DNA of 64,000 nt, taken from positions 1-64,000 of the forward strand of contig JACCXK010000170.1 of NCBI GenBank assembly GCA_013697055.1, written 5' to 3'. The stretch is from Alphaproteobacteria bacterium. Lineage in GTDB: Bacteria > Pseudomonadota > Alphaproteobacteria > Micropepsales > Micropepsaceae. The translations under genes and the position numbers were made by a program. The notes below the pieces were generated by a model. That model did not search any database, had not been told where the DNA came from, and worked only from the letters and a program-made list of their open reading frames with translations. Shown here in pieces: positions 1 to 64,000 of this stretch; within the stretch, counting starts at the first letter, position 1, and each line of letters starts with the position of its first letter.

Positions 1-1265
1 GCGTCATCCGATGTGTAGAACAGGCGGTCGCCAAGAATTCCGACCCCCCGATTGGGGCCAGCCGGCGGCGGCGTTTGATTAGCCCGCGGTCCGCGCGCGC
101 TGGCAGCGCGCTGCACCCCTAGCCCATTGGTGCGGGGTGTGCACCAGATGGCCAGGCCGGTTGCCGCATCGAGGGCGCAGACCTGGGGTCCGCCGGTGAC
201 GTACATGATCCCGTCCACCACGATTGGCTCGCCTTCCAGTCCGACACCGCCCGGGACAAATGTCCATTGCGGCTGCAACTGCTTGATGTTCTGCACGGTG
301 ATCTGCGCCAGCGCATTGTGGTGGTTGCCATCGCGCTTGCCGTTATAGGTTGACCAGTCACCGGGGCGCGGATGCATGACCGCATCGATATCGGATTGCC
401 GGATGGGCGGAACATCGCCGCCCAGCGCGCCCGCATTTATGCCGCCCAGGGTACCCAGATAGGCCAGCAAATCCCGGCGCCCGGCGGTATTGCCATGGAA
501 TTTCGGCATACTGGACTGCTTGTCCTGAACGATGGTGGAAATCGCCTCGATGGGAATCATGCGGAACTTGCCGTCGAGCGTCTGCAAGGCGACCTCACGT
601 TCGGTCCGCCGCCGCGCAAAGCCGCGAAGCTTCTCGCCCGATTTCAGCACGACATTCTGCATGGCCCACTGCAAGTCCGGGCAGAAGGCGTAGCCCGGGC
701 AGATCGGCAAGGACTTCTTCCCCATCAGGGAGGTGGGATCGTCGAGCCAATGCTCCAGCTCAGCCTTGGTGGTTCGCGCCGCGATGGCGGACAAATCGGG
801 TCCCGATGATGCGCCGCCCCCCCGGACCATGTGGCATCCCGAACATCCACCCGCGCCATGGAAATAGGCTTCGCCGGCCGCCACCTGTTCAGGAGGCGCG
901 GATTGCAGCCCCGATATGTTCAAGGAATGAAGCCATGCGGCGAGCCTGCTGAGCTCAGCCTGGGGCAAATTCGGGAAAGGCGGCATGGCGCGCTGCCCGG
1001 TCCGGATGATGGCTTCGATGCCGCCCGCATCGAGCGTGCGCAGATGAGGATTGTCGATCAGCGCGGGGGCCCTGTCTCCGCCGCCACCATTTTCACCGTG
1101 GCAGGCCGCGCAGGTGGAATTGAAGTCGCGAACCGCCTGGGCCGCCTCGCCGGCGCTTATAACCGGAGCCGAAGCTTCCTGCGCGGAAACGTGGAAAAAC
1201 AGCATCGCGGCAGCGCCGCACGCCACAAACACGGCAATCGGAGTTTTTTTCAAGGAAATCCTCAT
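1..1265 (-). CDS. Cytochrome c / PQQ-type quinoprotein dehydrogenase, 3' end cut by window edge
   Basis: The reading frame starts at the ATG ending at 1265 and stays open to the window edge (about 421 codons seen). It opens with a signal peptide (about residues 1-29, ending VSAQ), then two cytochrome c haem sites, CAACH at 52-56 and CSGCH at 141-145. From about residue 285 it becomes a beta-propeller-like segment (DWSTYNGKRDGNHHN, then VVDGIMYVTGG and CALDAATG), typical of PQQ quinoproteins that oxidise alcohols or aldoses in the periplasm. The order here (cytochromes first, propeller after) is reversed relative to many quinohaemoproteins. Only 8 bases separate it from the upstream amidohydrolase, so the two probably form one operon. 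The substrate cannot be told from this fragment. Confidence 0.85.
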   Translation of the reverse strand, partial: MRISLKKTPIAVFVACGAAAMLFFHVSAQEASAPVISAGEAAQAVRDFNSTCAACHGENGGGGDRAPALIDNPHLRTLDAGGIEAIIRTGQRAMPPFPNLPQAELSRLAAWLHSLNISGLQSAPPEQVAAGEAYFHGAGGCSGCHMVRGGGASSGPDLSAIAARTTKAELEHWLDDPTSLMGKKSLPICPGYAFCPDLQWAMQNVVLKSGEKLRGFARRRTEREVALQTLDGKFRMIPIEAISTIVQDKQSSMPKFHGNTAGRRDLLAYLGTLGGINAGALGGDVPPIRQSDIDAVMHPRPGDWSTYNGKRDGNHHNALAQITVQNIKQLQPQWTFVPGGVGLEGEPIVVDGIMYVTGGPQVCALDAATGLAIWCTPRTNGLGVQRAASARGPRANQTPPPAGPNRGVGILGDRLFYTSDD

Positions 1266-1273
1266 GGGGCAGA

Positions 1274-2311
1274 TCAGCTTGGCTGCTCTGGCGCGCGTTT
1301 GATCCACTTGTACGCGGCGACGGAGTTTTTCCAAAAATACTTCTCGGCTGCCGCACGGCTTTTGCCAGAAAAATACTCCCGCACCAGGGCAACGGTGTCG
1401 GGCACTTCCGAAACCCCCACGGCGTTCGGCCAGTCGCTGCCGAACACCACGCGATCTTCGCCAAAATAGGTCATCAGCATGTCCAGGCGCTCGCGATGGG
1501 CCGCCAGCCCGGGCACGATGACGGGTGGTGGGCCCGGAGGGCGGGACTGCGCGGATTGCCCCCCGGAAGCGGGTACGGGCGGCGCCGACGGTGCGGAGCC
1601 GGGCGGGCGAACCGGATGCACGATCTCGGACAATTTCGTCCAGATGTTCTTGCGCTGCGAAATCTCTTTCAGGACCGCCTCGTACTCGGCCTCGTTTTCC
1701 GGCGAGGGATCGAACGCCGGCAGATGATCCAGCACGATGCGCAAATTAGGAACCTTGTCATTGACCCGGACGGCGGCCTGCAGCAGCGCGATATTCTGGT
1801 TCGCCGTCTCCAGCACCAGGTCGTGCTGGGCCAAGAGCTTGAGATTGTCGATGACTAGCGGATTGTCCGTCTGCTTGGGCAGGTCATATCTCCAGAGGTT
1901 GCCGTAACGGATGCCGCGGTACAGCGGATTTTTAGCAAACCGATCGAGATACTCACCGAACTCCGGCTTTTCCGCGTTCAGGTTGCCGACCGTGCCCACC
2001 ATGATCGGTTCAGGCTGGATGGTTTCCAGCACCCAAAGATTGTCCTCAAGCCAAGGGCTGGCGTCGACTTCGATCACGCCCACGATACCCAAGGGCCTGG
2101 CGATCTTTGCATACATGGACGGCAAGGCAACGCCTCCGGGGAAGGCGCGGCCGCCCTTATAGGGTGCACCTTGGGGCCGGCTGCCATTAAACAGATGGAT
2201 GTGACAGTCGATGATGGGGATATCGCTGACCGTAGCGGCCAGCGAAGGCGCGGCTGCCGCAATACCTGTTGCGGCCGTTCCAGCGAGGAATTTTCTTCGA
2301 CTACATGTCAT
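1274..2311 (-). CDS. Tat-exported amidohydrolase, COG3618 / fuconolactonase-like
   Basis: The 345-residue protein has a twin-arginine signal (CSRRKFLAG, residues 3-11, then an Ala-rich stretch to about 26). A metal-dependent hydrolase TIM barrel follows: DCHIHL at 35-40, DH at 195-196 and FGSDWP at 290-295. This pattern fits the amidohydrolase-2 family that includes L-fuconolactone and other sugar lactone hydrolases, most of which are cytoplasmic. A Pro/Ala/Ser-rich insertion (about residues 235-268) sits in a loop where relatives are short. It lies upstream of and next to the quinoprotein gene, which suggests hydrolysis of a lactone made by periplasmic oxidation. The lactonase role is inferred; the fold and export signal are seen. 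Confidence 0.82.
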   Translation of the reverse strand: MTCSRRKFLAGTAATGIAAAAPSLAATVSDIPIIDCHIHLFNGSRPQGAPYKGGRAFPGGVALPSMYAKIARPLGIVGVIEVDASPWLEDNLWVLETIQPEPIMVGTVGNLNAEKPEFGEYLDRFAKNPLYRGIRYGNLWRYDLPKQTDNPLVIDNLKLLAQHDLVLETANQNIALLQAAVRVNDKVPNLRIVLDHLPAFDPSPENEAEYEAVLKEISQRKNIWTKLSEIVHPVRPPGSAPSAPPVPASGGQSAQSRPPGPPPVIVPGLAAHRERLDMLMTYFGEDRVVFGSDWPNAVGVSEVPDTVALVREYFSGKSRAAAEKYFWKNSVAAYKWIKRAPEQPS

Positions 2312-2387
2312 TGTGGGTCATCATGTCTTCATGCATGCGCGGGAATGCGCCAGCCACTTTGAACCGTCCCGGCGCGTTCCCTGTCTG

Positions 2388-4343
2388 TCAATGCAACTTT
2401 CCGATGCCCTCTCTCATATTGAGAGGGCCCCGCAACAGGGGCTGGCCGCCTAACGCGTCGCCCACCCGGAATGCCGCGGGCCTCTCGCCGCGCTGGGCCC
2501 GTGCCTGCATCTCAAGATAGGCGGCTTCGATGCCGCCGACAAACCGCTCCATGTCGAACACGGTTTTGCGCGCGCCCGCCAGCCGCCGGCGTATATCAGA
2601 CAGACGGCCACGATCGCGGGCGAGCGACAGGGCGATGTTTTCGTATTCCCCGATCGTCGACGCGACCAGCTCTTCCAGCCCGGCATTCGCCAGAAGACCG
2701 GAGGATACTCGGGACACAAAACTTTGCCCCCTCAACGTAAGAACGGGAAGTCCGGCCCACAATGCATCGCTGGCCGTTGCATGGGCATTGTAGGGATACG
2801 TATCCAGAAACAGGTCCGCCTGGGCTTGGCGTCCAAGATGACGGGCAAAACTTTCCATCCGGCCGGCGAAATGAATGCGGTGCGGGTCGATACCGCGCGC
2901 CACCGCCTCGCCGAGGAATCGTTCATTCATGGCCGGCGTGCCATCGCGAAGCCAGAGAACACTGCCGGGCACAGACCTCAACAGCCGCGCCCAGACGTCA
3001 TACATTTTCGGCCTTATCTTGTGACTGGAATTGAAGCAGCAGAAAACAAAGGCATCGGCGGGAAGCCCTATTTCTGCGCGGCTAACCGCCTCCGGCTCAG
3101 GAAGCTTGGTGTCACTTGGCCAGAAGGACCATGGCAACTGAACAATTTTTTCTGTCATTGCCGGACCCAGCTCGAAGGGCGTCACATGGCCATCCCCGAT
3201 AATGTAATCGACAAATCCGGCGCCGGTGGTGCCGGCATATCCCAGATAAGTCGCTATGACGGGGGCGGGACGATATTTCAGGATCGCCGGGCGCCACCCC
3301 ATTGTCTGTCCATTGAGATCAACAAGTATGTCTATTTCGGCTTCATGGATAAGCACTGCAGCCTCGCGGCTGCCGATCTGACCAATGTCGAAAAACCGGT
3401 CGCAGGCCCTGATGATACGCTGGTGCATTGCGCTATCCCCGCCTGGTCCAGTGGAAAGGCCGACGATCTCAAACTGCGCCCGGTCATGACGTTCCAGCAA
3501 TCCCACCACCTGGGCGGCAACCGGATGGTCGCGGAAATCCGACGACAAATACCCGATCCGTATCTTGTCGTGAAGATAGGCCTTCGTCGCCAAGGGCGGG
3601 ATGACGGCATCGCCCAATTCGGTATTCGCGAGGCTGCGCCGGGTGTTGAGTTCTGCACATCGCATCTGCAGCAATGGATCGTCGCTAAGAGCCAGGAGCG
3701 TTAATGGTGGAATCGCGGCTGAGCCATTCTGAATGGCCGAATATAACTGGGGAAGCAGCCGCTCGATTGTTTCCCAATTGCAAGCCCGCAGGGCGGCCGT
3801 TGCCAAGCATCCCAGAAAATCGCCGTGTTTCGGGTCAATCTCAAACGCCTGGGCCAGGACCTTCCCTGCCTCATCGAAGCGCTTCAGCCCTAAAAGTATG
3901 ATGCCGACATTGTATAAAGCCCGTGGATCGGAGGGCCGCAGTTTCAGCACCCGCGTGGCGCTGTCCAGCCCTTCTTCGATGCGTCCCAAGGCCTGCAAGA
4001 CGCCGGCCCGATTATTCCAGGCGTCGGGCAACGCGGGAAATTTTGTAACAATGTCATCGAGGATGGCCAGTGCGTCCCGCCAGCGTTGGAGTTGCGCGAG
4101 TGCGGTTGCCATATTGTACAGAGCCCCAACATGGCCCGGCTCGATCTCCACGCAGCGCGCATAGGATTCGAGCGCCTCTTCCTGACGTCGCAGCATGACC
4201 AGCGCGTTGCCGCGGCCATAGTGAACAGCGGCTACGCGCGGCGCCGCCTGCAGCGAAACGTCGAAGGCAGCCAACGCGCCGGCATAATCTCCGGCTTCTA
4301 GCTGACTTATGCCTTTACGATAAGTGTCTTCCGCGGCGCTCAT
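2388..4343 (-). CDS. SPINDLY/OGT-like TPR protein O-glycosyltransferase (GT41)
   Basis: The chosen start (MSAAEDTYRKG) gives 651 residues; an in-frame ATG 75 bases upstream would add an unlikely leader. The first ~215 residues are TPR repeats (for example AVHYGRGNALVMLRRQEEAL and ALYNVGIILLGLKRFDEA). The rest is the GT41 domain: GYLSSDFRDHPVAAQ carries the conserved His, FNSSHKIRP the conserved Lys, and DTYPYNAHATASDALWAGLP the signature that lines the sugar nucleotide site. Family members move GlcNAc or fucose to Ser/Thr of proteins; bacterial ones often act on surface or flagellar proteins. There is no signal peptide, so it acts in the cytoplasm. Its acceptor is unknown; it precedes the amidohydrolase by 76 bases on the same strand. 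Confidence 0.88.
   Translation of the reverse strand: MSAAEDTYRKGISQLEAGDYAGALAAFDVSLQAAPRVAAVHYGRGNALVMLRRQEEALESYARCVEIEPGHVGALYNMATALAQLQRWRDALAILDDIVTKFPALPDAWNNRAGVLQALGRIEEGLDSATRVLKLRPSDPRALYNVGIILLGLKRFDEAGKVLAQAFEIDPKHGDFLGCLATAALRACNWETIERLLPQLYSAIQNGSAAIPPLTLLALSDDPLLQMRCAELNTRRSLANTELGDAVIPPLATKAYLHDKIRIGYLSSDFRDHPVAAQVVGLLERHDRAQFEIVGLSTGPGGDSAMHQRIIRACDRFFDIGQIGSREAAVLIHEAEIDILVDLNGQTMGWRPAILKYRPAPVIATYLGYAGTTGAGFVDYIIGDGHVTPFELGPAMTEKIVQLPWSFWPSDTKLPEPEAVSRAEIGLPADAFVFCCFNSSHKIRPKMYDVWARLLRSVPGSVLWLRDGTPAMNERFLGEAVARGIDPHRIHFAGRMESFARHLGRQAQADLFLDTYPYNAHATASDALWAGLPVLTLRGQSFVSRVSSGLLANAGLEELVASTIGEYENIALSLARDRGRLSDIRRRLAGARKTVFDMERFVGGIEAAYLEMQARAQRGERPAAFRVGDALGGQPLLRGPLNMREGIGKLH
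2406..2428. promoter_or_regulatory. Inverted repeat GCCCTCTC-N7-GAGAGGGC
   Basis: Eight-base perfect arms flank a 7-base centre. It overlaps the last codons of the SPINDLY-like gene and lies about 95 bases upstream of the amidohydrolase start. It could be an operator for the amidohydrolase-quinoprotein operon or the stem of a terminator; no clear T run follows. The TCTC-N7-GAGA core recurs at 7587 and 16747. Confidence 0.4.
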
Positions 4344-4512
4344 CAGTTCAGGTGTAGATCCTTGAAGCCGGCATTCGTGCCGGCAATTCATATACCGTAC
4401 CGCTGAACATCCCAACATTCTACTAGACCGAACCTTTGCCGCATGACCTAATAGGGGTACATGGGAAGGTGCGCACCTTCGTGCTCAAGTAAAATTCCGT
4501 GATGGAGTCGCA

Positions 4513-5070
4513 ATGAAAAGATCTGCTGCTTTCGCTATTCTGGGGAGCGCACTTCTGGCTCAGCCCGCGATGGGCGATACGCGCGACGACGTTTACGCAG
4601 CGGCGCAGCGTTGCCGAATTCTCCAGGACGACCGGGCATGGCTGGAATGCATTTACGGAGCCCAGCAGCCGATGCGCGCAAGGTTGGGGCTGCCCCCTGC
4701 GACGGAAATTCAGCAACGCCTAGTTCCGCCCGCCGCATCGGCGGCTACCATGGCAGCCGCGCCGCAAAGAGTGCGGCCCGCATCGCAACCCCCGCCTGCG
4801 GTGCATCACCGGGCGAGTCTCATGCAAATTCTAACCGGCAGCGCCCCGCCCGTGGCGGTTTCCACCCTCGCATCCGTCCAGTATGACGGCGACGGCGCCT
4901 TTGTCGCCACCTTGCAGAACGGTCAGGTCTGGCACGAGGTCAACGGGCTCGGTGCAAAAGCCCCGCTGAAGGTCGGAGCCAGGATCACCATAACACCGGG
5001 CGCCATGGGCAGTTACAATCTGAAGGCGGGCGACGCATCCCATAGCTACAAGGTTGAGCTGAAATCGTAA
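4513..5070 (+). CDS. Small secreted protein of unknown function
   Basis: The 185-residue product begins with a signal peptide (MKRSAAFAILGSALLAQPAMG). A short Cys-containing segment follows (RCRILQDDRAWLECIYGAQ, residues 34-52), then a Pro/Ala-rich linker (about 75-100), then a compact C-terminal domain (LASVQYDGDGAFVATLQNGQ to SYKVELKS) that reads as a small beta barrel. GGAG five bases upstream supports the start. I know similar uncharacterised exported proteins in alphaproteobacteria but no function. It stands alone between the divergent SPINDLY gene and a 2OG oxygenase gene. Confidence 0.75.
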   Translation: MKRSAAFAILGSALLAQPAMGDTRDDVYAAAQRCRILQDDRAWLECIYGAQQPMRARLGLPPATEIQQRLVPPAASAATMAAAPQRVRPASQPPPAVHHRASLMQILTGSAPPVAVSTLASVQYDGDGAFVATLQNGQVWHEVNGLGAKAPLKVGARITITPGAMGSYNLKAGDASHSYKVELKS

Positions 5071-5204
5071 GTCCGATTTGGCGATAGTCTCAGTATTTGA
5101 CGACGGTGACGTCGCCGCGCCTTGTCCGTTTTTTTTAAAATCGATAATGTCGGCATGTAAGGGGACTACCTCGCATATCACCGGCCAGGGCTAGGGACGA
5201 AACA

Positions 5205-5822
5205 ATGGCGATTTCTCATGAAGTATATTCGCTGTTTGTCGAACCGTATTTCCGGGCGAACATCGCCCGCGTCATCAGCCCGGACCAGATAAAATTCATC
5301 CAGGGCCTGAAGATGGTCAACAACATGGAGAATTCGATCTCGGAGAATCTTTATATTTTTGAGGAACCCGAACTCAAAAGCGTCAAGGACGCGATCCAGG
5401 ACCTGCTGGATATTTATGCGCGCGAGGTCATGTGCATCGAGCAGAAGCTCTACGTGACCCAATCCTGGTCGCTGACTAACAATCCGGGTATCGGCATGCA
5501 CGGCCATTCGCATTCCAATTCCATACTTTCAGGCTCGCTCTATTATTGCGAACTGCCCGCACCGACCGCGAGCATGGTCTTCACCCGGCACGTCAGCTAC
5601 CAGCAGATCGATCTTCCGCCGGATCCCAACAAACGCAACATTTACAACACACCGATAAACCGGGTCATTCCGAAACAGAACGACGTCATTCTGTTTTCCT
5701 CGCGCCTGACCCACATGGTCGAGCCGAACACGTCGGGCCAGCAGCGGCACTCCATTGCGTTCAATACCTTCGTTAAAGGCAAATTGGGCAACTATCGCGA
5801 CGTGTCGGAACTGGCACTTTAG
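5205..5822 (+). CDS. Putative 2OG-Fe(II) oxygenase, TIGR02466-type
   Basis: The 205-residue soluble protein carries GHSHSNSILSGSLYY (His at 101 and 103) and, later, NDVILFSSRLTHMVEPN (His 170) followed by RHSIAFNTF. These match the iron-binding and oxoglutarate-binding blocks of the putative 2OG-Fe(II) oxygenases of the TIGR02466 type. The family is thought to hydroxylate an unknown substrate. AGGGA seven bases upstream fits the ATG. The next gene begins 48 bases after the stop on the same strand. It is the first of three oxygenases of different classes within 15 kb. Confidence 0.75.
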   Translation: MAISHEVYSLFVEPYFRANIARVISPDQIKFIQGLKMVNNMENSISENLYIFEEPELKSVKDAIQDLLDIYAREVMCIEQKLYVTQSWSLTNNPGIGMHGHSHSNSILSGSLYYCELPAPTASMVFTRHVSYQQIDLPPDPNKRNIYNTPINRVIPKQNDVILFSSRLTHMVEPNTSGQQRHSIAFNTFVKGKLGNYRDVSELAL

Positions 5823-5870
5823 TCCGTGCCGCATGGCGCATGTGACAGCTGCGCAGATCGGAGAAAAGAC

Positions 5871-7136
5871 ATGGCCAGCGAACCGAGCAGACGCGCGATC
5901 ATGGCAGGCGCGGCAGGAACGTGCGCATTGCTCGCGGCTAGCGCGGCAGCGAAGCCTTATGCGAGTGGAAAAAATGCTGCACCTGAAATCAAGATCACCG
6001 GCATCGAAAGCTTCGATATTCAATTGCCCGAGGCGCGGGACGGCAAGGCCTTTGTGCCGAGCTATCGCGGCATGACCGCCGGGCGCAACAATGTGGTCAA
6101 GATATCCACGGACGCCGGCATCGCAGGATATTCCTTTCTCGGTGCAACGCTCCATGAAGCGCCGAATGCCGCAGCATTGCTGGTCGGCAAGAACCTGTTT
6201 GCGGTTGATGCCTATCTTCCCCAAGGCCTGTTGAACTGGCCCGCCGTCGAGGAAGCGATGTGGGACGCGATTGGCCGGGCGGCAGGCCAGCCGCTGTGCC
6301 GGCTTCTGGGCGGCGCGAAGCTTGAGACAATGCCGGTCTACCTGACGTATGTGTGGCCGGTACCGGAAGATCAGGTTCCTCCCAAGGCGCAGGCCGATCA
6401 GGCCAGGCTGGTGCGCGAGGCCGGCTTCAAAGCCATGAAGATCCAGATGATGCGCACCGACTACCGGCAGGATGTCGAAGCGACGGCGCAAATGCTCGCA
6501 GCCGGCGGGCCAGGATTTCGCGTCATGGTGGACCGCACCGCGGGCGCCAAGGGCCTTTGGATCTATGACCAGGCGCTGTCGGCCGCCAAGGCGTTGGCGG
6601 CAGCCGGTGTCTATTGGCTGGAAGAACCCTTGTCGCGCGACGACTATGAGGGACCGGCGCGACTGCGCCAGGAAGTCCCCGGTTTGATCATTACCGGCGG
6701 GGAAGGATGGAAGGGCCTGGCTGCGTTCCGCAAAAGCCTCGAACACGGCACCTATGGCATACTGCAGCCGGAGATGCGGACATGCGCCGGCCCTCTGACG
6801 ATGCGCAAGATCGGAGCGATGTGCGACGCCTGGGATATTCCCATCGCGCCCCATGCGGCGACCGGCTTGGCCCTGGCGGGACGGCTTCAGGTTTCCGCCG
6901 CGATGGGATCACTGATCCAGGAAATTGGTGTGCTCGAACCCAGCGCATTTCCCTGGGACGTCTGGGATGCCTATCGGCCCATTTTGCATGGCGAAACACC
7001 CTTCCTCTTCCAAGACGGCGCCATCAAGGTGCCGCAATATCCCGGCCTTGGCCTGAATGTCGATGAGAAGGCCTTGCAGAAATATCGTGTGCCCGGTTTC
7101 GAGCGGCGCGGCACACCGGGCATTTCTCCCGTTTGA
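5871..7136 (+). CDS. Tat-exported enolase-superfamily (mandelate racemase type) sugar-acid dehydratase-like
   Basis: Starting at MASEPSRRAIMAG (GGAG eight bases upstream) gives 421 residues with a Tat signal (SRRAIMAG, cleaved near residue 25). The barrel has the metal ligands Asp221 (MVDRT), Glu251/252 (WLEEP) and Glu278 (GGEGW), and His328 (APHAA) as a likely base. At the place of the usual KxK pair it has Lys190-Ile-Gln192, so the second Lys is missing, as in galactonate dehydratase-like members; the Asp that partners the His in relatives is Glu301 (LQPEM). Members dehydrate sugar acids such as fuconate, galactonate or gluconate, normally in the cytoplasm. Substrate is inferred only from neighbours (fucosidase, amidohydrolase). 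Confidence 0.82.
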   Translation: MASEPSRRAIMAGAAGTCALLAASAAAKPYASGKNAAPEIKITGIESFDIQLPEARDGKAFVPSYRGMTAGRNNVVKISTDAGIAGYSFLGATLHEAPNAAALLVGKNLFAVDAYLPQGLLNWPAVEEAMWDAIGRAAGQPLCRLLGGAKLETMPVYLTYVWPVPEDQVPPKAQADQARLVREAGFKAMKIQMMRTDYRQDVEATAQMLAAGGPGFRVMVDRTAGAKGLWIYDQALSAAKALAAAGVYWLEEPLSRDDYEGPARLRQEVPGLIITGGEGWKGLAAFRKSLEHGTYGILQPEMRTCAGPLTMRKIGAMCDAWDIPIAPHAATGLALAGRLQVSAAMGSLIQEIGVLEPSAFPWDVWDAYRPILHGETPFLFQDGAIKVPQYPGLGLNVDEKALQKYRVPGFERRGTPGISPV

Positions 7137-7247
7137 TGGGAAATTAGATGGCGGGCGCGCACTGCCACGCGGCGGCCGCATATCGGTCAGAGATCGGAAT
7201 GTGCAGGTGTAACGGCGAAGCGTAAGGGAGCCGCTGGATTTAGTCGA

Positions 7248-7487
7248 TCAGCCGGTGGTGGCGGAGACGACGACAACCGGCGAGAGTGTCGTTCCTCCAC
7301 CGTTCGATATGACGACGGCTGCGAGCGCAATCGCGCCGCCTGCAAGCACGCTGAGCAAAATCGTATTGTCGCCCGCTTGGGCCTGTTTCACGCCAGCAGG
7401 AGCTCCAGCGGGCAGCGGTCCTACGCTCCCAGCCAAGGCGGCGGAGGTCGATAAGGCCAACGCTACGAAGGTCGAAAGAATCCGCAT
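7248..7487 (-). CDS. Short exported or membrane protein, unknown function
   Basis: The start at MRILSTF is set by AAGGGG nine bases upstream; a longer frame from 7529 is unlikely. The 79-residue product has a signal peptide (MRILSTFVALALSTSAALA), a short linker and one hydrophobic segment (ILLSVLAGGAIALAAVVIS), ending in a Gly/Thr/Val-rich tail. Short proteins of this shape occur widely in proteobacteria without a known role. An inverted repeat at 7587-7601 lies 100 bases upstream. Confidence 0.6.
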   Translation of the reverse strand: MRILSTFVALALSTSAALAGSVGPLPAGAPAGVKQAQAGDNTILLSVLAGGAIALAAVVISNGGGTTLSPVVVVSATTG

Positions 7488-7586
7488 TTGTCGTATCCCC
7501 TTGCTGATTTGACGATCAGTGCACGGCAATTATAAGTCAATCAAGAGATTGGCAATAGCACAGAAGCAGAAGGCCCAATCAGCTCG

Positions 7587-7601
7587 TCTCACTTAGTGAG
7601 A
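7587..7601. promoter_or_regulatory. Perfect palindrome TCTCACT-T-AGTGAGA
   Basis: A 15-base perfect palindrome lies 100 bases upstream of the small exported protein gene (7248-7487). It shares TCTC-N7-GAGA, and the right half TAGTGAGA, with the site at 16747-16763 in the TonB receptor/YncE divergent promoter region. It looks like an operator for a dimeric regulator that is not encoded next to it. Confidence 0.45.
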
Positions 7602-7687
7602 GGCCATTTCGCATTGCTTCCAATGCCGCTGCGGGGGATTGATCGGGTCTTTACGGCCCTGTTCATGGGCAGCGGTCATCGCGGTAT

Positions 7688-8149
7688 TCACTTACTGAGA
7701 GGGCAACGCACTATCCTGGCGTGCATCGGACCGTCAATATCGCCGAAGACGGTTCTGGCCAGGTTCCAGTGATCTTCGACGATTTTCGTCATCAGTTCCT
7801 GGGGGTTCGGCGCAAAGGCGACAATGACATTCGGCTTGCAGGACTGTTGCACCTGTTCCGGCGCTCCCACGGCTTTGGCATCTTTTTCAATCCGTTCGCT
7901 CACCGCCATCTTTTCTGCCGGCTGCAGACCGATGATGAGAGGGCAGATCGGAACGGACCAGAGGGCGAGCTTGCCGGTGAGCATGGACGGCGCGGCATAG
8001 GATCGGGTGAAGCCGCGCATGGTTTCCGTGCGGGCTTGCGGCGCCTGGCCGGTCACGGTCACGGATTCGGTCTTGTTCTGCGCTGACGCAGCCAGCGGAA
8101 GCGGGAGCACAACAAGGGTGCTGACGCAGACGCGCGGTAGCGTTCTCAC
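7688..8149 (-). CDS. Exported protein of unknown function
   Basis: It starts with GTG, supported by GGAGG six bases upstream, and is 153 residues long. A signal peptide (about 1-23, ending ASAQ) precedes a domain with two Cys (VPICPLIIGLQP and QQSCKPNVIVAFAPNPQEL). The pattern of a short segment, a Cys-Pro near a hydrophobic strand, and a second Cys before PNV recurs in uncharacterised periplasmic proteins of sphingomonads and relatives. The function is unknown. Confidence 0.68.
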   Translation of the reverse strand: MRTLPRVCVSTLVVLPLPLAASAQNKTESVTVTGQAPQARTETMRGFTRSYAAPSMLTGKLALWSVPICPLIIGLQPAEKMAVSERIEKDAKAVGAPEQVQQSCKPNVIVAFAPNPQELMTKIVEDHWNLARTVFGDIDGPMHARIVRCPLSK

Positions 8150-8200
8150 CCTGCCCCTCCGTCAATACTCCCTTTGGGAACTATAGCACATTCAGGAACG

Positions 8201-8230
8201 ACTGTCCGCTGTGCGCCAAAAGCGCTCATT
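8201..8230. repeat. Diverged copy of the AATGwCCGCTTT palindromic repeat
   Basis: The stretch CTGTCCGCTGTGCGCCAAAAG plus GCTCATT matches the repeat family described at 20391, with several changes. It lies between the fucosidase stop and the start of the 7688-8149 gene. Confidence 0.5.
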
Positions 8231-8271
8231 ACTGCCATCGACTGGGCGATCCCGGCGACGACGCCTTGGCG

Positions 8272-9857
8272 TTATACAAAATTGACCCTCAGGGTGATGC
8301 CGATGTCGGCCGTAGCGGGCTTTTCTGCCGGCAGGCCGACACGCAGACCGCTTTCATCCTGGGTAAACTTCAGTGCTTCGTTGCGGCCCAGCATCCGCAC
8401 ATCCGCCGCCCTGGCGGGACGCTGCGCGCTCGCCGTCCCAAGCGCCCGTATGGTCACTTCTCCCCGCGGCCAGCCCTGGACGAAGGCGTACAGCATGGCG
8501 CCCTTGGTCGTGAAGCGGATGTCCTGCGCGCCAAGATCGGGCTGAACGCCCTCGTTGAACTGGGCTTTTGGATCGACAACCGTCGCCATGGCGGGTCCCT
8601 CACCATTGATCTTCCAGGGCCGCGAGGCGTAGATGCCCTCGGCGTTGACGGCCATCCAGTCCGTAATGCCCTGCAGGACACGCACCTCATCCCGGTCCAG
8701 TTCGCCTGATGCGGGAAGCGGAAAATTCAGCAGCAAATTCCCGTTCTTGCTGACAATATCGACAAGCAGGTCGATCACCTTCTTCGGCGTCTTGTAGGTC
8801 TGACCTCTTTTATAATGCCAATGACCGATGCAGGTATCCGTCTGCCAAGGCACCGGCGAAATCTCGCTCGATACACCGCGCTCCCGGTCCAGGACGCAAA
8901 TGCCAGCCGCGCTGTCCAATCGCGACTTGCTGAAATAGACGCCTTCGGTCTGGTTGCGCGCATGTTCACGCCCGCGGCGTTATAGATCTCAGCGACCGTT
9001 CCAAGGCCATATTCGTCAAAGGGAATGCCACCATCGGTATACAGCAGATCCGGTTGATGCTGGTCGATGAGATCCTTGATGCGCCAGAAATACGTCAGTT
9101 TCCAGCTGTCGGGCGCAACACGGCCCATTTCCCTGGCCGTCGTGGCAAAGCCGGCGGGCTGGGCGCGGTAATCATGATAGAGGTCGGAAAACCTGGGATC
9201 CGAGCCATCATAGGGAATGCCGGCATACGGTCCCTTGGTGTCCGCGAGATGCGCCGGAGCAAACCAGTCGAAGCTGTTGGAAAGGTGCTCGCTGACTCCG
9301 AAGCGCAACCCGCGCTTGCGCGCCGCGGTGGCCCAAAGGCCCACAATATCCTTGCGCGGGCCGGCCGCCACGGCATTCCAGCGCGACTGATACTTTGAAT
9401 TCCACATGTCGAAATTGTCGTGGTGTACGCCCATGCTGAAAAAATACTTGGCGCCCGCCTTGGCATAAAGGTCCATCAGATGCTCGGGGTCCCAGCGATC
9501 TGCGGTAAAAAGCGGGATCAGGTCCTTGTATCCCACCCGCGATTGCGGGCCGAAGCGCTTGACGTGATACTCATACTGGGGTTCGCCCTCGATATACATT
9601 CTGCGCGCATACCAATCCCCCTCGCCTACCGCTGATTGGGGCCCCCAATGCGACCAGATACCGAATTTGGCGTCCGCAAACCAATCTGGAACGATGTAGG
9701 TCTTTAAAGACTCGCGCGTGTTGGTGAAGCGGCCCGGCATCACGTCAATGCCGCCCCTGAGAGTCTGCGCGACCGACGGCGCAAATATTCCGCCCGCCGC
9801 CAACGCGGGCGCGGCGGCACCCATGAACTGGAGTGCGTTACGTCTTGTCAGTTTCAA
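8272..9857 (-). pseudogene. Tat-exported GH29 alpha-L-fucosidase, broken by one frameshift
   Basis: The N-terminal frame (9857 down) has a Tat-like signal (TRRNALQFMG), then KFGIWSHWGP (64-73), VHHDNFDMW (144-152) and YTDGG with the probable nucleophile Asp275, all hallmarks of GH29. After IYNAAG the frame goes wrong. A second frame takes over with HARNQTEGVYFSKSRL and runs to the stop at 8272, giving the C-terminal beta domain. The join lies at about 8966-8975 and needs one added base, so the intact protein would be about 528 residues, normal for the family. The catalytic domain is complete before the break. It may be a real recent mutation or an assembly error. Confidence 0.85.
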
Positions 9858-10226
9858 AACTATTCCGCCTCTCGATCACGGGGCTTTCCGGCCCACCGCC
9901 TTGATTGACTTCCACGCCACAATGCATACCAGGTTTGTCGGACGGACGACTTGCCATGATACGCAGGGCCCGGCACTCGCCATGTGCGCGCCCCCACCCT
10001 CGCGCACTTACATTGCCAGCGCGTCGACCATTTCGGAAGGCCGCATCTGTCGGGCGCGCGGCCTGTTGCCGGTAGCCCCATAACCCCACGTCAGCTTCTG
10101 CCCCGTATTTCCTAGACAACTCATAATGTCCGCTATGCGCCAAAAGCGGACATCGGCCCCAAAGGCTGAGACCTCCGCGGACTCGCCTACGGGCGATGGG
10201 TAGAAATGCGCATCCTGCAAAATGCT
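9858..10226. other. 369-base intergenic stretch, no supported gene
   Basis: The open frames here have no protein-like composition and no ribosome site. The only structure I see is one AATGwCCGCTTT repeat at 10125-10153 (AATGTCCGC and a right arm AAAAGCGGACAT). The fucosidase promoter must lie in the part next to 9857. Confidence 0.6.
10125..10153. repeat. AATGwCCGCTTT palindromic repeat
   Basis: Left arm AATGTCCGCT, centre ATGCGCC, right arm AAAAGCGGACAT. It belongs to the dispersed intergenic family seen from 8 to 29.4 kb. Confidence 0.7.
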
Positions 10227-10676
10227 TCAGGGCGTCGTGGGCATCACCGGCGGCTGCGGCGAGGTGAATCCGATGAAAAGCCAGTGGCTGTAGTTCGGGT
10301 TCGGTTTCCATCCCGGCCTACAGCCGCAGTCCCTCAAAAATGCCCAGAGGGTTTCTTTTGACCTCGATCTGACTTCACTATCGGTGACGCGTTTGGCGTC
10401 CCGGTCTGCCGCAAGCGCCTGCATGTTCGCCGCGTATACTTCAAACGCATCCATCTTCGTCAAGTTGATGGTCCTGGCAAAGCCGCGTTCGGCAGTCAAT
10501 TGGCAGGCCTGCCACTCGGCATAGCTATTAAATTCTTTCGTGGTCCACCTGGCTTTGCAGGCGACCGTCTCCTGCTGCAGTCCCGCGGCAGCCGTTGGCA
10601 TGACGGATTTGTCGTAGCCGTCCGCGCAGCCTGCTAGCATCAGCGCGAAAATGGTGATTGTCAGAATGCGGCTCAT
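10227..10676 (-). CDS. Small lipoprotein, unknown function
   Basis: The start at MSRILTITIF has GGAGG seven bases upstream. The 149-residue product has a lipoprotein signal with lipobox LMLAGC (Cys about residue 16), so it is likely anchored in a membrane. The mature part is helical in the middle (NLTKMDAFEVYAANMQALAADRD) and ends CGCRPGWKPNPNYSHWLFIG followed by a Pro-rich tail. Four Cys are present beyond the lipid Cys. I do not recognise the family. Confidence 0.7.
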   Translation of the reverse strand: MSRILTITIFALMLAGCADGYDKSVMPTAAAGLQQETVACKARWTTKEFNSYAEWQACQLTAERGFARTINLTKMDAFEVYAANMQALAADRDAKRVTDSEVRSRSKETLWAFLRDCGCRPGWKPNPNYSHWLFIGFTSPQPPVMPTTP

Positions 10677-10754
10677 GCTTGTGCCTCCCAATATGCGATC
10701 AGCTCCACGACCTCACCATCGTAATCCCGGCCCTGAACCCTCGCAATCTCAGCA

Positions 10755-10777
10755 TTCAGCACCGTAACGGTGCTGAA
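10755..10777. promoter_or_regulatory. Perfect 11-base inverted repeat
   Basis: TTCAGCACCGT and ACGGTGCTGAA are separated by a single A. It lies about 80 bases upstream of the lipoprotein gene and 73 bases past the stop of the broken gene at 10850-11183. No T run follows on either strand, so an operator is as likely as a terminator stem. Confidence 0.45.
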
Positions 10778-10849
10778 ATTAGGAGGCTTTGCGGCCATAG
10801 CTTTCGCGCGTGCCCGTGCCGCCTATGTCTTGCGGCATGAAATCGTAAT

Positions 10850-11183
10850 CTAATTCAGCTTTGGCTTATTCGTCGGTTGGTCAAAGTTTCCAAGGCGGCA
10901 TATCTCTCCTGACCGCAATACCTGCAGGCTCTGCTGGTTTTCACAGACTTCATCGCTGCCGCCACGGATAACCCATGAGAAGCCATCAAATTTAAGGCCC
11001 GGACAGATGCCTTTGAGATGCTTCACCAGCGTACTCCCGCCGCGCATTTTGAAGACGAACGTTTTGCCATCTTTAGATGGCGGCGCTCTCGATATCGCGT
11101 GTTCGCACGCAAGTGTTCTTGGCCCAAGTCGGGGAAACGGACACGATTATTCCCAATATCGCGTAGATGATGGTTCTTTTCAT
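10850..11183 (-). pseudogene. Small secreted Cys-rich protein gene with a +1 frameshift (DUF6491-like)
   Basis: The ATG at 11183 has GAGG eight bases upstream and opens a signal peptide (MKRTIIYAILGIIVSVSPTWA), then NTCVRTRDIESAAI and a stop at about 11074-11072. In the next frame the protein goes on as KDGKTFVFKMRGGSTLVKHL, then ICPGLKFDGFSWVIRGG and a C-terminal Cys pair, to the stop at 10850. The total of 334 bases is one more than a multiple of three, so a single inserted base splits the gene. The CLRTRDI...CPGLKF...C layout resembles small secreted DUF6491-type proteins; that name is from memory and not certain. Confidence 0.6.
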
Positions 11184-11291
11184 GACCGTGTCCTCATTTA
11201 CCGCGCTAAAGCCTATCCCAAATCAGCTCGGCGAGCCATCCAGCCCCGCCCAGCGGCCGGATTGCGCAATGCCTGTAGGGAAGAACGACAC

Positions 11292-11450
11292 TCAGACTCC
11301 GGAGAGTTCCAAAATAATTGTCGGTTTATCACGGCTAACCCAGCCCTCTAGAAGCTCAGCCAGGTCCTTTTTGGCTTCTTCGGCCAGATTAGGTTTCCAA
11401 TTACCCGGATGGAGCATGAAGTCATACTGCCAGCGGAGGCCGGCGTGATG
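11292..11450 (-). pseudogene. C-terminal gene fragment, unidentified (possibly ATP-binding protein)
   Basis: Reading from 11450 gives HHAGLRWQYDFMLHPGNW, then KPNLAEEAKKDLAELLEGW, then VSRDKPTIILELSGV and a stop at 11292. This has the look of a real globular protein (strand-helix-strand), yet an in-frame TAG sits three codons before it and no start or ribosome site is present. It is probably the surviving piece of a larger deleted gene. The text is reminiscent of bacterial ATP-binding (DUF87/HerA-like) proteins, but I am not sure. Confidence 0.4.
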
Positions 11451-11648
11451 AGAGAGCGGCTATCGCTGATCAGATGACAAGACTGAGAGACGGAACCGCC
11501 ACCGACATTCGATGCCCGCGGACGTCATCCAAATAACTGAGTAGGGCTTTTGAGCCCCCTCCGCAGCAGCACGCCCAACCCTGCGAAAGCCCACCAAAAC
11601 TATCAGCAGTTTGCGGAGCCACGCGCACAATCCAGTTATCGCCAGCCT

Positions 11649-11726
11649 GAATGTCCACTTTCCTCTAAAAGCGGTCATTCCGGCCCCAAGAGCCCAACGT
11701 CCGCTTTGCGCCAAAAGCGGACATTC
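11649..11726. repeat. Pair of AATGwCCGCTTT repeats, 47-base pitch
   Basis: Unit 1 (11649-11681) is GAATGTCCACTTT...AAAAGCGGTCATTC. Unit 2 (11696-11726) is AACGTCCGCTTT...AAAAGCGGACATTC. The 14 bases between are GC-rich (CGGCCCCAAGAGCC). Confidence 0.7.
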
Positions 11727-11885
11727 ACAACTGGGGAAGAACGATTAAGGGAAAGCGGGAAAAAGGCCCGGCCCGTCCTAGGGGGAAGCGCCGAGCCTTT
11801 ACCGAATAGGGTGAGATATTCCCAGCCCGACCCGCAGTCATGTTATCAGAATGACGCACTGGCGGGTAGCACTTTAGCTCAGCCG

Positions 11886-11913
11886 GACGTCCGCTCGCGT
11901 CAAAAGCGGTGAT
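11886..11913. repeat. Single diverged AATGwCCGCTTT repeat
   Basis: GACGTCCGCTCGCGTCAAAAG followed by CGGTGATC; arms are recognisable but worn. Confidence 0.5.
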
Positions 11914-11997
11914 CGCAGAATTTATGTTCTGTGTGGATCCTAAGTTATGGAACTTAAAATCTGAAGCCCGGTAGTGTGTTGGGTAGTGCGCTGGCGG

Positions 11998-12603
11998 TCA
12001 GCGGTATTCCGGTCCCGCCGCCCAGGCGACCAGGGATTTTCGTATCCCACGGGTAATAGGCGTGACTCTGTGGAGAGCATAGGCACGAAAGGCTACCAAC
12101 GCCCCCCGCTGGCGCGGTGCGACATCGATCAGATGAGCAGCGCGTACTTCTAAATCGCAGCCATCGTAGGATGTCTCGTTGGACAACTGCAGGCTGATCG
12201 TCAGCTTGCGCGGTTCCTGCGCCGGGTCACGGCTGTCCCGGCCATAATCAATATGCCAGTCGAAATAGCCGGATTCCGAGTCGCTGTAGAGAGCGTATTG
12301 CAAAGTCGTGAGACAGGACAGATCGCTGCGAAAATGTTCTGCATTCAACCGAAGCACTATCTCTTCCATCTTAAGATACAGACTTTCGGCGACCTCAGAT
12401 TCGCGTTCAACCCAGGCAACTCTTGTGGTGCGGATAGAATTGTATCCATCGCCCAGCACCTGCGCCGGCTCAAGTGCCAAGCCGTCGCAATAGCGTTCTA
12501 GCAAGTTCAGCTCGGCCTCGCTGAACAAACCATGCCAACCAACAGTACCGCCCTTCAACAGGAAAGGCGTACTATCGCTGATCGCTTTACGAAAGCCGGC
12601 CAC
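11998..12603 (-). CDS. 2OG-Fe(II) oxygenase, PKHD / prolyl-hydroxylase-like
   Basis: Start is GTG with GGAGG five bases upstream; the product is 201 residues. The double-stranded beta-helix motifs are present: His117-Ile-Asp119 (FDWHIDYG), His178 (YALHRVTP) and Arg188 (RKSLVAWAAGP), which would bind iron and 2-oxoglutarate. The AAGP end after the arginine is typical of PKHD-type hydroxylases. No signal peptide, so cytoplasmic. The substrate is unknown; relatives often lie near TonB receptors and tryptophan halogenases. It is on the same strand as the SDR and TonB receptor genes upstream, 136 bases from the SDR. Confidence 0.82.
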   Translation of the reverse strand: MAGFRKAISDSTPFLLKGGTVGWHGLFSEAELNLLERYCDGLALEPAQVLGDGYNSIRTTRVAWVERESEVAESLYLKMEEIVLRLNAEHFRSDLSCLTTLQYALYSDSESGYFDWHIDYGRDSRDPAQEPRKLTISLQLSNETSYDGCDLEVRAAHLIDVAPRQRGALVAFRAYALHRVTPITRGIRKSLVAWAAGPEYR

Positions 12604-12739
12604 CCTACCTCCATTGTATCCGCGAAAGGCAATGCGCTTTCCCCACTCTCGTTAGGCCTAGGGAAACCACTTCCGTCCGCAGCCCTCTAGACGGCGATTC
12701 GCGTCAGTGCTTTGAGCGTTTCCGGTCCTTCCAGAATAA

Positions 12740-13483
12740 CTAGTAAGTCGTCCGTCCACCCGAGATATCAAACGTAGCCGCCGTCGAAAAGGAACACTCA
12801 TCGCTGGCCAGCCAGCACACTAGGGCTGCGCTTTCTGAGGCTTCACCGAGCCGCCCCATGGGAATTTTGGAGCGCATATAATCGATCTGACTTTGCGGCA
12901 ATTGCTTGAGAATTTCACTCTCAAATGTCGCCGGCGTGATGCAGTTGACCATTACTCCCTTGGTCGCCAGTTCCTTGCCGAGCGATTTGGTGAATCCGAT
13001 AACGCCGGCTTTGGAGGCGGAATAGGCGCTGGCATTGGGATTGCCTTCCTTGCCCGCCACCGACGCAATATTCACGATGCGCCCATAGCCATTTTCCACC
13101 ATGATCGGCGCAATCGCCCGACAGCAGAAGAAAAGGCCGTTCAAGTTCACGGCCATGACGCGCAGCCAATTTTCCACAGGAAACACGGTCACGGGAACTG
13201 TGGCGCCAGTGATGCCGGCGCTCGTGACAAGAATGTCTATTTTACCCAGAGCATCACGGCTCTTTTCTGCCGCCAGTGCCACCGCTTCTGGATCAGAAAC
13301 GTCCAGCGCATGGGTATAGTCAGCGCCGACTTCAATATGCGCATTCGACAGACGCTGCGCATCTAAGTCCCAGAGCGCAACCCGTCCGCCTTCCTCTACA
13401 ATGCGCTTTGCTGTATTCAAGCCCAGTCCAGAGGCGCCACCGGTGATGACCGCAGTTCGACCACGAAATCGATCTTGATACAT
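12740..13483 (-). CDS. SDR-family NAD(P)-dependent oxidoreductase
   Basis: The 247-residue protein is a classical short-chain dehydrogenase. It has the nucleotide motif TGGASGLG (about 13-20), LVTSAG in place of NNAG (about 85-90), VNIASVAG with the catalytic Ser, and YSASK with the catalytic Tyr and Lys. Asp39 after the second strand (ALWDLDAQR) favours NAD over NADP. Length and pattern match 3-oxoacyl-ACP reductase-like and sugar or 2-keto-3-deoxy-fuconate dehydrogenase subgroups. In this block it could supply the oxidation step of a deoxy-sugar pathway, but that is inference from neighbours. Confidence 0.85.
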   Translation of the reverse strand: MYQDRFRGRTAVITGGASGLGLNTAKRIVEEGGRVALWDLDAQRLSNAHIEVGADYTHALDVSDPEAVALAAEKSRDALGKIDILVTSAGITGATVPVTVFPVENWLRVMAVNLNGLFFCCRAIAPIMVENGYGRIVNIASVAGKEGNPNASAYSASKAGVIGFTKSLGKELATKGVMVNCITPATFESEILKQLPQSQIDYMRSKIPMGRLGEASESAALVCWLASDECSFSTAATFDISGGRTTY

Positions 13484-13530
13484 TCGCTATTTGATCCGTC
13501 AGGCTGGATGGCATGAACTATAGAGAAAGC

Positions 13531-13559
13531 TTGCGCGATGCCAAAAAGGCATCGCGCAA
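13531..13559. terminator. 12-base-pair hairpin between TonB receptor and SDR genes
   Basis: TTGCGCGATGCC and GGCATCGCGCAA enclose a loop of five A. It sits 33 bases past the TonB receptor stop and 48 bases before the SDR start. On the minus strand it is followed by GCTTTCTC, a weak T tract, so it would reduce read-through from the receptor gene into the SDR gene. Confidence 0.6.
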
Positions 13560-13591
13560 CGCGTTTCAGGCTGTTTATTTTCCAGATCCGC

Positions 13592-16500
13592 TTAATAGTT
13601 GAAGCGTACCCCTGCTCGAACCACACGGCCAAGGGGATCATAAACCGAAATTGATCCATCTGCAGGGGGTGGTACGTTCGTTAAATTATCAACTGCGCCA
13701 TAAAGCGACACGTTGCCGTTCCACTGATACGACAGAGCCAAATCAAGGTACCCAACTGGATTTACGGTATTGGTATCGAGAAGATTGCCCTCACCAACAC
13801 CCTGGGTGATTACCCCTGTGGGCGAGATGGAGGCTCGCGTGATAGTGGCAGGAAGATTTTGGACGCCGTTGGTCAGATTTGCTTCTCCATAGCCGCGCCC
13901 TGTAACGGTTCCGGACCATGGCCCCTCGCTATAAGTTGCACTCAGCCGGGCACGCGCCTTTGGTAAACCACTGCACGCATAAGAGACCGGGCTACCCAAG
14001 CAGCCAGCCTGATTGTAAGTAATGCCAATCGCAGTTTGGGTAAGACTTGCGGTATAATTTCCCGCCAGCTCCCATGCGAGAGACCCGCCAAACAAGTCCA
14101 TCGAATAGTTGGCTTGAACGTCAATTCCGGTAGTTCTGATAGCCGCAGCGTTTGTCGCAAGCTGATTGACTTGGTAGGGCTTGAGTCCTCCGTTTTTGGT
14201 AGGATCAAAAAGCAACAAGGAGCAATAGCTAGTCTCGCCTTGTAAACAACGATTAATGATAGTCTGCGAGTCAGTCGAATAAATGCCACCGTGGATATTG
14301 ATTGTATACCAGTCAACCGAGACTGACAGGCCGGGAATAAACTGCGGAGTCAGAACGGCACCAAACGAGAGTGTGACGGCCTTCTCCGGCTGCAGGTTTG
14401 GATTTCCGCCCTGAGCTGTTTGGGATTGATAACTGGGAGAGCCCAAAGGGTATTGTAGCTGGCTTATTCCCACGACGCCGGGAGAGGCCAAATCAGAAAT
14501 CAGAGGCGCTCGAATATCCAAAGACCATGTAGCCCGCAGCTTAATGTTATCGTCGACATGGCTGGTTACCCCAAGCTTCCACGTTTGGACGAGACCACTA
14601 GTCGAATAATCTGTGACACGACCTGCCGCATTAACGTTCAAGTCTTGGACTATGTTATCTTTCAGAACAGGAAGTTCAGCTTCAATGAAACCTTCCTTCA
14701 CATTGTAGGCGCCAGTATAATTCCTGAAATTGCCCGCCGCCCAGGGAGTGGTCACATTGACTGCCAATGCCTGATACTGACCCGCTTGCTCGAGGCGATA
14801 TTCGCCACCGGCTACCATAGCAACCTTGCCGGCTGGAAGTGACCATGGCAACTCGCCTTGCACTGTTCCGGAGAAGACGGTCTGGTTGAGCTTTACAACT
14901 TCTCGGTTCAACAGGCCTGAAGATGAGTCTAGGCCCGGATTGACGTAACGCCGAGCGGCGCCGGATGCCACGCCATTGCCCATGATATTCAACGGCTCGC
15001 AACCGGCAGCGGCAGGATTACCCAGCAGCACCGCACGGCACACGACGCTTCCAATTGCGAGGTTCGATGTGCCCTGATTTGTTGGCGTGACTTTCACAGC
15101 ATCAATTGCGAAATTATAGTTCGGGCCGTAGGAATCGTTGAAGGCGCTTTGAACTTCCCTCACCTCACTATGCTGAGCATAGAGATTCCATGACCAATCT
15201 TCTGAAAAACGCCCCTCGAGAGTAAAGACGCCGCGGGTCAACGCTCTATTCAACTTCAGGCATGGTATACCGACCGTGTCGCATACTTTGCCGTAGCTAA
15301 GAGGCGAATTTAGATCATAGTTATTTGTATTTATGGTTCCCAAGGTGATGCCCTGGGTCGGCGTCGCAGCAGTTCCGCCCAATCCCGTCGCAGTATTATA
15401 GCCGTTGGACAATACACCAAACTGGGAAGCAATAGTGGTCGGCAAGAACGCATTGTCAGCCGAGATATTGACAGTCGAGGTTCTTGTGCCGCCCGTGCTG
15501 TGCGAGGCAAACGCGCCGTAGTTCAGCTGAATAGATGCTTTGACATCGTTAGATATGTCATAGCTCACATAAGCAAATAATGTTGAATTATGATAAGGAA
15601 CTGCAATCATGCTCCCGCTGGCAGCAGGAGTTGTTCTGGCAGAATTTGTGCAACCCGCATAACAGACGTTGGGGTTTATAGAACTGACAGTTCCAAAATT
15701 GAATGGAACTGCCTGTCCAGCGTTTACAAATTGCACTCCGGCCAACGAGTTGGCAGCGATACTACTTCCTGCACCACCAGCAGTATTGCCTCGTATCAAC
15801 CCGCCCTGTGTGTACTGTCCTTGTCCAACGTCTCTTACGTGAATAAAGGCCGGAAGTCCGTTTGCGAAGTTCGCCCGGGGATTGGGAACAATTGTTGCGT
15901 TGCTCCACCAAGGTGCTTGGCCTAACCAAACTGGATCCGTGCTCCAAGTATGGTCACCGCTTAATATCCAGTGCGCTTTGCCCCCAGCGAAATCACCACC
16001 GGCTGAAAGCGCGGCTTTAATTTGACGGTGCTGAACAATTGTGCTGTCCCCATATTCCAGGTTTGCCTTCAAACCCGTAAACTTTTTATCCAACACAATG
16101 TTGACCACGCCAGCGACGGCGTCGGAACCATACGCCGCAGAAGCGCCCCCTGTGACCACATCGATGCGCTGAACCAGTGCTGTAGGAATAGTGCTCAGAT
16201 CAACGCCGCCAGCAAAGATATTGGATGACACGACACGCTGACCGTCAAACAAAACGAGCGTTCTTGCTATGCCGAGGTTGCGCAGATTGATAACGCTCAG
16301 CGCCGCATCACCTTGGCTGAGATCCCCGGAGTTTCTGCCATTATCGGGTGTGGCGGAAACACCAACAGCCGGCAAGCTTACGATGGAATCAATCAGATTC
16401 ATCTTCGCCTCGCGCTGTATCTGCTCAGCTCCGATGACAGTTACCGGTGTCGGGGCTTCGTAGCCCCCGATAGTGAGCCGCGTGCCGGAAACCACTACCG

Positions 16501-16621
16501 ATTCAATATTCGAGGCATTGTCCGCGGTTTGGGCGATCGCCGGAAATATGCCCAAGAGCGACACGGCGCCCATCGCTGCGATCGAGCTACAACGCATCAG
16601 TTTTTGATGAAGTGTCGTCAT
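13592..16621 (-). CDS. TonB-dependent outer-membrane receptor
   Basis: GGGGGA seven bases upstream points to the ATG at 16621, giving 1009 residues; an ATG 15 bases earlier also exists. A signal peptide (to about AIAQ) precedes a TonB-box-like segment (ESVVVSGTR) and a plug domain (TPVTVIGAEQIQ, then TLVLFDGQRVV and DVVTGGASAAYGSDAVAGVV). A 22-strand barrel follows and ends LGRVVRAGVRFNY with a terminal aromatic residue. This subgroup is expanded in Caulobacter and sphingomonads, where it takes up sugars, peptides or aromatics. It is divergent from the YncE-like gene over 304 bases. Base composition is lower in GC than its neighbours. Confidence 0.92.
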   Translation of the reverse strand: MTTLHQKLMRCSSIAAMGAVSLLGIFPAIAQTADNASNIESVVVSGTRLTIGGYEAPTPVTVIGAEQIQREAKMNLIDSIVSLPAVGVSATPDNGRNSGDLSQGDAALSVINLRNLGIARTLVLFDGQRVVSSNIFAGGVDLSTIPTALVQRIDVVTGGASAAYGSDAVAGVVNIVLDKKFTGLKANLEYGDSTIVQHRQIKAALSAGGDFAGGKAHWILSGDHTWSTDPVWLGQAPWWSNATIVPNPRANFANGLPAFIHVRDVGQGQYTQGGLIRGNTAGGAGSSIAANSLAGVQFVNAGQAVPFNFGTVSSINPNVCYAGCTNSARTTPAASGSMIAVPYHNSTLFAYVSYDISNDVKASIQLNYGAFASHSTGGTRTSTVNISADNAFLPTTIASQFGVLSNGYNTATGLGGTAATPTQGITLGTINTNNYDLNSPLSYGKVCDTVGIPCLKLNRALTRGVFTLEGRFSEDWSWNLYAQHSEVREVQSAFNDSYGPNYNFAIDAVKVTPTNQGTSNLAIGSVVCRAVLLGNPAAAGCEPLNIMGNGVASGAARRYVNPGLDSSSGLLNREVVKLNQTVFSGTVQGELPWSLPAGKVAMVAGGEYRLEQAGQYQALAVNVTTPWAAGNFRNYTGAYNVKEGFIEAELPVLKDNIVQDLNVNAAGRVTDYSTSGLVQTWKLGVTSHVDDNIKLRATWSLDIRAPLISDLASPGVVGISQLQYPLGSPSYQSQTAQGGNPNLQPEKAVTLSFGAVLTPQFIPGLSVSVDWYTINIHGGIYSTDSQTIINRCLQGETSYCSLLLFDPTKNGGLKPYQVNQLATNAAAIRTTGIDVQANYSMDLFGGSLAWELAGNYTASLTQTAIGITYNQAGCLGSPVSYACSGLPKARARLSATYSEGPWSGTVTGRGYGEANLTNGVQNLPATITRASISPTGVITQGVGEGNLLDTNTVNPVGYLDLALSYQWNGNVSLYGAVDNLTNVPPPADGSISVYDPLGRVVRAGVRFNY

Positions 16622-16925
16622 GCGAAATTCCCCCATATTTACTCGTTGGTCGCGATGCTAGTTCGATAACTAGGTCAGCAGACTGTCGATGTATAAATTG
16701 CAGCAGGGGCCCGGTAAATGGATCGAAGTTCCTGCGGATCATTTGCCTCTCGAATAGTGAGAGACATTTTCTCGGCCGGTACGATGCGCGGCTTTCAGAG
16801 TTCGATTCATACCAGCGTCGCATTGAATGCGCGTTGTTGATCACTTACTTTCCACAACGGTCTTGCGCGGTTCCTATGGTGCATCGCAGCAAGGCAAAGA
16901 ATATTGCCATTTCTGGGAGAAGACG
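16622..16925. promoter_or_regulatory. Divergent promoter region, TonB receptor / YncE-like gene
   Basis: This 304-base AT-richer stretch must hold both promoters. An inverted repeat CTCTC-GAATAGT-GAGAG is at 16747-16763. I do not see convincing -35/-10 pairs that I would commit to. Confidence 0.5.
16747..16763. promoter_or_regulatory. Inverted repeat CTCTC-N7-GAGAG
   Basis: Five-base perfect arms around GAATAGT. The core TCTC-N7-GAGA and the half TAGTGAGA are shared with 7587-7601. Its place in the divergent region suits control of both the receptor and the YncE-like gene. Confidence 0.45.
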
Positions 16926-18284
16926 ATGGATCGCAAAACGCTTTTTGCCGCTGCATCGACTCTGGCGCTTGCGGCCTTCGTGGGCAGCGCGCAGGGCCAG
17001 GGAAAACCAGACAATCTGGATGCGGGCGGAAAGCCCTGCGCCGGCGTGCTGGATGACGAAAAGAACTGCCTCGACCCGTCGATCACGCGCAACACGGCCG
17101 ATCGTCCGTATCGAGGAAGGACGTACGACGCCAAGACCTACCAACCTAGCCAGATGCCGCATTTCGTGCGCAAGGGCCAAGAGCTGATTTATATCGCGAC
17201 GCCAGGCGGGTTGTCCGACGATGAAGATTCCGGAGTCTATAACGGCGAAGGGATTATCGTTTTGAATCCCGCCGCCAATTATGCCTTCGTCAAGCGTATT
17301 CCGGTACAAAACCTCCCGGCCTCGATGAAGCCGGAAGAGGTTAGCGCCATGATGATCTCGCCGGCGACCAACTACGCTTACATTTCCACTCGCGGGCACT
17401 TGATTGCGCTCGACCTGGCCACCGACAAAGTTGTCTGGAGCAAGACTTACGATCCGATCAACACGTGCTGCGAGCGCGGTGCGGTCACGCCCGATGGACT
17501 TACGCTGGAAGTTGGTTCCAATTTGCAGAACTATCATCGCGTCATTGACGCCAGAACGGGCGACCTGAAGGGCATCATTCCCACGCCGCAAAGCCCCAAT
17601 AACCACAATATGGTGATGTCGCCAGACGGGAAGACCGTGTTCAATGCGCCCAACGGTGTGACCCTCACCGTGGCGTCGATGGAAACCATGAAGCCGATTA
17701 AGACCATCACGTTCAGTGACCATGTGAGGCCGCTTGTGATCAATTGGGATGCGAGCCGCATCTACGCCAACCTGAACAATCTGCTGGGTTTCGAGATTGC
17801 AGACGTGAAGTCCGGGAAAGTGATCAAGCGCGTGGAGGTCCCCGGTGAAATGTGGAAGGCGAAATGGGCCGATCCCAATCAGGTGTTTTTCGGGCATGGT
17901 GCGCCGATGCACGCCATCGGTCTGACGCCTGACGAAAGCGAGCTTTGGATCGGCGACGCCATCAATAACCAGCTTCTGGTGTTCGACAATGAAGGCCAGG
18001 ACAATTGGAAGTTGAATATGACCAAAGCCCTCAAGCTGGATCATCCCGCGGACTGGATCACCATGGGCCTGGACGGAAAGCGCGCTTTCCTGTCGTCCGG
18101 TGACGTGGTGGACGTGAAGACGCACAAGGTCGTGGGCAAGTTGCGCGATGAGTATGGCCACCTCATCCACAGCGAGAAATTCCTGGACGTCCAGTTCGAC
18201 GACAAGGGTCATGTGACCAGGGTGGTGAACCAGTTCGCCAACGGCGTTCCGGAGGCGGTCAAACGGCGAACGGCCTCCAAATAG
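16926..18284 (+). CDS. Exported YncE-like beta-propeller protein
   Basis: The ATG at 16926 follows GGGAGA with good spacing; the 452-residue product has a signal peptide (MDRKTLFAAASTLALAAF, cleaved near AQGQ). Repeated blades such as NYAYISTRGHLIALDLATDKVVW, VTPDGLTLEVGSN and VMSPDGKTVFNAPNG show a seven-bladed YncE/quinoprotein-like propeller with no haem site. Such proteins act in the periplasm, often beside TonB receptors or quinoproteins. The exact role is unknown. The three downstream genes to 20248 run in the same direction. Confidence 0.8.
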   Translation: MDRKTLFAAASTLALAAFVGSAQGQGKPDNLDAGGKPCAGVLDDEKNCLDPSITRNTADRPYRGRTYDAKTYQPSQMPHFVRKGQELIYIATPGGLSDDEDSGVYNGEGIIVLNPAANYAFVKRIPVQNLPASMKPEEVSAMMISPATNYAYISTRGHLIALDLATDKVVWSKTYDPINTCCERGAVTPDGLTLEVGSNLQNYHRVIDARTGDLKGIIPTPQSPNNHNMVMSPDGKTVFNAPNGVTLTVASMETMKPIKTITFSDHVRPLVINWDASRIYANLNNLLGFEIADVKSGKVIKRVEVPGEMWKAKWADPNQVFFGHGAPMHAIGLTPDESELWIGDAINNQLLVFDNEGQDNWKLNMTKALKLDHPADWITMGLDGKRAFLSSGDVVDVKTHKVVGKLRDEYGHLIHSEKFLDVQFDDKGHVTRVVNQFANGVPEAVKRRTASK

Positions 18285-18376
18285 AAAATCGGCCATCACT
18301 GACGTTCGCCGCGTCTATTTTCCGGGCACATTCCCGTTCCAGCATCCAAGTGCCCGATTGAGCGGGGACTGGAGCG

Positions 18377-19726
18377 GTGTATTCAAAACCGGATCAGCCG
18401 GATCGTTGTCAGATGGTCAAACAGGATCAAGTGGGAGACACGCTTGGCCAACTGGCCGCTGCGTTGCAGGCGGGGAAGGCGCGGCTGAGGCATTGGACTG
18501 CTTGCGCAGACATGTTGGAGCGCACCGGCGATGCCGATACGGGGCAGACAATCCTGAAGGCAATTCAGCTCACCCGCAGCCGGTTGTCATATATGCCTCC
18601 CCAGATTCGATCCGCATATCTGGCACAGTCTGAGGCGCCTCTCGACTTGATTGAAGTCCTGATCGGAATCGGCGCACCACAGGTGGCTGTTGACCTGCTC
18701 CTACGCCTTACTGGGGTTTATGGCGACAGCGCCGACTTCCATTTTCAGCTCGGCAGTGCCTATGCCATGTCGGGAGATAACCCGCGGGCGATCGCCTCCT
18801 TCAAGGTGGCGCTGTTGCGCGACGCAGACCACGCCGACGCCCATCTTCGACTGGCGTACCTCTTGGCCGAAAAGGGTGCGATCGGTGAAGCGTTTGAACA
18901 CTTCATGACGCGGGCCCGAATGGCCAGCCGCAGCAAAGCGCCTGAGCACACTGGCGCGCCGCCGCACAAAGTTCGGCATGACCAGGAGCAGCGCGAATAT
19001 CTGTCGGCGCTCGGCGTGCCACCAGAGGAGGTTTTTCATATAGGTGATGGTGCCCGCTTCGCGGGCCCGGTGATCAATCCGGCTCATAACGAAAACGCCG
19101 TCCTTGCGCGATGGCGCAATGCTTCGCCCCAGTTCATCATTCTGGACGATTTTCTCACCCAGCCGGCCCTCGAGAAACTGCGAGAATACTGCCTCCAATC
19201 CACGGTCTGGCACCGCATCTATGAAGCCGGTTATATCGGGGCCATCCCAGCAGACGGCTTCGCCTGCCCGCTTCTCGCACAACTTGCCGAGGAGATCTCC
19301 GCACGCTGGCCGCTCATCTTTGGTCCGCACCGCTTCAAATATCTGGGCGCTTTCAAGTATGACAGCGAGATGTCACTTGGCACCAACACTCATGCTGATC
19401 TGGCGGCGGTCAATGTCAATTTCTACGTCACCCCGAATGAAGCAAATCTGGAGCCGGAAAGCGGCGGCATGGTGATCTGGAACAAAACGATTGATACCGA
19501 GCCGTTGATGCGCAGTCTCAATAGCAGCGAAGATGCGATGCAAGAATATCTTTTCTCGCGCCATGCTGTGGCCACCAAGATCCCTCACCTCGCCAACCGG
19601 GCGGTGATCTTCAAATCCAGTCTGATCCATAAAACAGATGATTTCGAATTTAGAACTGGTTATGCGAACAAGCGCATCAATATCTCTCTTTTATACGGGG
19701 AATATGGCGCTTCCACCTGCGTTTGA
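18377..19726 (+). CDS. TPR protein fused to a 2OG-Fe(II) oxygenase
   Basis: The frame opens with GTG at 18377 (449 residues); the ATG at 18413 is a possible alternative. Residues about 90-200 are TPR-like (FHFQLGSAYAMSGDNPRAI, AHLRLAYLLAEKGAIGEAF). From about 240 a dioxygenase domain follows, with His339-x-Asp341 (THADLAAVNVNFYV), a second His418 (SSLIHKTDD) and later Arg (NKRINISLLYG). Proteins of this design are common next to TonB receptors in sphingomonads and Caulobacter, possibly modifying proteins or peptides. No signal peptide. It starts 92 bases after the YncE-like gene and ends 12 bases before the cytochrome gene. Confidence 0.8.
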   Translation: MYSKPDQPDRCQMVKQDQVGDTLGQLAAALQAGKARLRHWTACADMLERTGDADTGQTILKAIQLTRSRLSYMPPQIRSAYLAQSEAPLDLIEVLIGIGAPQVAVDLLLRLTGVYGDSADFHFQLGSAYAMSGDNPRAIASFKVALLRDADHADAHLRLAYLLAEKGAIGEAFEHFMTRARMASRSKAPEHTGAPPHKVRHDQEQREYLSALGVPPEEVFHIGDGARFAGPVINPAHNENAVLARWRNASPQFIILDDFLTQPALEKLREYCLQSTVWHRIYEAGYIGAIPADGFACPLLAQLAEEISARWPLIFGPHRFKYLGAFKYDSEMSLGTNTHADLAAVNVNFYVTPNEANLEPESGGMVIWNKTIDTEPLMRSLNSSEDAMQEYLFSRHAVATKIPHLANRAVIFKSSLIHKTDDFEFRTGYANKRINISLLYGEYGASTCV

Positions 19727-19738
19727 AAGTCGAAGAAC

Positions 19739-20248
19739 ATGAAGGGACTTGCTTATCGAATCTCTGCTTTGCTGGGTCTGACTTTTTACCTTGTCGCCTC
19801 AAATTCTGTTGCTGCACAGGCGGCACCTGGCGAGATGGAGGCGATCACAAAGGCTTCCGACCTGGACCCCGATCCGGCCGACGGACAGGCCGTCGCCACG
19901 GTGTGCACCGCCTGTCATTCCTCCGCGCAATTTTTGACTGCGGCCCGACCATATCGGAGGTGGGAGCAGACGATGCAAGACATGCTTGATCGGGGCGCGA
20001 TGGCGACAGACGAACAGCTGGACCGCATTCTCACCTATCTGGTCAAAAATATTACCATGGTCAATCTCAATAGCTCACCGGCCGATCAGTTGGCCATGAC
20101 ACTGCAAATTCCTGCAGCGACGGCCCAAGAGATTGTCTCAAAGCGATCTGGACGTGCTTTTACAAATATCGATGAGCTGAGAGACACCAAAGGCATCAAC
20201 ATGGACGTGCTGCAAAAACTGGCCGCAAAACACCTGCTCCAATTCTAA
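19739..20248 (+). CDS. Exported cytochrome c fused to a helix-hairpin-helix tail
   Basis: The 169-residue protein has a signal peptide (about 1-26), one haem site CTACH (56-60) in a short cytochrome c-like domain (to about 104), and then a C-terminal segment VNLNSSPADQLAMTLQIPA with IDELRDTKGI that has the pattern of a ComEA-type helix-hairpin-helix. The HHH half normally binds DNA; in an exported haem protein it may instead be a protein-contact module. It follows the TPR-oxygenase gene closely and probably shares its transcript. Confidence 0.75.
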   Translation: MKGLAYRISALLGLTFYLVASNSVAAQAAPGEMEAITKASDLDPDPADGQAVATVCTACHSSAQFLTAARPYRRWEQTMQDMLDRGAMATDEQLDRILTYLVKNITMVNLNSSPADQLAMTLQIPAATAQEIVSKRSGRAFTNIDELRDTKGINMDVLQKLAAKHLLQF

Positions 20249-20934
20249 TCAGTCATAATTGCCAGCCAGTCAGGCCTAGATTTGATATAGCGGCCGACGG
20301 CAAGCAAATGAGCGCTAGACCGGAATTTCTACGTGCCAGCTTACGAGCGGGCGGCAATGCGCTGTTCAAAGTCCTGGGGATCGTGCGGGGGAATGTCCGC
20401 TTTGGGTCAAAAGCGGTCATTCGACTCAGGTCGCACCAATGGCTGCTTTTGACCCAAAGCGGACATTCAGTTGGCCGCCAATCGGGTGTTTCACTAAGTG
20501 CTTGCAAGCGGCAAGACACGACGCAGAAACAGTATTTCGGTGCATCGTTGGGCTGGTTGTGATGGGAATTGTCCGCCTAAAATCGCCATTGAGTTTGGGA
20601 TTTAATGAAACAGCCAGGGCAAATCCCATGGCTCACTCTGACGTGCGACGAACCACCCCTGGTATAGTAATTCTCCGCTGACACCCACTCTTCGTTCGCA
20701 CTACAATTTCCATTGGGCCAAGCAATCATCGCGCAAAAACTACAGATGGAGACCGCTTTATCCATGGTGCATATCTCGCTCGCAAACAAGATTGGCAGAG
20801 GTACACGCACTCGTCATTAGACCCGGTCGAGCGCGGTGCCTGACCGCGACATCTGCGCTGTCTCTAGCACCGCGAAGCCCGGTTTAAGTCAACTGACTCC
20901 GGCCCCGCAAGGCGTTAGCTTATATATTCGGTAC
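20249..20934. other. 686-base intergenic stretch with a repeat pair, no gene seen
   Basis: It separates the cytochrome gene from the convergent outer-membrane protein gene. Only the repeat pair at 20391-20468 stands out; short frames here come from the repeat itself. Confidence 0.6.
20391..20468. repeat. Pair of AATGwCCGCTTT repeats in inverted orientation
   Basis: Unit 1 (20391-20422) reads GAATGTCCGCTTTGGGTC with right arm AAAAGCGGTCATTC. Unit 2 (20438-20468) reads AATGGCTGCTTTTGACCC with right arm AAAGCGGACATTC and is the reverse complement of unit 1 in its asymmetric centre (GGGTC versus GACCC). Unit pitch is 47 bases. This is the best-kept pair in the window. Confidence 0.8.
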
Positions 20935-22170
20935 TCAGTAGCCGACTTTTATTCCGCCAAAGCCGACAGACGCTCGATTTAGTTCACCGAATGTGCTGCC
21001 GGCCTCACCTTTGAGAAAGCGGAAGCCAACGAACCCCTGAATCGAATCTGTAAGGGCGTAAGCTGCTCTTCCGCTCACATACGCCTCGCCGAACTTTGGA
21101 TAGAGGACCGAGGAGATCTCCGCCGTAGCTGCGTCGTTGAAGCCGTGCCACGCAATACGGGTCGATACGCCATAACGGTCATCACTCATTTGCTCGGATA
21201 GTATATTGTTACTTGCGGAAAGAATCTGATCTGTCGGCACGGCAAACCTGCCCGGAGCTGTATAATGGAATGTATGCTTTAAAATAAACTGCATGTTGAG
21301 ATCGACGGCGTCCATGATTTCCGTGTCAGCTCCCGCTACAAGGTAAAGGAATGAGTGTTTTATGTCGGCGCGATTTCCATCATCGTTCCCCGTTTGGGTA
21401 AGGGATGCCTCTCCGCGCAGACCGAAGCCTTGAAATGAACCCGCCGCATCTACGCCTGCGGTTTCGATACGATGATGCTGCAGCCCGATGAAGGTTGGCG
21501 TCGAAATGGCGATGTCTGGATTGCGATCTAACCCGTTTGAATAAGAGACCGACCAGTCGACTTGACCTCCACTCACGTCATAACGGATCGCTCCCTGGGA
21601 CGGGACAAAACTATTAGCTCGTTGGTCACGAATACCTACCGAGGGCGGTTGGCCAAACAAGAGGGTGTTGGATAGGAACTCCGGCGACCAGATAACGTCG
21701 AGTCTCCCGAACGATCCAACCGGTACTGCTGCCCGGACTATGAAGCTTCCCAAACGCTGGTCGTCATCCGACGCAAACGGCAAGGTGTAGTTGCGCGTGG
21801 AAATGCGGTCCGTAGGGTTGAGTTTGTCAGCGCGCCCCCAAACAATGATCTGTCGTCCGGCCCTCAACTCCAGTTCGTCCAAACGCCAAGACATCCATGC
21901 TTCGCGCAACTGGAATTCTCGGCGCGATCCATAGCGAGACGCTGTGGTAGCCAGGGCCCATCCTTCCGCATGGTACTGAACTTGGTCAGAGGGCGCGTAG
22001 TCAGACCGAAGCCATAGGTTTACACCCCCTTGCGCAGCCCCGTATGCGAATCCTGGGTCGTGACTGAAAAGCGCGTTACGAAGCGAATAATCCAAAGTCG
22101 GCAATGCTACTTCTGCGCTCGCTGCGGTGGAGGCAAGTAAGCCAATCAGAACTACAGAGAAGCGCCTCAT
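20935..22170 (-). CDS. Outer-membrane beta-barrel protein (DUF1302-like) of an MMPL cluster
   Basis: Taking MRRFSVVLIGLLASTAASA as the start gives 411 residues; a longer frame overlaps the previous gene and is unlikely. After the signal peptide, alternating strands (REFQLREAWMSWRLDELELRAG, then QIIVWGRADKLNPTD) match the DUF1302 pattern, in which the WGRAD...NP segment is conserved. The last residue is Tyr after a strand. DUF1302 proteins are found with MMPL transporters and LolA-like proteins and are thought to form the outer-membrane part of a lipid or hydrophobic compound export or import route. It starts 7 bases past the stop of the LolA-like gene. Confidence 0.78.
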   Translation of the reverse strand: MRRFSVVLIGLLASTAASAEVALPTLDYSLRNALFSHDPGFAYGAAQGGVNLWLRSDYAPSDQVQYHAEGWALATTASRYGSRREFQLREAWMSWRLDELELRAGRQIIVWGRADKLNPTDRISTRNYTLPFASDDDQRLGSFIVRAAVPVGSFGRLDVIWSPEFLSNTLLFGQPPSVGIRDQRANSFVPSQGAIRYDVSGGQVDWSVSYSNGLDRNPDIAISTPTFIGLQHHRIETAGVDAAGSFQGFGLRGEASLTQTGNDDGNRADIKHSFLYLVAGADTEIMDAVDLNMQFILKHTFHYTAPGRFAVPTDQILSASNNILSEQMSDDRYGVSTRIAWHGFNDAATAEISSVLYPKFGEAYVSGRAAYALTDSIQGFVGFRFLKGEAGSTFGELNRASVGFGGIKVGY

Positions 22171-22177
22171 CTTGGGG

Positions 22178-22978
22178 CTATTGGTCCAAAGAGCGGGGCG
22201 CGAACACACTGTCGTCAATTTTCTGGCTAAGGGTGTATTTGTTGTAGTTGAGGATACTTTTATGCCCGGTTTGCTGGTTAGAAGCTTCCAAATGCATGAA
22301 TTGATATTTCTTGTTCGCAACATCCATTCCCTCGACGCGAGAGGTTCGAACAGTTTTAAGGGAAAGGCCTGCATCATCCCAGTAGTCGGTTCTCAGCGGG
22401 ATGCAGCTCTGCTTCTCGACCCAAAGCAACCGTTTTGAATATCCCGAACTCGTTTTGATCATTGCGTTCCGCGGGGAACTCTCGATAACCCAAGTTGGCT
22501 TTCCATCAATCACTTCTTCACGTAGATTTGTGTTGGCCCAGTCACTGGGCTGATGGCCGATAAGATCGCCGAAAGTAAGGTCTGAGCCTACGAAGCTATC
22601 CCGCTTGTTGTCTGCTACAAGCCGGCGAGTCTTTTTCAGGGCTGGGAGATATATCCACATATCATCACTTTGCCCGCCATGTTCGATAAGCAGCGTCACT
22701 GTTCCCTTGATGTCTGCGGGTGAGATAAATCGCAACAGGCGCATATTGTCGTGACCGTTCGGCTCAAGCTTGGTCGCCATGCTCAATTGACGGACCCGCT
22801 GTTGACCGGAAGAATCAATCAACGTTAGCGTTAGATCGCTCAAGGCGCCGACCACTTTTGTTGCTTGATCAGAGCAGTTCATGATCTCGTCAGCTGACGT
22901 CCCCATCGCAGCATGAGCCTGGGGCATAGCCGCTAATAACATTCCCGTGATCATTACGGTCCGACACAATCGAAGCAT
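22178..22978 (-). CDS. LolA-like outer-membrane lipoprotein-sorting protein
   Basis: The 266-residue protein has a signal peptide (to about AHAA, residue 24) and a LolA/LppX-like half-barrel: GHDNMRLLRFISPADIKGT, DDMWIYLPALKKTRRL and FVGSDLTFGDL are typical of the sorting-protein family that travels with MMPL/HAE3 transporters. AGGAAGG six bases upstream fits the start. It would carry a lipid-like cargo across the periplasm between the MMPL pump and the barrel protein. The gene lies between those two genes, with gaps of 20 and 7 bases. Confidence 0.85.
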   Translation of the reverse strand: MLRLCRTVMITGMLLAAMPQAHAAMGTSADEIMNCSDQATKVVGALSDLTLTLIDSSGQQRVRQLSMATKLEPNGHDNMRLLRFISPADIKGTVTLLIEHGGQSDDMWIYLPALKKTRRLVADNKRDSFVGSDLTFGDLIGHQPSDWANTNLREEVIDGKPTWVIESSPRNAMIKTSSGYSKRLLWVEKQSCIPLRTDYWDDAGLSLKTVRTSRVEGMDVANKKYQFMHLEASNQQTGHKSILNYNKYTLSQKIDDSVFAPRSLDQ

Positions 22979-22998
22979 GATGAGCCTTCCTACAAGCG

Positions 22999-25323
22999 TT
23001 ACCGAAACAGAAATTTTGGGCGCGTAAGCCTGAGAATAACAGGAATGAGGCTAAGGGTCACGAAGGCACTTACAAACATTGCCGACGCGATAAGCAGGGC
23101 CATCCACTGGTGCAGCCGGAAACCGAACGACAATCCCAGCACCCCATAGCCAACTGCGACCGACGTAGCGACGTACAATGATGCCATTCCCGCGCTGTCC
23201 AACGTTTTTATTAGCGCCTCATCAGGGTTGCGGCCCAACTCCTCGCGGTAACGTGACAGAAAATAAATCGCAAAATCTGCTCCGATGCCTATTACCATAG
23301 CGGAAATAAGCGAGGTGGGAATGTCCAGCGGAATGCCGAGCCAGCCTAACAGACCAAAATTGACGATCACCGCAATGACCACGGGCAATAGCACTAACAG
23401 ACCCGCGACGAGTGACCGGAATAACAGCGTCGAAGCAACGAAAACCACTAATGATATTTGAAGCATATTTAGCAACTTGTCCCGCACCATCACTTCGTTT
23501 AGCGCCGCGGCTTCTGCAACCCCTCCGGCGAACCTGACGGTCGATCCCTGGGGTAGCACGGTTCCTGCGACGCTCTGAGCTCGCCTGACTATCGACAGAA
23601 CGAAGGGGCTGTCATCGCGATGAACATAGACTTTGATGTTAGCTCGGCGATACTCAAAGTCCACAAAAGACGTCAGATCGGCCGTGTCCCCCGACATGCT
23701 GTAGAGCAATAAATATTGGCCTGCTATTTCACGCGATTGTGGCAGCTCATTATCGTTGTTGCTGTCACCCGCCATGGCCCGGCCCATGCGTATCAAGAAG
23801 TCGTCTATGGAAACGGTCTTACCGACGCCCGGAATCTTCTCCATGGCCTGTTGGATAGCTTGGATTCCTCTTAATATCTGAGGACGCTTGATACCGTCCG
23901 CTTCACCAGAATCTACGATGATATACAATACCTGCGTGCCGGCGAAGTTCTCGTTGATTGCGGCGTCGTCTTTCCGGATAGTTGTCCAACTAGAAAAGTA
24001 TGCCTTCATTGAGTTTTCGACACGGAGCTGCGCGGCGCCGGCCAGAGCTACTAAAACGACGATTGACCAAAAGATTAGGGGTTTTCTTGTGATTGCCCAA
24101 ACCGCTATTTTAGCAATGAGGGAGCTCCATAGGCCTCGGTTAGATTGCTTTGCATAACGCCACTCAGGCGGTCGGAGGCAGGATCGTAGCGCTGGCATGA
24201 AGGTAAGCTCAATTACCAACGCGCTGAGTATCCCTAGACCAGCGAATATTCCGAATGTTTGGACAGTTTTGATTTCAAAGACTATCAGAGACAGAAAGCC
24301 CGCAGCCGCCACTAATCCGGCAGCCACCATATAGCGCCCGACCTTTTCTAGTGAAAGGACAATGGCCTCTGTATTAGCGGTTAGTGCTTCAACACCGCTG
24401 CTACGAAGTGTGTAATACTCCTCGTAGTATCGTTTGAGAATTTGCACTGCATGACCGGCCGCAACAGCGAGAATGAGGATGGGCGTCGTCGCGTTAAAGA
24501 CATCCAGCGGCACATGACAGGCTCCCATAATTCCAAGCACCCAAACGAGCGCTAGGATGGCGGTAGCGAGCGGCAGGATGAATCCTTGAAAGCTGCGGAA
24601 CGCATTGAATAAAAGCAGCCCAATCAACATGACAGCGATAGGCACAAACACGATCATGCGTGCCGAATATCGTTCGATCTCCCCGAGATACTCAATATGG
24701 CCGCTCACATGGATTGAGACGCCGGCCGTCCGTTCGCGGTCAATGATTGGCGATACTTCCTCCAGGATATGGGCATAGCCGCGCTTATCCGGCCGAAATT
24801 CTGCAAGCACAGCGAACATCCGCCCATCACGGGAAACAATTGTCTGCTGGTATATGGGGTTTTGTGCCAGCAACTGTTTCAAGCGCTCCGGATGAGCTAA
24901 CTCGCTACGAAGCGGCGTGACGTTCAAGCCTACACCTCCAGCAGAAATCGCTTTGGCGTTCCTGCTGCTCACACTTAGAAGAGTCGAGTTGGCTATTCCA
25001 GGAACGGCTTTTAACCCGTCCGTAATCCGCTGCACCTTCGCCAACACTTCCGCAATGTTCTTGGTCCCGGGGCTGGGTGCAATGGCCACCAGCAATGCGT
25101 ACCTTTCGTTGAAGATGTCCTCAAGGACTGTCCGCGATGCTACAAAAGGATGTGATTGCGGAAGGATTGCGCCGGGGTCGATAATAATCCGCAGGTTCGT
25201 CGAAAAATATAGTGCGAGGAACGTGATGAGGATCGTCGCCGCAATTACAGCACGCCTGCCGGCGATTACGTGCCGCGTAATTTTACCAAGCATGGTGACC
25301 TTCAAGGGGTTAGGTTTCGTCAT
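22999..25323 (-). CDS. MMPL / HAE3-family RND transporter
   Basis: The 774-residue protein has the RND pattern twice: a first transmembrane segment (VIAATILITFLALYFS), a periplasmic loop, five helices (MIVFVPIAVMLIGLLLF, ILPLATAILALVWVLGIM, etc.), then the same again (IFWSIVVLVALAGAAQL to SAFVTLSLIPVIL). GADFAIYFLSRYREE is the family signature. A start at the ATG at 25293 (AAGG five bases upstream) is an alternative, giving 764 residues. Single-protein RND pumps of this type move hydrophobic substrates such as hopanoids or lipids. It heads a three-gene operon. Confidence 0.88.
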   Translation of the reverse strand: MTKPNPLKVTMLGKITRHVIAGRRAVIAATILITFLALYFSTNLRIIIDPGAILPQSHPFVASRTVLEDIFNERYALLVAIAPSPGTKNIAEVLAKVQRITDGLKAVPGIANSTLLSVSSRNAKAISAGGVGLNVTPLRSELAHPERLKQLLAQNPIYQQTIVSRDGRMFAVLAEFRPDKRGYAHILEEVSPIIDRERTAGVSIHVSGHIEYLGEIERYSARMIVFVPIAVMLIGLLLFNAFRSFQGFILPLATAILALVWVLGIMGACHVPLDVFNATTPILILAVAAGHAVQILKRYYEEYYTLRSSGVEALTANTEAIVLSLEKVGRYMVAAGLVAAAGFLSLIVFEIKTVQTFGIFAGLGILSALVIELTFMPALRSCLRPPEWRYAKQSNRGLWSSLIAKIAVWAITRKPLIFWSIVVLVALAGAAQLRVENSMKAYFSSWTTIRKDDAAINENFAGTQVLYIIVDSGEADGIKRPQILRGIQAIQQAMEKIPGVGKTVSIDDFLIRMGRAMAGDSNNDNELPQSREIAGQYLLLYSMSGDTADLTSFVDFEYRRANIKVYVHRDDSPFVLSIVRRAQSVAGTVLPQGSTVRFAGGVAEAAALNEVMVRDKLLNMLQISLVVFVASTLLFRSLVAGLLVLLPVVIAVIVNFGLLGWLGIPLDIPTSLISAMVIGIGADFAIYFLSRYREELGRNPDEALIKTLDSAGMASLYVATSVAVGYGVLGLSFGFRLHQWMALLIASAMFVSAFVTLSLIPVILRLTRPKFLFR

Positions 25324-25686
25324 GTAGTCTGTGGTCCCAGCCAGATTACGATGCTAGCAAGGGTCTTGCCTGGGCACGCGGCTCAACTGCAACTCATACT
25401 GCGACCGGGCGCCGCTTCTCAAACTACACTTCGGCGTGCGGAGGAACGCTGGTGTGGACTTGGCATCATTAACTCGGGTGTTCCGAAAAGTGAGCTTGGA
25501 CTGCGTCTCACGCTATCGCCCTACCAACTCTAGTTTTGCTGATTGTTGCCAATATTGAAACCCCAGTTCCGTTCCGGCAGGCAGAATGGAATAGCAAACA
25601 ACTAGAGGCGCTTTCAGGTTACTTAGCTTTGAAATAGTGCCGTGTGAGGGTGCACGGCGGTGCACTCCGCTCGCACCAATGTACGC

Positions 25687-25754
25687 CTTGGGTCAAACGC
25701 GGTCATTCACTCCCGATCCCGCCAATGGTCGCTTCTGACCCAAAGCGGACATTC
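25687..25754. repeat. Pair of AATGwCCGCTTT repeats, first unit truncated
   Basis: Unit 1 keeps only GGGTCAAACGCGGTCATTC at its right; unit 2 (25724-25754) reads AATGGTCGCTTCTGACCC with right arm AAAGCGGACATTC. The pitch and inverted layout follow the pair at 20391. Confidence 0.65.
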
Positions 25755-26712
25755 GATTCAGTGGCTGACGAGATCGCCGCCTTCTCGCCCAAAACGGAAC
25801 TTTCACAACCCGGCTGAAGTGGTCGGATTAATTGACGAGCCGTCGTAGCGCGGTCCCGCCCGCCAATAATGCCTGCGCGCCGGTTAAGATAGCCGTCTTC
25901 GGAACCAACGGGTTTGCCCCGCCGTTTAAATTGTCCGCTGGGCTTCGCAGCGCCTCTGCAATGGGACAGAAATGGAAAAAAAGTGCCGCTTTTAAGGTGA
26001 TGCCGCATCTTTTCGAAAAATCGAGAAAGATGCCTATTGGACGAATCTCTCCCACCCGTTCAGAGGAGCATTTCGTTATCGAAGAGATGGATCCTTGGAA
26101 TATCCTCCGGGATGCTGGCTTAGCCGGCGCGCGCCCGATGATCTGATCAGGGCGGGAGCTCAAAAGAAGGATACTACGAGCTATTTGCTCTAATCCGAAA
26201 ATCGAGATTCGGGTCGAATGGTTGCCGGACATTGGAACCGCCTCAGCTAGAAGTGTGATTGTTCCCCAATACGGGTTCTGACATTTGCACCATTCGGACA
26301 TCCTCCTTAAGGGTGATACCGTCCCGGCATCGTCTCCCGATCTTGGGAACCCTCCATCATTAGTGATCTCACTGGACTGCCCATAGAGCGGTTGCTTTAG
26401 CGAGATATGGCGGTCGCGAGCTTAAGCATCATAAGTTTGAACGGCCAGCCTTTCGCGACAACTCGAATTTGGCTTGTTGAACGCTCGTAAGGGCCGTCAT
26501 GCTAAAAACATGAGTGCGATTCCGGCCCCCATCAAAACACCGGCCCATAGAAGCGGCCTCACAATATCCATCGATTGTTTAACCTGAGCAGAAAGCAGCA
26601 ATTTGGACAAAGCAATATGCTGACCGAACGGCGCTGGCCGAGTTTCGTTCCGACTAAGGCACCAAGTTGATCGCCGATATCACGCAAGCCGGACATTTGG
26701 CTGCCCGGGACG

Positions 26713-26743
26713 GAATGACCGCTTTGGAGAAAAGCGGACATTC
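26713..26743. repeat. Single AATGwCCGCTTT repeat
   Basis: GAATGACCGCTTTGGAGAAAAG followed by CGGACATTC. The centre is GGAG rather than GACCC. Confidence 0.65.
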
Positions 26744-26908
26744 CCAGCTGCAATTAAATCGCCAAGCGAAGCCCACTACCGGTTGAGCCGCACCCAAATA
26801 GTCCTGAAGTCTAAAGGCTTGAATGCTGTATGGTGCAGTTCGGGCACTGTTACAGTTTGGCTGAATCCTGAGACTGGGGGGTTTTGGGGACGGCGCTAGG
26901 GTCTGAAT

Positions 26909-27052
26909 ATGGACAACAGCCAGGCCAATAGCGACGCCTATATCAAAGGGTACAAAGACGGCTGGCGGTCCGTTCCTCGTAGTGGACCGCCCCCACAAGT
27001 CCCCGGTTTTGTTTCTCCTCAATTTCTATTGGAGGGGAAATCCCATTTATGA
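26909..27052 (+). CDS. Possible small acidic/aromatic protein, perhaps frameshifted
   Basis: The ATG has AGGG eight bases upstream. The 47-residue frame reads MDNSQANSDAYIKGYKDGWR and ends HL. In the +1 frame just beyond, IYESGYERGRTAA appears and stops at 27098. The YxxGYxDGW ... YExGYERGR layout is found in small uncharacterised proteins of rhizobia, so the original gene probably ran to 27098 and lost its frame near 27020-27040. Confidence 0.35.
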   Translation: MDNSQANSDAYIKGYKDGWRSVPRSGPPPQVPGFVSPQFLLEGKSHL

Positions 27053-27120
27053 ATCCGGCTATGAGCGCGGGCGAACCGCAGCAGGAGGTAGCCCCTAGGC
27101 GAGGCCTGACAGCCGAGCCC

Positions 27121-27195
27121 GAGTGACCGCTTTTGGCGCAAAGCGGACACTGGTCAGGTCAGACGGAATGGCTGCTTCTGACCCAAAGCGGACAT
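27121..27195. repeat. Pair of AATGwCCGCTTT repeats, same orientation
   Basis: Unit 1 (27121-27151) has centre TGGCGC; unit 2 (27165-27195) has centre TGACCC. Unit pitch is 44 bases. Confidence 0.7.
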
Positions 27196-27386
27196 AGGAA
27201 CGCATCAGCTGAGACCCAGTCAGCCGTCTACGCGCGTATGGCTGAGCTGGCAGTGCCTTCTACTACAATTCGTTACAGTTTTCGGCTGAACCAGAGCAGC
27301 CCCGCCGACGTAACTAGGAGGCTCAATCGCGGTAGCTCCGTAACTTTCTGGGCAACCAACGGCCAACAGCAACACAGAGGGTGTCC

Positions 27387-27983
27387 ATGCGTACAGTTCG
27401 TCTGTCCCAGCTCGCCGCCCTAATCATAGCCGGCGCCGCATTCGGCATTTCACCCGCCAATGCCGGGAAGATTTTCCAGCTGAGTGCGGCCAACGTGTCA
27501 TTCGACATTCCGTCACCGCTGTTCACCAGCGACATAATCGATGGAACTTTCCAGCTTTCCGACAGCGTGACGCCGGGCGGCAGTTTCGGCCCCAGTCAGA
27601 TCGAACAGTTCGCCTTCAATATCGCGGGCTATCACTTCACCCAGGCCGATCTCGACCCGCTATACCCGCCCTTTGCCATTGGCATGCTGTCGGCGGACGG
27701 GCTGTCGATTCCCTCACTGGAGTTCGGTTACAGCCTGGACCCCAGTGTTCAGGGATGCAGTTTTGTTTGCGCCGGTTCGCTGAATATAGCTCAATTCGCG
27801 CAGGCCAACTTTGTGGTGGCGGACGATCCGAATGCGGAAACTTTGGGCTTGGTGCAATTCGATGCCAGCCTGACACGTGCCGCGGTCGCCGTGCCAGAGC
27901 CGGTGACCCTGGCACTGTTCGCGGCAGGCTTGTTCGGCATTTTCGGCATTGGCGCGCTGCGCCGTCGCAAAGCCCTGGCCTAG
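27387..27983 (+). CDS. PEP-CTERM protein, paralogue of 31743-32336
   Basis: ATG at 27387 (GAGG eight bases upstream) gives 198 residues. A signal peptide (to about PANA) is followed by FQLSAANVSFDIPSPLFTSD, a beta-rich domain with a Cys pair (GCSFVCAGSL), and a C-terminal sorting tail: VPEPVTLALFAAGLFG then RRRK. The PEP motif, hydrophobic helix and Arg/Lys end mark an exosortase substrate, likely cell-surface or exopolysaccharide-linked. No exosortase gene is in the window. It shares NVSFDIPSPLFTS and the Cys pair with the gene at 31743. Confidence 0.85.
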   Translation: MRTVRLSQLAALIIAGAAFGISPANAGKIFQLSAANVSFDIPSPLFTSDIIDGTFQLSDSVTPGGSFGPSQIEQFAFNIAGYHFTQADLDPLYPPFAIGMLSADGLSIPSLEFGYSLDPSVQGCSFVCAGSLNIAQFAQANFVVADDPNAETLGLVQFDASLTRAAVAVPEPVTLALFAAGLFGIFGIGALRRRKALA

Positions 27984-28011
27984 GGCAGAGGGTTTTGGGC
28001 GAACTCGGCTG

Positions 28012-28043
28012 GAATGACCGCTTTTGACCCAAAGCGGACATTC
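28012..28043. repeat. Single AATGwCCGCTTT repeat
   Basis: GAATGACCGCTTTTGACCC followed by AAAGCGGACATTC, close to the consensus, between two converging PEP-CTERM genes. Confidence 0.75.
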
Positions 28044-28109
28044 CCAATGAGCGTCTTGATCTAACAATACCCCGCAGAAACCAAGCTCTTGGGCAAGGCT
28101 TACCACCCC

Positions 28110-28137
28110 AAACGAAACGGCGGCCCAATGGCCGCCG
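28110..28137 (-). terminator. Rho-independent terminator of the PEP-CTERM gene at 28166
   Basis: On the minus strand, CGGCGGCC-ATTG-GGCCGCCG is followed by TTTCGTTT. It begins 29 bases past the stop. Confidence 0.75.
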
Positions 28138-28165
28138 ATTGCATGCTGACAGTGAGAGATTGCTG

Positions 28166-29023
28166 TTAGGCCGTCTTCTTCCGGCGACGGGCGAAAACAA
28201 GGGCAGATAGACCCGCAGCTAAAAGTGGGAGCGAAGCAGGCTCCGGCACCGCTACTGTTTGTCCTGTAAGGGTGAATGCCTCGTCGAATGTCGGTGGGGG
28301 ATCACCGCCCACAATATCAGTGCCTATCCGCAGCCAGTCCGGATCAAGGTTCGCGTTCCGGGTCCAGGCTTGCAAATCTGGTGCGAAAGGCGTGCCCGGT
28401 GCCACGATCGGGCGAACTGACGACAGCCAGTAAAACTCACCGCCTGTAATCTGTACCTGAGGGATGAAGAAATAATGGTTGGTTGCCAGATCAAAGGGCG
28501 TCACGAAGTTGACGGTGAACTGCACCTCCATCCCGCTGACAGGACCTTCCCCGCCCGTTGTCTGGTTCGGGGACTTGTTGATTCCATTCAACACCGAGTT
28601 CTGGGCGGTAAAGTTGGGCGAGAGCGTACTCGTCAAAAAAGACAAAGTTGCTAAACCGGAATCGCGTGTATCGTAAGCCACGTCCGATGGTGAGTTCGCC
28701 CGTGTGGGCACATTGCCCGACGGCGGGATGACGGAATCAAACGGAAAGACCCGATAGATTTCTACCGCGACTTCGCCAACGGTGGGAATTGCGCCCGTGA
28801 TCACCCCAATGAATGTCGCACTCGTGATCTGGGTCTGGCCCGTAATCACGAAGTCGTCTGCGGCCTCGATCTCGATTTTCCCCCCCGCTGCGGGACGCGA
28901 GGCTGCCGCCATACGGCCATCGACATTTCCGGTGCTGAAAAAGAAAGGTGCGGCATAAGCAGGCACGACGAATACGGTGGCTATCAATGCACCGGCAGTG
29001 GATACCCTCTTCAACGTATTCAC
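28166..29023 (-). CDS. PEP-CTERM protein, second family
   Basis: Start is GTG (AAGGA nine bases upstream); 285 residues. A signal peptide (to AYAA) leads into a beta-rich domain (DDFVITGQTQITSATFIGVI, EVAVEIYRVFP). The tail is VPEPASLPLLAAGLSALVFA then RRRKK, the PEP-CTERM sorting signal. It is unlike the two paralogues at 27387 and 31743 outside the tail. Its own terminator lies at 28110-28137. Likely an exported surface protein handled by an exosortase encoded elsewhere. Confidence 0.85.
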   Translation of the reverse strand: MNTLKRVSTAGALIATVFVVPAYAAPFFFSTGNVDGRMAAASRPAAGGKIEIEAADDFVITGQTQITSATFIGVITGAIPTVGEVAVEIYRVFPFDSVIPPSGNVPTRANSPSDVAYDTRDSGLATLSFLTSTLSPNFTAQNSVLNGINKSPNQTTGGEGPVSGMEVQFTVNFVTPFDLATNHYFFIPQVQITGGEFYWLSSVRPIVAPGTPFAPDLQAWTRNANLDPDWLRIGTDIVGGDPPPTFDEAFTLTGQTVAVPEPASLPLLAAGLSALVFARRRKKTA

Positions 29024-29440
29024 GGTAATGGTCCTTCTATGACGCTACCAAAATTGGTTTGTTTCATGCAATTAATGTGCCTTCTCTGATATCTCAAGGG
29101 CCGCGGGGGATTTGCGCCCTCCCATAATTCTCTTGGGACCAAAATGTAAAATATTTTGACACTGAAGCAGGACGCCCCAGCACTCGGCACATTCTTAGAT
29201 GGCCTGGCTGCCGACCCAGACGGATGAAGGATTGAAGCTGCTGCCCATGGTAGATAGTTCGCCAATAACGAATGACCGCTTATGGCGCCAAGCAGCCATT
29301 GGACTCGCTAGGGCGGAATGGCCGGTTTTGACCCAAAGCGGACATTGGCCGTGTGGCACACCTCAGTGATTGACGGTGCTAAAGTGACCGGCCGCGAGTT
29401 CATCCTGGTTCGCTTTCTGTACTGAGTTTGCGGTGGACCA
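29024..29440. other. Intergenic stretch with a repeat pair, no gene seen
   Basis: The promoter of the PEP-CTERM gene at 28166 should be in the first 100 bases. Two repeat units lie at 29270-29346. The frame at 29020-29265 has no protein-like pattern. Confidence 0.55.
29270..29346. repeat. Pair of AATGwCCGCTTT repeats, 45-base pitch
   Basis: Unit 1 (29270-29300): GAATGACCGCTTATGGCGCC then AAGCAGCCATT. Unit 2 (29315-29346): GGAATGGCCGGTTTTGACCC then AAAGCGGACATT. Confidence 0.7.
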
Positions 29441-29468
29441 AAGAAAAAGGGCCGCAGTGATGCGGCCC
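29441..29468 (-). terminator. Rho-independent terminator of the HKE-repeat protein gene
   Basis: On the minus strand GGGCCGCA-TCAC-TGCGGCCC is followed by TTTTTCTT. It lies 40 bases past the stop at 29509. Confidence 0.85.
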
Positions 29469-29508
29469 CCTCAGTCCAATGCAGGGCAAGGTTCCCCAGG
29501 TTGGAGTC

Positions 29509-29874
29509 TTAATCTGCGTCTTTCTTGGTGATCGTCTTGTCGCCGTTGGGTTCTACATCGACCCTCTTTGTATGATGAGGGCCGCGTTTAACTATAGTCT
29601 TCGAACCATCTTCCCTCGCAACCATCGTCTTGGCATGTTCGCCGTCAGCACTTTCTTTGTGAACGACCGTCCGGGAATCACCGTCAGAATTTTCCTTATG
29701 CACGACTGTCTTGGAATCACCGGAAGGGTTTTCCTTGTGAACGACCGTCTTAGAACTACCGTCAGCGTGTTCCGTGTGCATGACGGTTGTATTCTCTTGG
29801 GCAATCGCGACGCTGGCCATCCCCATTCCGGTAAAGAAACCTGCTGCGGCTAAGCTGATGACTACGTTTTTCAT
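29509..29874 (-). CDS. Secreted protein with 13-residue tandem repeats
   Basis: AAGGAG six bases upstream of the ATG at 29874 makes the start certain; 121 residues. After a signal peptide (MKNVVISLAAAGFFTGMG to IAQ, 26 residues) come three tandem copies of SKTVVHKENxxGD (residues 41-79) and weaker copies further on (AKTMVAREDGSKTIVKRG). The protein is hydrophilic, Lys/Asp/Thr-rich, and likely extended. No known domain. A strong terminator follows. Confidence 0.8.
   Translation of the reverse strand: MKNVVISLAAAGFFTGMGMASVAIAQENTTVMHTEHADGSSKTVVHKENPSGDSKTVVHKENSDGDSRTVVHKESADGEHAKTMVAREDGSKTIVKRGPHHTKRVDVEPNGDKTITKKDAD
29638..29754 (-). repeat. Three 39-base in-frame tandem repeats
   Basis: They encode SKTVVHKENPSGD, SKTVVHKENSDGD and SRTVVHKESADGE inside the secreted protein gene. 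Such repeats can gain or lose units by slippage without breaking the frame. Confidence 0.75.
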
Positions 29875-30120
29875 GGTTATCTCCTTCGGGTTTACCACTG
29901 ATACAACGGTAGCGTTTGGCAACTGTTCCAATCCAACGGCCAACAACCGCTCTCGGCTGGCTTGGCACTGGAAGCTGTGGGAATTATTGCACCCGCGGTA
30001 GCGCAGACACTCTGCCGTTCCGACCCGGTCAGGTCTGTCAATCTTGATCTAAGCGCCACGCCACGGGAACGAATGCTTTCTAAGACAGTTTAGAAATAGG
30101 CGCCAACAGGAGCATTGCCC

Positions 30121-30198
30121 GTGCACAATATTGTCTACGTTGTCGGCTTGGTTGTTATAGTTGGCGCAGTCTTGGGTTTTTTTGGTTTGAGAGCTTAA
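30121..30198 (+). CDS. 25-residue single-helix membrane peptide
   Basis: GTG start with AGGAG eight bases upstream. The peptide is MHNIVYVVGLVVIVGAVLGF plus FGLRA: a lone transmembrane helix ending in FGLR. This matches the very short NIVYIVGxVVIxxAxLxFFGLR membrane peptides found across alphaproteobacteria, of unknown role. It is usually missed because of its size. Confidence 0.7.
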   Translation: MHNIVYVVGLVVIVGAVLGFFGLRA

Positions 30199-30312
30199 AG
30201 CGCCGAATCTATGGGTTCTCACACCCGGCGCGCTCACCACAATGCGATTGGACCGGCGGCAAGTGCTGCACCCAGGCAAGGGACGGACCTCCAAGTGTGA
30301 ATCGCAAGATCG

Positions 30313-30813
30313 CTAGTACGCGGGCTGTGGCTTAACGCTGCCGCAATCGGCCTTAACCCAGTCAGCCTTAAATTGAGAACTCGTTTGCATCGGATTGCCG
30401 TCCACCGAGCCTTTGAATTCCCAAGTGCCCTGGTAATGACCAGTGTCGGGCCAGCTCATTTTCAGATGCCCGGTGCCCTGTGCCTCTCCTTTGCAGATCG
30501 ATTCCGAAGCGAGCGAAGAGCCGGTCTGGGACGTGATGTGGTTTTCGCACTTCATTTCCTTGCTTTGCATGGGCGGCTTGCCGGCCTTCACCTCGACCTC
30601 GGTCATGCAAGTCTGACTGGTGACGGTCTGGGGCCCGGGCATCTTCATACCCGCCTTCTTCATCTCTGCCATGGTTTCCGCGTCCATCTGCATGGCGGAC
30701 TGGGTAGTAGTGGTCACGTTCCACAATCCCGCCTTGCCATAGCCAGCAAACGCGGTGATGGGTGTCAGGACCAGGGATGCCGAAAGAAAACCGGCGGTTA
30801 TTCTAACGATCAT
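30313..30813 (-). CDS. DUF3617 family exported protein
   Basis: The start MIVRITAGFL has GGAG eight bases upstream; 166 residues. After a signal peptide (to AFAG) the protein reads GLWNVTTTTQSAMQ, then TVTSQTCMTEVEVKAG, CENHITSQTGSSL and GHYQGTWEFKGSVDGNPM. The Cys pair and the order W...C...C...G match DUF3617, periplasmic proteins of unknown function common in sphingomonads and relatives. Its start is 25 bases after the stop of the next upstream gene, so the two share a transcript. Confidence 0.8.
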   Translation of the reverse strand: MIVRITAGFLSASLVLTPITAFAGYGKAGLWNVTTTTQSAMQMDAETMAEMKKAGMKMPGPQTVTSQTCMTEVEVKAGKPPMQSKEMKCENHITSQTGSSLASESICKGEAQGTGHLKMSWPDTGHYQGTWEFKGSVDGNPMQTSSQFKADWVKADCGSVKPQPAY

Positions 30814-30838
30814 AGGAAGCTCCGGTGTGTTGCGCGGC

Positions 30839-31306
30839 TCAGCCGCCATTGACGAATTTCAGCGAATGCACAGTCGCCTGATTCTGCTTGCAGAAATCGG
30901 CCTGTTGCGAAGAGGTTTGCGCCGCCATACCTTTGGCTGCGGTGGGATATTGCGCCACCATGCATCCTCCCATCAGCGCCAACGGCAGCATTACGGCATC
31001 CTGCTTGGTCAGCCCCTGCTTGACGAAGAAGGCATAGGTGCGCGGATGATGTGTCATCTTGGCGACTTCGTCATCCATTGTCTTGGTATGCTCGGCACTG
31101 GCGGCCTGATAGTCGGCCTTGAGCGATGGATCGGCCTTGGCTGCCCCCACCAGGCTCTCATAGCCCTTATCATATGCCATCACCTTGGGCAGGGTCAGGA
31201 CATAATCGTGCAGCTGTTTGGTGCTGGCCGGATCCATGTCATCGGCCTGCGCCGGCAGAAAACATCCAGCCGCCAACACGGCGCCCAGAACAGCCCTGTA
31301 GATCAT
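30839..31306 (-). CDS. Exported helical protein, unknown function
   Basis: The start MIYRAVLGAVLAAG follows GGGGGG eight bases upstream; 155 residues. A signal peptide (to AQAD) is followed by mostly helical sequence (STKQLHDYVLTLPKVMAYDK, EHTKTMDDEVAKMTHHP, CMVAQYPTAAKGMAAQ). Two Cys (MGGCMV and DFCKQ) could pair. I do not recognise it. It is upstream of the DUF3617 gene. Confidence 0.7.
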   Translation of the reverse strand: MIYRAVLGAVLAAGCFLPAQADDMDPASTKQLHDYVLTLPKVMAYDKGYESLVGAAKADPSLKADYQAASAEHTKTMDDEVAKMTHHPRTYAFFVKQGLTKQDAVMLPLALMGGCMVAQYPTAAKGMAAQTSSQQADFCKQNQATVHSLKFVNGG

Positions 31307-31742
31307 TTTCAGCCCCCCGCAGAGACGGCAATAGCGCCGCCGCTTGTACACACTAAAAGCAAACCCACCTCTTGCCCATTCAAATATCCAGTGTCTCGTT
31401 AGAAAGTATTCCCGCCTTCCGGGTTGGCGACTAGCGATGATATTGGGGTGGGGATGAAAAAGGTCGCTGCCGCGCTGTCCTGACGCCGCTGGCCGGACTT
31501 TCGCCCGCCCCTACGAAGGCGGCTATAGATCACTCACTGGCTGGCTGCAGTCATTCGCAAACGCAAAGAATGGCGTACGTTGCGTACGTTATCGGGCGGG
31601 CACTAAAGCATCAATTTGTAACCATCAAATACAATTGAACTCACCGGAACTTTCCGCAGCGCGGTAATGATGGATTGCACGTGATGGCCCACTTGTTGCT
31701 TCAACATTCGTGGGGGCACCACCAAGCTAAGGTACGTGCACA
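31307..31742. other. Intergenic stretch, possible broken small gene
   Basis: At 31454 an ATG after GGGG starts MKKVAAALS and a stop; in the +1 frame the text goes on LTPLAGLSPAPTKAAIDHSL and ends at 31638. It may be a frameshifted short secreted protein, but I cannot recognise it. A direct repeat GCGTACGTT occurs twice in a row near 31572-31590. The promoter of the PEP-CTERM gene at 31743 should be at the right end. Confidence 0.35.
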
Positions 31743-32336
31743 ATGAAAATATATCTGCCTGCGTTGCTCATCCCGGCAGTGATGGCCTTCACAATGACAA
31801 TGGGAACTCTCGGAACTGCGAATGCAGCAGTGTTCAATCTCACAGCGACAAACGTTTCGTTCGACATTCCGTCGCCGCTCTTCACGAGCACCCAAATCGG
31901 CGGCTTTTTTCAAATCTCCGACAGTGTTGGTGCAGGTGGCAGTTTCGGGTCCAGTCTCGTTCAAAACTTCGCGTTCAACATGGCCGGTTATAACTTTACG
32001 CGATCCGATCTAGACCCGGCTTTTCCAATCGACATCAATGGCCGCATCTCGTCCGACGGCCAGACAATCGGTTTTCTGTCGTTTGGCTATAGCTTGAGGC
32101 CTGACTTTCCGAATTGCGACTTTGTCTGCGCGGGCACACTCAACGTCGCGCAGTCATCCAATTCCAATTTCATCGCTGTTGCCAACGGTGGGGACGACAT
32201 AGGTCTCGTAACGTTTGACGCAAATTTCCAGCGTACCGCAGATGTCCCGGAACCCGTCACGCTTTCAATCTTTGCGGCAGGTCTTGCGGGCTTGAGGCTA
32301 AGTGTTCGAAAGCGTCGCAAGATGGCTAAAGCCTAG
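31743..32336 (+). CDS. PEP-CTERM protein, paralogue of 27387-27983
   Basis: 197 residues with a signal peptide (to ANAA), then FNLTATNVSFDIPSPLFTST, FGSSLVQNFAFNMAGYNFT and a Cys pair (NCDFVCAGTL). The tail VPEPVTLSIFAAGLAG with RKRRK is a PEP-CTERM sorting signal. It follows the 27387 protein almost block by block, so the two arose by duplication. An AAGG ten bases upstream serves as ribosome site. A hairpin terminator follows at 32362. Confidence 0.85.
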   Translation: MKIYLPALLIPAVMAFTMTMGTLGTANAAVFNLTATNVSFDIPSPLFTSTQIGGFFQISDSVGAGGSFGSSLVQNFAFNMAGYNFTRSDLDPAFPIDINGRISSDGQTIGFLSFGYSLRPDFPNCDFVCAGTLNVAQSSNSNFIAVANGGDDIGLVTFDANFQRTADVPEPVTLSIFAAGLAGLRLSVRKRRKMAKA

Positions 32337-32361
32337 ATCGCCGACACACAGATGAATCGGT

Positions 32362-32389
32362 AAAGGCCTGCTCCTCGGAGCGGGCCTTT
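32362..32389 (+). terminator. Hairpin terminator after the PEP-CTERM gene
   Basis: AAAGGCCTGCTCC and GGAGCGGGCCTTT pair with one G-T mismatch around a TC loop. The T tract is short (TTTGT). Confidence 0.65.
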
Positions 32390-32514
32390 GTCCGTTCAGC
32401 ATTCGCGCGGCAAAGAGAGCTGCGTAGGAAGGCCCTGATGAGGTAGACGACTTTGCGAATTTGCCAAGGGTGTCACGCGCTGCGCTTGCCAAGCTAGATG
32501 GAATAAAAAAATCG

Positions 32515-32583
32515 GTGAGGGAAGTGATTTGGGCTGTCGCAGGTTTAGCCGCGTTAGTCCTCTACGGGCTCCTAAACAAATAG
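32515..32583 (+). CDS. Possible 22-residue membrane peptide
   Basis: GTG-started frame MREVIWAVAGLAALVLYGLL plus NK: one helix with charged ends. The ribosome site is poor (AGATGGA about 15 bases away), so it may be chance. Confidence 0.25.
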   Translation: MREVIWAVAGLAALVLYGLLNK

Positions 32584-32656
32584 CCGCAACGAACGCAGGC
32601 TTTTTCCCTATTCAAACTGACCCTTCCGGGTCTCCTTGACGATAGACAAAAGATGA

Positions 32657-33727
32657 CAGGCGTATGGTACGGCGAAAAAGCGGTGCGACACAGTCCTTAA
32701 CCCGCAATTCGATGCGTGGCGCACGGGAGGTGCCCTGGGGGGCTTAAGGGGCCCGCGCGAGGGAACGTTCGACTGGCTGGCAGTCCTCTACAAGACCGCG
32801 CCGCGGTACACCAAACTGCAGCAAAGCACTCGCGATGATTATGACGACGCGCTGGCGCTGGTTTCCAAATACGAACTCACCGATGGCCGCAAATTTGGCA
32901 CCCTGGCGCTGGGCAGCATCACGCCTGGTGCAGCGGACCGGCTCTTCGCCAAGCTCTGCATCGGCAAAGGCGACACAATCAGGGCGCGCACCGCCGTTAT
33001 GTGCGTCGCCGTGGCCAAGGTGGCGTGGAACGTGGCGATGCGGGACCGGCCCGACATCGTCCCATCGATCAATCCCTTCGCCAAAGTCGACATCTCAGCC
33101 TATGTGCCGAAGGAAACCAGGCCGGTGACGCCTGAAGAGCTAAACCGCTTTGTGGCGGCTGCCGACAGCGCTGGGGAGCCTTCCATCGGCACGGCGGCGA
33201 TGATCGCCTTCTATTGGCTGCAGCGGCAGGTGGACATCCTGAAGCGCCTTCAGTGGACCGCCTACAGGCCTAAGGACGCGCCCGAGACGGTGATGATCTT
33301 TCACCACAAGACCGGCGCCAGCGTTCCGATGCCGCTCTACGACGTAGATGGCACCGTGCTGTGGCCCGAACTTATGGAGCGCCTGGACGCCGCCCCTCGC
33401 CACGGTACCTTGATCGTCACGAGGGACAAGCTCGATCGGAATCGTAAGATCCACCTGCCTTGGCGTGCTGACTATTTTCGCCACCGGGTATCTGAGATTC
33501 GGGCGGGCGCTGGTATCGATGCCGAAGCAAAGTTTATGGGCCTCAGGCACGGCGGCAACACTGTTGCCGCTGATGACGGACTGACTGACGCGCAGCTGCG
33601 CGCCTTGAGCGGCCACCGCACCGCATCGATGACGGCTCTCTATTCGAAACAGACGAAGAAACAGCGCCAAGATGGCGCACGCAAAATGCTTGATGCCAGA
33701 ACGAAGAGGGGGAATTTGTCGGAATAG
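32657..33727 (+). pseudogene. Tyrosine recombinase (integrase) without a start codon
   Basis: The frame is open from 32657 but has no ATG, GTG or TTG until the ATG at 32999, which lies inside the core-binding domain (before it: GTFDWLAVLYKTAPRYTKL and TRDDYDDALALVSKYEL). The catalytic part is present: Arg in FYWLQRQVDI, GLRHGGNT, LSGHRT and the Tyr in MTALYSK. It resembles phage-type integrases of rhizobia, whose normal N terminus (arm-binding part) is missing here. It ends 55 bases from the 3' end of tRNA-Lys, the usual layout for an element integrated at that tRNA. Confidence 0.8.
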
Positions 33728-33782
33728 CAGGTGACATCATGTCGGAATGACATGGTCGAAGACTGCTAAGTCATTGAAAGAA

Positions 33783-33858
33783 TGGTGGGTGATGTAGGGA
33801 TCGAACCTACGACAAGCTGATTAAGAGTCAGCTGCTCTACCAACTGAGCTAATCACCC
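33783..33858 (-). tRNA. tRNA-Lys (CTT)
   Basis: The minus strand folds as a full cloverleaf: acceptor GGGTGAT with ATCACCC, D arm AGCTCAGTTGGTAGAGC, anticodon loop CTCTTAA (anticodon CTT) and T arm GTAGGTTCGATCCCTAC. The discriminator is A and CCA is encoded. Confidence 0.95.
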
Positions 33859-33978
33859 ACACGCCCAAAAGCCTTGGTTTCTCTTTTGGGGAGGGGCCTC
33901 ATAGCAGAGGGGTAACCCCTGTGTCCAGAAACCTCGCGGGAAGGTGGTGACGCAGTTTGAAATACCTGTGCACAGGCG

Positions 33979-34272
33979 TCAGTTCCACTTGACCGGGCCC
34001 CACGGCTGGGCGTCGGCACAGGCCTTGGCTTCCTCCATGGTCAGAAACTCCGGGAGCCCCGTATCGGTGCAATACAGATAGCCATCCTTAGTGTCGGGGA
34101 CGGGACGGCTTTCAACTAACTGGTCATTGTCGTCGTACCGGACGGCAGACTGCGCCGCCGGTTTTGCCCAAATCGCTACCGGCTTTGGAATGGTGCCATC
34201 ATAAAACCAAGCGCCAGTGGCAACCTTGCGCCACCCCTTTGATTCTCTGAACTCTTCCCAAGGTTTTTTCAT
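33979..34272 (-). CDS. Small protein coupled to a transposase remnant, unknown function
   Basis: 97 residues, hydrophilic: starts [20 protein letters not shown] and ends [17 protein letters not shown], with two Cys. Its ATG overlaps the stop of the upstream transposase remnant (ATGA), so translation is coupled. I do not recognise the family. It may be a passenger gene of the IS. Confidence 0.55.
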
Positions 34273-34637
34273 GCCGCGCGCTTCTTGTAAGGCCCGCGCT
34301 TGGCAACAGGGGCCTCAAGGTTCTCGATCAGCGCCACTATATCACGAACGTCCCAAACCCTATCTGCCACGCCAGCGGCCATTGCCGGGGTCACGCGGAG
34401 AGACTTGTGAACGCGGCAAAAATTATAATGCATGTAGTGCAGCGCAACAGAATGAGCGTGGTTCTCAAGCTTTTTGGAAAAGGCGTTTGTCAGCCGGGTA
34501 AAGCGGCGAATGCTCATCCGCATTGTCAGGTTTTGGCGCTCAACAATGTCCGCAATGCGCGACGCAGCACGAAGGCTGTTGCCCTCAAGCAGGAGGTGCA
34601 GAACTTTCGTGCGGTCTTCGGAAGACAAGCGGTTCAT
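34269..34637 (-). pseudogene. IS1-like transposase with catalytic core deleted in frame
   Basis: The first 31 residues ([20 protein letters not shown] to ASRIADI) are the N-terminal helix-turn-helix of IS1-type transposases common in alphaproteobacteria. They run straight into [40 protein letters not shown] and the Lys-rich end GPYKKRAA, which are the C-terminal part. From memory of intact relatives, about 150 residues with the DDE core (including the VDEIWSF block) are missing, yet the frame is kept. The product (122 residues) could still bind DNA but not transpose. No clear terminal inverted repeats were seen. Confidence 0.7.
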
Positions 34638-34688
34638 GCCCCACAATATAGGGACCAATGCTTGAGCGGTCAAGCATAACAGTTCAGT

Positions 34689-35771
34689 TTACTTGACGAT
34701 GCGAAGTTTTGGCCGATTTGGTGAAGTTTCTGGGGCGGCGATGCCATACATCCGGGAGAACTCATGCTCGTGGAGTGGAATAAAATTGCTCAGATCGGCA
34801 ATGGAATAGCCCAATTGAGTCAAATGAGCGGTCAAAATGGAGGGCAAAACTCCCGGACGTTCGGCTTCAAAATCAAGCTCAGGCGGCTCCCTCAACCGCC
34901 AGCCGCGCGAACTGATTTGCTGCCACAAATACCGATTTTGGTTATCCGTGATGTATCCCAGCGAGTGAGCGCGCACGAGCAACGCCTGCATGGCAACTCG
35001 CCATTCTGGCTTAAGCGATGCGAGAAGCGCCAGATTGACCGTTCGCCCGGCAAACGCCTGCTTCATTTCCTCACGCGGCAGCAACAATGCAGACGCAAAT
35101 TGGTTCGCCTGCACTTCCATCTCCGGGGTGGGAAAGCGATGCATTACCAAATGGCCAATTTCATGCGCCAGGGTAAATCGCAGGCGATCCGCAGGATGTT
35201 GGCTATTCAACAAAACCAACGGCGGCTGGCCGGGAACCCTGAAGGTCATCCCGCTAATTGCGGCACCGCCAAAATCGGAAGTGCCAATAACGACGCCTGC
35301 GCGCTCCACAATCGCAATCAGATTTTTGATAGGCCCGGAAGGGATGTTCCAATGAGCTCGCACAACTGCAGCAACTTTTTCGGGTGAGCCATACTGATCA
35401 ACGTCGAGAAGCGGGATGTCCTTTGTCGGTTCAAAATCAACCGCCTCCAGAAAGCGGCGCATCTGCATCACTCTGATGTTTAATTCAGCCGTCACCATAT
35501 CCAAGTCACGCGCCGTCACATCCGCCTTCGCACGCGGCATCGGGTGGACACTTACAGGCGGGCCATACACTGGCTCTTTGACATCAAAAAATGAGCGCGG
35601 GACGTCATAAACCCGTCCCGCCTTTAACAGAAATTCATCGTCTGGATCGGATATGCCGTTCTCGAAGCGGGAAAGCAGCGGCTGCATTATGCCGAGCTTT
35701 GAGGCCGCCGGCTTCTGTGTGAATCCGAGTCTCTGCCGCGCGAGGCGCAGCATGTCGCCAACCGAAGACAT
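34689..35771 (-). CDS. XRE-ImmA/IrrE-type zinc metalloprotease regulator
   Basis: 360 residues. An N-terminal XRE helix-turn-helix (about 5-60: MLRLARQRLGFTQ then LLSRFENGISDPD) is followed by a DUF955 peptidase domain with HEIGH at 203-207 and a likely third ligand in EVQANQFASALLLP. Proteins of this layout cut repressors or act as the antitoxin-like half of two-gene systems. Its start lies 3 bases past the stop of the 202-residue gene, so they are co-transcribed. Lower-GC flanks and the nearby tRNA and IS remnant suggest it came with mobile DNA. Confidence 0.85.
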   Translation of the reverse strand: MSSVGDMLRLARQRLGFTQKPAASKLGIMQPLLSRFENGISDPDDEFLLKAGRVYDVPRSFFDVKEPVYGPPVSVHPMPRAKADVTARDLDMVTAELNIRVMQMRRFLEAVDFEPTKDIPLLDVDQYGSPEKVAAVVRAHWNIPSGPIKNLIAIVERAGVVIGTSDFGGAAISGMTFRVPGQPPLVLLNSQHPADRLRFTLAHEIGHLVMHRFPTPEMEVQANQFASALLLPREEMKQAFAGRTVNLALLASLKPEWRVAMQALLVRAHSLGYITDNQNRYLWQQISSRGWRLREPPELDFEAERPGVLPSILTAHLTQLGYSIADLSNFIPLHEHEFSRMYGIAAPETSPNRPKLRIVK

Positions 35772-35774
35772 GGC

Positions 35775-36383
35775 TTAAGCCTTCGGTTCTTGCTTGACCT
35801 TGGCCACCTTCGGTTTGACGAGATCGCTGCCAGTCCCCTCGGGATCGGGGGCCTTCGTGGGCAGCGGTGCGACCACGGCGCCGTCAGCGGCGGGAATTTC
35901 GTACTGCCACACGAGCTTGTCTCCGTCTCGGGCAACCACGAGCAACTGGCCAATCTGAGTCCAGATATCATTGGGAACCCAGATCAGTTCCACCTTGGGC
36001 GTCTGGGGAGGAAAGCCGGGGAATTTCAGGTCGCCCTCCTCGAACGCGAGCGCAGCCTGGGTGGGGTGATTGCAGCCGAGGTTGTCGTCGCCACCCTTCT
36101 TCATGCGGACCAGCACGCCGTTGATATGGGCCTTGAAGGTCTGAGCGTCAGCCACGACCATGATCGACGCTTCGGCGCCCAGGCGCGGCACGGCGCGGCG
36201 CGCAATGGCATCGAACATGTAATTGGAAATGGTGCGGGTATAGAGAACCGGACCAAAGCCCTTTTCCTCCCGGAATTTTTTGACCGCGCACCATTCCGCC
36301 CAAGCATCATCGACAATGGAACGGAACATGGGGTGATAAGAGGTGAGAGCCGCCTTGATGTCGGACATCGCGGGAACGGGCAT
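35775..36383 (-). CDS. Partner gene of the XRE-ImmA protein, unknown function
   Basis: GGAGG eight bases upstream sets the start at 36383; 202 residues, no signal peptide. N-terminal part: YHPMFRSIVDDAWAEWCAVK and GPVLYTRTISNYMFDAIARR; centre: MVVADAQTFKAHINGVLVRM; then QTPKVELIWVPNDIWTQIGQL, and a Pro/Lys-rich C-terminal tail. I do not know the family. The tight pairing with an ImmA/IrrE metalloprotease and order (partner first) suggest a toxin-antitoxin or stress-response pair. Confidence 0.65.
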   Translation of the reverse strand: MPVPAMSDIKAALTSYHPMFRSIVDDAWAEWCAVKKFREEKGFGPVLYTRTISNYMFDAIARRAVPRLGAEASIMVVADAQTFKAHINGVLVRMKKGGDDNLGCNHPTQAALAFEEGDLKFPGFPPQTPKVELIWVPNDIWTQIGQLLVVARDGDKLVWQYEIPAADGAVVAPLPTKAPDPEGTGSDLVKPKVAKVKQEPKA

Positions 36384-36467
36384 GGGCGCTTCCTCCAGTT
36401 GACTGGCTGGAACTATGCCTGGGCGATTTGCAGAATCAACTGGATTTATGCAAATCCTATGCAGAAC

Positions 36468-36719
36468 CTATTTTCCCCAGCGTTTCTGGGCCGCTTTCTT
36501 GGCGATGGCCTTCCGTTTCGCCGGACTGAGCGCCTTGGCGCGAGCCGCGCCACCCTTGAGGCCGCCCTTCCGGCCGAGCGCCACGGCGGCGGGGTCTTTG
36601 CCGGTGTCGGCGGCGGCGGGCGCCGGAGCGTCGTCCTCTTCCCCCAGGGACAGGGCGACGATCAGCTTCCCCAACTGGTTGGGGTCACGGGGCCTGGGTT
36701 TGCTTGAGCGCTTAGGCAT
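36468..36719 (-). CDS. Short basic KGG-motif protein
   Basis: 83 residues from MPKRSSKPRPRDP. After an acidic/Ala middle (SLGEEDDAPAPAAADTGKDP) it ends in AVALGRKGGLKGGAARAKAL then SPAKRKAIAKKAAQKRWGK, the Lys/Ala-rich, histone-tail-like KGG pattern shared by small bacterial nucleic-acid-binding proteins. Function unknown. Confidence 0.65.
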   Translation of the reverse strand: MPKRSSKPRPRDPNQLGKLIVALSLGEEDDAPAPAAADTGKDPAAVALGRKGGLKGGAARAKALSPAKRKAIAKKAAQKRWGK

Positions 36720-36848
36720 GTTGCTAGAACAGCAACGCGTTTGGCTTATGTCAACAGCGGACAAAGCGGGCAAATTTCATAATGCGTCACTACCCGCGGG
36801 AACCCCTGTGGGTGGATTTTTGGGCCGTTTTCAGCCCGGAAAAATCGC

Positions 36849-38003
36849 CTAGATGATCCCGCCGGAACTGCGCGGGATTTCCACCTGGCGGTGGATATGC
36901 ACGCTCATCAGAAGCCCGAAGCCGAACATCACCGTCAGCATGGCGCTGCCGCCGTAGGACAAAAGCGGCATGGGAATGCCTACCACCGGGATCAGGCCCA
37001 TCACCATCAGCCCGTTGATCATGATGTAGAAGAAGAAATTCAGGGTGACGCCCATGGCCAGCAGGCGGCCGAACTGGCTGCGGGCGCTCATTGCGGTCTG
37101 CACCCCATAAAAAATCACCACCCCGAACAGCACCAGCAGCGCCAGCGCCCCGACAAAGCCGAACTCCTCGCAGAAGCTGGTCCAGATGAAGTCGGTCTGT
37201 TTTTCGGGCAGGAAATTCAGCCGGCTCTGGGTGCCCAGGGTGAAACCCTTGCCCGCCACCCCGCCCGAACCGATGGCGATCTTGGCCTGGGTGATGTTCC
37301 AGCCCTTGCCCAGCGCATCGGATTCCGGGTCGAGGAAGGTTTCCACCCGCGCCTTCTGGTAATCATGCAGCACAAAGCGCCAGGCCAGCGGCACCGACGC
37401 CGCCGCGGCGCCCAGGGTCGGCGCGATCCACCACCAGCTCAACCCCGCCAGGAACAGCATCGAGCAGCCATCGGCGACGATGATCAGGGTGGTGCCCAGG
37501 TTGGGCTGCAGCACCACGAAGATGGCGGGAATGCCGATCATGGCGAGCCCAACGGCCAGCGGGATCGGCTTGGAGACTTCCTCGGTGCTCTTGCCGTGGA
37601 GGAAGCGGGCCAGCGCCAGCACCAGCCCGATCTTCATCAGTTCGGACGGCTGCAGGTCCAGCGGCCCCAGCGAGATCCAGCGCTGGGCGCCCAGGCCGAC
37701 ATGGCCCACCACATCCACCGCCACCAGCAGCAGCAAGGCCAGGCCGTAAGCGGGATAGGCCAGGCTCATCCACACCCGGATGTCGATCATCGCCGCGGCC
37801 AGGAGCACGATCAGGCCCAGCGCGAAATGCCCCATCTGGCGCAGGGCCCAGGGCTGGAAATGCGCGTTCGCCACCGAATAAAGCATGGCGATGCCGGCCA
37901 CGCCGATCATGCAGATCAGCAGCACCAACCCCCAATTGACCTCCAGCAACTTGTCGGCAAGGGACAGGGTGCGCTTGGCGGCGGCGTAGGGACGAAGCGC
38001 CAT
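36849..38003 (-). CDS. rodA: Rod-shape SEDS glycosyltransferase RodA
   Basis: Starting at MALRPYAAAKRTLSL gives 384 residues; the ATG shares one base with the stop of mrdA (TGATG), so translation is coupled. About ten membrane helices are visible (for example NWGLVLLICMIGVAGIAMLY, IVLLAAAMIDIRVW). SEDS signatures include DLQPSELMKIG, IVLQPN-like VVLQPNLGTT and PLLSYGGSAML at the end. With PBP2 it polymerises glycan strands during side-wall growth. It closes the mre operon. Confidence 0.95.
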   Translation of the reverse strand: MALRPYAAAKRTLSLADKLLEVNWGLVLLICMIGVAGIAMLYSVANAHFQPWALRQMGHFALGLIVLLAAAMIDIRVWMSLAYPAYGLALLLLVAVDVVGHVGLGAQRWISLGPLDLQPSELMKIGLVLALARFLHGKSTEEVSKPIPLAVGLAMIGIPAIFVVLQPNLGTTLIIVADGCSMLFLAGLSWWWIAPTLGAAAASVPLAWRFVLHDYQKARVETFLDPESDALGKGWNITQAKIAIGSGGVAGKGFTLGTQSRLNFLPEKQTDFIWTSFCEEFGFVGALALLVLFGVVIFYGVQTAMSARSQFGRLLAMGVTLNFFFYIMINGLMVMGLIPVVGIPMPLLSYGGSAMLTVMFGFGLLMSVHIHRQVEIPRSSGGII

Positions 38004-39955
38004 CAGCCGCCCGCCTTGATGGGCTGCGGCGGAATGGGCTCGGCCGCGCCCTGCACCTTTGGCGGCGCGGCACTGGCGGAATTGGTCGATGGATAGGCGG
38101 CCGGCATCCGCGAGGGATCGCGCTGCTGGCAAAGCAGAAGCACATCGCGGGCGCTGGCGACATGCGGATGGGCTTGTGTCGAGCCATGCTCGATGATGCT
38201 GACGATGGCGTATTTGGGATCCTGCACCGGCGCATAACCGATGAACAGCGCATGGTCGCGCAGCTTCCAGTCCAGGGCGCTGTTCTTGGTGATACCCCGA
38301 ACATGTTCCTCTTGGGAATAGGCGCGCACCTGGGCGGTGCCGGTCTTGCCCGCCATCTCAAAGCCTGGCTCAGTGATGCGCCAATTATAGGCCGTGCCGC
38401 CGCCCTCGTTCATCACCTTGTTCATGCCGCTCCGCACCCGGGCCAGTGCGTCGTCGGTGAAATCGAGCTTGGTGGCTTCGGGGCGCGGCACGACCTTGCC
38501 GCCAACCGAATGCACCAGGCGTGGGCTTACCGCCTTGCCGCTGGCCAGCCGCGCCGCCTGCTGCACCAGTTGCAGCGGCGTGGCGGTGACATAGCCCTGG
38601 CCGATGCCGACGCTGAGGGTGTCGCCCGCCTGCCAGGCCTGCTTGTAGGTGCGCTGCTTCCACTCGCTCGATGGCATCAATCCGGAATGTTCGCCCGGCA
38701 GTTCGATGCCCGTGGGCGCGCCCAGGCCCAGCTTGCGCGCGGCATCATGGATCCTGTCGATGCCGACGCGGCGCGCGGTTTCGTAAAAAAACACGTCGCA
38801 GGAATTCTTGATGGCGCCTTCGACATCGAGCGCGCCGTGCCCGTGATGATAGGTCATCCAGGCCCAGCAATTGAAGGTGTGGTTGCCGACCGTGATGCGG
38901 CCATTGCAGGTGACGCGATAATCCGGTGTGGCGATGCCGGCCTCGATGGCGGCCAGCGCCACCGCCGTCTTGAAGGTGGAGCCGGGCGGATAGATGCCGC
39001 TGGTGACCTTGTTGAGCAGGGGCTTGTGATCCGAGGTGGTGAGGTCGTGCCACTGGCTGTTGCGCAGTCCGACATTGAACCAGTTGGGATCAAAGCCCGG
39101 CGTGGACGAAAGCGCGATGATATCGCCATTGTTGACGTCCATCACCACCAACGCGGCGCTTTCATCGCCCAGCTTCTGGTCGGCCAGGGCCTGCACCTGC
39201 CGGTCGATGGTGAGATAGATCTCTTCACCAGGCTCGCCGGCGTCCTTGCCCAGCTCGCGGATGATGCGGCCATAGGCATTGACCTCGACGCGGGATGCGC
39301 CGGCGCGGCCGCGAATTTCCTTGTCGAACGCCTTTTCGATGCCGCGCTTGCCGATGCGCATGCCCGGCATGCTCATCAACGGATCGTCGTCATGCGCAAC
39401 ATCCTGCGGCGACACCGAGGCGACATAGCCCAATATATGCACCAGCTCCTGGGCGAAGGGATAGTCGCGGGTCTCACCCACATCGCATTGCACGCCGGGC
39501 AAGTAGGGCAGATGCAGGTTGACGCGGGAGAATTCATCCCAGGTGAGGTTCTCGGCCACCGGCACCGGCACGAACTTCTTGTTCATGGCGATGTCGTGCA
39601 TGATCTTTTTTTTCTGCTGGTCGCTCAGCACGATCACCTTGCCGATGGTGTCCAGCGCCTGGGCCACGCCTTCGCTGGCCTGCTCGCTGACCAGCATGAC
39701 GCGATAGTTGCGCCGGCTGTTGGCCAGTTCGACGCCGAACCGGTCCATGATGCGGCCGCGCGGCGGCGCGATCAGGCGTTCGGAGACGCGATTGTCCTCG
39801 GCCTCGACCATATACTCGTCGCCGTGGCGGATCTGGAGCTGGTAAAGACGCCCCGCCAGCACCGCGAACACCGCCGTCATGCCGGCGCCCATGCCCACGG
39901 AGCGGCGGGTAAAAGTGGCGTAGCGGCTTTTGTCCTTTTTATCGAACAGCGGCAT
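38003..39955 (-). CDS. mrdA: Penicillin-binding protein 2
   Basis: 650 residues: one membrane helix near 25-40, a PBP dimerisation domain (ERLIAPPRGRIMDR), and the transpeptidase with SxxK Ser326-TFK329, SCD at 385-387 and KTG at 537-539. It cross-links the strands made by RodA in the elongasome. The TGATG junctions with mreD before and rodA after show coupling. The C-terminal tail is Pro/Ala-rich. A 609-residue frame on the other strand is a shadow. Confidence 0.96.
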   Translation of the reverse strand: MPLFDKKDKSRYATFTRRSVGMGAGMTAVFAVLAGRLYQLQIRHGDEYMVEAEDNRVSERLIAPPRGRIMDRFGVELANSRRNYRVMLVSEQASEGVAQALDTIGKVIVLSDQQKKKIMHDIAMNKKFVPVPVAENLTWDEFSRVNLHLPYLPGVQCDVGETRDYPFAQELVHILGYVASVSPQDVAHDDDPLMSMPGMRIGKRGIEKAFDKEIRGRAGASRVEVNAYGRIIRELGKDAGEPGEEIYLTIDRQVQALADQKLGDESAALVVMDVNNGDIIALSSTPGFDPNWFNVGLRNSQWHDLTTSDHKPLLNKVTSGIYPPGSTFKTAVALAAIEAGIATPDYRVTCNGRITVGNHTFNCWAWMTYHHGHGALDVEGAIKNSCDVFFYETARRVGIDRIHDAARKLGLGAPTGIELPGEHSGLMPSSEWKQRTYKQAWQAGDTLSVGIGQGYVTATPLQLVQQAARLASGKAVSPRLVHSVGGKVVPRPEATKLDFTDDALARVRSGMNKVMNEGGGTAYNWRITEPGFEMAGKTGTAQVRAYSQEEHVRGITKNSALDWKLRDHALFIGYAPVQDPKYAIVSIIEHGSTQAHPHVASARDVLLLCQQRDPSRMPAAYPSTNSASAAPPKVQGAAEPIPPQPIKAGG

Positions 39956-40506
39956 CAGATGTCGCCTCGCGAAGCGCCGACCAGCTTATGATGCAGCCAG
40001 CCCACCACCAAGGCGGTGGGGGCGTAGAACAGCACCGTCATCGCCAGCTCGCCCAGGATAGGGGCCAGCGGCGGCAGATGCAGACCGGGCGTGATGAAGG
40101 CGAGCGCCGCCACGATGGCCCAGGCCATGGCGCAGGCAAAGGCGGCGGCTGCGGCAAAGCCCAGCACGGCCACCAGTCCGGAAAGACCGGCAAAGCTGTC
40201 GCGCCGGCGCGCCACCAGGGCATAGGTCAGGACAAGGGACAGGGTCCACACCCCCGGCGGACCACCCGACATGACGTCTTCGGCAAAGCCGATGGTCAGC
40301 GCCACCGCCGGGGTCATCAGGTCGGGCCGCACCAGGCACCAGAAATAGACCGGCACCAGAGCCAGCAGCGGCGACGGCACCAACCCGCCCAAGATGGATA
40401 CGGGAATATTGGCGATGAATACGCAGGTGAGCCCGCACAGCACTGGCACCAGCGCGACCAGGACGCGTGGGCGGGGGGCAGAATTGGCGCGCTCCAGGCT
40501 GGCCAT
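39955..40506 (-). CDS. mreD: Rod shape-determining membrane protein MreD
   Basis: 183 residues with five to six membrane helices (VLVALVPVLCGLTCVFIANI, LLALVPVYFWCLVRPDLMTP, GFAEDVMSGGPPG motif). The FxEDxxxGGPxG loop is typical of alphaproteobacterial MreD. It links MreC/MreB to PBP2/RodA in the inner membrane. It starts 2 bases after mreC and its stop overlaps the mrdA start. Confidence 0.93.
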   Translation of the reverse strand: MASLERANSAPRPRVLVALVPVLCGLTCVFIANIPVSILGGLVPSPLLALVPVYFWCLVRPDLMTPAVALTIGFAEDVMSGGPPGVWTLSLVLTYALVARRRDSFAGLSGLVAVLGFAAAAAFACAMAWAIVAALAFITPGLHLPPLAPILGELAMTVLFYAPTALVVGWLHHKLVGASRGDI

Positions 40507-40508
40507 GG

Positions 40509-41522
40509 CTAGCGGTCCACGTCTGCGGCCGGCGCATCGGTTGCGGCGGTTTCCGGCTTGGATATCGGCTTGGGTACAGTCTTGGGAGGCGTTGGCGTAG
40601 CAACAACCGGCGCGGGAAGCGGCGGCGGCTGCAAGGCTTGCGGCTTCAGACCGGCCGCCTCCACCGGCAACTGCGCCGTGGCGGGCGGGGTTTCCGGCGG
40701 CTTGGAGAAGTTCAGGATCTCGACATCCTGGCTGGCGCCGGGATCGGCGAGCAGCGCCACGCGCCAGCCGCCACGGCCATCGCCGGCCACCGTGCCGATT
40801 GGCAGGCCAGACGGCAGCAGGCCGCCATCGCCGGAACTGGTCACCTGGTCACCGTCATGCAGGGTGACGGTGTGCGAGACCATGTCGATGGTGGGATAGG
40901 CGCTGTTGTCGCCGGTCATCATCGCCTGGATGTTGCCGCTGTTGCCCGACGAAGCAGCAATGGTCACGGGAATGCGGCTGTTGAGGTCGGTCAGCAGGAT
41001 CACCCAGCTGGTGCGGCTGCCGGTCAGATAGATGCGCCCGATCATGCCGCGCGCATCCACCACCGCCTGGCCCGGCAAGGCATGGTGCTCGCGCCCGGCG
41101 TCCAGGATCATGGTCTGCAGGAAGGGACGGTTGGCCCGGCCGATCACCCGCGCCAGCACCGCGTTCATCTGGGGATCGGGCACCGCATGCAGCAGGGTCT
41201 GGTAGCGCCCCACCCGCCCCTGCAGCACGATGGCGACATTGCGCCATTGGCGCAGGCGGGCATTTTCTTCCTTGAGCTTGAGATTCTGCTGATAGACCGA
41301 GAAAATCTCGGTCACCGAGCCCATCCAGCGGTCGAAACCGGCCACCGGAGCGCGCACCGTTTGCAGCACGGGCGCCATCATGTCGGTGATATGGACGCGG
41401 GCCCTGTCGAGCAACCCGCTCTGGGCCTTCCCCAGCAGCACCAGGACGATCGCAAGCGCAATGACGATGACCAGCGGAAGCTGGGCATTGCTCTTGCGGG
41501 CGATCTTCCAGACGTTTGCCAT
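40509..41522 (-). CDS. mreC: Rod shape-determining protein MreC
   Basis: 337 residues: one N-terminal membrane helix (LPLVIVIALAIVLVLLG), a coiled coil (SVYQQNLKLKEENARLRQW), then the beta-barrel MreC domain (VLARVIGRANRPFLQTM, GRIYLTGSRTSWVILLTD, HDGDQVTSSGDGGLLPSGLP). The last 60 residues are a Pro/Ala/Lys-rich tail in the periplasm. It bridges MreB and PBP2. mreB lies 27 bases upstream. Confidence 0.95.
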   Translation of the reverse strand: MANVWKIARKSNAQLPLVIVIALAIVLVLLGKAQSGLLDRARVHITDMMAPVLQTVRAPVAGFDRWMGSVTEIFSVYQQNLKLKEENARLRQWRNVAIVLQGRVGRYQTLLHAVPDPQMNAVLARVIGRANRPFLQTMILDAGREHHALPGQAVVDARGMIGRIYLTGSRTSWVILLTDLNSRIPVTIAASSGNSGNIQAMMTGDNSAYPTIDMVSHTVTLHDGDQVTSSGDGGLLPSGLPIGTVAGDGRGGWRVALLADPGASQDVEILNFSKPPETPPATAQLPVEAAGLKPQALQPPPLPAPVVATPTPPKTVPKPISKPETAATDAPAADVDR

Positions 41523-41549
41523 GTGAACGGGGCCCCTGCCCGCGTTGAA

Positions 41550-42608
<1,059 letters not shown>

Positions 42609-42650
42609 CTAACCTGGAAAGCCAATTCCAAAACTTTAAACGCCATTCCT

Positions 42651-42685
42651 TAAAAACCGGCCCCGGGGCGCTTTTCCGGGGCCGG
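42651..42685 (-). terminator. Rho-independent terminator of leuA
   Basis: On the minus strand CCGGCCCCGG-AAAAGCGCC-CCGGGGCCGG is followed by TTTTTA. It starts 27 bases past the leuA stop and keeps leuA separate from mreB. Confidence 0.88.
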
Positions 42686-42711
42686 GCAGTCTTATTTCCC
42701 TGCAACAAGCG

Positions 42712-44274
42712 TCATCTTGCGACCGACAGGGCTTCGGGCGCCTGTTTTTCGCGTTTCACCAGCAGCTTGTTCAAGGCATTCACATAGGCATAGGCCGCCG
42801 CCACCATGGTGTCGGTATCCGACGCCTTGCCGGTGACGGTGCGGCCATTCTCTTCCAGCCGGACGCTGACCTGGGCCTGGGCATCGGTGCCCTCGGTCAC
42901 GGCGCTGATCTGGAAGAGTTGCAGGGTGGCGGTATGGGGATAGGCCTCGCGGATGGCCATGAAGATGGCGTCCACCGGGCCGTCGCCGCTCACCGTCACG
43001 CTCTTGACCACACCGGCCGCGTCCAGGGTCAACGAGGCCACCGGGATGATGCCGGTACCCGATTCAACCCGCAGCGCCTTGATCGAGATCGTGTCCTGGC
43101 CGCGGATGATCTCGTCGTCCACCAGGGCGGCGATATCCTCGTCGAACACATGCTTTTTCTTGTCGGCCAGGTCCTTGAAGCGCTTGAAGGCGTCTTCGAA
43201 GGCTTCGGCTTCCAGCACGTAACCCATGCTTTCCAGCTTGTCCTTGAAGGCATGGCGGCCCGACAGCTTGCCCAGCATCAGGGAGGTGGCGTTCACCCCC
43301 ACATCCTCGGGCCGCATGATTTCGTAGGTTTCGACATTCTTCAGCATGCCGTCCTGGTGGATGCCGGACTCATGGCTGAAGGCGTTCTTGCCCACGATGG
43401 CCTTGTTGTACTGGACCGGAAAGCCGGTGACGTTGCTGACTAGCTTGGAGGCGCGGTTGAGCATGGTGGTGTTAATATTTGTTGTGAAGGGCATGATATC
43501 CTTGCGCACTTTCAAGGCCATCACGATTTCTTCCAGCGCGGCATTGCCGGCGCGCTCGCCGATGCCGTTGATAGTGCATTCCACCTGACGCGCGCCCGCC
43601 AGCACCCCGGCCAGGGAGTTCGCCACCGCCAGGCCCAGATCGTTATGGACATGGGTGGAGAAGATCACCTTGTCGGCGTTCGGCACGCGTTCGCGTAGCA
43701 TCTTGATGATGTCGAAATATTCCTGCGGCGTGGAATAGCCCACCGTGTCGGGCACGTTGATCACCGTGGCGCCGGCATTGATCGCGACATCGACGCAGCG
43801 GCAGAGAAAATCCGGCACCGTGCGGGTGGCGTCTTCGCCGGACCATTCCACTTCGTCGGTAAAGTTGCGCGCGCGCGTCACCGACGCACCGATTGCTTCC
43901 AGCACGGCATTCTCGCCCATGTTCAGCTTGTGCTTCATATGGACGGGGCTGGTGGAAATAAACGTGTGAATCCGGGGCCTAAATGCACCTTTCAGCGCTT
44001 CGCCGGCGCGGTCGATGTCCTTGAATCCGGCGCGGGAGAGACCGCACACGCTCGCGCGCTTGACGATCTTGCTGATCTCCTGCACGGCGCGGAAATCGCC
44101 CGCGCTCGAAATCGGAAAGCCGGCTTCGATGATATCCACGCCCATTTCGTCCAGCAGTTCGGCGATCTGGAGTTTTTCCTCGTGACTCATGGCGGCACCC
44201 GGCGACTGCTCGCCATCGCGCAGAGTGGTGTCGAAAATCTGGATCGGGGTCGTGTCGGTATGCCTGGTGGTCAT
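42712..44274 (-). CDS. leuA: 2-isopropylmalate synthase
   Basis: Start at MTTRHTDTTPIQ (AAGGA nine bases upstream); 520 residues. The catalytic barrel shows IFDTTLRDGEQSPGAAM, HVHNDLGLAVANSLAG (metal His pair) and NGIGERAGNAALEE; the C-terminal regulatory domain (from about 390) binds leucine. It joins acetyl-CoA to 2-ketoisovalerate, the first step to leucine. A leader peptide with four Leu codons and hairpins lie directly upstream, so expression is likely controlled by attenuation as well as by feedback. Confidence 0.96.
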   Translation of the reverse strand: MTTRHTDTTPIQIFDTTLRDGEQSPGAAMSHEEKLQIAELLDEMGVDIIEAGFPISSAGDFRAVQEISKIVKRASVCGLSRAGFKDIDRAGEALKGAFRPRIHTFISTSPVHMKHKLNMGENAVLEAIGASVTRARNFTDEVEWSGEDATRTVPDFLCRCVDVAINAGATVINVPDTVGYSTPQEYFDIIKMLRERVPNADKVIFSTHVHNDLGLAVANSLAGVLAGARQVECTINGIGERAGNAALEEIVMALKVRKDIMPFTTNINTTMLNRASKLVSNVTGFPVQYNKAIVGKNAFSHESGIHQDGMLKNVETYEIMRPEDVGVNATSLMLGKLSGRHAFKDKLESMGYVLEAEAFEDAFKRFKDLADKKKHVFDEDIAALVDDEIIRGQDTISIKALRVESGTGIIPVASLTLDAAGVVKSVTVSGDGPVDAIFMAIREAYPHTATLQLFQISAVTEGTDAQAQVSVRLEENGRTVTGKASDTDTMVAAAYAYVNALNKLLVKREKQAPEALSVAR

Positions 44275-44338
44275 GACAGTAGTCCTTCTGTTCGCCGCAG
44301 ACGCGGCTTCAATTCTCCTGTTGCGTTGATCCCCTAAA

Positions 44339-44364
44339 CACACGTCGCGCGACCATTCGCGCGA
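44339..44364 (-). promoter_or_regulatory. Hairpin of the leuA attenuator region
   Basis: TCGCGCGA-ATGG-TCGCGCGA (44345-44364) lies 9 bases past the leader stop. The CGTGTG after it (44339-44344, minus strand) can pair with CACACG inside the leader gene (44397-44402), just before the Leu codons, so an alternative fold is possible. Confidence 0.55.
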
Positions 44365-44372
44365 GCGCGGGC

Positions 44373-44501
44373 CTAGGGGCAGCTAAGAAGAAGAAGCGTG
44401 TGCGAAGAACCGAGGGAAGGACGGGGCTGAGTGTGGGCGCGTGCGGATGCGCGGGCGGAAATTCCACCCTTCGCTTTCCTGCTCGTCACGCCTTGCGTCA
44501 T
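44373..44501 (-). CDS. leuL: leuA leader peptide with four consecutive Leu codons
   Basis: A 42-codon frame starts with ATG (CAGG just upstream) and ends GSSHTLLLLSCP stop; the four Leu codons are all CTT, 13 to 10 codons... that is, four to seven codons before the stop. It is too basic and simple to be a folded protein. Position (100 bases before leuA, same strand) and the hairpin after the stop fit a leucine attenuator: ribosome stalling at the CTT run when Leu-tRNA is low would change the downstream fold. Function inferred; the codon run is seen. Confidence 0.65.
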   Translation of the reverse strand: MTQGVTSRKAKGGISARASARAHTQPRPSLGSSHTLLLLSCP

Positions 44502-44868
44502 TGACCTGTCGCCGTTCCGCCCGTGAAATTTTTACGAAGCGCTTGGCCCGGGCTAACCAGCGGATAATTCACTGTTTTTCCCGTGCGTTGGGCCGGTTTT
44601 ACGCTGATTTTGACCGGTGGCGCAAGTGCAACAGACACGCGCCTGTTGCGGCGCGGTGGATGGAAAAGCGATAAATTACCAGTGTAAACAATATCTTGGG
44701 CCGTCCTGTCCTTTTGGCCGTCGATCAACGTCGTGGAACCGTAGCATCCGGCGCGCCGGTCAGCGCCATATTGTCCAGGCGCTTCAAAGAGGTTGCCTCC
44801 TCCGCCGAACGCGCCTATCGGGGCGAGGAACAATCGTCTCCATCCAACCGCCCTCGAGCCCGCCGGAC
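44502..44868. promoter_or_regulatory. Divergent region between the leuA leader and ABC transporter
   Basis: It must hold the promoter of the leu leader (minus) and of the ABC operon (plus). I see an AT-rich patch at 44527-44537 (GAAATTTTTAC) that could serve as the -10 region on the minus strand, but no firm -35/-10 pair. Confidence 0.35.
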
Positions 44869-46593
44869 ATGAAGATCCTGCCGCCCGTCTCGATCGAAGC
44901 ACGCCGCCTGCTGCCCAGCCGCTGGGACCTGCTGGCGGCGATGTTGGTGCTGGCTTTCATCATTGCTTTTGCCGATGTCAGCCGCTCGCTGGTGCAGCCG
45001 CTGTCCACCATCACCAGCCATGATTTGAGCCTGGATCAAGCACTTTTGCCGGGCTATGCGCTGCGCACGGCCCTTCGCATGCTGATAGCCATGGGCGTGT
45101 CGCTGATCTTCACGCTCAGCTACGCCACTTGGGCGGCCAAGAACGCTCGGGCCGCGAACCTGCTGGTACCCCTGCTCGACATTCTCCAGTCGGTTCCGAT
45201 CCTGGGTTTCCTGTCGGTGACGGCGGTCTGGTTCCTGTCGCTGTCGCCGGGACGGGTGTTCGGCGCCGAACTGGCCTGTGTGTTCGCCATCTTCACCAGC
45301 CAGGCCTGGAACATGGCGTTCAGTTTCTACCAGTCGCTGCGCACGGTTCCCGAAGATCTCACCGAAGCGGGCCGCATGTTGGGCCTGTCGGCTTGGGCGC
45401 GCTTCTGGCGCATCGAGGCGCCCTACGCCACCCCGCCCCTGATCTGGAACATGATGGTATCCATGGCGGGTGGCTGGTTCTTCGTCACCGTTTCGGAAGC
45501 CATCAGCGTGGGCAAGACCAATATCGCCCTGCCCGGCATCGGCTCCTGGATCGCCGTGGCGATCGAGCAACGCAACATCCCCGCCATCCTGGAAGCGATC
45601 CTGGCGATGCTGGTGGTGATCCTGGTCTACGACCAGATCCTGTTCCGGCCGCTGCTGGCCTGGGCCGACCGCTTCCAGATCGGCGACGACCAGGATGATG
45701 ATCCGCCACAAAGCTGGGTGCTGACCATGCTGCGCCGCTCCAGCCTGATTGACTGGATGACGGCGCCCTTCGATCAGATGATGCGCTGGAGCTATCGCTG
45801 GCACCCGCCCCATTTCGGCCTGCGCGGCGCAACACGCGAGCATGACAGCCGGATCGCCGACATCACGTGGTATGTGGTCCTGGGGGTGCTGGGTCTTTAC
45901 GCCGCTTTTGAAGTCTATTCCTTCGCGCGCGCCACCCTGAGCTGGCATGAATTGTTGCTCACCGTCGGACTGGGCTTCCTCACCATGGCGCGGGTCGTGG
46001 TGCTTATCATCCTGGCCAGCCTGGTGTGGACGCCTATCGGCGTTTATGTCGGCTTGCGCCCCCGCCTGACCCGCATCGTGCAGCCGGTGGCGCAATTCCT
46101 GGCCGCCTTTCCCAACAATCTGCTGTTTCCGCTGGCGGTGTCGCTGATCGTGGCCTGGAAGCTGAACGTCAATATCTGGCTGTCGCCGCTGCTGGTGCTG
46201 GGGCCGCAATGGTACATCCTGTTCAACGTCGTTGCCGGCGCGCGTACCATGCCGCGGGAGCTGCTGGATGTCGGCGACAATTTCGGCGTTCGCGGCCTTT
46301 TGTGGTGGAAGCGCGTGGCGTTGCCCGCCATATTCCCGCACTATCTTACCGGCGCAATCACCGCGTCCGGCGGCGCCTGGAACGCAAGCGTGCTTGCCGA
46401 AGTGGCCAACTGGGGCAAGACCACCCTTCATGCCGATGGCCTGGGCGCCTACATCACCGACGCCACCGTCTCCGGCAATTTTCCCCATGTCGTGCTGGGC
46501 ATGGCGGTGATGGCCTTCTTCGTGGTTGTGGTGAACCGTCTGTTTTGGCAGCCGCTTTATTGGTTGGCCGAACGCAAGTACCGTCTGGTGTGA
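44869..46593 (+). CDS. ABC transporter permease, two permease domains fused
   Basis: From MKILPPVSIEARRLL the product is 574 residues, about twice a normal permease. Two BPD_transp_1 domains are visible: the first with EDLTEAGRMLGLSAWARFWR (EAA loop), the second with RELLDVGDNFGVRGLLWWKR. Each has about five to six helices. The type is the nitrate/sulfonate/taurine importer permeases. The ATPase follows 1 base after the stop; no substrate-binding protein gene is next to it. Confidence 0.88.
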   Translation: MKILPPVSIEARRLLPSRWDLLAAMLVLAFIIAFADVSRSLVQPLSTITSHDLSLDQALLPGYALRTALRMLIAMGVSLIFTLSYATWAAKNARAANLLVPLLDILQSVPILGFLSVTAVWFLSLSPGRVFGAELACVFAIFTSQAWNMAFSFYQSLRTVPEDLTEAGRMLGLSAWARFWRIEAPYATPPLIWNMMVSMAGGWFFVTVSEAISVGKTNIALPGIGSWIAVAIEQRNIPAILEAILAMLVVILVYDQILFRPLLAWADRFQIGDDQDDDPPQSWVLTMLRRSSLIDWMTAPFDQMMRWSYRWHPPHFGLRGATREHDSRIADITWYVVLGVLGLYAAFEVYSFARATLSWHELLLTVGLGFLTMARVVVLIILASLVWTPIGVYVGLRPRLTRIVQPVAQFLAAFPNNLLFPLAVSLIVAWKLNVNIWLSPLLVLGPQWYILFNVVAGARTMPRELLDVGDNFGVRGLLWWKRVALPAIFPHYLTGAITASGGAWNASVLAEVANWGKTTLHADGLGAYITDATVSGNFPHVVLGMAVMAFFVVVVNRLFWQPLYWLAERKYRLV

Positions 46594-46594
46594 C

Positions 46595-47881
46595 ATGACA
46601 AGTCTTTTGGAAGTTCAGAATGTCAGGCGCTCCTTTCCCCGCGGCGGCGGCGAGGAATTGCTGGTGCTGGACGATGTCAACCTGACCCTGAAGGAAGGCG
46701 AAATTGTCGGCCTGCTCGGCCGTTCCGGCTCGGGCAAATCCACCTTGCTACGTCTGATCGCTGGGCTGGCGCGGCCGCAGGGTGGCACCCTGACTTACAT
46801 GGGCGCGCCCATCGAAGGCCCTGCGCAAGGCGTGGCGATGGTGTTCCAGGGCTTTGCCCTGTTTCCTTGGATGACGGTGCTGGAGAATGTGCAGCTGGGG
46901 CTGGAAGCCCTGGGCCTGCCGGAGGCGGAAATCCGCAGCCGCGCCCTGGCCGCCATCGACCTGATCGGGCTGGACGGTTACGAAAGCGCCTATCCGCGCG
47001 AATTGTCCGGCGGCATGCGCCAGCGTGTGGGCTTTGCCCGCGCCGTGGTGGTGCATCCCAATATCCTGCTGATGGACGAGCCCTTCAGCGCGCTGGATGT
47101 GCTGACGGCCGAGAACCTGCGCACCGACCTGATCGAGCTGTGGGGCAACGGCAAGCTGCCGATCAAGGGCATCATGCTTGTCACCCACAATATCGAGGAA
47201 GCGGTGCTGATGTGCGACCGGGTGCTGCTGTTTTCGTCCAGCCCCGCCAAGATCACTGCCGACATCGCCATCCACCTGCCTCAACCGCGCGACCGCACCA
47301 GTCCCCAGTTCGAGGACTATGTCGACAAGATCTATGTCGAAATGACCGCCAAGCGGGTGGAGCGCATGCGCCAGCAGGTCGGCGCCGCGGCCATCGAGAT
47401 GCCGCTGAGCCATGTCTCGCCCAACCAGATTTCCGGCTTGATCGAGGCCTTGTCGGCGGCACCCTATAACGGCAAGGCCGACTTGCCCGACATCGCCTAT
47501 GAGCAGGAACTGGAAGTGGACGAACTGTTCCCCGTGGCTGAAGCCATGCAGCTTTTGCGGCTGGCGGAAGTGGAAGGCGGCGACATCAAGCTGACCCATA
47601 TGGGCAAGCGCTTTGCCGATGGCGAGTTGAACGAGCGCAAGGAAATCTTCTCCCGCGCGCTGCAAAGCCATGTGCCGCTGGCCGCCCATATCCGCAAAGT
47701 CCTGGACGAACGCAAAAGCCATTCCGCGCCCAAGACCCGCTTCCTGGACGAACTGGAAGACCATATGCCCGAGGATGCGGCGGAAGAGACATTGAAGACG
47801 GTGGTGAGCTGGGCGCGTTTCGGCGAATTGTTCAGCTATGACGATGACGCAGCAGCGTTCTCTCTCGAGAATCCGACCTAA
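46595..47881 (+). CDS. ABC transporter ATPase with C-terminal AAA-associated domain
   Basis: 428 residues. Walker A GRSGSGKST (about 46-54), Q loop VFQGFALFPW, signature LSGGMRQRVGFARA, Walker B ILLMDEPFSALD and H loop TH. Residues about 280-420 form an added domain (EVDELFPVAEAMQLLRLAEV, HMGKRFADGELNERK) known as the AAA-associated C-terminal domain of nitrate/sulfonate-type ATPases. It pairs with the fused permease. The last 4 bases overlap the convergent histidine kinase gene. Confidence 0.9.
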   Translation: MTSLLEVQNVRRSFPRGGGEELLVLDDVNLTLKEGEIVGLLGRSGSGKSTLLRLIAGLARPQGGTLTYMGAPIEGPAQGVAMVFQGFALFPWMTVLENVQLGLEALGLPEAEIRSRALAAIDLIGLDGYESAYPRELSGGMRQRVGFARAVVVHPNILLMDEPFSALDVLTAENLRTDLIELWGNGKLPIKGIMLVTHNIEEAVLMCDRVLLFSSSPAKITADIAIHLPQPRDRTSPQFEDYVDKIYVEMTAKRVERMRQQVGAAAIEMPLSHVSPNQISGLIEALSAAPYNGKADLPDIAYEQELEVDELFPVAEAMQLLRLAEVEGGDIKLTHMGKRFADGELNERKEIFSRALQSHVPLAAHIRKVLDERKSHSAPKTRFLDELEDHMPEDAAEETLKTVVSWARFGELFSYDDDAAAFSLENPT

Positions 47882-49071
47882 GCGCTCAACGCCGTCCGCC
47901 GGCGCACGGTGCGTTCGGGCGGCAAGGTCAGGCACACTGTCGTGCCCCTGTGCAGGGCGCTTTCGATGGCGATCGATCCGTCATGGCATTCGATTAGCGA
48001 CTTGACCAGCGCCAAGCCCAGGCCGGTGCCTTCGGTGGTGCGGGCAAAGGGCGAGGCGATCTGGCGAAATGGTTCCAGCGCCAACGGGATCTGCTCCGGC
48101 GTCATGCCGATGCCGGTATCGCTGACCTTCAGCACAAAGGCGCCGTCCTCGGCCTGGTGGGCGCTGATATGCACCCTGCCGCCGGGGGGCGTGAACTTGA
48201 TGGCGTTGGAGCAGAGGTTGAGCAGCGCCTGCTTGAAGCGCAGCCGGTCCGCCATCAGGTTGGGCAGGCCCGGCGCCATGTCTGAACTTAGTCGCAAGCC
48301 GCCTTCATGCGCCTTGCCGCGCGTCAGGCGCAGGCACTCGCCGACGATGTCGGACGGCACGATTTCCTCGCAGGACAGTTCGAACTTGCCCGCCGCCTTG
48401 GACAGGTCGAGAATGTCGTTGATAAGCGCCAGCAGGTGCTTGCCCGCGCCATGCACGTCATTGGCATATTCGCGGTAGCGCGGATGGCCCAGGGGGCCCA
48501 TCATCTCGGTACCCAGCACTTCGGAAAAGCCGATGATGGCGTTCAGCGGCGTGCGCAGTTCATGACTCATCAAGGCCAGAAAATCGCTCTTGGCGGTATT
48601 GGCGCGGGTTTCGGCCTTCAGGGCGCGGGACAGGTCATCTTCGCGCGCCTGCAGCAGCTTGACCTTGCCCTGGAGCAGCGCCTCGCCGGTGCCCACGCCC
48701 AGGTAGCGGCCGCGCCGCGTCACCACAAAACATTCGATGAGGGCGTCGGGATTTTCCACCAGCAAGGTGGCGCCCAAATCGGCCAGGCGCACATCGGCTT
48801 CCACCACCAGCGGGTGCAGGTTGGCCAGCTTGAGGATGGATTTGCGGCTGAACAGTTCGGGAATATATTGCTTGGCATAGCGGGCAAAGAAGATGAAGCG
48901 GTTGATCAGGCCCAGCACTTCGCCGGTCTGGCTGTGCAGGATGGCGGCAGCCGGCACTGCCGGGTGACCCACGAACCAGTCGAACACCTCGCCGCAGGTG
49001 GTGCGCTCGCTGAGCCCAGGCGTGCGCGCCGCCAGCATCCCCGCGGTCAGATCCTCGCCTTGCACTGTCAT
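47878..49071 (-). CDS. Cytoplasmic histidine kinase with N-terminal CBS-like domain
   Basis: 397 residues, no membrane helix. Residues 1-140 look like a CBS-type sensory domain (AAAILHSQTGEVLGLINR, FVVTRRGRYLGVGTGEALL). A short coiled coil leads to the HisKA box LMSHELRTPLNAIIGFSEVL (His170) and a HATPase domain with LCSNAIKFTPPGG, VSDTGIGM and GTGLGLALVK. No response regulator gene is next to it, so it is an orphan kinase. Its end overlaps the convergent ATPase gene by 4 bases. Confidence 0.88.
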   Translation of the reverse strand: MTVQGEDLTAGMLAARTPGLSERTTCGEVFDWFVGHPAVPAAAILHSQTGEVLGLINRFIFFARYAKQYIPELFSRKSILKLANLHPLVVEADVRLADLGATLLVENPDALIECFVVTRRGRYLGVGTGEALLQGKVKLLQAREDDLSRALKAETRANTAKSDFLALMSHELRTPLNAIIGFSEVLGTEMMGPLGHPRYREYANDVHGAGKHLLALINDILDLSKAAGKFELSCEEIVPSDIVGECLRLTRGKAHEGGLRLSSDMAPGLPNLMADRLRFKQALLNLCSNAIKFTPPGGRVHISAHQAEDGAFVLKVSDTGIGMTPEQIPLALEPFRQIASPFARTTEGTGLGLALVKSLIECHDGSIAIESALHRGTTVCLTLPPERTVRRRTALSA

Positions 49072-49163
49072 GCCAAAAGTTCCGTGAAATGCTGCGGCAC
49101 CCTAGGCAGGCGGCGTATGCGGGCGGTTAAAAGCCGATCACCAAAGCGGCAAATTTTGTGAAG

Positions 49164-50354
49164 TTACCGTGACGGGTAAACAACTGGTTTCACGCACGCC
49201 GCGGCCTGTTTGGCGCGGCTGCGGGCTTCGCCGGTATCGGCGCCCCGCGCCAGCGCCACGCCCATGCGGCGCTTGACGAAGGATTCCGGCTTGCCGAACA
49301 GGCGCAGCTCTGTGCCGGGAATTTTCAGCGCTTCGTCCACGCCGTCGAAGGTCATCGCCTTGGCGTCAACGCCACCATAGATCACCGCCGAAGCGCCGGG
49401 CGACGCCATTTCTGTCGAAACCGGCAACCCCAATATGGCGCGGGCATGCAAGGCGAATTCCGACTGCAACTGACTGACCAATGTCACCAGCCCCGTGTCA
49501 TGCGGCCGTGGCGAAACTTCCGAGAACCAGACCTCGTCGCCCTTCACGAACAGCTCGACGCCGAAGATGCCGCGCCCGCCCAAGGCGTCCGTGACCTTCC
49601 TGGCGATGTCGCGGGACTTGGCCAGCGCAGCCGCGCTCATCGCCTGGGGCTGCCAGCTTTCCACATAGTCGCCTTCCTTCTGGACATGGCCGATGGGGGC
49701 ACAGAAATGGGTGCCGTCCGCGGCGCGCACCGTGAGCTGGGTGATTTCGAAGTCGAACCGGATTTCGCCTTCCACAATGACACGGGCCTCGCGCACCCGC
49801 CCGGCGCTCAACGCCTTGTCCCAGGCCGGCGCCACATCGGCGGATGATTTCAGCTTGGACTGGCCTTTGCCCGAGGACGACATCACCGGCTTGACGAAAC
49901 TGGGATAGCCGATGCCCTCGCAAGCGGCCTGCAATTCCTCCAGCGAGGAGGCAAAGGCATAAGGCGAAACCGGCAGCTTGAGCTCTTCCGCCGCCAGCAC
50001 CCGGATGCGCTCGCGGTTCATGGTGATATGGGCCGCCCGCGCTGTGGGAATGACGGTGCAAAGACCATCGGCTTCGATCCGCACCAGTTCGTCAGTGGCC
50101 AGCGCCTCGATCTCCGGCACCAGGAAATGCGGCCGCTCCTGTTCCACCACCGCGCGCAATGCTTTGGCATCGGTCATGTCGATGACATGGGCGCGGTGTG
50201 CGACCTGGGCCGCAGGAGCGCCGGCATAACGGTCCACGGCGATGGTTTCCACGCCCAACCGCTGCAGCTCGGTCACCACTTCCTTGCCCAGCTCGCCCGA
50301 ACCCAGCAACATGACCTTGATCGCGGCCGGCGACAGCGGCGTTCCCAAGCTCAC
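49164..50354 (-). CDS. purT: Formate-dependent phosphoribosylglycinamide formyltransferase
   Basis: 396 residues, ATP-grasp fold. [20 protein letters not shown] opens the N-terminal domain; [14 protein letters not shown] is the ATP loop; [20 protein letters not shown] carries metal ligands and SPRPHDTG follows. It makes formyl-GAR from GAR, formate and ATP in purine synthesis. Start is GTG and overlaps the stop of the GFA gene (GTGA). Confidence 0.95.
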
Positions 50355-50827
50355 GTTCCGTCTCCGTAAAGCAGCTTGAAGGCGTCAAGCTGGGCCTGGC
50401 GTTCGGGCTGGCCATGGAAGCGGGCGGCGTCGCTGTGGAAAATCGCGGCAGGGGATGCCTTCTCGACCCAGATTTCGCTGGCCGGCACACCCCAGGAAGG
50501 ATCGTCCAGGGTGCCGATGGTCAGGGTGACAAGGGGAAAGGCCTGCGGTTCGTGCCACAGCCTGGTGCCGCAGGTGGCGCAGCGCACGACATCGCTCTGG
50601 CGTCCGGAATCGGCGGTGCGGCGATAGCGCTGGACCTCGCCGGACCAGGTAAAGGCCTCGCGCGGCGCGGTCAGCACCAGGAGGTTGGTGCCGCCCGACA
50701 ATTTCTTGCAGGCATCGCAGTGGCAGGCGGTCAGGGTCTGCGGCCGGGCGTTCAACGAATAGCGAACGGCGCCGCACAGGCAGCCGCCGGAATAAGGCGG
50801 CTTGGGAATCGGCGGGCGCGTGGTCAT
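50351..50827 (-). CDS. GFA-family zinc protein (glutathione-dependent formaldehyde-activating type)
   Basis: 158 residues from [14 protein letters not shown]. Zinc ligands are in [23 protein letters not shown] and [13 protein letters not shown], the GFA fold. Most family members have unknown substrates; only a few act on S-hydroxymethylglutathione. It is coupled to purT by an overlap of 4 bases; since purT uses formate, a one-carbon link is tempting but not shown. Confidence 0.88.
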
Positions 50828-51043
50828 GACACTTCTCACTTTCTCCGCGCGCCGCATTTTGGCCGCTGGCCAGGGTCGCCTAGCGACAGCGTAGGCGACG
50901 CGCGGAGCCTACGCCGTTGCCGGCCGCTCGCTCAAGCTCGCGGCGTTCGCCACTTTCACAGGTCCACTGGACCTGTTCACGCGCTGTCGCGCGCCGCGCC
51001 TCATAGCACGCGCGACGCCGCCAGCGGTCAAAAGGCCAGCGCC

Positions 51044-52096
<1,053 letters not shown>

Positions 52097-52624
52097 CTAC
52101 ATCGCATCCGGGCCGCGACTGATCGCAGCGACCCCGGTGCGGGAGATTTCGACAAGGCCCAGCGGCCGCATCAAATCGACAAAACTGTCGATCTTGGACG
52201 GGGCGCCGGTGATCTCGAACACAAAGCTGGCCTGGGTTGTGTCCACGGGGCGGGCGCGGAAGGCGTCGGCCATGCGCAGCGCTTCTACCCGCTTCTCGCC
52301 GGTGCCCGCGACCTTGACCAGCGCCATTTCGCGCTCGATCCCGGCCTTGGCGCTGGTCCAGTTGGTGACCTTGTGGGTGGGCACCAAGCGGCGCAGCTGG
52401 GTCTCGATCTGCTCGATCACCGCCGGGGTGCCGCTGGTGACGATGGTGATGCGGGATGTGCGCGCCATAGCGTCCACCTCGGCCACCGTCAGGCTTTCAA
52501 TATTGTACCCGCGGCCGGAGAACAGCCCGACCACGCGCGCCAGCACGCCGGCCTCGTTATCGACCAGCACGGTGAGGGTATGACGCTCAATGTCGGCGGC
52601 CAGCTTGACCTTGGTATCGTGCAT
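52097..52624 (-). CDS. ilvN: Acetolactate synthase small subunit
   Basis: Start at MHDTKVKLAADIERH gives 175 residues. The ACT domain (LTVLVDNEAGVLARVVGLFS, GYNIESLTVAEVD) binds valine for feedback; the C-terminal half (FRARPVDTTQASFVFEITG) contacts the large subunit. Its ATG is one base past the ilvB stop, so both subunits are made together. Confidence 0.95.
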   Translation of the reverse strand: MHDTKVKLAADIERHTLTVLVDNEAGVLARVVGLFSGRGYNIESLTVAEVDAMARTSRITIVTSGTPAVIEQIETQLRRLVPTHKVTNWTSAKAGIEREMALVKVAGTGEKRVEALRMADAFRARPVDTTQASFVFEITGAPSKIDSFVDLMRPLGLVEISRTGVAAISRGPDAM

Positions 52625-52625
52625 C

Positions 52626-54419
52626 TCAGACCAGCATCTTTCCAGCGTCACTGATCTCGCCGCCGTCATCGGGCGACAGCAGCATCTCATTATGCGCCGC
52701 GCCCGACGGGATCATGGGATAGCAGTTCTCGGTGGGATCGACGCGCACGTCGAACAGCACCGGCTTGTTCACCGCGATCATTTCCTTGATCTTGTCGTCC
52801 AGCTCGGACGGCTTGTCGGCGCGCAGGCCGACACAGCCGAACGCATCCGCCATCTTAACGAAATCGGGCAGCGCCTCGGAATAGGAATGCGAATAGCGCT
52901 TGCCATGCAGGATTTCCTGCCACTGCCGCACCATGCCCATATATTCGTTGTTCAGAATGAAGATCTTGATCGGCAGGTCGTACTGAATGGCCGTGGACAT
53001 TTCCTGCATGGTCATCTGCACGCTGGCTTCGCCGGCGATATCGACCACCAGCGCGCCCGGATGGGCCATCTGCACACCCACCGCCGCCGGCAGGCCATAG
53101 CCCATGGTGCCGAGCCCCCCGGAGGTCATCCAGTGATTGGGTTCCTGGAAATGGAACCGCTGTGCCGCCCACATCTGGTGCTGGCCCACTTCCGTGGTGA
53201 TGAACACATCATCACGGTGCTTGGTCAGCTCGTACAGCCGGTCGATGGCATATTGCGGCTTGATGATGGTGTCGGAGTTGCGATAGTCCAGCGACTTCTT
53301 GGTCCGCCATTGGTCGATCTGCTTCCACCACGCCTTCAGCGCATCGGCCTGGACCTTGTGCTTCTGGGTCTTCCAGAAGCGGATGATCTCGCGCAGCGCA
53401 AGGCGCGCGTCCGCGACGATGCCCAGATCCACCCGCACGATCTTGTTGATCTGCGAGGCGTCGATATCCAGGTGGATCTTCTTCGAGCCCGGCGAGAAAG
53501 AGCTGACCTTGCCGGTGACGCGGTCGTCGAAGCGTGCGCCCAGGCAGATCATCAGGTCGCAATCATGCATGGCGTGATTGGCTTCCCAGCTGCCGTGCAT
53601 GCCCACCATGCCCAGCCATTCGGGACGGGCCGCCGGAAAAGCGCCCAGCCCCATCAGGGTCGAGGTGATGGGAAAGCCGGTCAGGTCCACCAGTTCGCGC
53701 AGCAGCTTGGACGCTTCCGGGCCGGAATTGATCAGGCCGCCGCCGGTGTAGAACACCGGCCGCTTCGCCGACGCCATCATCTCCACCGCCTTGACGATGG
53801 CGGACAGGTCCGGATCGGTCTTGGGACGATAAGTGCGGTGATGCACCGCCTGCGGCCCGTGATAGGCGCCGTTCTGGAACTGGACATCCTTGGGAATGTC
53901 CACCACCACGGGGCCGGGACGGCCAGTGGTCGCGATCTCGAACGCCTCGTGCAAGACGCGGCTCAAATCATTGACATCCTTCACCAGCCAATTGTGCTTG
54001 GTGCAGGGCCGGGTGATGCCGACCGTGTCGCATTCCTGGAACGCGTCGGTGCCGATCAGGTGCGTCGGCACCTGGCCGGTCAGCACGATCAGGGGAATGG
54101 AATCCATGAGCGCATCGGTCAGGCCGGTGACGGCATTGGTGGCGCCGGGACCGGAAGTGACCAGCACCACGCCGGGCTTGCCGGTGGAACGGGCATAGCC
54201 TTCTGCGGCATGTACCGCGCCCTGTTCGTGGCGCACCAGCACATGGGTGATGCCTTCGACCTTGAAGAGCGCATCATAGATCGGCAGCACCGCGCCGCCG
54301 GGATAGCCGAAGATGTGGGTGACGCCCTGGTCCTTGAGGGCGCGGATGACCATCTGAGCGCCGGTCATGGTCTCGGCGGCCTGGGCCTCGCTCCGCGTCA
54401 GTGTGTCGTCCTTGTCCAT
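52626..54419 (-). CDS. ilvB: Acetolactate synthase large subunit
   Basis: 597 residues of the thiamine diphosphate family. Glu in VRHEQGAVHAAEGYARSTGK activates ThDP; GEASVQMTMQEMSTAIQYDL and FILNNEYMGM hold the ThDP/Mg site; FAD loop residues (GARFDDRVTGK) are present. It makes acetolactate or acetohydroxybutyrate. A leader peptide with Leu and Val codons and a terminator hairpin lie upstream. A 693-residue frame on the other strand is a shadow. Confidence 0.97.
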   Translation of the reverse strand: MDKDDTLTRSEAQAAETMTGAQMVIRALKDQGVTHIFGYPGGAVLPIYDALFKVEGITHVLVRHEQGAVHAAEGYARSTGKPGVVLVTSGPGATNAVTGLTDALMDSIPLIVLTGQVPTHLIGTDAFQECDTVGITRPCTKHNWLVKDVNDLSRVLHEAFEIATTGRPGPVVVDIPKDVQFQNGAYHGPQAVHHRTYRPKTDPDLSAIVKAVEMMASAKRPVFYTGGGLINSGPEASKLLRELVDLTGFPITSTLMGLGAFPAARPEWLGMVGMHGSWEANHAMHDCDLMICLGARFDDRVTGKVSSFSPGSKKIHLDIDASQINKIVRVDLGIVADARLALREIIRFWKTQKHKVQADALKAWWKQIDQWRTKKSLDYRNSDTIIKPQYAIDRLYELTKHRDDVFITTEVGQHQMWAAQRFHFQEPNHWMTSGGLGTMGYGLPAAVGVQMAHPGALVVDIAGEASVQMTMQEMSTAIQYDLPIKIFILNNEYMGMVRQWQEILHGKRYSHSYSEALPDFVKMADAFGCVGLRADKPSELDDKIKEMIAVNKPVLFDVRVDPTENCYPMIPSGAAHNEMLLSPDDGGEISDAGKMLV

Positions 54420-54454
54420 TCGTCCGTCCTCAAACCTGCAATGCTCGTAACCGC

Positions 54455-54484
54455 ACCAAAGATAAAGGGGCGTCTCCGCCCCTT
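54455..54484 (-). terminator. ilvB attenuator terminator
   Basis: On the minus strand AAGGGGCG-GAGA-CGCCCCTT is followed by TATCTTT. It lies between the leader stop and ilvB (start 54419), where a rho-independent stop would block ilvB unless relieved. Confidence 0.75.
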
Positions 54485-54508
54485 GTCCGCATGGCCGCTA
54501 TGCCCATT

Positions 54509-54526
54509 CCGAAGCGTCAGCTTCGG
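54509..54526 (-). promoter_or_regulatory. Leader hairpin spanning the ilvB leader stop codon
   Basis: CCGAAGC-TGAC-GCTTCGG; the TGA stop of the leader is in the loop, so ribosomes reaching the stop would melt this stem. Confidence 0.6.
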
Positions 54527-54564
54527 GTGGCCAGCGGCCCTCGTACTACGAGCAAATTCATCAT
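54517..54564 (-). CDS. ilvL: ilvB leader peptide
   Basis: The 15-residue frame reads MMNLLVVRGPLATRS. Two Leu and two Val codons in a row (TTG CTC GTA GTA) and a third Leu codon match the end products of the pathway. It lies 97 bases before ilvB and is followed by one hairpin at its stop and a terminator. The layout is that of the classic ilv attenuator leader. No Shine-Dalgarno is seen and the promoter -10 is only 8 bases upstream, so the message may be leaderless. Confidence 0.75.
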   Translation of the reverse strand: MMNLLVVRGPLATRS

Positions 54565-54572
54565 GGCGCGGG

Positions 54573-54601
54573 AACCTAAAGATGGTGCGATGCGGCGTCA
54601 A
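54573..54601 (-). promoter_or_regulatory. Promoter of the ilvB leader
   Basis: TTGACG (-35, 54596-54601) and TAGGTT (-10, 54573-54578) are 17 bases apart on the minus strand. Transcription would start within a base or two of the leader ATG. Confidence 0.6.
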
Positions 54602-54607
54602 GCAATT

Positions 54608-55519
54608 TCACGCAGAATTCTGCCTGAATTGTGTAATTAAATTGCTAACAAGAGGGTCGAACCAGATATAATGTGGCATACGGTGGCGAAACCACGTCAT
54701 CTGGCGCTTGGCGAATTGGCGGGTGGCGGTGACCGCCGTGTCCAGCGCCTCCGTCCGGGTCAGGGTTCCCGCCGCCAGGGCCTGGAGCGGCCGCAGGCCC
54801 AGCAGCTTGGCGGCCGGCAAGGCTGGGTCCAGTCCTTCCAGCGCACGGGCTTCCGCTAGCCCGCCTTCGTCCAGCATGGCCTCAAACCGCGCCGCAATGC
54901 GGGCACGCAGTTCGGGCCGCGGCGGGTCGAGCACGAAGGCGGCGATCTTCGCATCTTTCAACACGGGCGCGCTGGGCGCCTCGTGCCACTCGGCCAGCGG
55001 GCGGCCGGTGGCTTCGAACACCTCAAAGGCGCGCAGCACGCGCTGCGGATCGCTGGGGCGCAGTTTCGATGCGGTGACGGGATCGCGGTCGGTCAATTTG
55101 GCGTGCAGCGCTTCCACGCCGATATCGTCCAGCAAGGCGCGGGCGGCATCGCGGATTTCCGGTGGCGTGGGCGGAATGGCGGCCAAGCCGTCGGTGAGGG
55201 CCATGAAATACATGCCGGTGCCGCCGACAAAGATGGGCACGCGGTTCATGGCACGCGCTTGCGCAATCGCCCTGGCCGCATCGTCGCGCCAGCGCCCCAC
55301 GGAATAGAGTTCGCGCACGCTGACATGGCCGTAGAGCAGATGCTGCACCCGCGCCTTATCCGCATCCGATGGTTGCGCCGTCAGGATGGGCGCTTCGCGA
55401 TAGACCTGCATGGAGTCGGCATTGATCACCACACCGCCGATTTCCTCGGCCAGTTCCAGCGCGGCGGCCGACTTGCCGCTCGCGGTGGGCCCTGCAATAA
55501 GGACGGCGTCAAACTTCAT
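54608..55519 (-). CDS. miaA: tRNA dimethylallyltransferase MiaA
   Basis: The start MKFDAVLIAGPTASG gives 303 residues. P-loop GPTASGKS (10-17), DSMQVY, and the C-terminal FAKRQMTWFRH are family hallmarks. It adds a dimethylallyl group to A37 of tRNAs reading U-starting codons. It is divergent from serB with only 24 bases between the starts, so the promoters overlap each other's genes. It stops just before the ilvB promoter. Confidence 0.95.
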   Translation of the reverse strand: MKFDAVLIAGPTASGKSAAALELAEEIGGVVINADSMQVYREAPILTAQPSDADKARVQHLLYGHVSVRELYSVGRWRDDAARAIAQARAMNRVPIFVGGTGMYFMALTDGLAAIPPTPPEIRDAARALLDDIGVEALHAKLTDRDPVTASKLRPSDPQRVLRAFEVFEATGRPLAEWHEAPSAPVLKDAKIAAFVLDPPRPELRARIAARFEAMLDEGGLAEARALEGLDPALPAAKLLGLRPLQALAAGTLTRTEALDTAVTATRQFAKRQMTWFRHRMPHYIWFDPLVSNLITQFRQNSA

Positions 55520-55543
55520 TTTGACCTTCTCTTGGGCGGCACA

Positions 55544-56401
55544 ATGTTTGTTCTGAATGTCATCGGCAAGGGCGCCGCGCCCGATATCTTCCGCGGGCTG
55601 GACAATGGCCCGGCGACCATCCTGTCGCCCGGCCATGCCTTTGATCTTCCGGTGGCAAACGAGGTGGCGGCGTTGACTGAAGCGCGCGAGCGCGCGCAAG
55701 ACTTCGGCCTGGACATCAACCTGGTATCCACGGTGAAGCGCCGCAAGAAGCTGCTGCTGTCCGACATGGATTCCACCATCATCAATGTCGAATGCCTGGA
55801 TGAGCTGGCCGACATGGCCGGCCTGAAGCCGCAAATCGCCGCCATTACCGAACGCGCCATGCGCGGCGAACTGGAATTCGAGGCGGCGCTGACGGAACGC
55901 GTCGGCTTGTTGAAGGGCCTGAAGCTGGACGCACTGGAGCGCACCTATGCCGAGCGCGTACGGCTCAACCCCGGCGCGAAATCATTGATCGCCACCATGC
56001 GCGCCCATGGCGCCCACACCATGCTGGTGTCGGGCGGCTTCGGCTATTTCACGCAACGCGTGGCCGAGGCGGCGGGCTTTCATACCGAGCGCGGTAACAC
56101 GCTGCTGGATGACGGCACCCACCTGACCGGCGAAGTGTCGACACCGATCCTCGGGCGCGAAGCCAAGGTGAAGGCGTTGGAAGAAGCGGTCGAGGCATTG
56201 AAAATCGAGTTTGCGGAAACGCTGGCAGTGGGCGACGGCGCCAACGATCTCGCCATGATCCAGAAAGCGGGCCTGGGCGTCGCTTATCACGCCAAGCCGG
56301 TCGTCGCGGCAGCCGCCGACGTGGCCATCCAGCATAACGACCTGACCGCCCTGCTCTACCTGCAAGGTTACAGCGACAGCGAAATCGTCAGATCGGATTG
56401 A
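55544..56401 (+). CDS. serB: Phosphoserine phosphatase
   Basis: Start at MFVLNVIGKGAAP; 285 residues. An N-terminal ACT-like part (1-65) precedes the HAD domain: KLLLSDMDSTIINVECLDE (Asp74, Asp76), MLVSGGFGYFT and AVGDGANDLAMI. It removes phosphate from phosphoserine, the last step to serine. The longer frame upstream overlaps miaA and is not used. Its end overlaps the convergent 104-residue gene by 14 bases. Confidence 0.95.
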   Translation: MFVLNVIGKGAAPDIFRGLDNGPATILSPGHAFDLPVANEVAALTEARERAQDFGLDINLVSTVKRRKKLLLSDMDSTIINVECLDELADMAGLKPQIAAITERAMRGELEFEAALTERVGLLKGLKLDALERTYAERVRLNPGAKSLIATMRAHGAHTMLVSGGFGYFTQRVAEAAGFHTERGNTLLDDGTHLTGEVSTPILGREAKVKALEEAVEALKIEFAETLAVGDGANDLAMIQKAGLGVAYHAKPVVAAAADVAIQHNDLTALLYLQGYSDSEIVRSD

Positions 56402-56702
56402 AATGCGCGAAGGCGTGCTGGGCTTCGGCCAGTTGCGCCAGCGGCACGAAATCCATCACTTCGCTCATCGCCTTCCAATGGGCGCCGATCTCGGCAATGG
56501 CTGGCGCTTGCTGCGATTTCTCCACGCTTTCCCATTCGAAGATTTCCACCAGCTCGCCATCCTTGGCGATGCCCTGCACCACCGGCCGGTCGGTGATCAA
56601 GCCGTGATCGCGCAGCAGCGGCACATGCCCGGCCATCAGCATGCGGGCCTCGTCTTCATGGCCGGCGTGCGGCCGATAGGAACAGATCACAAGAATTCCC
56701 AT
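56388..56702 (-). CDS. Small dimeric alpha-beta barrel-like protein
   Basis: 104 residues: MGILVICSYRPHAGHEDEAR then HVPLLRDHGLITDRPVVQG and LVEIFEWESVEKSQQA. The strand-helix-strand pattern resembles antibiotic-biosynthesis monooxygenase/stress-response ABM-type proteins, which often lack a known substrate. No signal peptide. It overlaps the end of serB. Confidence 0.65.
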   Translation of the reverse strand: MGILVICSYRPHAGHEDEARMLMAGHVPLLRDHGLITDRPVVQGIAKDGELVEIFEWESVEKSQQAPAIAEIGAHWKAMSEVMDFVPLAQLAEAQHAFAHFNPI

Positions 56703-56726
56703 GGGCTCCCTTTCGATACAAAGCTG

Positions 56727-56790
56727 CCTCCCCCGCCGCGCGGGGGAGGTGGCCGTAGCACCGATTAGGTGCGAAGGCCGGAGGGGGAAA
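56727..56790. repeat. GC-rich intergenic hairpin repeat
   Basis: CCTCCCCCGCCGCGCGGGGG with AGG forms a strong stem; GGTGGCCG...GAAGGCCGGAGGGGG follows. This looks like the CCTCCCCC/GGGGGAGG intergenic repeat seen in many alphaproteobacteria. It lies just past the DegP-like gene stop (minus strand) and may also end its transcript. Confidence 0.5.
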
Positions 56791-56802
56791 CTAGGATTGC
56801 GG

Positions 56803-58227
56803 CTAATTCAGCCGCAATCCGACGTAAGTCAAATCGCCATCGCGATTGACCAGGATCAATTCGCTTTTCTTGCCGGCCTTGACGTCGGCATCGACGCGCT
56901 TGGCGACATCGTCCGGCGTCTTCACCGGCTGGCCCGCCACTTCCACGATGACGTCGCCGGGCCGCAGATTCTTCTCCGCCGCCGGGCTGCCGGCTTCCAC
57001 CGCGCTCACCAGCACGCCCTGCACTCCGGCGCCGATCTTGAACTTGGCCCGCGCCCCGCCATCCAGCGCGCCCAGCGACAGGCCCAGCTGCGCCAGCTTC
57101 GACTGGTTCTTCACCGGCGCGGGCGGCGCCTTGGTCGGCTTGTCGGCCTTGGCGTCATCCGCCAGCTTCTGCACCGTGATGCGCAGGGTCTGCTTCTTGC
57201 CCTTGCGCAGCACATCGATGTTCACCGTCTTGCCGATGGGCGTGTCCGCCACGATGCGCGGCAAGGCGCGGTCGTCGGGCACGGATTTGCCGTCAAATCC
57301 GGTGACCAGATCGCCATTGGCCAGGCTGGCCTTGGCGGCCGGCCCGCCCTTGGTGACATCGGCTATCAGGGCTCCTTGCGTGGTGGGAAGGCCCAGTCCT
57401 TCGGCGATCTCCGGCGTTACCGGCTGGATGCGCACCCCGATCCAGCCGCGCCGCGCGATGCCGAACTGGCGCAACTGGTTCACCACCTCGCGCGCTAGGT
57501 TGGCGGGAATGGCGAAGCCGATGCCGACGCTGCCGCCCGAGGGCGTATAGATCTGCGAATTGATGCCGATGACATTGCCGTCGACATCGAACAGGGGACC
57601 GCCGGAATTGCCGCGATTGATCGGCGCATCGGTCTGGATGAAATCGTCATAGGGACCGGCATTGATGTTGCGGTTGCGCGCCGAGACGATGCCGGCCGTC
57701 ACGGTGGAGCCGATGCCGAAGGGATCGCCGATGGCGATCACCCAGTCACCGATGCGGGCCTTGTCGCTGTCGCCGAAATGGGCGGCGGGCAACGGTTTTT
57801 TGGGCGCCACCTTCAGCAGCGCCAGATCCGTCTTGGGATCGCGGCCCACCACCTTGGCCGGCATCGCGGTGCCGTCCTGCATCGACACGGTGATCTGGTC
57901 ACTGTCCTCGATCACATGGTTGTTGGTGACGATGTAGCCCGACGGATCGATGATGAAGCCCGACCCCAGCGAGGTGACATGCCGCGGGGTGTTGGGCTTG
58001 GGGCCCAGGAAATTCTTGAACAGGTCTTCCAGCGGCGAGCCCGGCGGCAATTGCGGCATGGCGCCCTGCGGCGGCGCCTTCAAGGTCTGGCTGGTGGAGA
58101 TGTTGACCACCGAGGGCAGCAGCTTGGCCGCCAGATCGGCAAAAGAATCGGGCGCCGGCCGCGCCAACGCCGGCGCCACCAGCAGGGCGAGCACCAAAAT
58201 GGCACACAGGTTTGGAATGACGCGCAT
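56803..58227 (-). CDS. DegP/Do-like periplasmic serine protease
   Basis: 474 residues. Signal peptide (to ALARP), trypsin-like domain with His104 (TNNHVIED), Asp134 (KTDLALLKV) and Ser208 (NRGNSGGPL), then two PDZ domains (GWIGVRIQPVTPEIAEGLGL, and GVLVSAVEAGSPAAEKNLRPG). A Lys/Pro-rich linker (AKADKPTKAPPAPVK) joins the PDZs. Such proteases degrade or refold damaged envelope proteins. Confidence 0.93.
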   Translation of the reverse strand: MRVIPNLCAILVLALLVAPALARPAPDSFADLAAKLLPSVVNISTSQTLKAPPQGAMPQLPPGSPLEDLFKNFLGPKPNTPRHVTSLGSGFIIDPSGYIVTNNHVIEDSDQITVSMQDGTAMPAKVVGRDPKTDLALLKVAPKKPLPAAHFGDSDKARIGDWVIAIGDPFGIGSTVTAGIVSARNRNINAGPYDDFIQTDAPINRGNSGGPLFDVDGNVIGINSQIYTPSGGSVGIGFAIPANLAREVVNQLRQFGIARRGWIGVRIQPVTPEIAEGLGLPTTQGALIADVTKGGPAAKASLANGDLVTGFDGKSVPDDRALPRIVADTPIGKTVNIDVLRKGKKQTLRITVQKLADDAKADKPTKAPPAPVKNQSKLAQLGLSLGALDGGARAKFKIGAGVQGVLVSAVEAGSPAAEKNLRPGDVIVEVAGQPVKTPDDVAKRVDADVKAGKKSELILVNRDGDLTYVGLRLN

Positions 58228-58377
58228 CTGTTCGTTCCTGGGAACGTGGAGGGGAGGAATCGGGGGGCCAGTTTAGGCAGCAAAAACCAGAACAGACAGG
58301 AAAAACCGGACATTTTCGTGGTTTTTGCCGAGGCCGGCAGCGAGCCCCTGCCCAAGGTTCCGAGGCACGGGCCTTGA

Positions 58378-59007
58378 ATGGGGCCGGCCATGAAACGGCG
58401 GGATGCCCATAATAAACTCGTTTCGCTGCTCAGCTTTCTGCTGCTGGCATGCACCAGCCTGACCATGCTGGCCGGCTGTGGCGGGCTGTTGCCGGACCAG
58501 AAAGCCGCCAGCGCCAGCCCGTTCGAAAGCTATGACCAGGTGGTGGAGGCCTTCGACCAGATCGTGCCGGGCATGACCCAGGCGCAAGATCTGCCCAACC
58601 TGGGCTTCGATGCCCGCACCGGCAATGTGGACGTCCTGTCGTATCTCAACATTGAGGAGCGCTTCCTGCCCGCCGCCGGCGTGCGCTGGGAACATCTCAA
58701 TCCTGCCGTGCAGGCCTGTATCCGCGCCGAGTCCTATTGCACCGGCTACGCCTTCCATCCCAGCCGCACCAGTTCCAAGCGCATGGGCGCATTGGTGCCC
58801 GACGTGCTGGGCTTTGAGCGCATCACCAGCAGCGAACGCTGGTCGGCCGACGTCATCCTGCTGGTGATGAATGGCCGCGTGATCCACAAGGTCTTCTCCG
58901 GCAATCCGCGTACCCAGAATCTGGAAGACCGCCGCCAGCCGCTGGGCCCGCTGCAGGACCTGGGCGGCGCGCTGGCGCGCGCGGCCTCGAGCGCGCCTTC
59001 ATATTAG
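58378..59007 (+). CDS. Lipoprotein of unknown function
   Basis: The frame has ATGs at 58378 and 58390; MKRRDAHNKLVSLLSFLLLA from 58390 makes the better signal. The lipobox is TMLAGC. The mature part (FDQIVPGMTQAQDLPNLGFD, then a Cys pair in VQACIRAESYCTGYAFHPSR) resembles envelope lipoproteins with an OmlA/SmpA-like start, but I cannot place it. Divergent from the protease gene. Confidence 0.75.
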   Translation: MGPAMKRRDAHNKLVSLLSFLLLACTSLTMLAGCGGLLPDQKAASASPFESYDQVVEAFDQIVPGMTQAQDLPNLGFDARTGNVDVLSYLNIEERFLPAAGVRWEHLNPAVQACIRAESYCTGYAFHPSRTSSKRMGALVPDVLGFERITSSERWSADVILLVMNGRVIHKVFSGNPRTQNLEDRRQPLGPLQDLGGALARAASSAPSY

Positions 59008-59094
59008 GTCGCTCGCCGGTGCGCTGCCGCTACCGGCCTCGCCGACGCTCCGCCTACTAGGATTCAAGCGGCGCGGGGGCTATATCCCCTGCCC

Positions 59095-60231
<1,137 letters not shown>

Positions 60232-60285
60232 CGTCGGCGGAAGCGAATAGACCCAAACTGATCTCAAATTATTTCCTCAGCAGAC

Positions 60286-60549
60286 TCATTTTGAATTTTG
60301 CCGCCACTTCCAAATCATTGTGATGAGCAGTGCCGCCATAACGCCACCCAAAGCAGAATAGGCATGGCAAGCACTGAGAATGAAAACGTTATGACTGACA
60401 GGGGTATATTTGCCGTGATTGCCGAGATAAAATTGCCCGTTAGTGACTTTCCCCTGAATCGCATCTCCAACCACAAACGAAATGGCCCAGAACGAAAGAA
60501 AGTTGAGCATCACGGCATAACCAAGCAGCCTGATCGCTCGATCTTTCAT
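60286..60549 (-). CDS. Small two- or three-helix membrane protein
   Basis: 87 residues: LLGYAVMLNFLSFWAISFVV, a loop (GKVTNGQFYLGNHGKYTPVS), then NVFILSACHAYSALGG and MAALLITMIWKW. Unknown function. Its ATG shares one base with the folA stop (TAATG). Confidence 0.6.
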   Translation of the reverse strand: MKDRAIRLLGYAVMLNFLSFWAISFVVGDAIQGKVTNGQFYLGNHGKYTPVSHNVFILSACHAYSALGGVMAALLITMIWKWRQNSK

Positions 60550-61022
60550 TAGCGTGTCAGCGTCACATAACTATAACGCAAGCCGTCCGGCGTGACGTGA
60601 TCCTCGCGCGCCGTCTCATGCCAGCCGGTGCGGTCCAGTTCAAAACGCGCATCGCCGTCGAATGCCTTGTGCACTTCCGTCAGCTCGATACGCGAGGCCA
60701 GCGGCAAGGCGCGTTCATAGATTTCCGCGCCGCCGATTACCATCACCGTCCCAGAGGTACCGGCGGTCGCCTTGCCCAGGGAAGAGGCGGTGATGGCGCC
60801 TTCGGCCTGCCAGTCCGTCTGGCGCGTCACCACCACATTGACCCGGCCCGGCAGCGGCTTTTTGGGCAGCGAGTCCCAGGTCTTGCGGCCCATCACAATG
60901 GTATGGCCCAGGGTCAGCGCCTTGAAGCGCTTCAGGTCCTCGGAAATGTGCCAGGGAATGGCGCCGCGCCTGCCGATGACGCCATTGTCGGCGATGGCCA
61001 CGACCAACACGATCTCGCTCAT
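60549..61022 (-). CDS. folA: Dihydrofolate reductase
   Basis: 157 residues. VVAIADNGVIGRRGAIPWHI, TIVMGRKTWDSL, LPGRVNVVVTRQ and MVIGGAEIYERALP follow the DHFR fold. It reduces dihydrofolate with NADPH. Coupled to the GNAT gene before it (4-base overlap) and to the membrane protein gene after it (1-base overlap). Confidence 0.96.
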   Translation of the reverse strand: MSEIVLVVAIADNGVIGRRGAIPWHISEDLKRFKALTLGHTIVMGRKTWDSLPKKPLPGRVNVVVTRQTDWQAEGAITASSLGKATAGTSGTVMVIGGAEIYERALPLASRIELTEVHKAFDGDARFELDRTGWHETAREDHVTPDGLRYSYVTLTR

Positions 61023-61501
61023 ACTTTTTTTTCCGTGGGCAACTTCCGCAACGCTTCGCCCATCAGGCGATAATTGATCCAGCTATCGCGCGGCCTCGCG
61101 CCCAGGCTTTTGTAAAATGCAATCGAGGACGCGTTCCAGTCCAGCACCTGCCATTCCATGAAACCGTCCACCGCTGCGGCCTTGCCCGCCAGATGCGCCA
61201 GCAGCGCCCGACCGAGCCCGCGCCCTCGAAATTCGGGACGCACATACAAATCCTCGAGATAGACGCCGCGCGCCGCGCCGAAACTCTTGTAGATCCAGAA
61301 CCAGGCCGCGATGCCGGCCGCCGCGCGATCGACAAAAATCAGTTCGCTGTGACACGCCGTCCCCAGCATGTCGCGCTTGACGGCCGCCTCGTCTAGTACA
61401 AAGTCGTTTTGAAGCTTTTCGTAGTCTGCCAGCTCCTTAAGCAGCGCCAGGACGGTGGCCGCATCGGCGGCGCCGGCGGCGCGGATGGAGAAATCGCTCA
61501 T
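61019..61501 (-). CDS. GNAT-family N-acetyltransferase
   Basis: 160 residues from MSDFSIRAAGAADAATVL. The acetyl-CoA site is VYLEDLYVRPEFRGRGLGRA (R/QxxGxG), followed by MEWQVLDWNASSIAFYKSLG. The overall layout matches the diamine/thialysine acetyltransferase-like subgroup. First gene of a three-gene coupled operon with folA. Confidence 0.9.
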   Translation of the reverse strand: MSDFSIRAAGAADAATVLALLKELADYEKLQNDFVLDEAAVKRDMLGTACHSELIFVDRAAAGIAAWFWIYKSFGAARGVYLEDLYVRPEFRGRGLGRALLAHLAGKAAAVDGFMEWQVLDWNASSIAFYKSLGARPRDSWINYRLMGEALRKLPTEKKV

Positions 61502-61581
61502 TTCCAGACCATAGGGTTGGCAAGATGGAACCCAAACCGTCGCCATCGGTTATACCCAAGCTATTTTCAGGACAGATTATC

Positions 61582-62406
61582 ATGCGCCCATTGCTGCTTT
61601 CCGCCGCTGCTCTCGCTTTCCTGGCCATCCCCGCCATGGCGCAGCCCGACAACAATCCCCACCGAATCGGCAAGGCCGCCATGGGGCCGCAGGTCCAGGA
61701 CCAGGCCCAGCAGCAACTGGGCGTGCAGCCGCCGCAGCAACAGGCGCAGCGCGGCGGCAATGGCGGGCCCACCAACTTTACCAACCAGGTGCCGCAAGGC
61801 CAGCAGCCCGATCAGGGCCAGAATCGCGGCGGCGACCGCGGTGGCAACCGCGGCGCGGCGCCGGCCCAGCAGCCACAGGCAGCGGCGCCCCAAAATCGCG
61901 GCGATCAAGGTCGCGGCGATTCCAATCGCGGCGACCGTGGCGGCAATCGCGACGATCGCGGGAACCGCGACTATCGCGGCAACGACAACCGTGATGGACG
62001 CGGCGACTGGCGTGGCGATCGCGGCTACGACAATCGCGGCAATGGCCGTGACTATCGCGGCGACAACAGCAACGACAATCGGGGCTACAACGGCAATCGC
62101 GGCTACAATGGTCAGCGCCGCGACTACAGCAACTTCCGCGATTTCCATCGCAATTTCCGCAGCTCCCGCCGCTTCCGCGGCCCGGACTATCGCCGCCCCG
62201 CCGGCTGGTACGATCACCGCTGGACCTTCGGCGAATTCCTGCCGTCCGCCTTCTGGGCGCGCGATTACTGGCTGAGCGACTACGTTTCTTATGACTTGCC
62301 GCCACCGCCCTATGGCGCGACCTGGGTGCGGGTCGGCAACGACGCCCTGCTGGTGGACCGGGACAGCGGCGAAGTTATCACCGTCGAATATGGCGTGTTT
62401 TACTGA
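61582..62406 (+). CDS. RcnB-like periplasmic protein with long Arg-Gly-Asp-Asn repeat region
   Basis: 274 residues. AGGA nine bases upstream of the ATG; signal peptide (MRPLLLSAAALAFLAIPAMA). Residues about 65-200 are low complexity: RGGDRGGNRG, NRGDRGGNRDDRGNRDYRG and so on. The C-terminal 75 residues (WYDHRWTFGEFLPSAFWARD, YGATWVRVGNDALLVDRDSG) are the RcnB domain, linked in E. coli to nickel/cobalt homeostasis. The linker is much longer than usual. Two other overlapping frames here come from this low-complexity DNA. Confidence 0.82.
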   Translation: MRPLLLSAAALAFLAIPAMAQPDNNPHRIGKAAMGPQVQDQAQQQLGVQPPQQQAQRGGNGGPTNFTNQVPQGQQPDQGQNRGGDRGGNRGAAPAQQPQAAAPQNRGDQGRGDSNRGDRGGNRDDRGNRDYRGNDNRDGRGDWRGDRGYDNRGNGRDYRGDNSNDNRGYNGNRGYNGQRRDYSNFRDFHRNFRSSRRFRGPDYRRPAGWYDHRWTFGEFLPSAFWARDYWLSDYVSYDLPPPPYGATWVRVGNDALLVDRDSGEVITVEYGVFY

Positions 62407-62418
62407 GGTTTTCGAGCC

Positions 62419-62451
62419 GGTGCCGCATTTTCGAGAAGATGCGGCACCTTT
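62419..62451 (+). terminator. Hairpin terminator after the RcnB-like gene
   Basis: GGTGCCGCAT and ATGCGGCACC pair around TTTCGAGAAG; TTT follows. It starts 12 bases past the stop. Confidence 0.75.
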
Positions 62452-62541
62452 GCCCTTACAGTCCGTCCCTTAGCTGCTATAAGCCGCCACCGTGCCTGTG
62501 GCTCCCCACAGGTTGAGCAACAAGGTACGGGTTTTACGCAC

Positions 62542-63831
62542 ATGTCCAACGTCACGGTGATCGGCGCCCAATGGGGCGACGAAGGCAAAGGCAAGATCAT
62601 TGACTGGCTGTCCAACCGCGCCGACATGGTGGTGCGGTTCCAGGGCGGCAATAATGCCGGCCATACCATCGTGGTGGGCGACAAGACCTACAAGCTGTCG
62701 CTGCTGCCGTCCGGCGTGGTGCAGGGCAAGCGCTCCATCATCGGCAATGGCGTGGTGGTCGATCCCTGGTCCCTCCTGGAGGAAATCGCCAAGGTCGGCG
62801 CCGCCGGCTTGAGCGTGACACCAGACCTGCTGGTGTTGGCCGAAAACGCCTGTCTGGTCTTGCCGCTGCACCGCGAGCTGGACGCGTTGCGCGAGGAAGC
62901 CTCCTCCCAGAAGATCGGCACCACCAAGCGCGGCATCGGTCCCACCTATGAGGACAAGGTCGGCCGCCGCGCCATCCGCGCCATCGACCTGAAGGACCCC
63001 GCCAGCCTGCCCGGCAAGATCGAGCGGCTGCTGGCCCATCACAATGTGCTGCGCAAGGGCTTCGGCGCCGCGGAAATCGATGCCGGCGCGTTGCTGACGC
63101 TGCTGAACGAGATCGCGCCCAGGATCGCGCCTTTCCTGGGCTCGTCCTGGCGCGAGCTGGACGCGGCCCGCAAGGCCGGCAAGCGCATCCTGTTCGAGGG
63201 CGCGCAGGCCGTGCTGCTGGACATCGACCATGGCACCTATCCCTTCGTCACTTCATCGAACACGGTGGCGGGCCAGGCGGCGGCGGGTGCCGGTGTCAGC
63301 CCCCGCGCCATCGGCACCGTGCTGGGCATCGTCAAGAGTTACACCACCCGCGTCGGCGAAGGCCCTTTCCCCACCGAGCTGAAAGACGCGACCGGCGAGA
63401 AGCTGGGGATGCGCGGCCATGAGTTCGGCACCGTGACGGGGAGGAAGCGCCGCTGCGGCTGGTTCGACGCCGTGCTGGTGCGCCAGACCTGCGTCACCGG
63501 CGGCGTCGACGGCATCTGCCTGACCAAGCTGGACGTGCTGGACGGTTTCGACGAAATCAAGATCTGCACCGGCTACAAGCTGGACGGCCAGGCGCTGGAT
63601 TACCTGCCGGCCGACGCCAACATGCAGGCGCGGTTGACGCCGGTTTATGAGACCTTGGAAGGCTGGAGCGAAACCACCGCCGGCGCCCGCAGCTGGGCCC
63701 AGCTGCCCGCCAACGCCATCAAATACGTCAAGCGGGTGGAAGAGTTGATCGGTGCGCCTGTGGCGCTGTTGTCCACCAGCCCCGACCGCGACGATACCAT
63801 CATGGTGCAAGATCCTTTTGTAGATCGGTGA
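62542..63831 (+). CDS. purA: Adenylosuccinate synthetase
   Basis: 429 residues. [20 protein letters not shown] (GTP/IMP loop), [29 protein letters not shown] and [13 protein letters not shown] match the family end to end. It forms adenylosuccinate from IMP and aspartate using GTP. The stop overlaps the ATG of the next gene (TGATG). Confidence 0.97.
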
Positions 63832-64000
63832 TGCGCACACAACTCCTCGCTGGCCTTATGCTCTTGAGCGCCTGCGGCGCCGCCGCTGCCCAGGACACGG
63901 CGCGCATCGAACAGGCCTATGCCCGCAAGCTGGCGGCGCAGCAGCAACAGGACCTCGAGCAACGCATCGCGGGGCGTCAGCAGGCGCTGAACAATGCGCC
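63831..64000 (+). CDS. Secreted coiled-coil protein, cut by window edge
   Basis: The ATG shares an A with the purA stop. The first 56 codons read [20 protein letters not shown], then a helical Gln/Ala/Arg-rich stretch (RIEQAYARKLAAQQQQDLEQ). This is a signal peptide followed by the start of a coiled coil, as in EnvC-like murein hydrolase activators, but the catalytic part lies outside the window. LLSAC could also be read as a lipobox. Confidence 0.6.
   Translation, partial: MRTQLLAGLMLLSACGAAAAQDTARIEQAYARKLAAQQQQDLEQRIAGRQQALNNA

Follow-up and report, generated by a model that had tools for sequence, protein, structure and literature searches.

The ilvB operon of this alphaproteobacterium of the Micropepsaceae is preceded by a short leader ORF, a terminator and a promoter lying so close to the ORF that its message may begin at the start codon itself. 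The question this raises is whether the locus is an attenuator read from a leaderless message. Analysis of a 64,000-nt window (the whole stretch of DNA analyzed), together with upstream regions from related genomes, indicates that it is very probably a ribosome-dependent transcription attenuator of the ilvB operon, with a leader message most likely beginning at its own AUG. The gene order on the minus strand is miaA, leader/attenuator and then ilvB-ilvN-ilvC, with the following features:

54608–55549, minus strand: miaA (TIGR00174), whose stop codon is 6 nt before the ilvB leader −35.
54596–54601, minus strand: −35 hexamer TTGACG, from sequence; 133 leaders have a TTGAC ahead of them, at either of two preferred distances.
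54573–54578, minus strand: −10 hexamer TAGGTT, from sequence; TA is conserved in relatives at a 16–18 nt spacer.
54565–54572, minus strand: 8-nt gap CCCGCGCC, without any A (sequence and comparison).
54517–54564, minus strand: leader ORF MMNLLVVRGPLATRS, stop TGA at 54519–54517 (sequence; homologous leaders in relatives).
54544–54549, minus strand: valine control codons GTA GTA, codons 6–7 (codon conservation).
54529–54539, minus strand: 5′ arm of the outer pause stem (segment 1), directly after the control codons.
54509–54526, minus strand: inner hairpin CCGAAGC-TGAC-GCTTCGG, with the stop codon in its loop.
54493–54504, minus strand: 3′ arm of the outer pause stem (segment 2).
54465–54484, minus strand: terminator stem-loop AAGGGGCG-GAGA-CGCCCCTT, then TATCTTTG.
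54442–54450, minus strand: conserved TTACGAGCA, complementary to leader nt 11–19.
52626–54419, minus strand: ilvB, acetolactate synthase large subunit (NF006581 and TIGR00118 above cut-off).
52097–52690, minus strand: ilvN, acetolactate synthase small subunit (TIGR00119); ORF as listed, the true start probably further in.
51044–52060, minus strand: ilvC, ketol-acid reductoisomerase (TIGR00465).

The initial annotation described a TTGACG-17-TAGGTT promoter ending 8 nt before ATGATG, a leader stop codon within a hairpin loop and a terminator ahead of ilvB. Each of these could be located, all on the minus strand, which had not been named. The promoter hexamers are separated by a 17-nt spacer, and the leader ORF of 15 codons opens with ATGATG at 54564. 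No A separates the −10 from this ATG, whose own A is the likely transcription start. A consensus promoter scan (≥9/12 positions required) does not contain this promoter, so the promoter call rests on conservation. The combined promoter-gap-ATG pattern matches twice in the window, where chance would give 0.05, and the ilvB leader is one of the two. The second, at 34635–34673 on the minus strand (TTGACC...TATATT-GTGGGGC-ATG), opens an ORF that may encode a shortened transposase and have a leaderless start.

Relatives were collected by IlvB searches. The window's family, with 96 genomes, gave 79 matches at 1e-150. From named genome contigs, mostly Rhizobiales (Agrobacterium, Rhizobium, Mesorhizobium, Phyllobacterium and others), the best 80 loci were kept. 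Of 153 genomes drawn from the class, 114 had a match, and 87 of these, all outside the family set, contributed upstream DNA. Nine rows (one from the class draw) duplicated the upstream DNA of another row and were removed, and the comparison comprised 76 family genomes, 72 named loci (from the best 80, duplicates out) and 86 class loci. Homologous leaders were called in 74 of the 76 family genomes and in many Rhizobiales. Among the 86 upstream regions of the class draw, only L273 and L274 are clear long leaders, the element being nearly absent there under a calling rule that would miss leaders with a different −35. Calls for L102, L199, L208, L209, L219 and L054 were fixed by eye before counting, and 17 family or named rows are without a call (L195, L220, L012, L013, L015–L020, L025, L029, L031, L033, L037, L050 and L075); L075 appears short by eye. 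L009, a genome of the window's genus group that is labeled Rhizomicrobium, has upstream DNA identical to that of L204. L005 (labeled Rhizobium sp.) and L006 (labeled Mucilaginibacter sp.) carry ilvB genes 91% and 87% identical to the window's; the upstream DNA of L005 is that of family genome L092, L006 closely resembles family member L096, and both are probably mislabeled MAGs.

The leader ORF is rich in Leu, Val and Ile codons, ends 25–33 nt before the terminator and recurs across the family, giving the short ORF of end-product codons ahead of a biosynthetic gene that marks an attenuator. The initial annotation pointed to Leu-Leu-Val-Val codons; it is CTC-GTA that appears to matter, not Leu-Leu-Val-Val as such. 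GTA accounts for 2.1% of valine codons in eight window genes. It is present in 74/74 family leaders and in 38 of the 55 named short leaders (from the best 80 loci). In the family it lies 10–12 codons ahead of the stop, with one exception, and at codon 6 it is invariant among close relatives. GTA is read by the tRNA-Val with anticodon TAC, and tRNA-Val genes with anticodons GAC, CAC and TAC are present among 30/35 tRNA loci of the window's own genome.

The amino-acid sequence of the leader, by comparison, looks unconstrained. Its dN/dS is 1.2 (dS 0.37) across 13 close relatives, against 0.045 (dS 0.36) for ilvB in the same genomes, and variation is nearly equal across the three codon positions. 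The suggestion of an active leader peptide thus finds no support at equal dS. A dual-function attenuator, whose RNA or peptide would also act in trans like S. meliloti rnTrpL/peTrpL, would add to our preferred explanation. The leaderless layout matches that system, an attenuated RNA of ∼108 nt is predicted from the terminator position, and peTrpL is reported to be functional despite low peptide conservation (PMC7298713, PMC10117765). Against this stand the dN/dS and codon-position patterns, an indirect test that gives no sign of a peTrpL-like peptide under selection for its own function, and we consider a dual function unlikely.

Where the message begins is best seen in the distance from the first T of TTGAC to the leader start codon. 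Over 133 leaders this is bimodal, with 89 short leaders at 36–41 nt, 44 long leaders at 51–74 nt and none at 42–50 nt. The short leaders comprise 34 from the family and 55 named, and the long leaders 40 from the family, 2 named and 2 from the class, the named set being drawn from the best 80 loci. In the short form the gap between −10 and ATG is 8 nt in 78 leaders, 7 nt in 7, 10 nt in 1 and 12 nt in 3; in the long form the −10 lies 22–45 nt from the start codon, with three unmeasurable. All 89 short leaders start with ATG, versus 30 of the 44 long ones (the others being 10 GTG and 4 TTG; Fisher 3.8e-8), and the difference is also found within the family only (34/34 versus 26/40, p 5.4e-5). Taken by independent pairs, of which there are only 4, the association between start codon and form is not significant after kinship correction. 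A Shine-Dalgarno (SD) sequence at −4 kcal/mol or better is found in 0/89 short versus 27/44 long leaders, so that the AUG start and absent SD of leaderless genes coincide in 89/89 short leaders. The presence of ATG in all of them fits the AUG preference reported for leaderless mRNAs (PMC3616915).

In the 85 strict short leaders the gap itself is depleted in A (27 of 673 bases), and in the long form A peaks 7–8 nt after the −10. The simplest reading is that both forms would start transcription at about the same place, which in the short form is the AUG. This assignment rests on position, and an RNA with 1–5 extra 5′ nucleotides would be indistinguishable. As a positive control, a Trp-rich trpL precedes trpE in 7/7 rhizobial genomes searched, with a −10 (mostly TAACAA) ∼6–8 nt before the ATG, as read by eye. 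The claimed likeness to the Sinorhizobium trp leader accordingly holds in promoter-to-AUG spacing. No tandem-Trp leader was found beside L333, the trpE-like locus of the window's own genome.

The leader might instead have an ordinary 5′ UTR, the true promoter lying further upstream or inside miaA and translation starting from an internal AUG. The end of miaA, 6 nt before the −35, leaves no room for a terminator, which makes read-through likely, and the consensus scan did not list the ilvB promoter. However, the promoter-AUG register is constant at 36–38 nt in 85 leaders from two groups, with an AUG that lacks an SD, and we judge an ordinary 5′ UTR to be quite unlikely. A leaderless ilvB attenuator without an SD, as first put forward, is well supported by comparison, through the promoter-AUG register, the ATG, the absent SD and the trpL control.

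The predicted structure of the leader RNA corresponds to an attenuator. The 108-nt RNA folds at −54.5 kcal/mol (z −5.8; 0/200 shuffles as good), with the stop-codon hairpin nested within an 11-pair outer stem. The loop of a strong hairpin holds the stop codon in 28/34 short family, 54/55 short named and 27/44 long leaders, compared with ∼11% after shuffling. The pause stems covary, with two-sided change and pairing kept at 8 of 21 pairs, and 93.4% of pause-stem cells are paired versus 90.5% in shuffles (0/500 shuffles reach this value). The terminator at 54484–54465 is the sole terminator-like site found within 54300–54900, and a terminator is present in 132/133 leaders. Both the pause hairpin around the leader stop, as in ribosome-mediated attenuators, and the intrinsic terminator between leader and ilvB are therefore present.

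Antiterminator pairing, assessed by partition function and duplex energy, is not above shuffles (mean z +0.43). A candidate pairing of CGCTTC and GGGGCG in the window's clade does not outperform shuffles, and sequestering of the terminator arm does not increase when the ribosome edge is placed at nt 30–36. The locus might also sense no ribosome at all and consist of a chance ORF followed by a constitutive terminator, such as one belonging to miaA. This would agree with the antiterminator result and with the ilvB terminator being the first after miaA, but is highly improbable, since the Leu/Val/Ile-rich ORF, a hairpin at its stop codon and the rare GTA all recur in family members that do not share the peptide.

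Downstream of the terminator, TTACGAGCA is complementary to the leader Leu-Val codons (54546–54554) and conserved in 14 close relatives. Its pairing to the control codons could close the whole attenuator in read-through RNA. We tried and rejected this long-range pairing: 93.7% of cells are paired in the 14 relatives, but the covariation is matched by 106/500 shuffles, and such duplexes are not enriched when 74 leaders are tested. No Rfam family was found at the gathering threshold, the best bacterial overlap being BjrC68 at 15.4 bits versus 39 needed.

In the mechanism that we propose for the ribosome-dependent attenuator, of which we infer the regulation, the folding order and the antiterminator, RNA polymerase would start at the A of the leader AUG and a ribosome would load directly onto this 5′ AUG. 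With the charged tRNA-Val that reads GTA and Leu-tRNA plentiful, the ribosome would reach the stop codon, the pause hairpin and then the terminator would form, and the ∼108-nt RNA would be released. With these charged tRNAs scarce, the ribosome would wait at CTC-GTA just before segment 1, such that the outer pause stem could not form and transcription would continue into ilvB. The switch probably lowers valine and leucine production when these amino acids are plentiful.

Trees of IlvB place the two forms in order. These are quick searches of one protein, with L146, L155, L156, L158 and L159 excluded as too short. All deep family branches carry the long form, and the window's short form sits within a clade of 29 short rows, while L205 and the borderline L105, L107, L108 and L111 (39–41 nt) are placed among long rows. 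The family tree has 4 state changes, all forced by well-supported branches, and a tree that unites all short rows in one clade is rejected (p-AU 4.6e-5). Leaving out the four borderline rows lowers the count to 2 changes and does not rescue the single clade (p-AU 0.0016). A wider tree with Rhizobiales has at least 6 changes, 5 of them forced. Since the short rows do not form one clade, leaderlessness probably arose repeatedly, and from the branch order we infer the direction to be long to short. L107 and L111, and similarly L108, have AATGGG where L106 has AAGGGG, and this ATG shares the frame of the older start, which follows 12 nt later; L111 still has a GGGG. Conversion of the SD of a sister genome into an in-frame ATG is thus a possible one-step birth of a near-leaderless start.

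The junction with miaA suggests what might be gained. The spacing from the miaA stop to the leader −35 is 6 nt in 29/34 short family rows and has a median of 6 nt in 32 long rows (8 further long rows being unrecognised), and this proximity makes the ilvB attenuator the first terminator after miaA. A message that runs through from miaA would not be leaderless. In such RNA the internal, SD-less leader AUG would go untranslated and the terminator would always fire; only RNAs from the ilvB promoter would carry a 5′ AUG and be openable by starvation. Leaderlessness may have been selected since the switch then obeys its own promoter only, an insulation that would have been reached repeatedly, once perhaps by the single base change in L107, L111 and similarly L108; we regard this idea as speculative and rather unlikely.

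An ilvB attenuator and a leaderless ilvB leader are each already known, the latter in Corynebacterium. Alphaproteobacterial ilvB leader-peptide attenuators have been described in Caulobacter ilvBN, and "an ilvB leader peptide" is credited to Vitreschak 2004 (PMC4117421, PMC1273637); these share the gene, the branched-chain codons and the terminator with the window's, but leaderless starts go unmentioned in the available excerpts of those two papers. IlvL of Corynebacterium glutamicum ilvBNC is reported as 15 aa, with a start site one nucleotide from the leader AUG and without a ribosome-binding site (PMC11857589). The 15-residue leader, the start at or near the AUG and the missing ribosome-binding site are shared, but it belongs to another phylum and has a three-hairpin model.

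The rnTrpL of S. meliloti is reported to begin at the leader AUG, attenuation releasing a small RNA (PMC7298713, PMC10117765). Its leaderless ORF layout is similar, as is the promoter-AUG spacing in 7 relatives, whereas it has Trp codons and a reported trans-acting peptide and the ilvB leader shows no sign of peptide constraint. The Mycobacterium tuberculosis ilvB1 leader is described with LVVI control codons, GUA being marked as regulatory, and an attenuated RNA of ∼120 nt (PMC13236596); Leu/Val control codons including GUA and a short attenuated RNA are thus common to both. Mycobacterial leaderless polycysteine ORFs (Canestrari 2020, as cited elsewhere) are likewise short leaderless attenuator ORFs responding to an amino acid, but use cysteine and translational attenuation. 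Rare codons are already known as attenuator sensors, for example the rare Leu codons of C. jejuni LeuL. The open-licence literature searched, partly as excerpts and with Tarleton 1994 and Vitreschak 2004 known via citing papers, gave no description of an alphaproteobacterial ilvB leader as leaderless, nor of a switch of form.

It is the repeated switch in initiation mode that merits further attention. Our findings also suggest that what is conserved as the sensor of this attenuator is a single rare valine codon and not the peptide. The same regulatory ORF is SD-led in some close relatives and, by our reading, leaderless in others, a natural experiment on the origin of leaderless genes and on whether initiation at a 5′ AUG alters the response of an attenuator.
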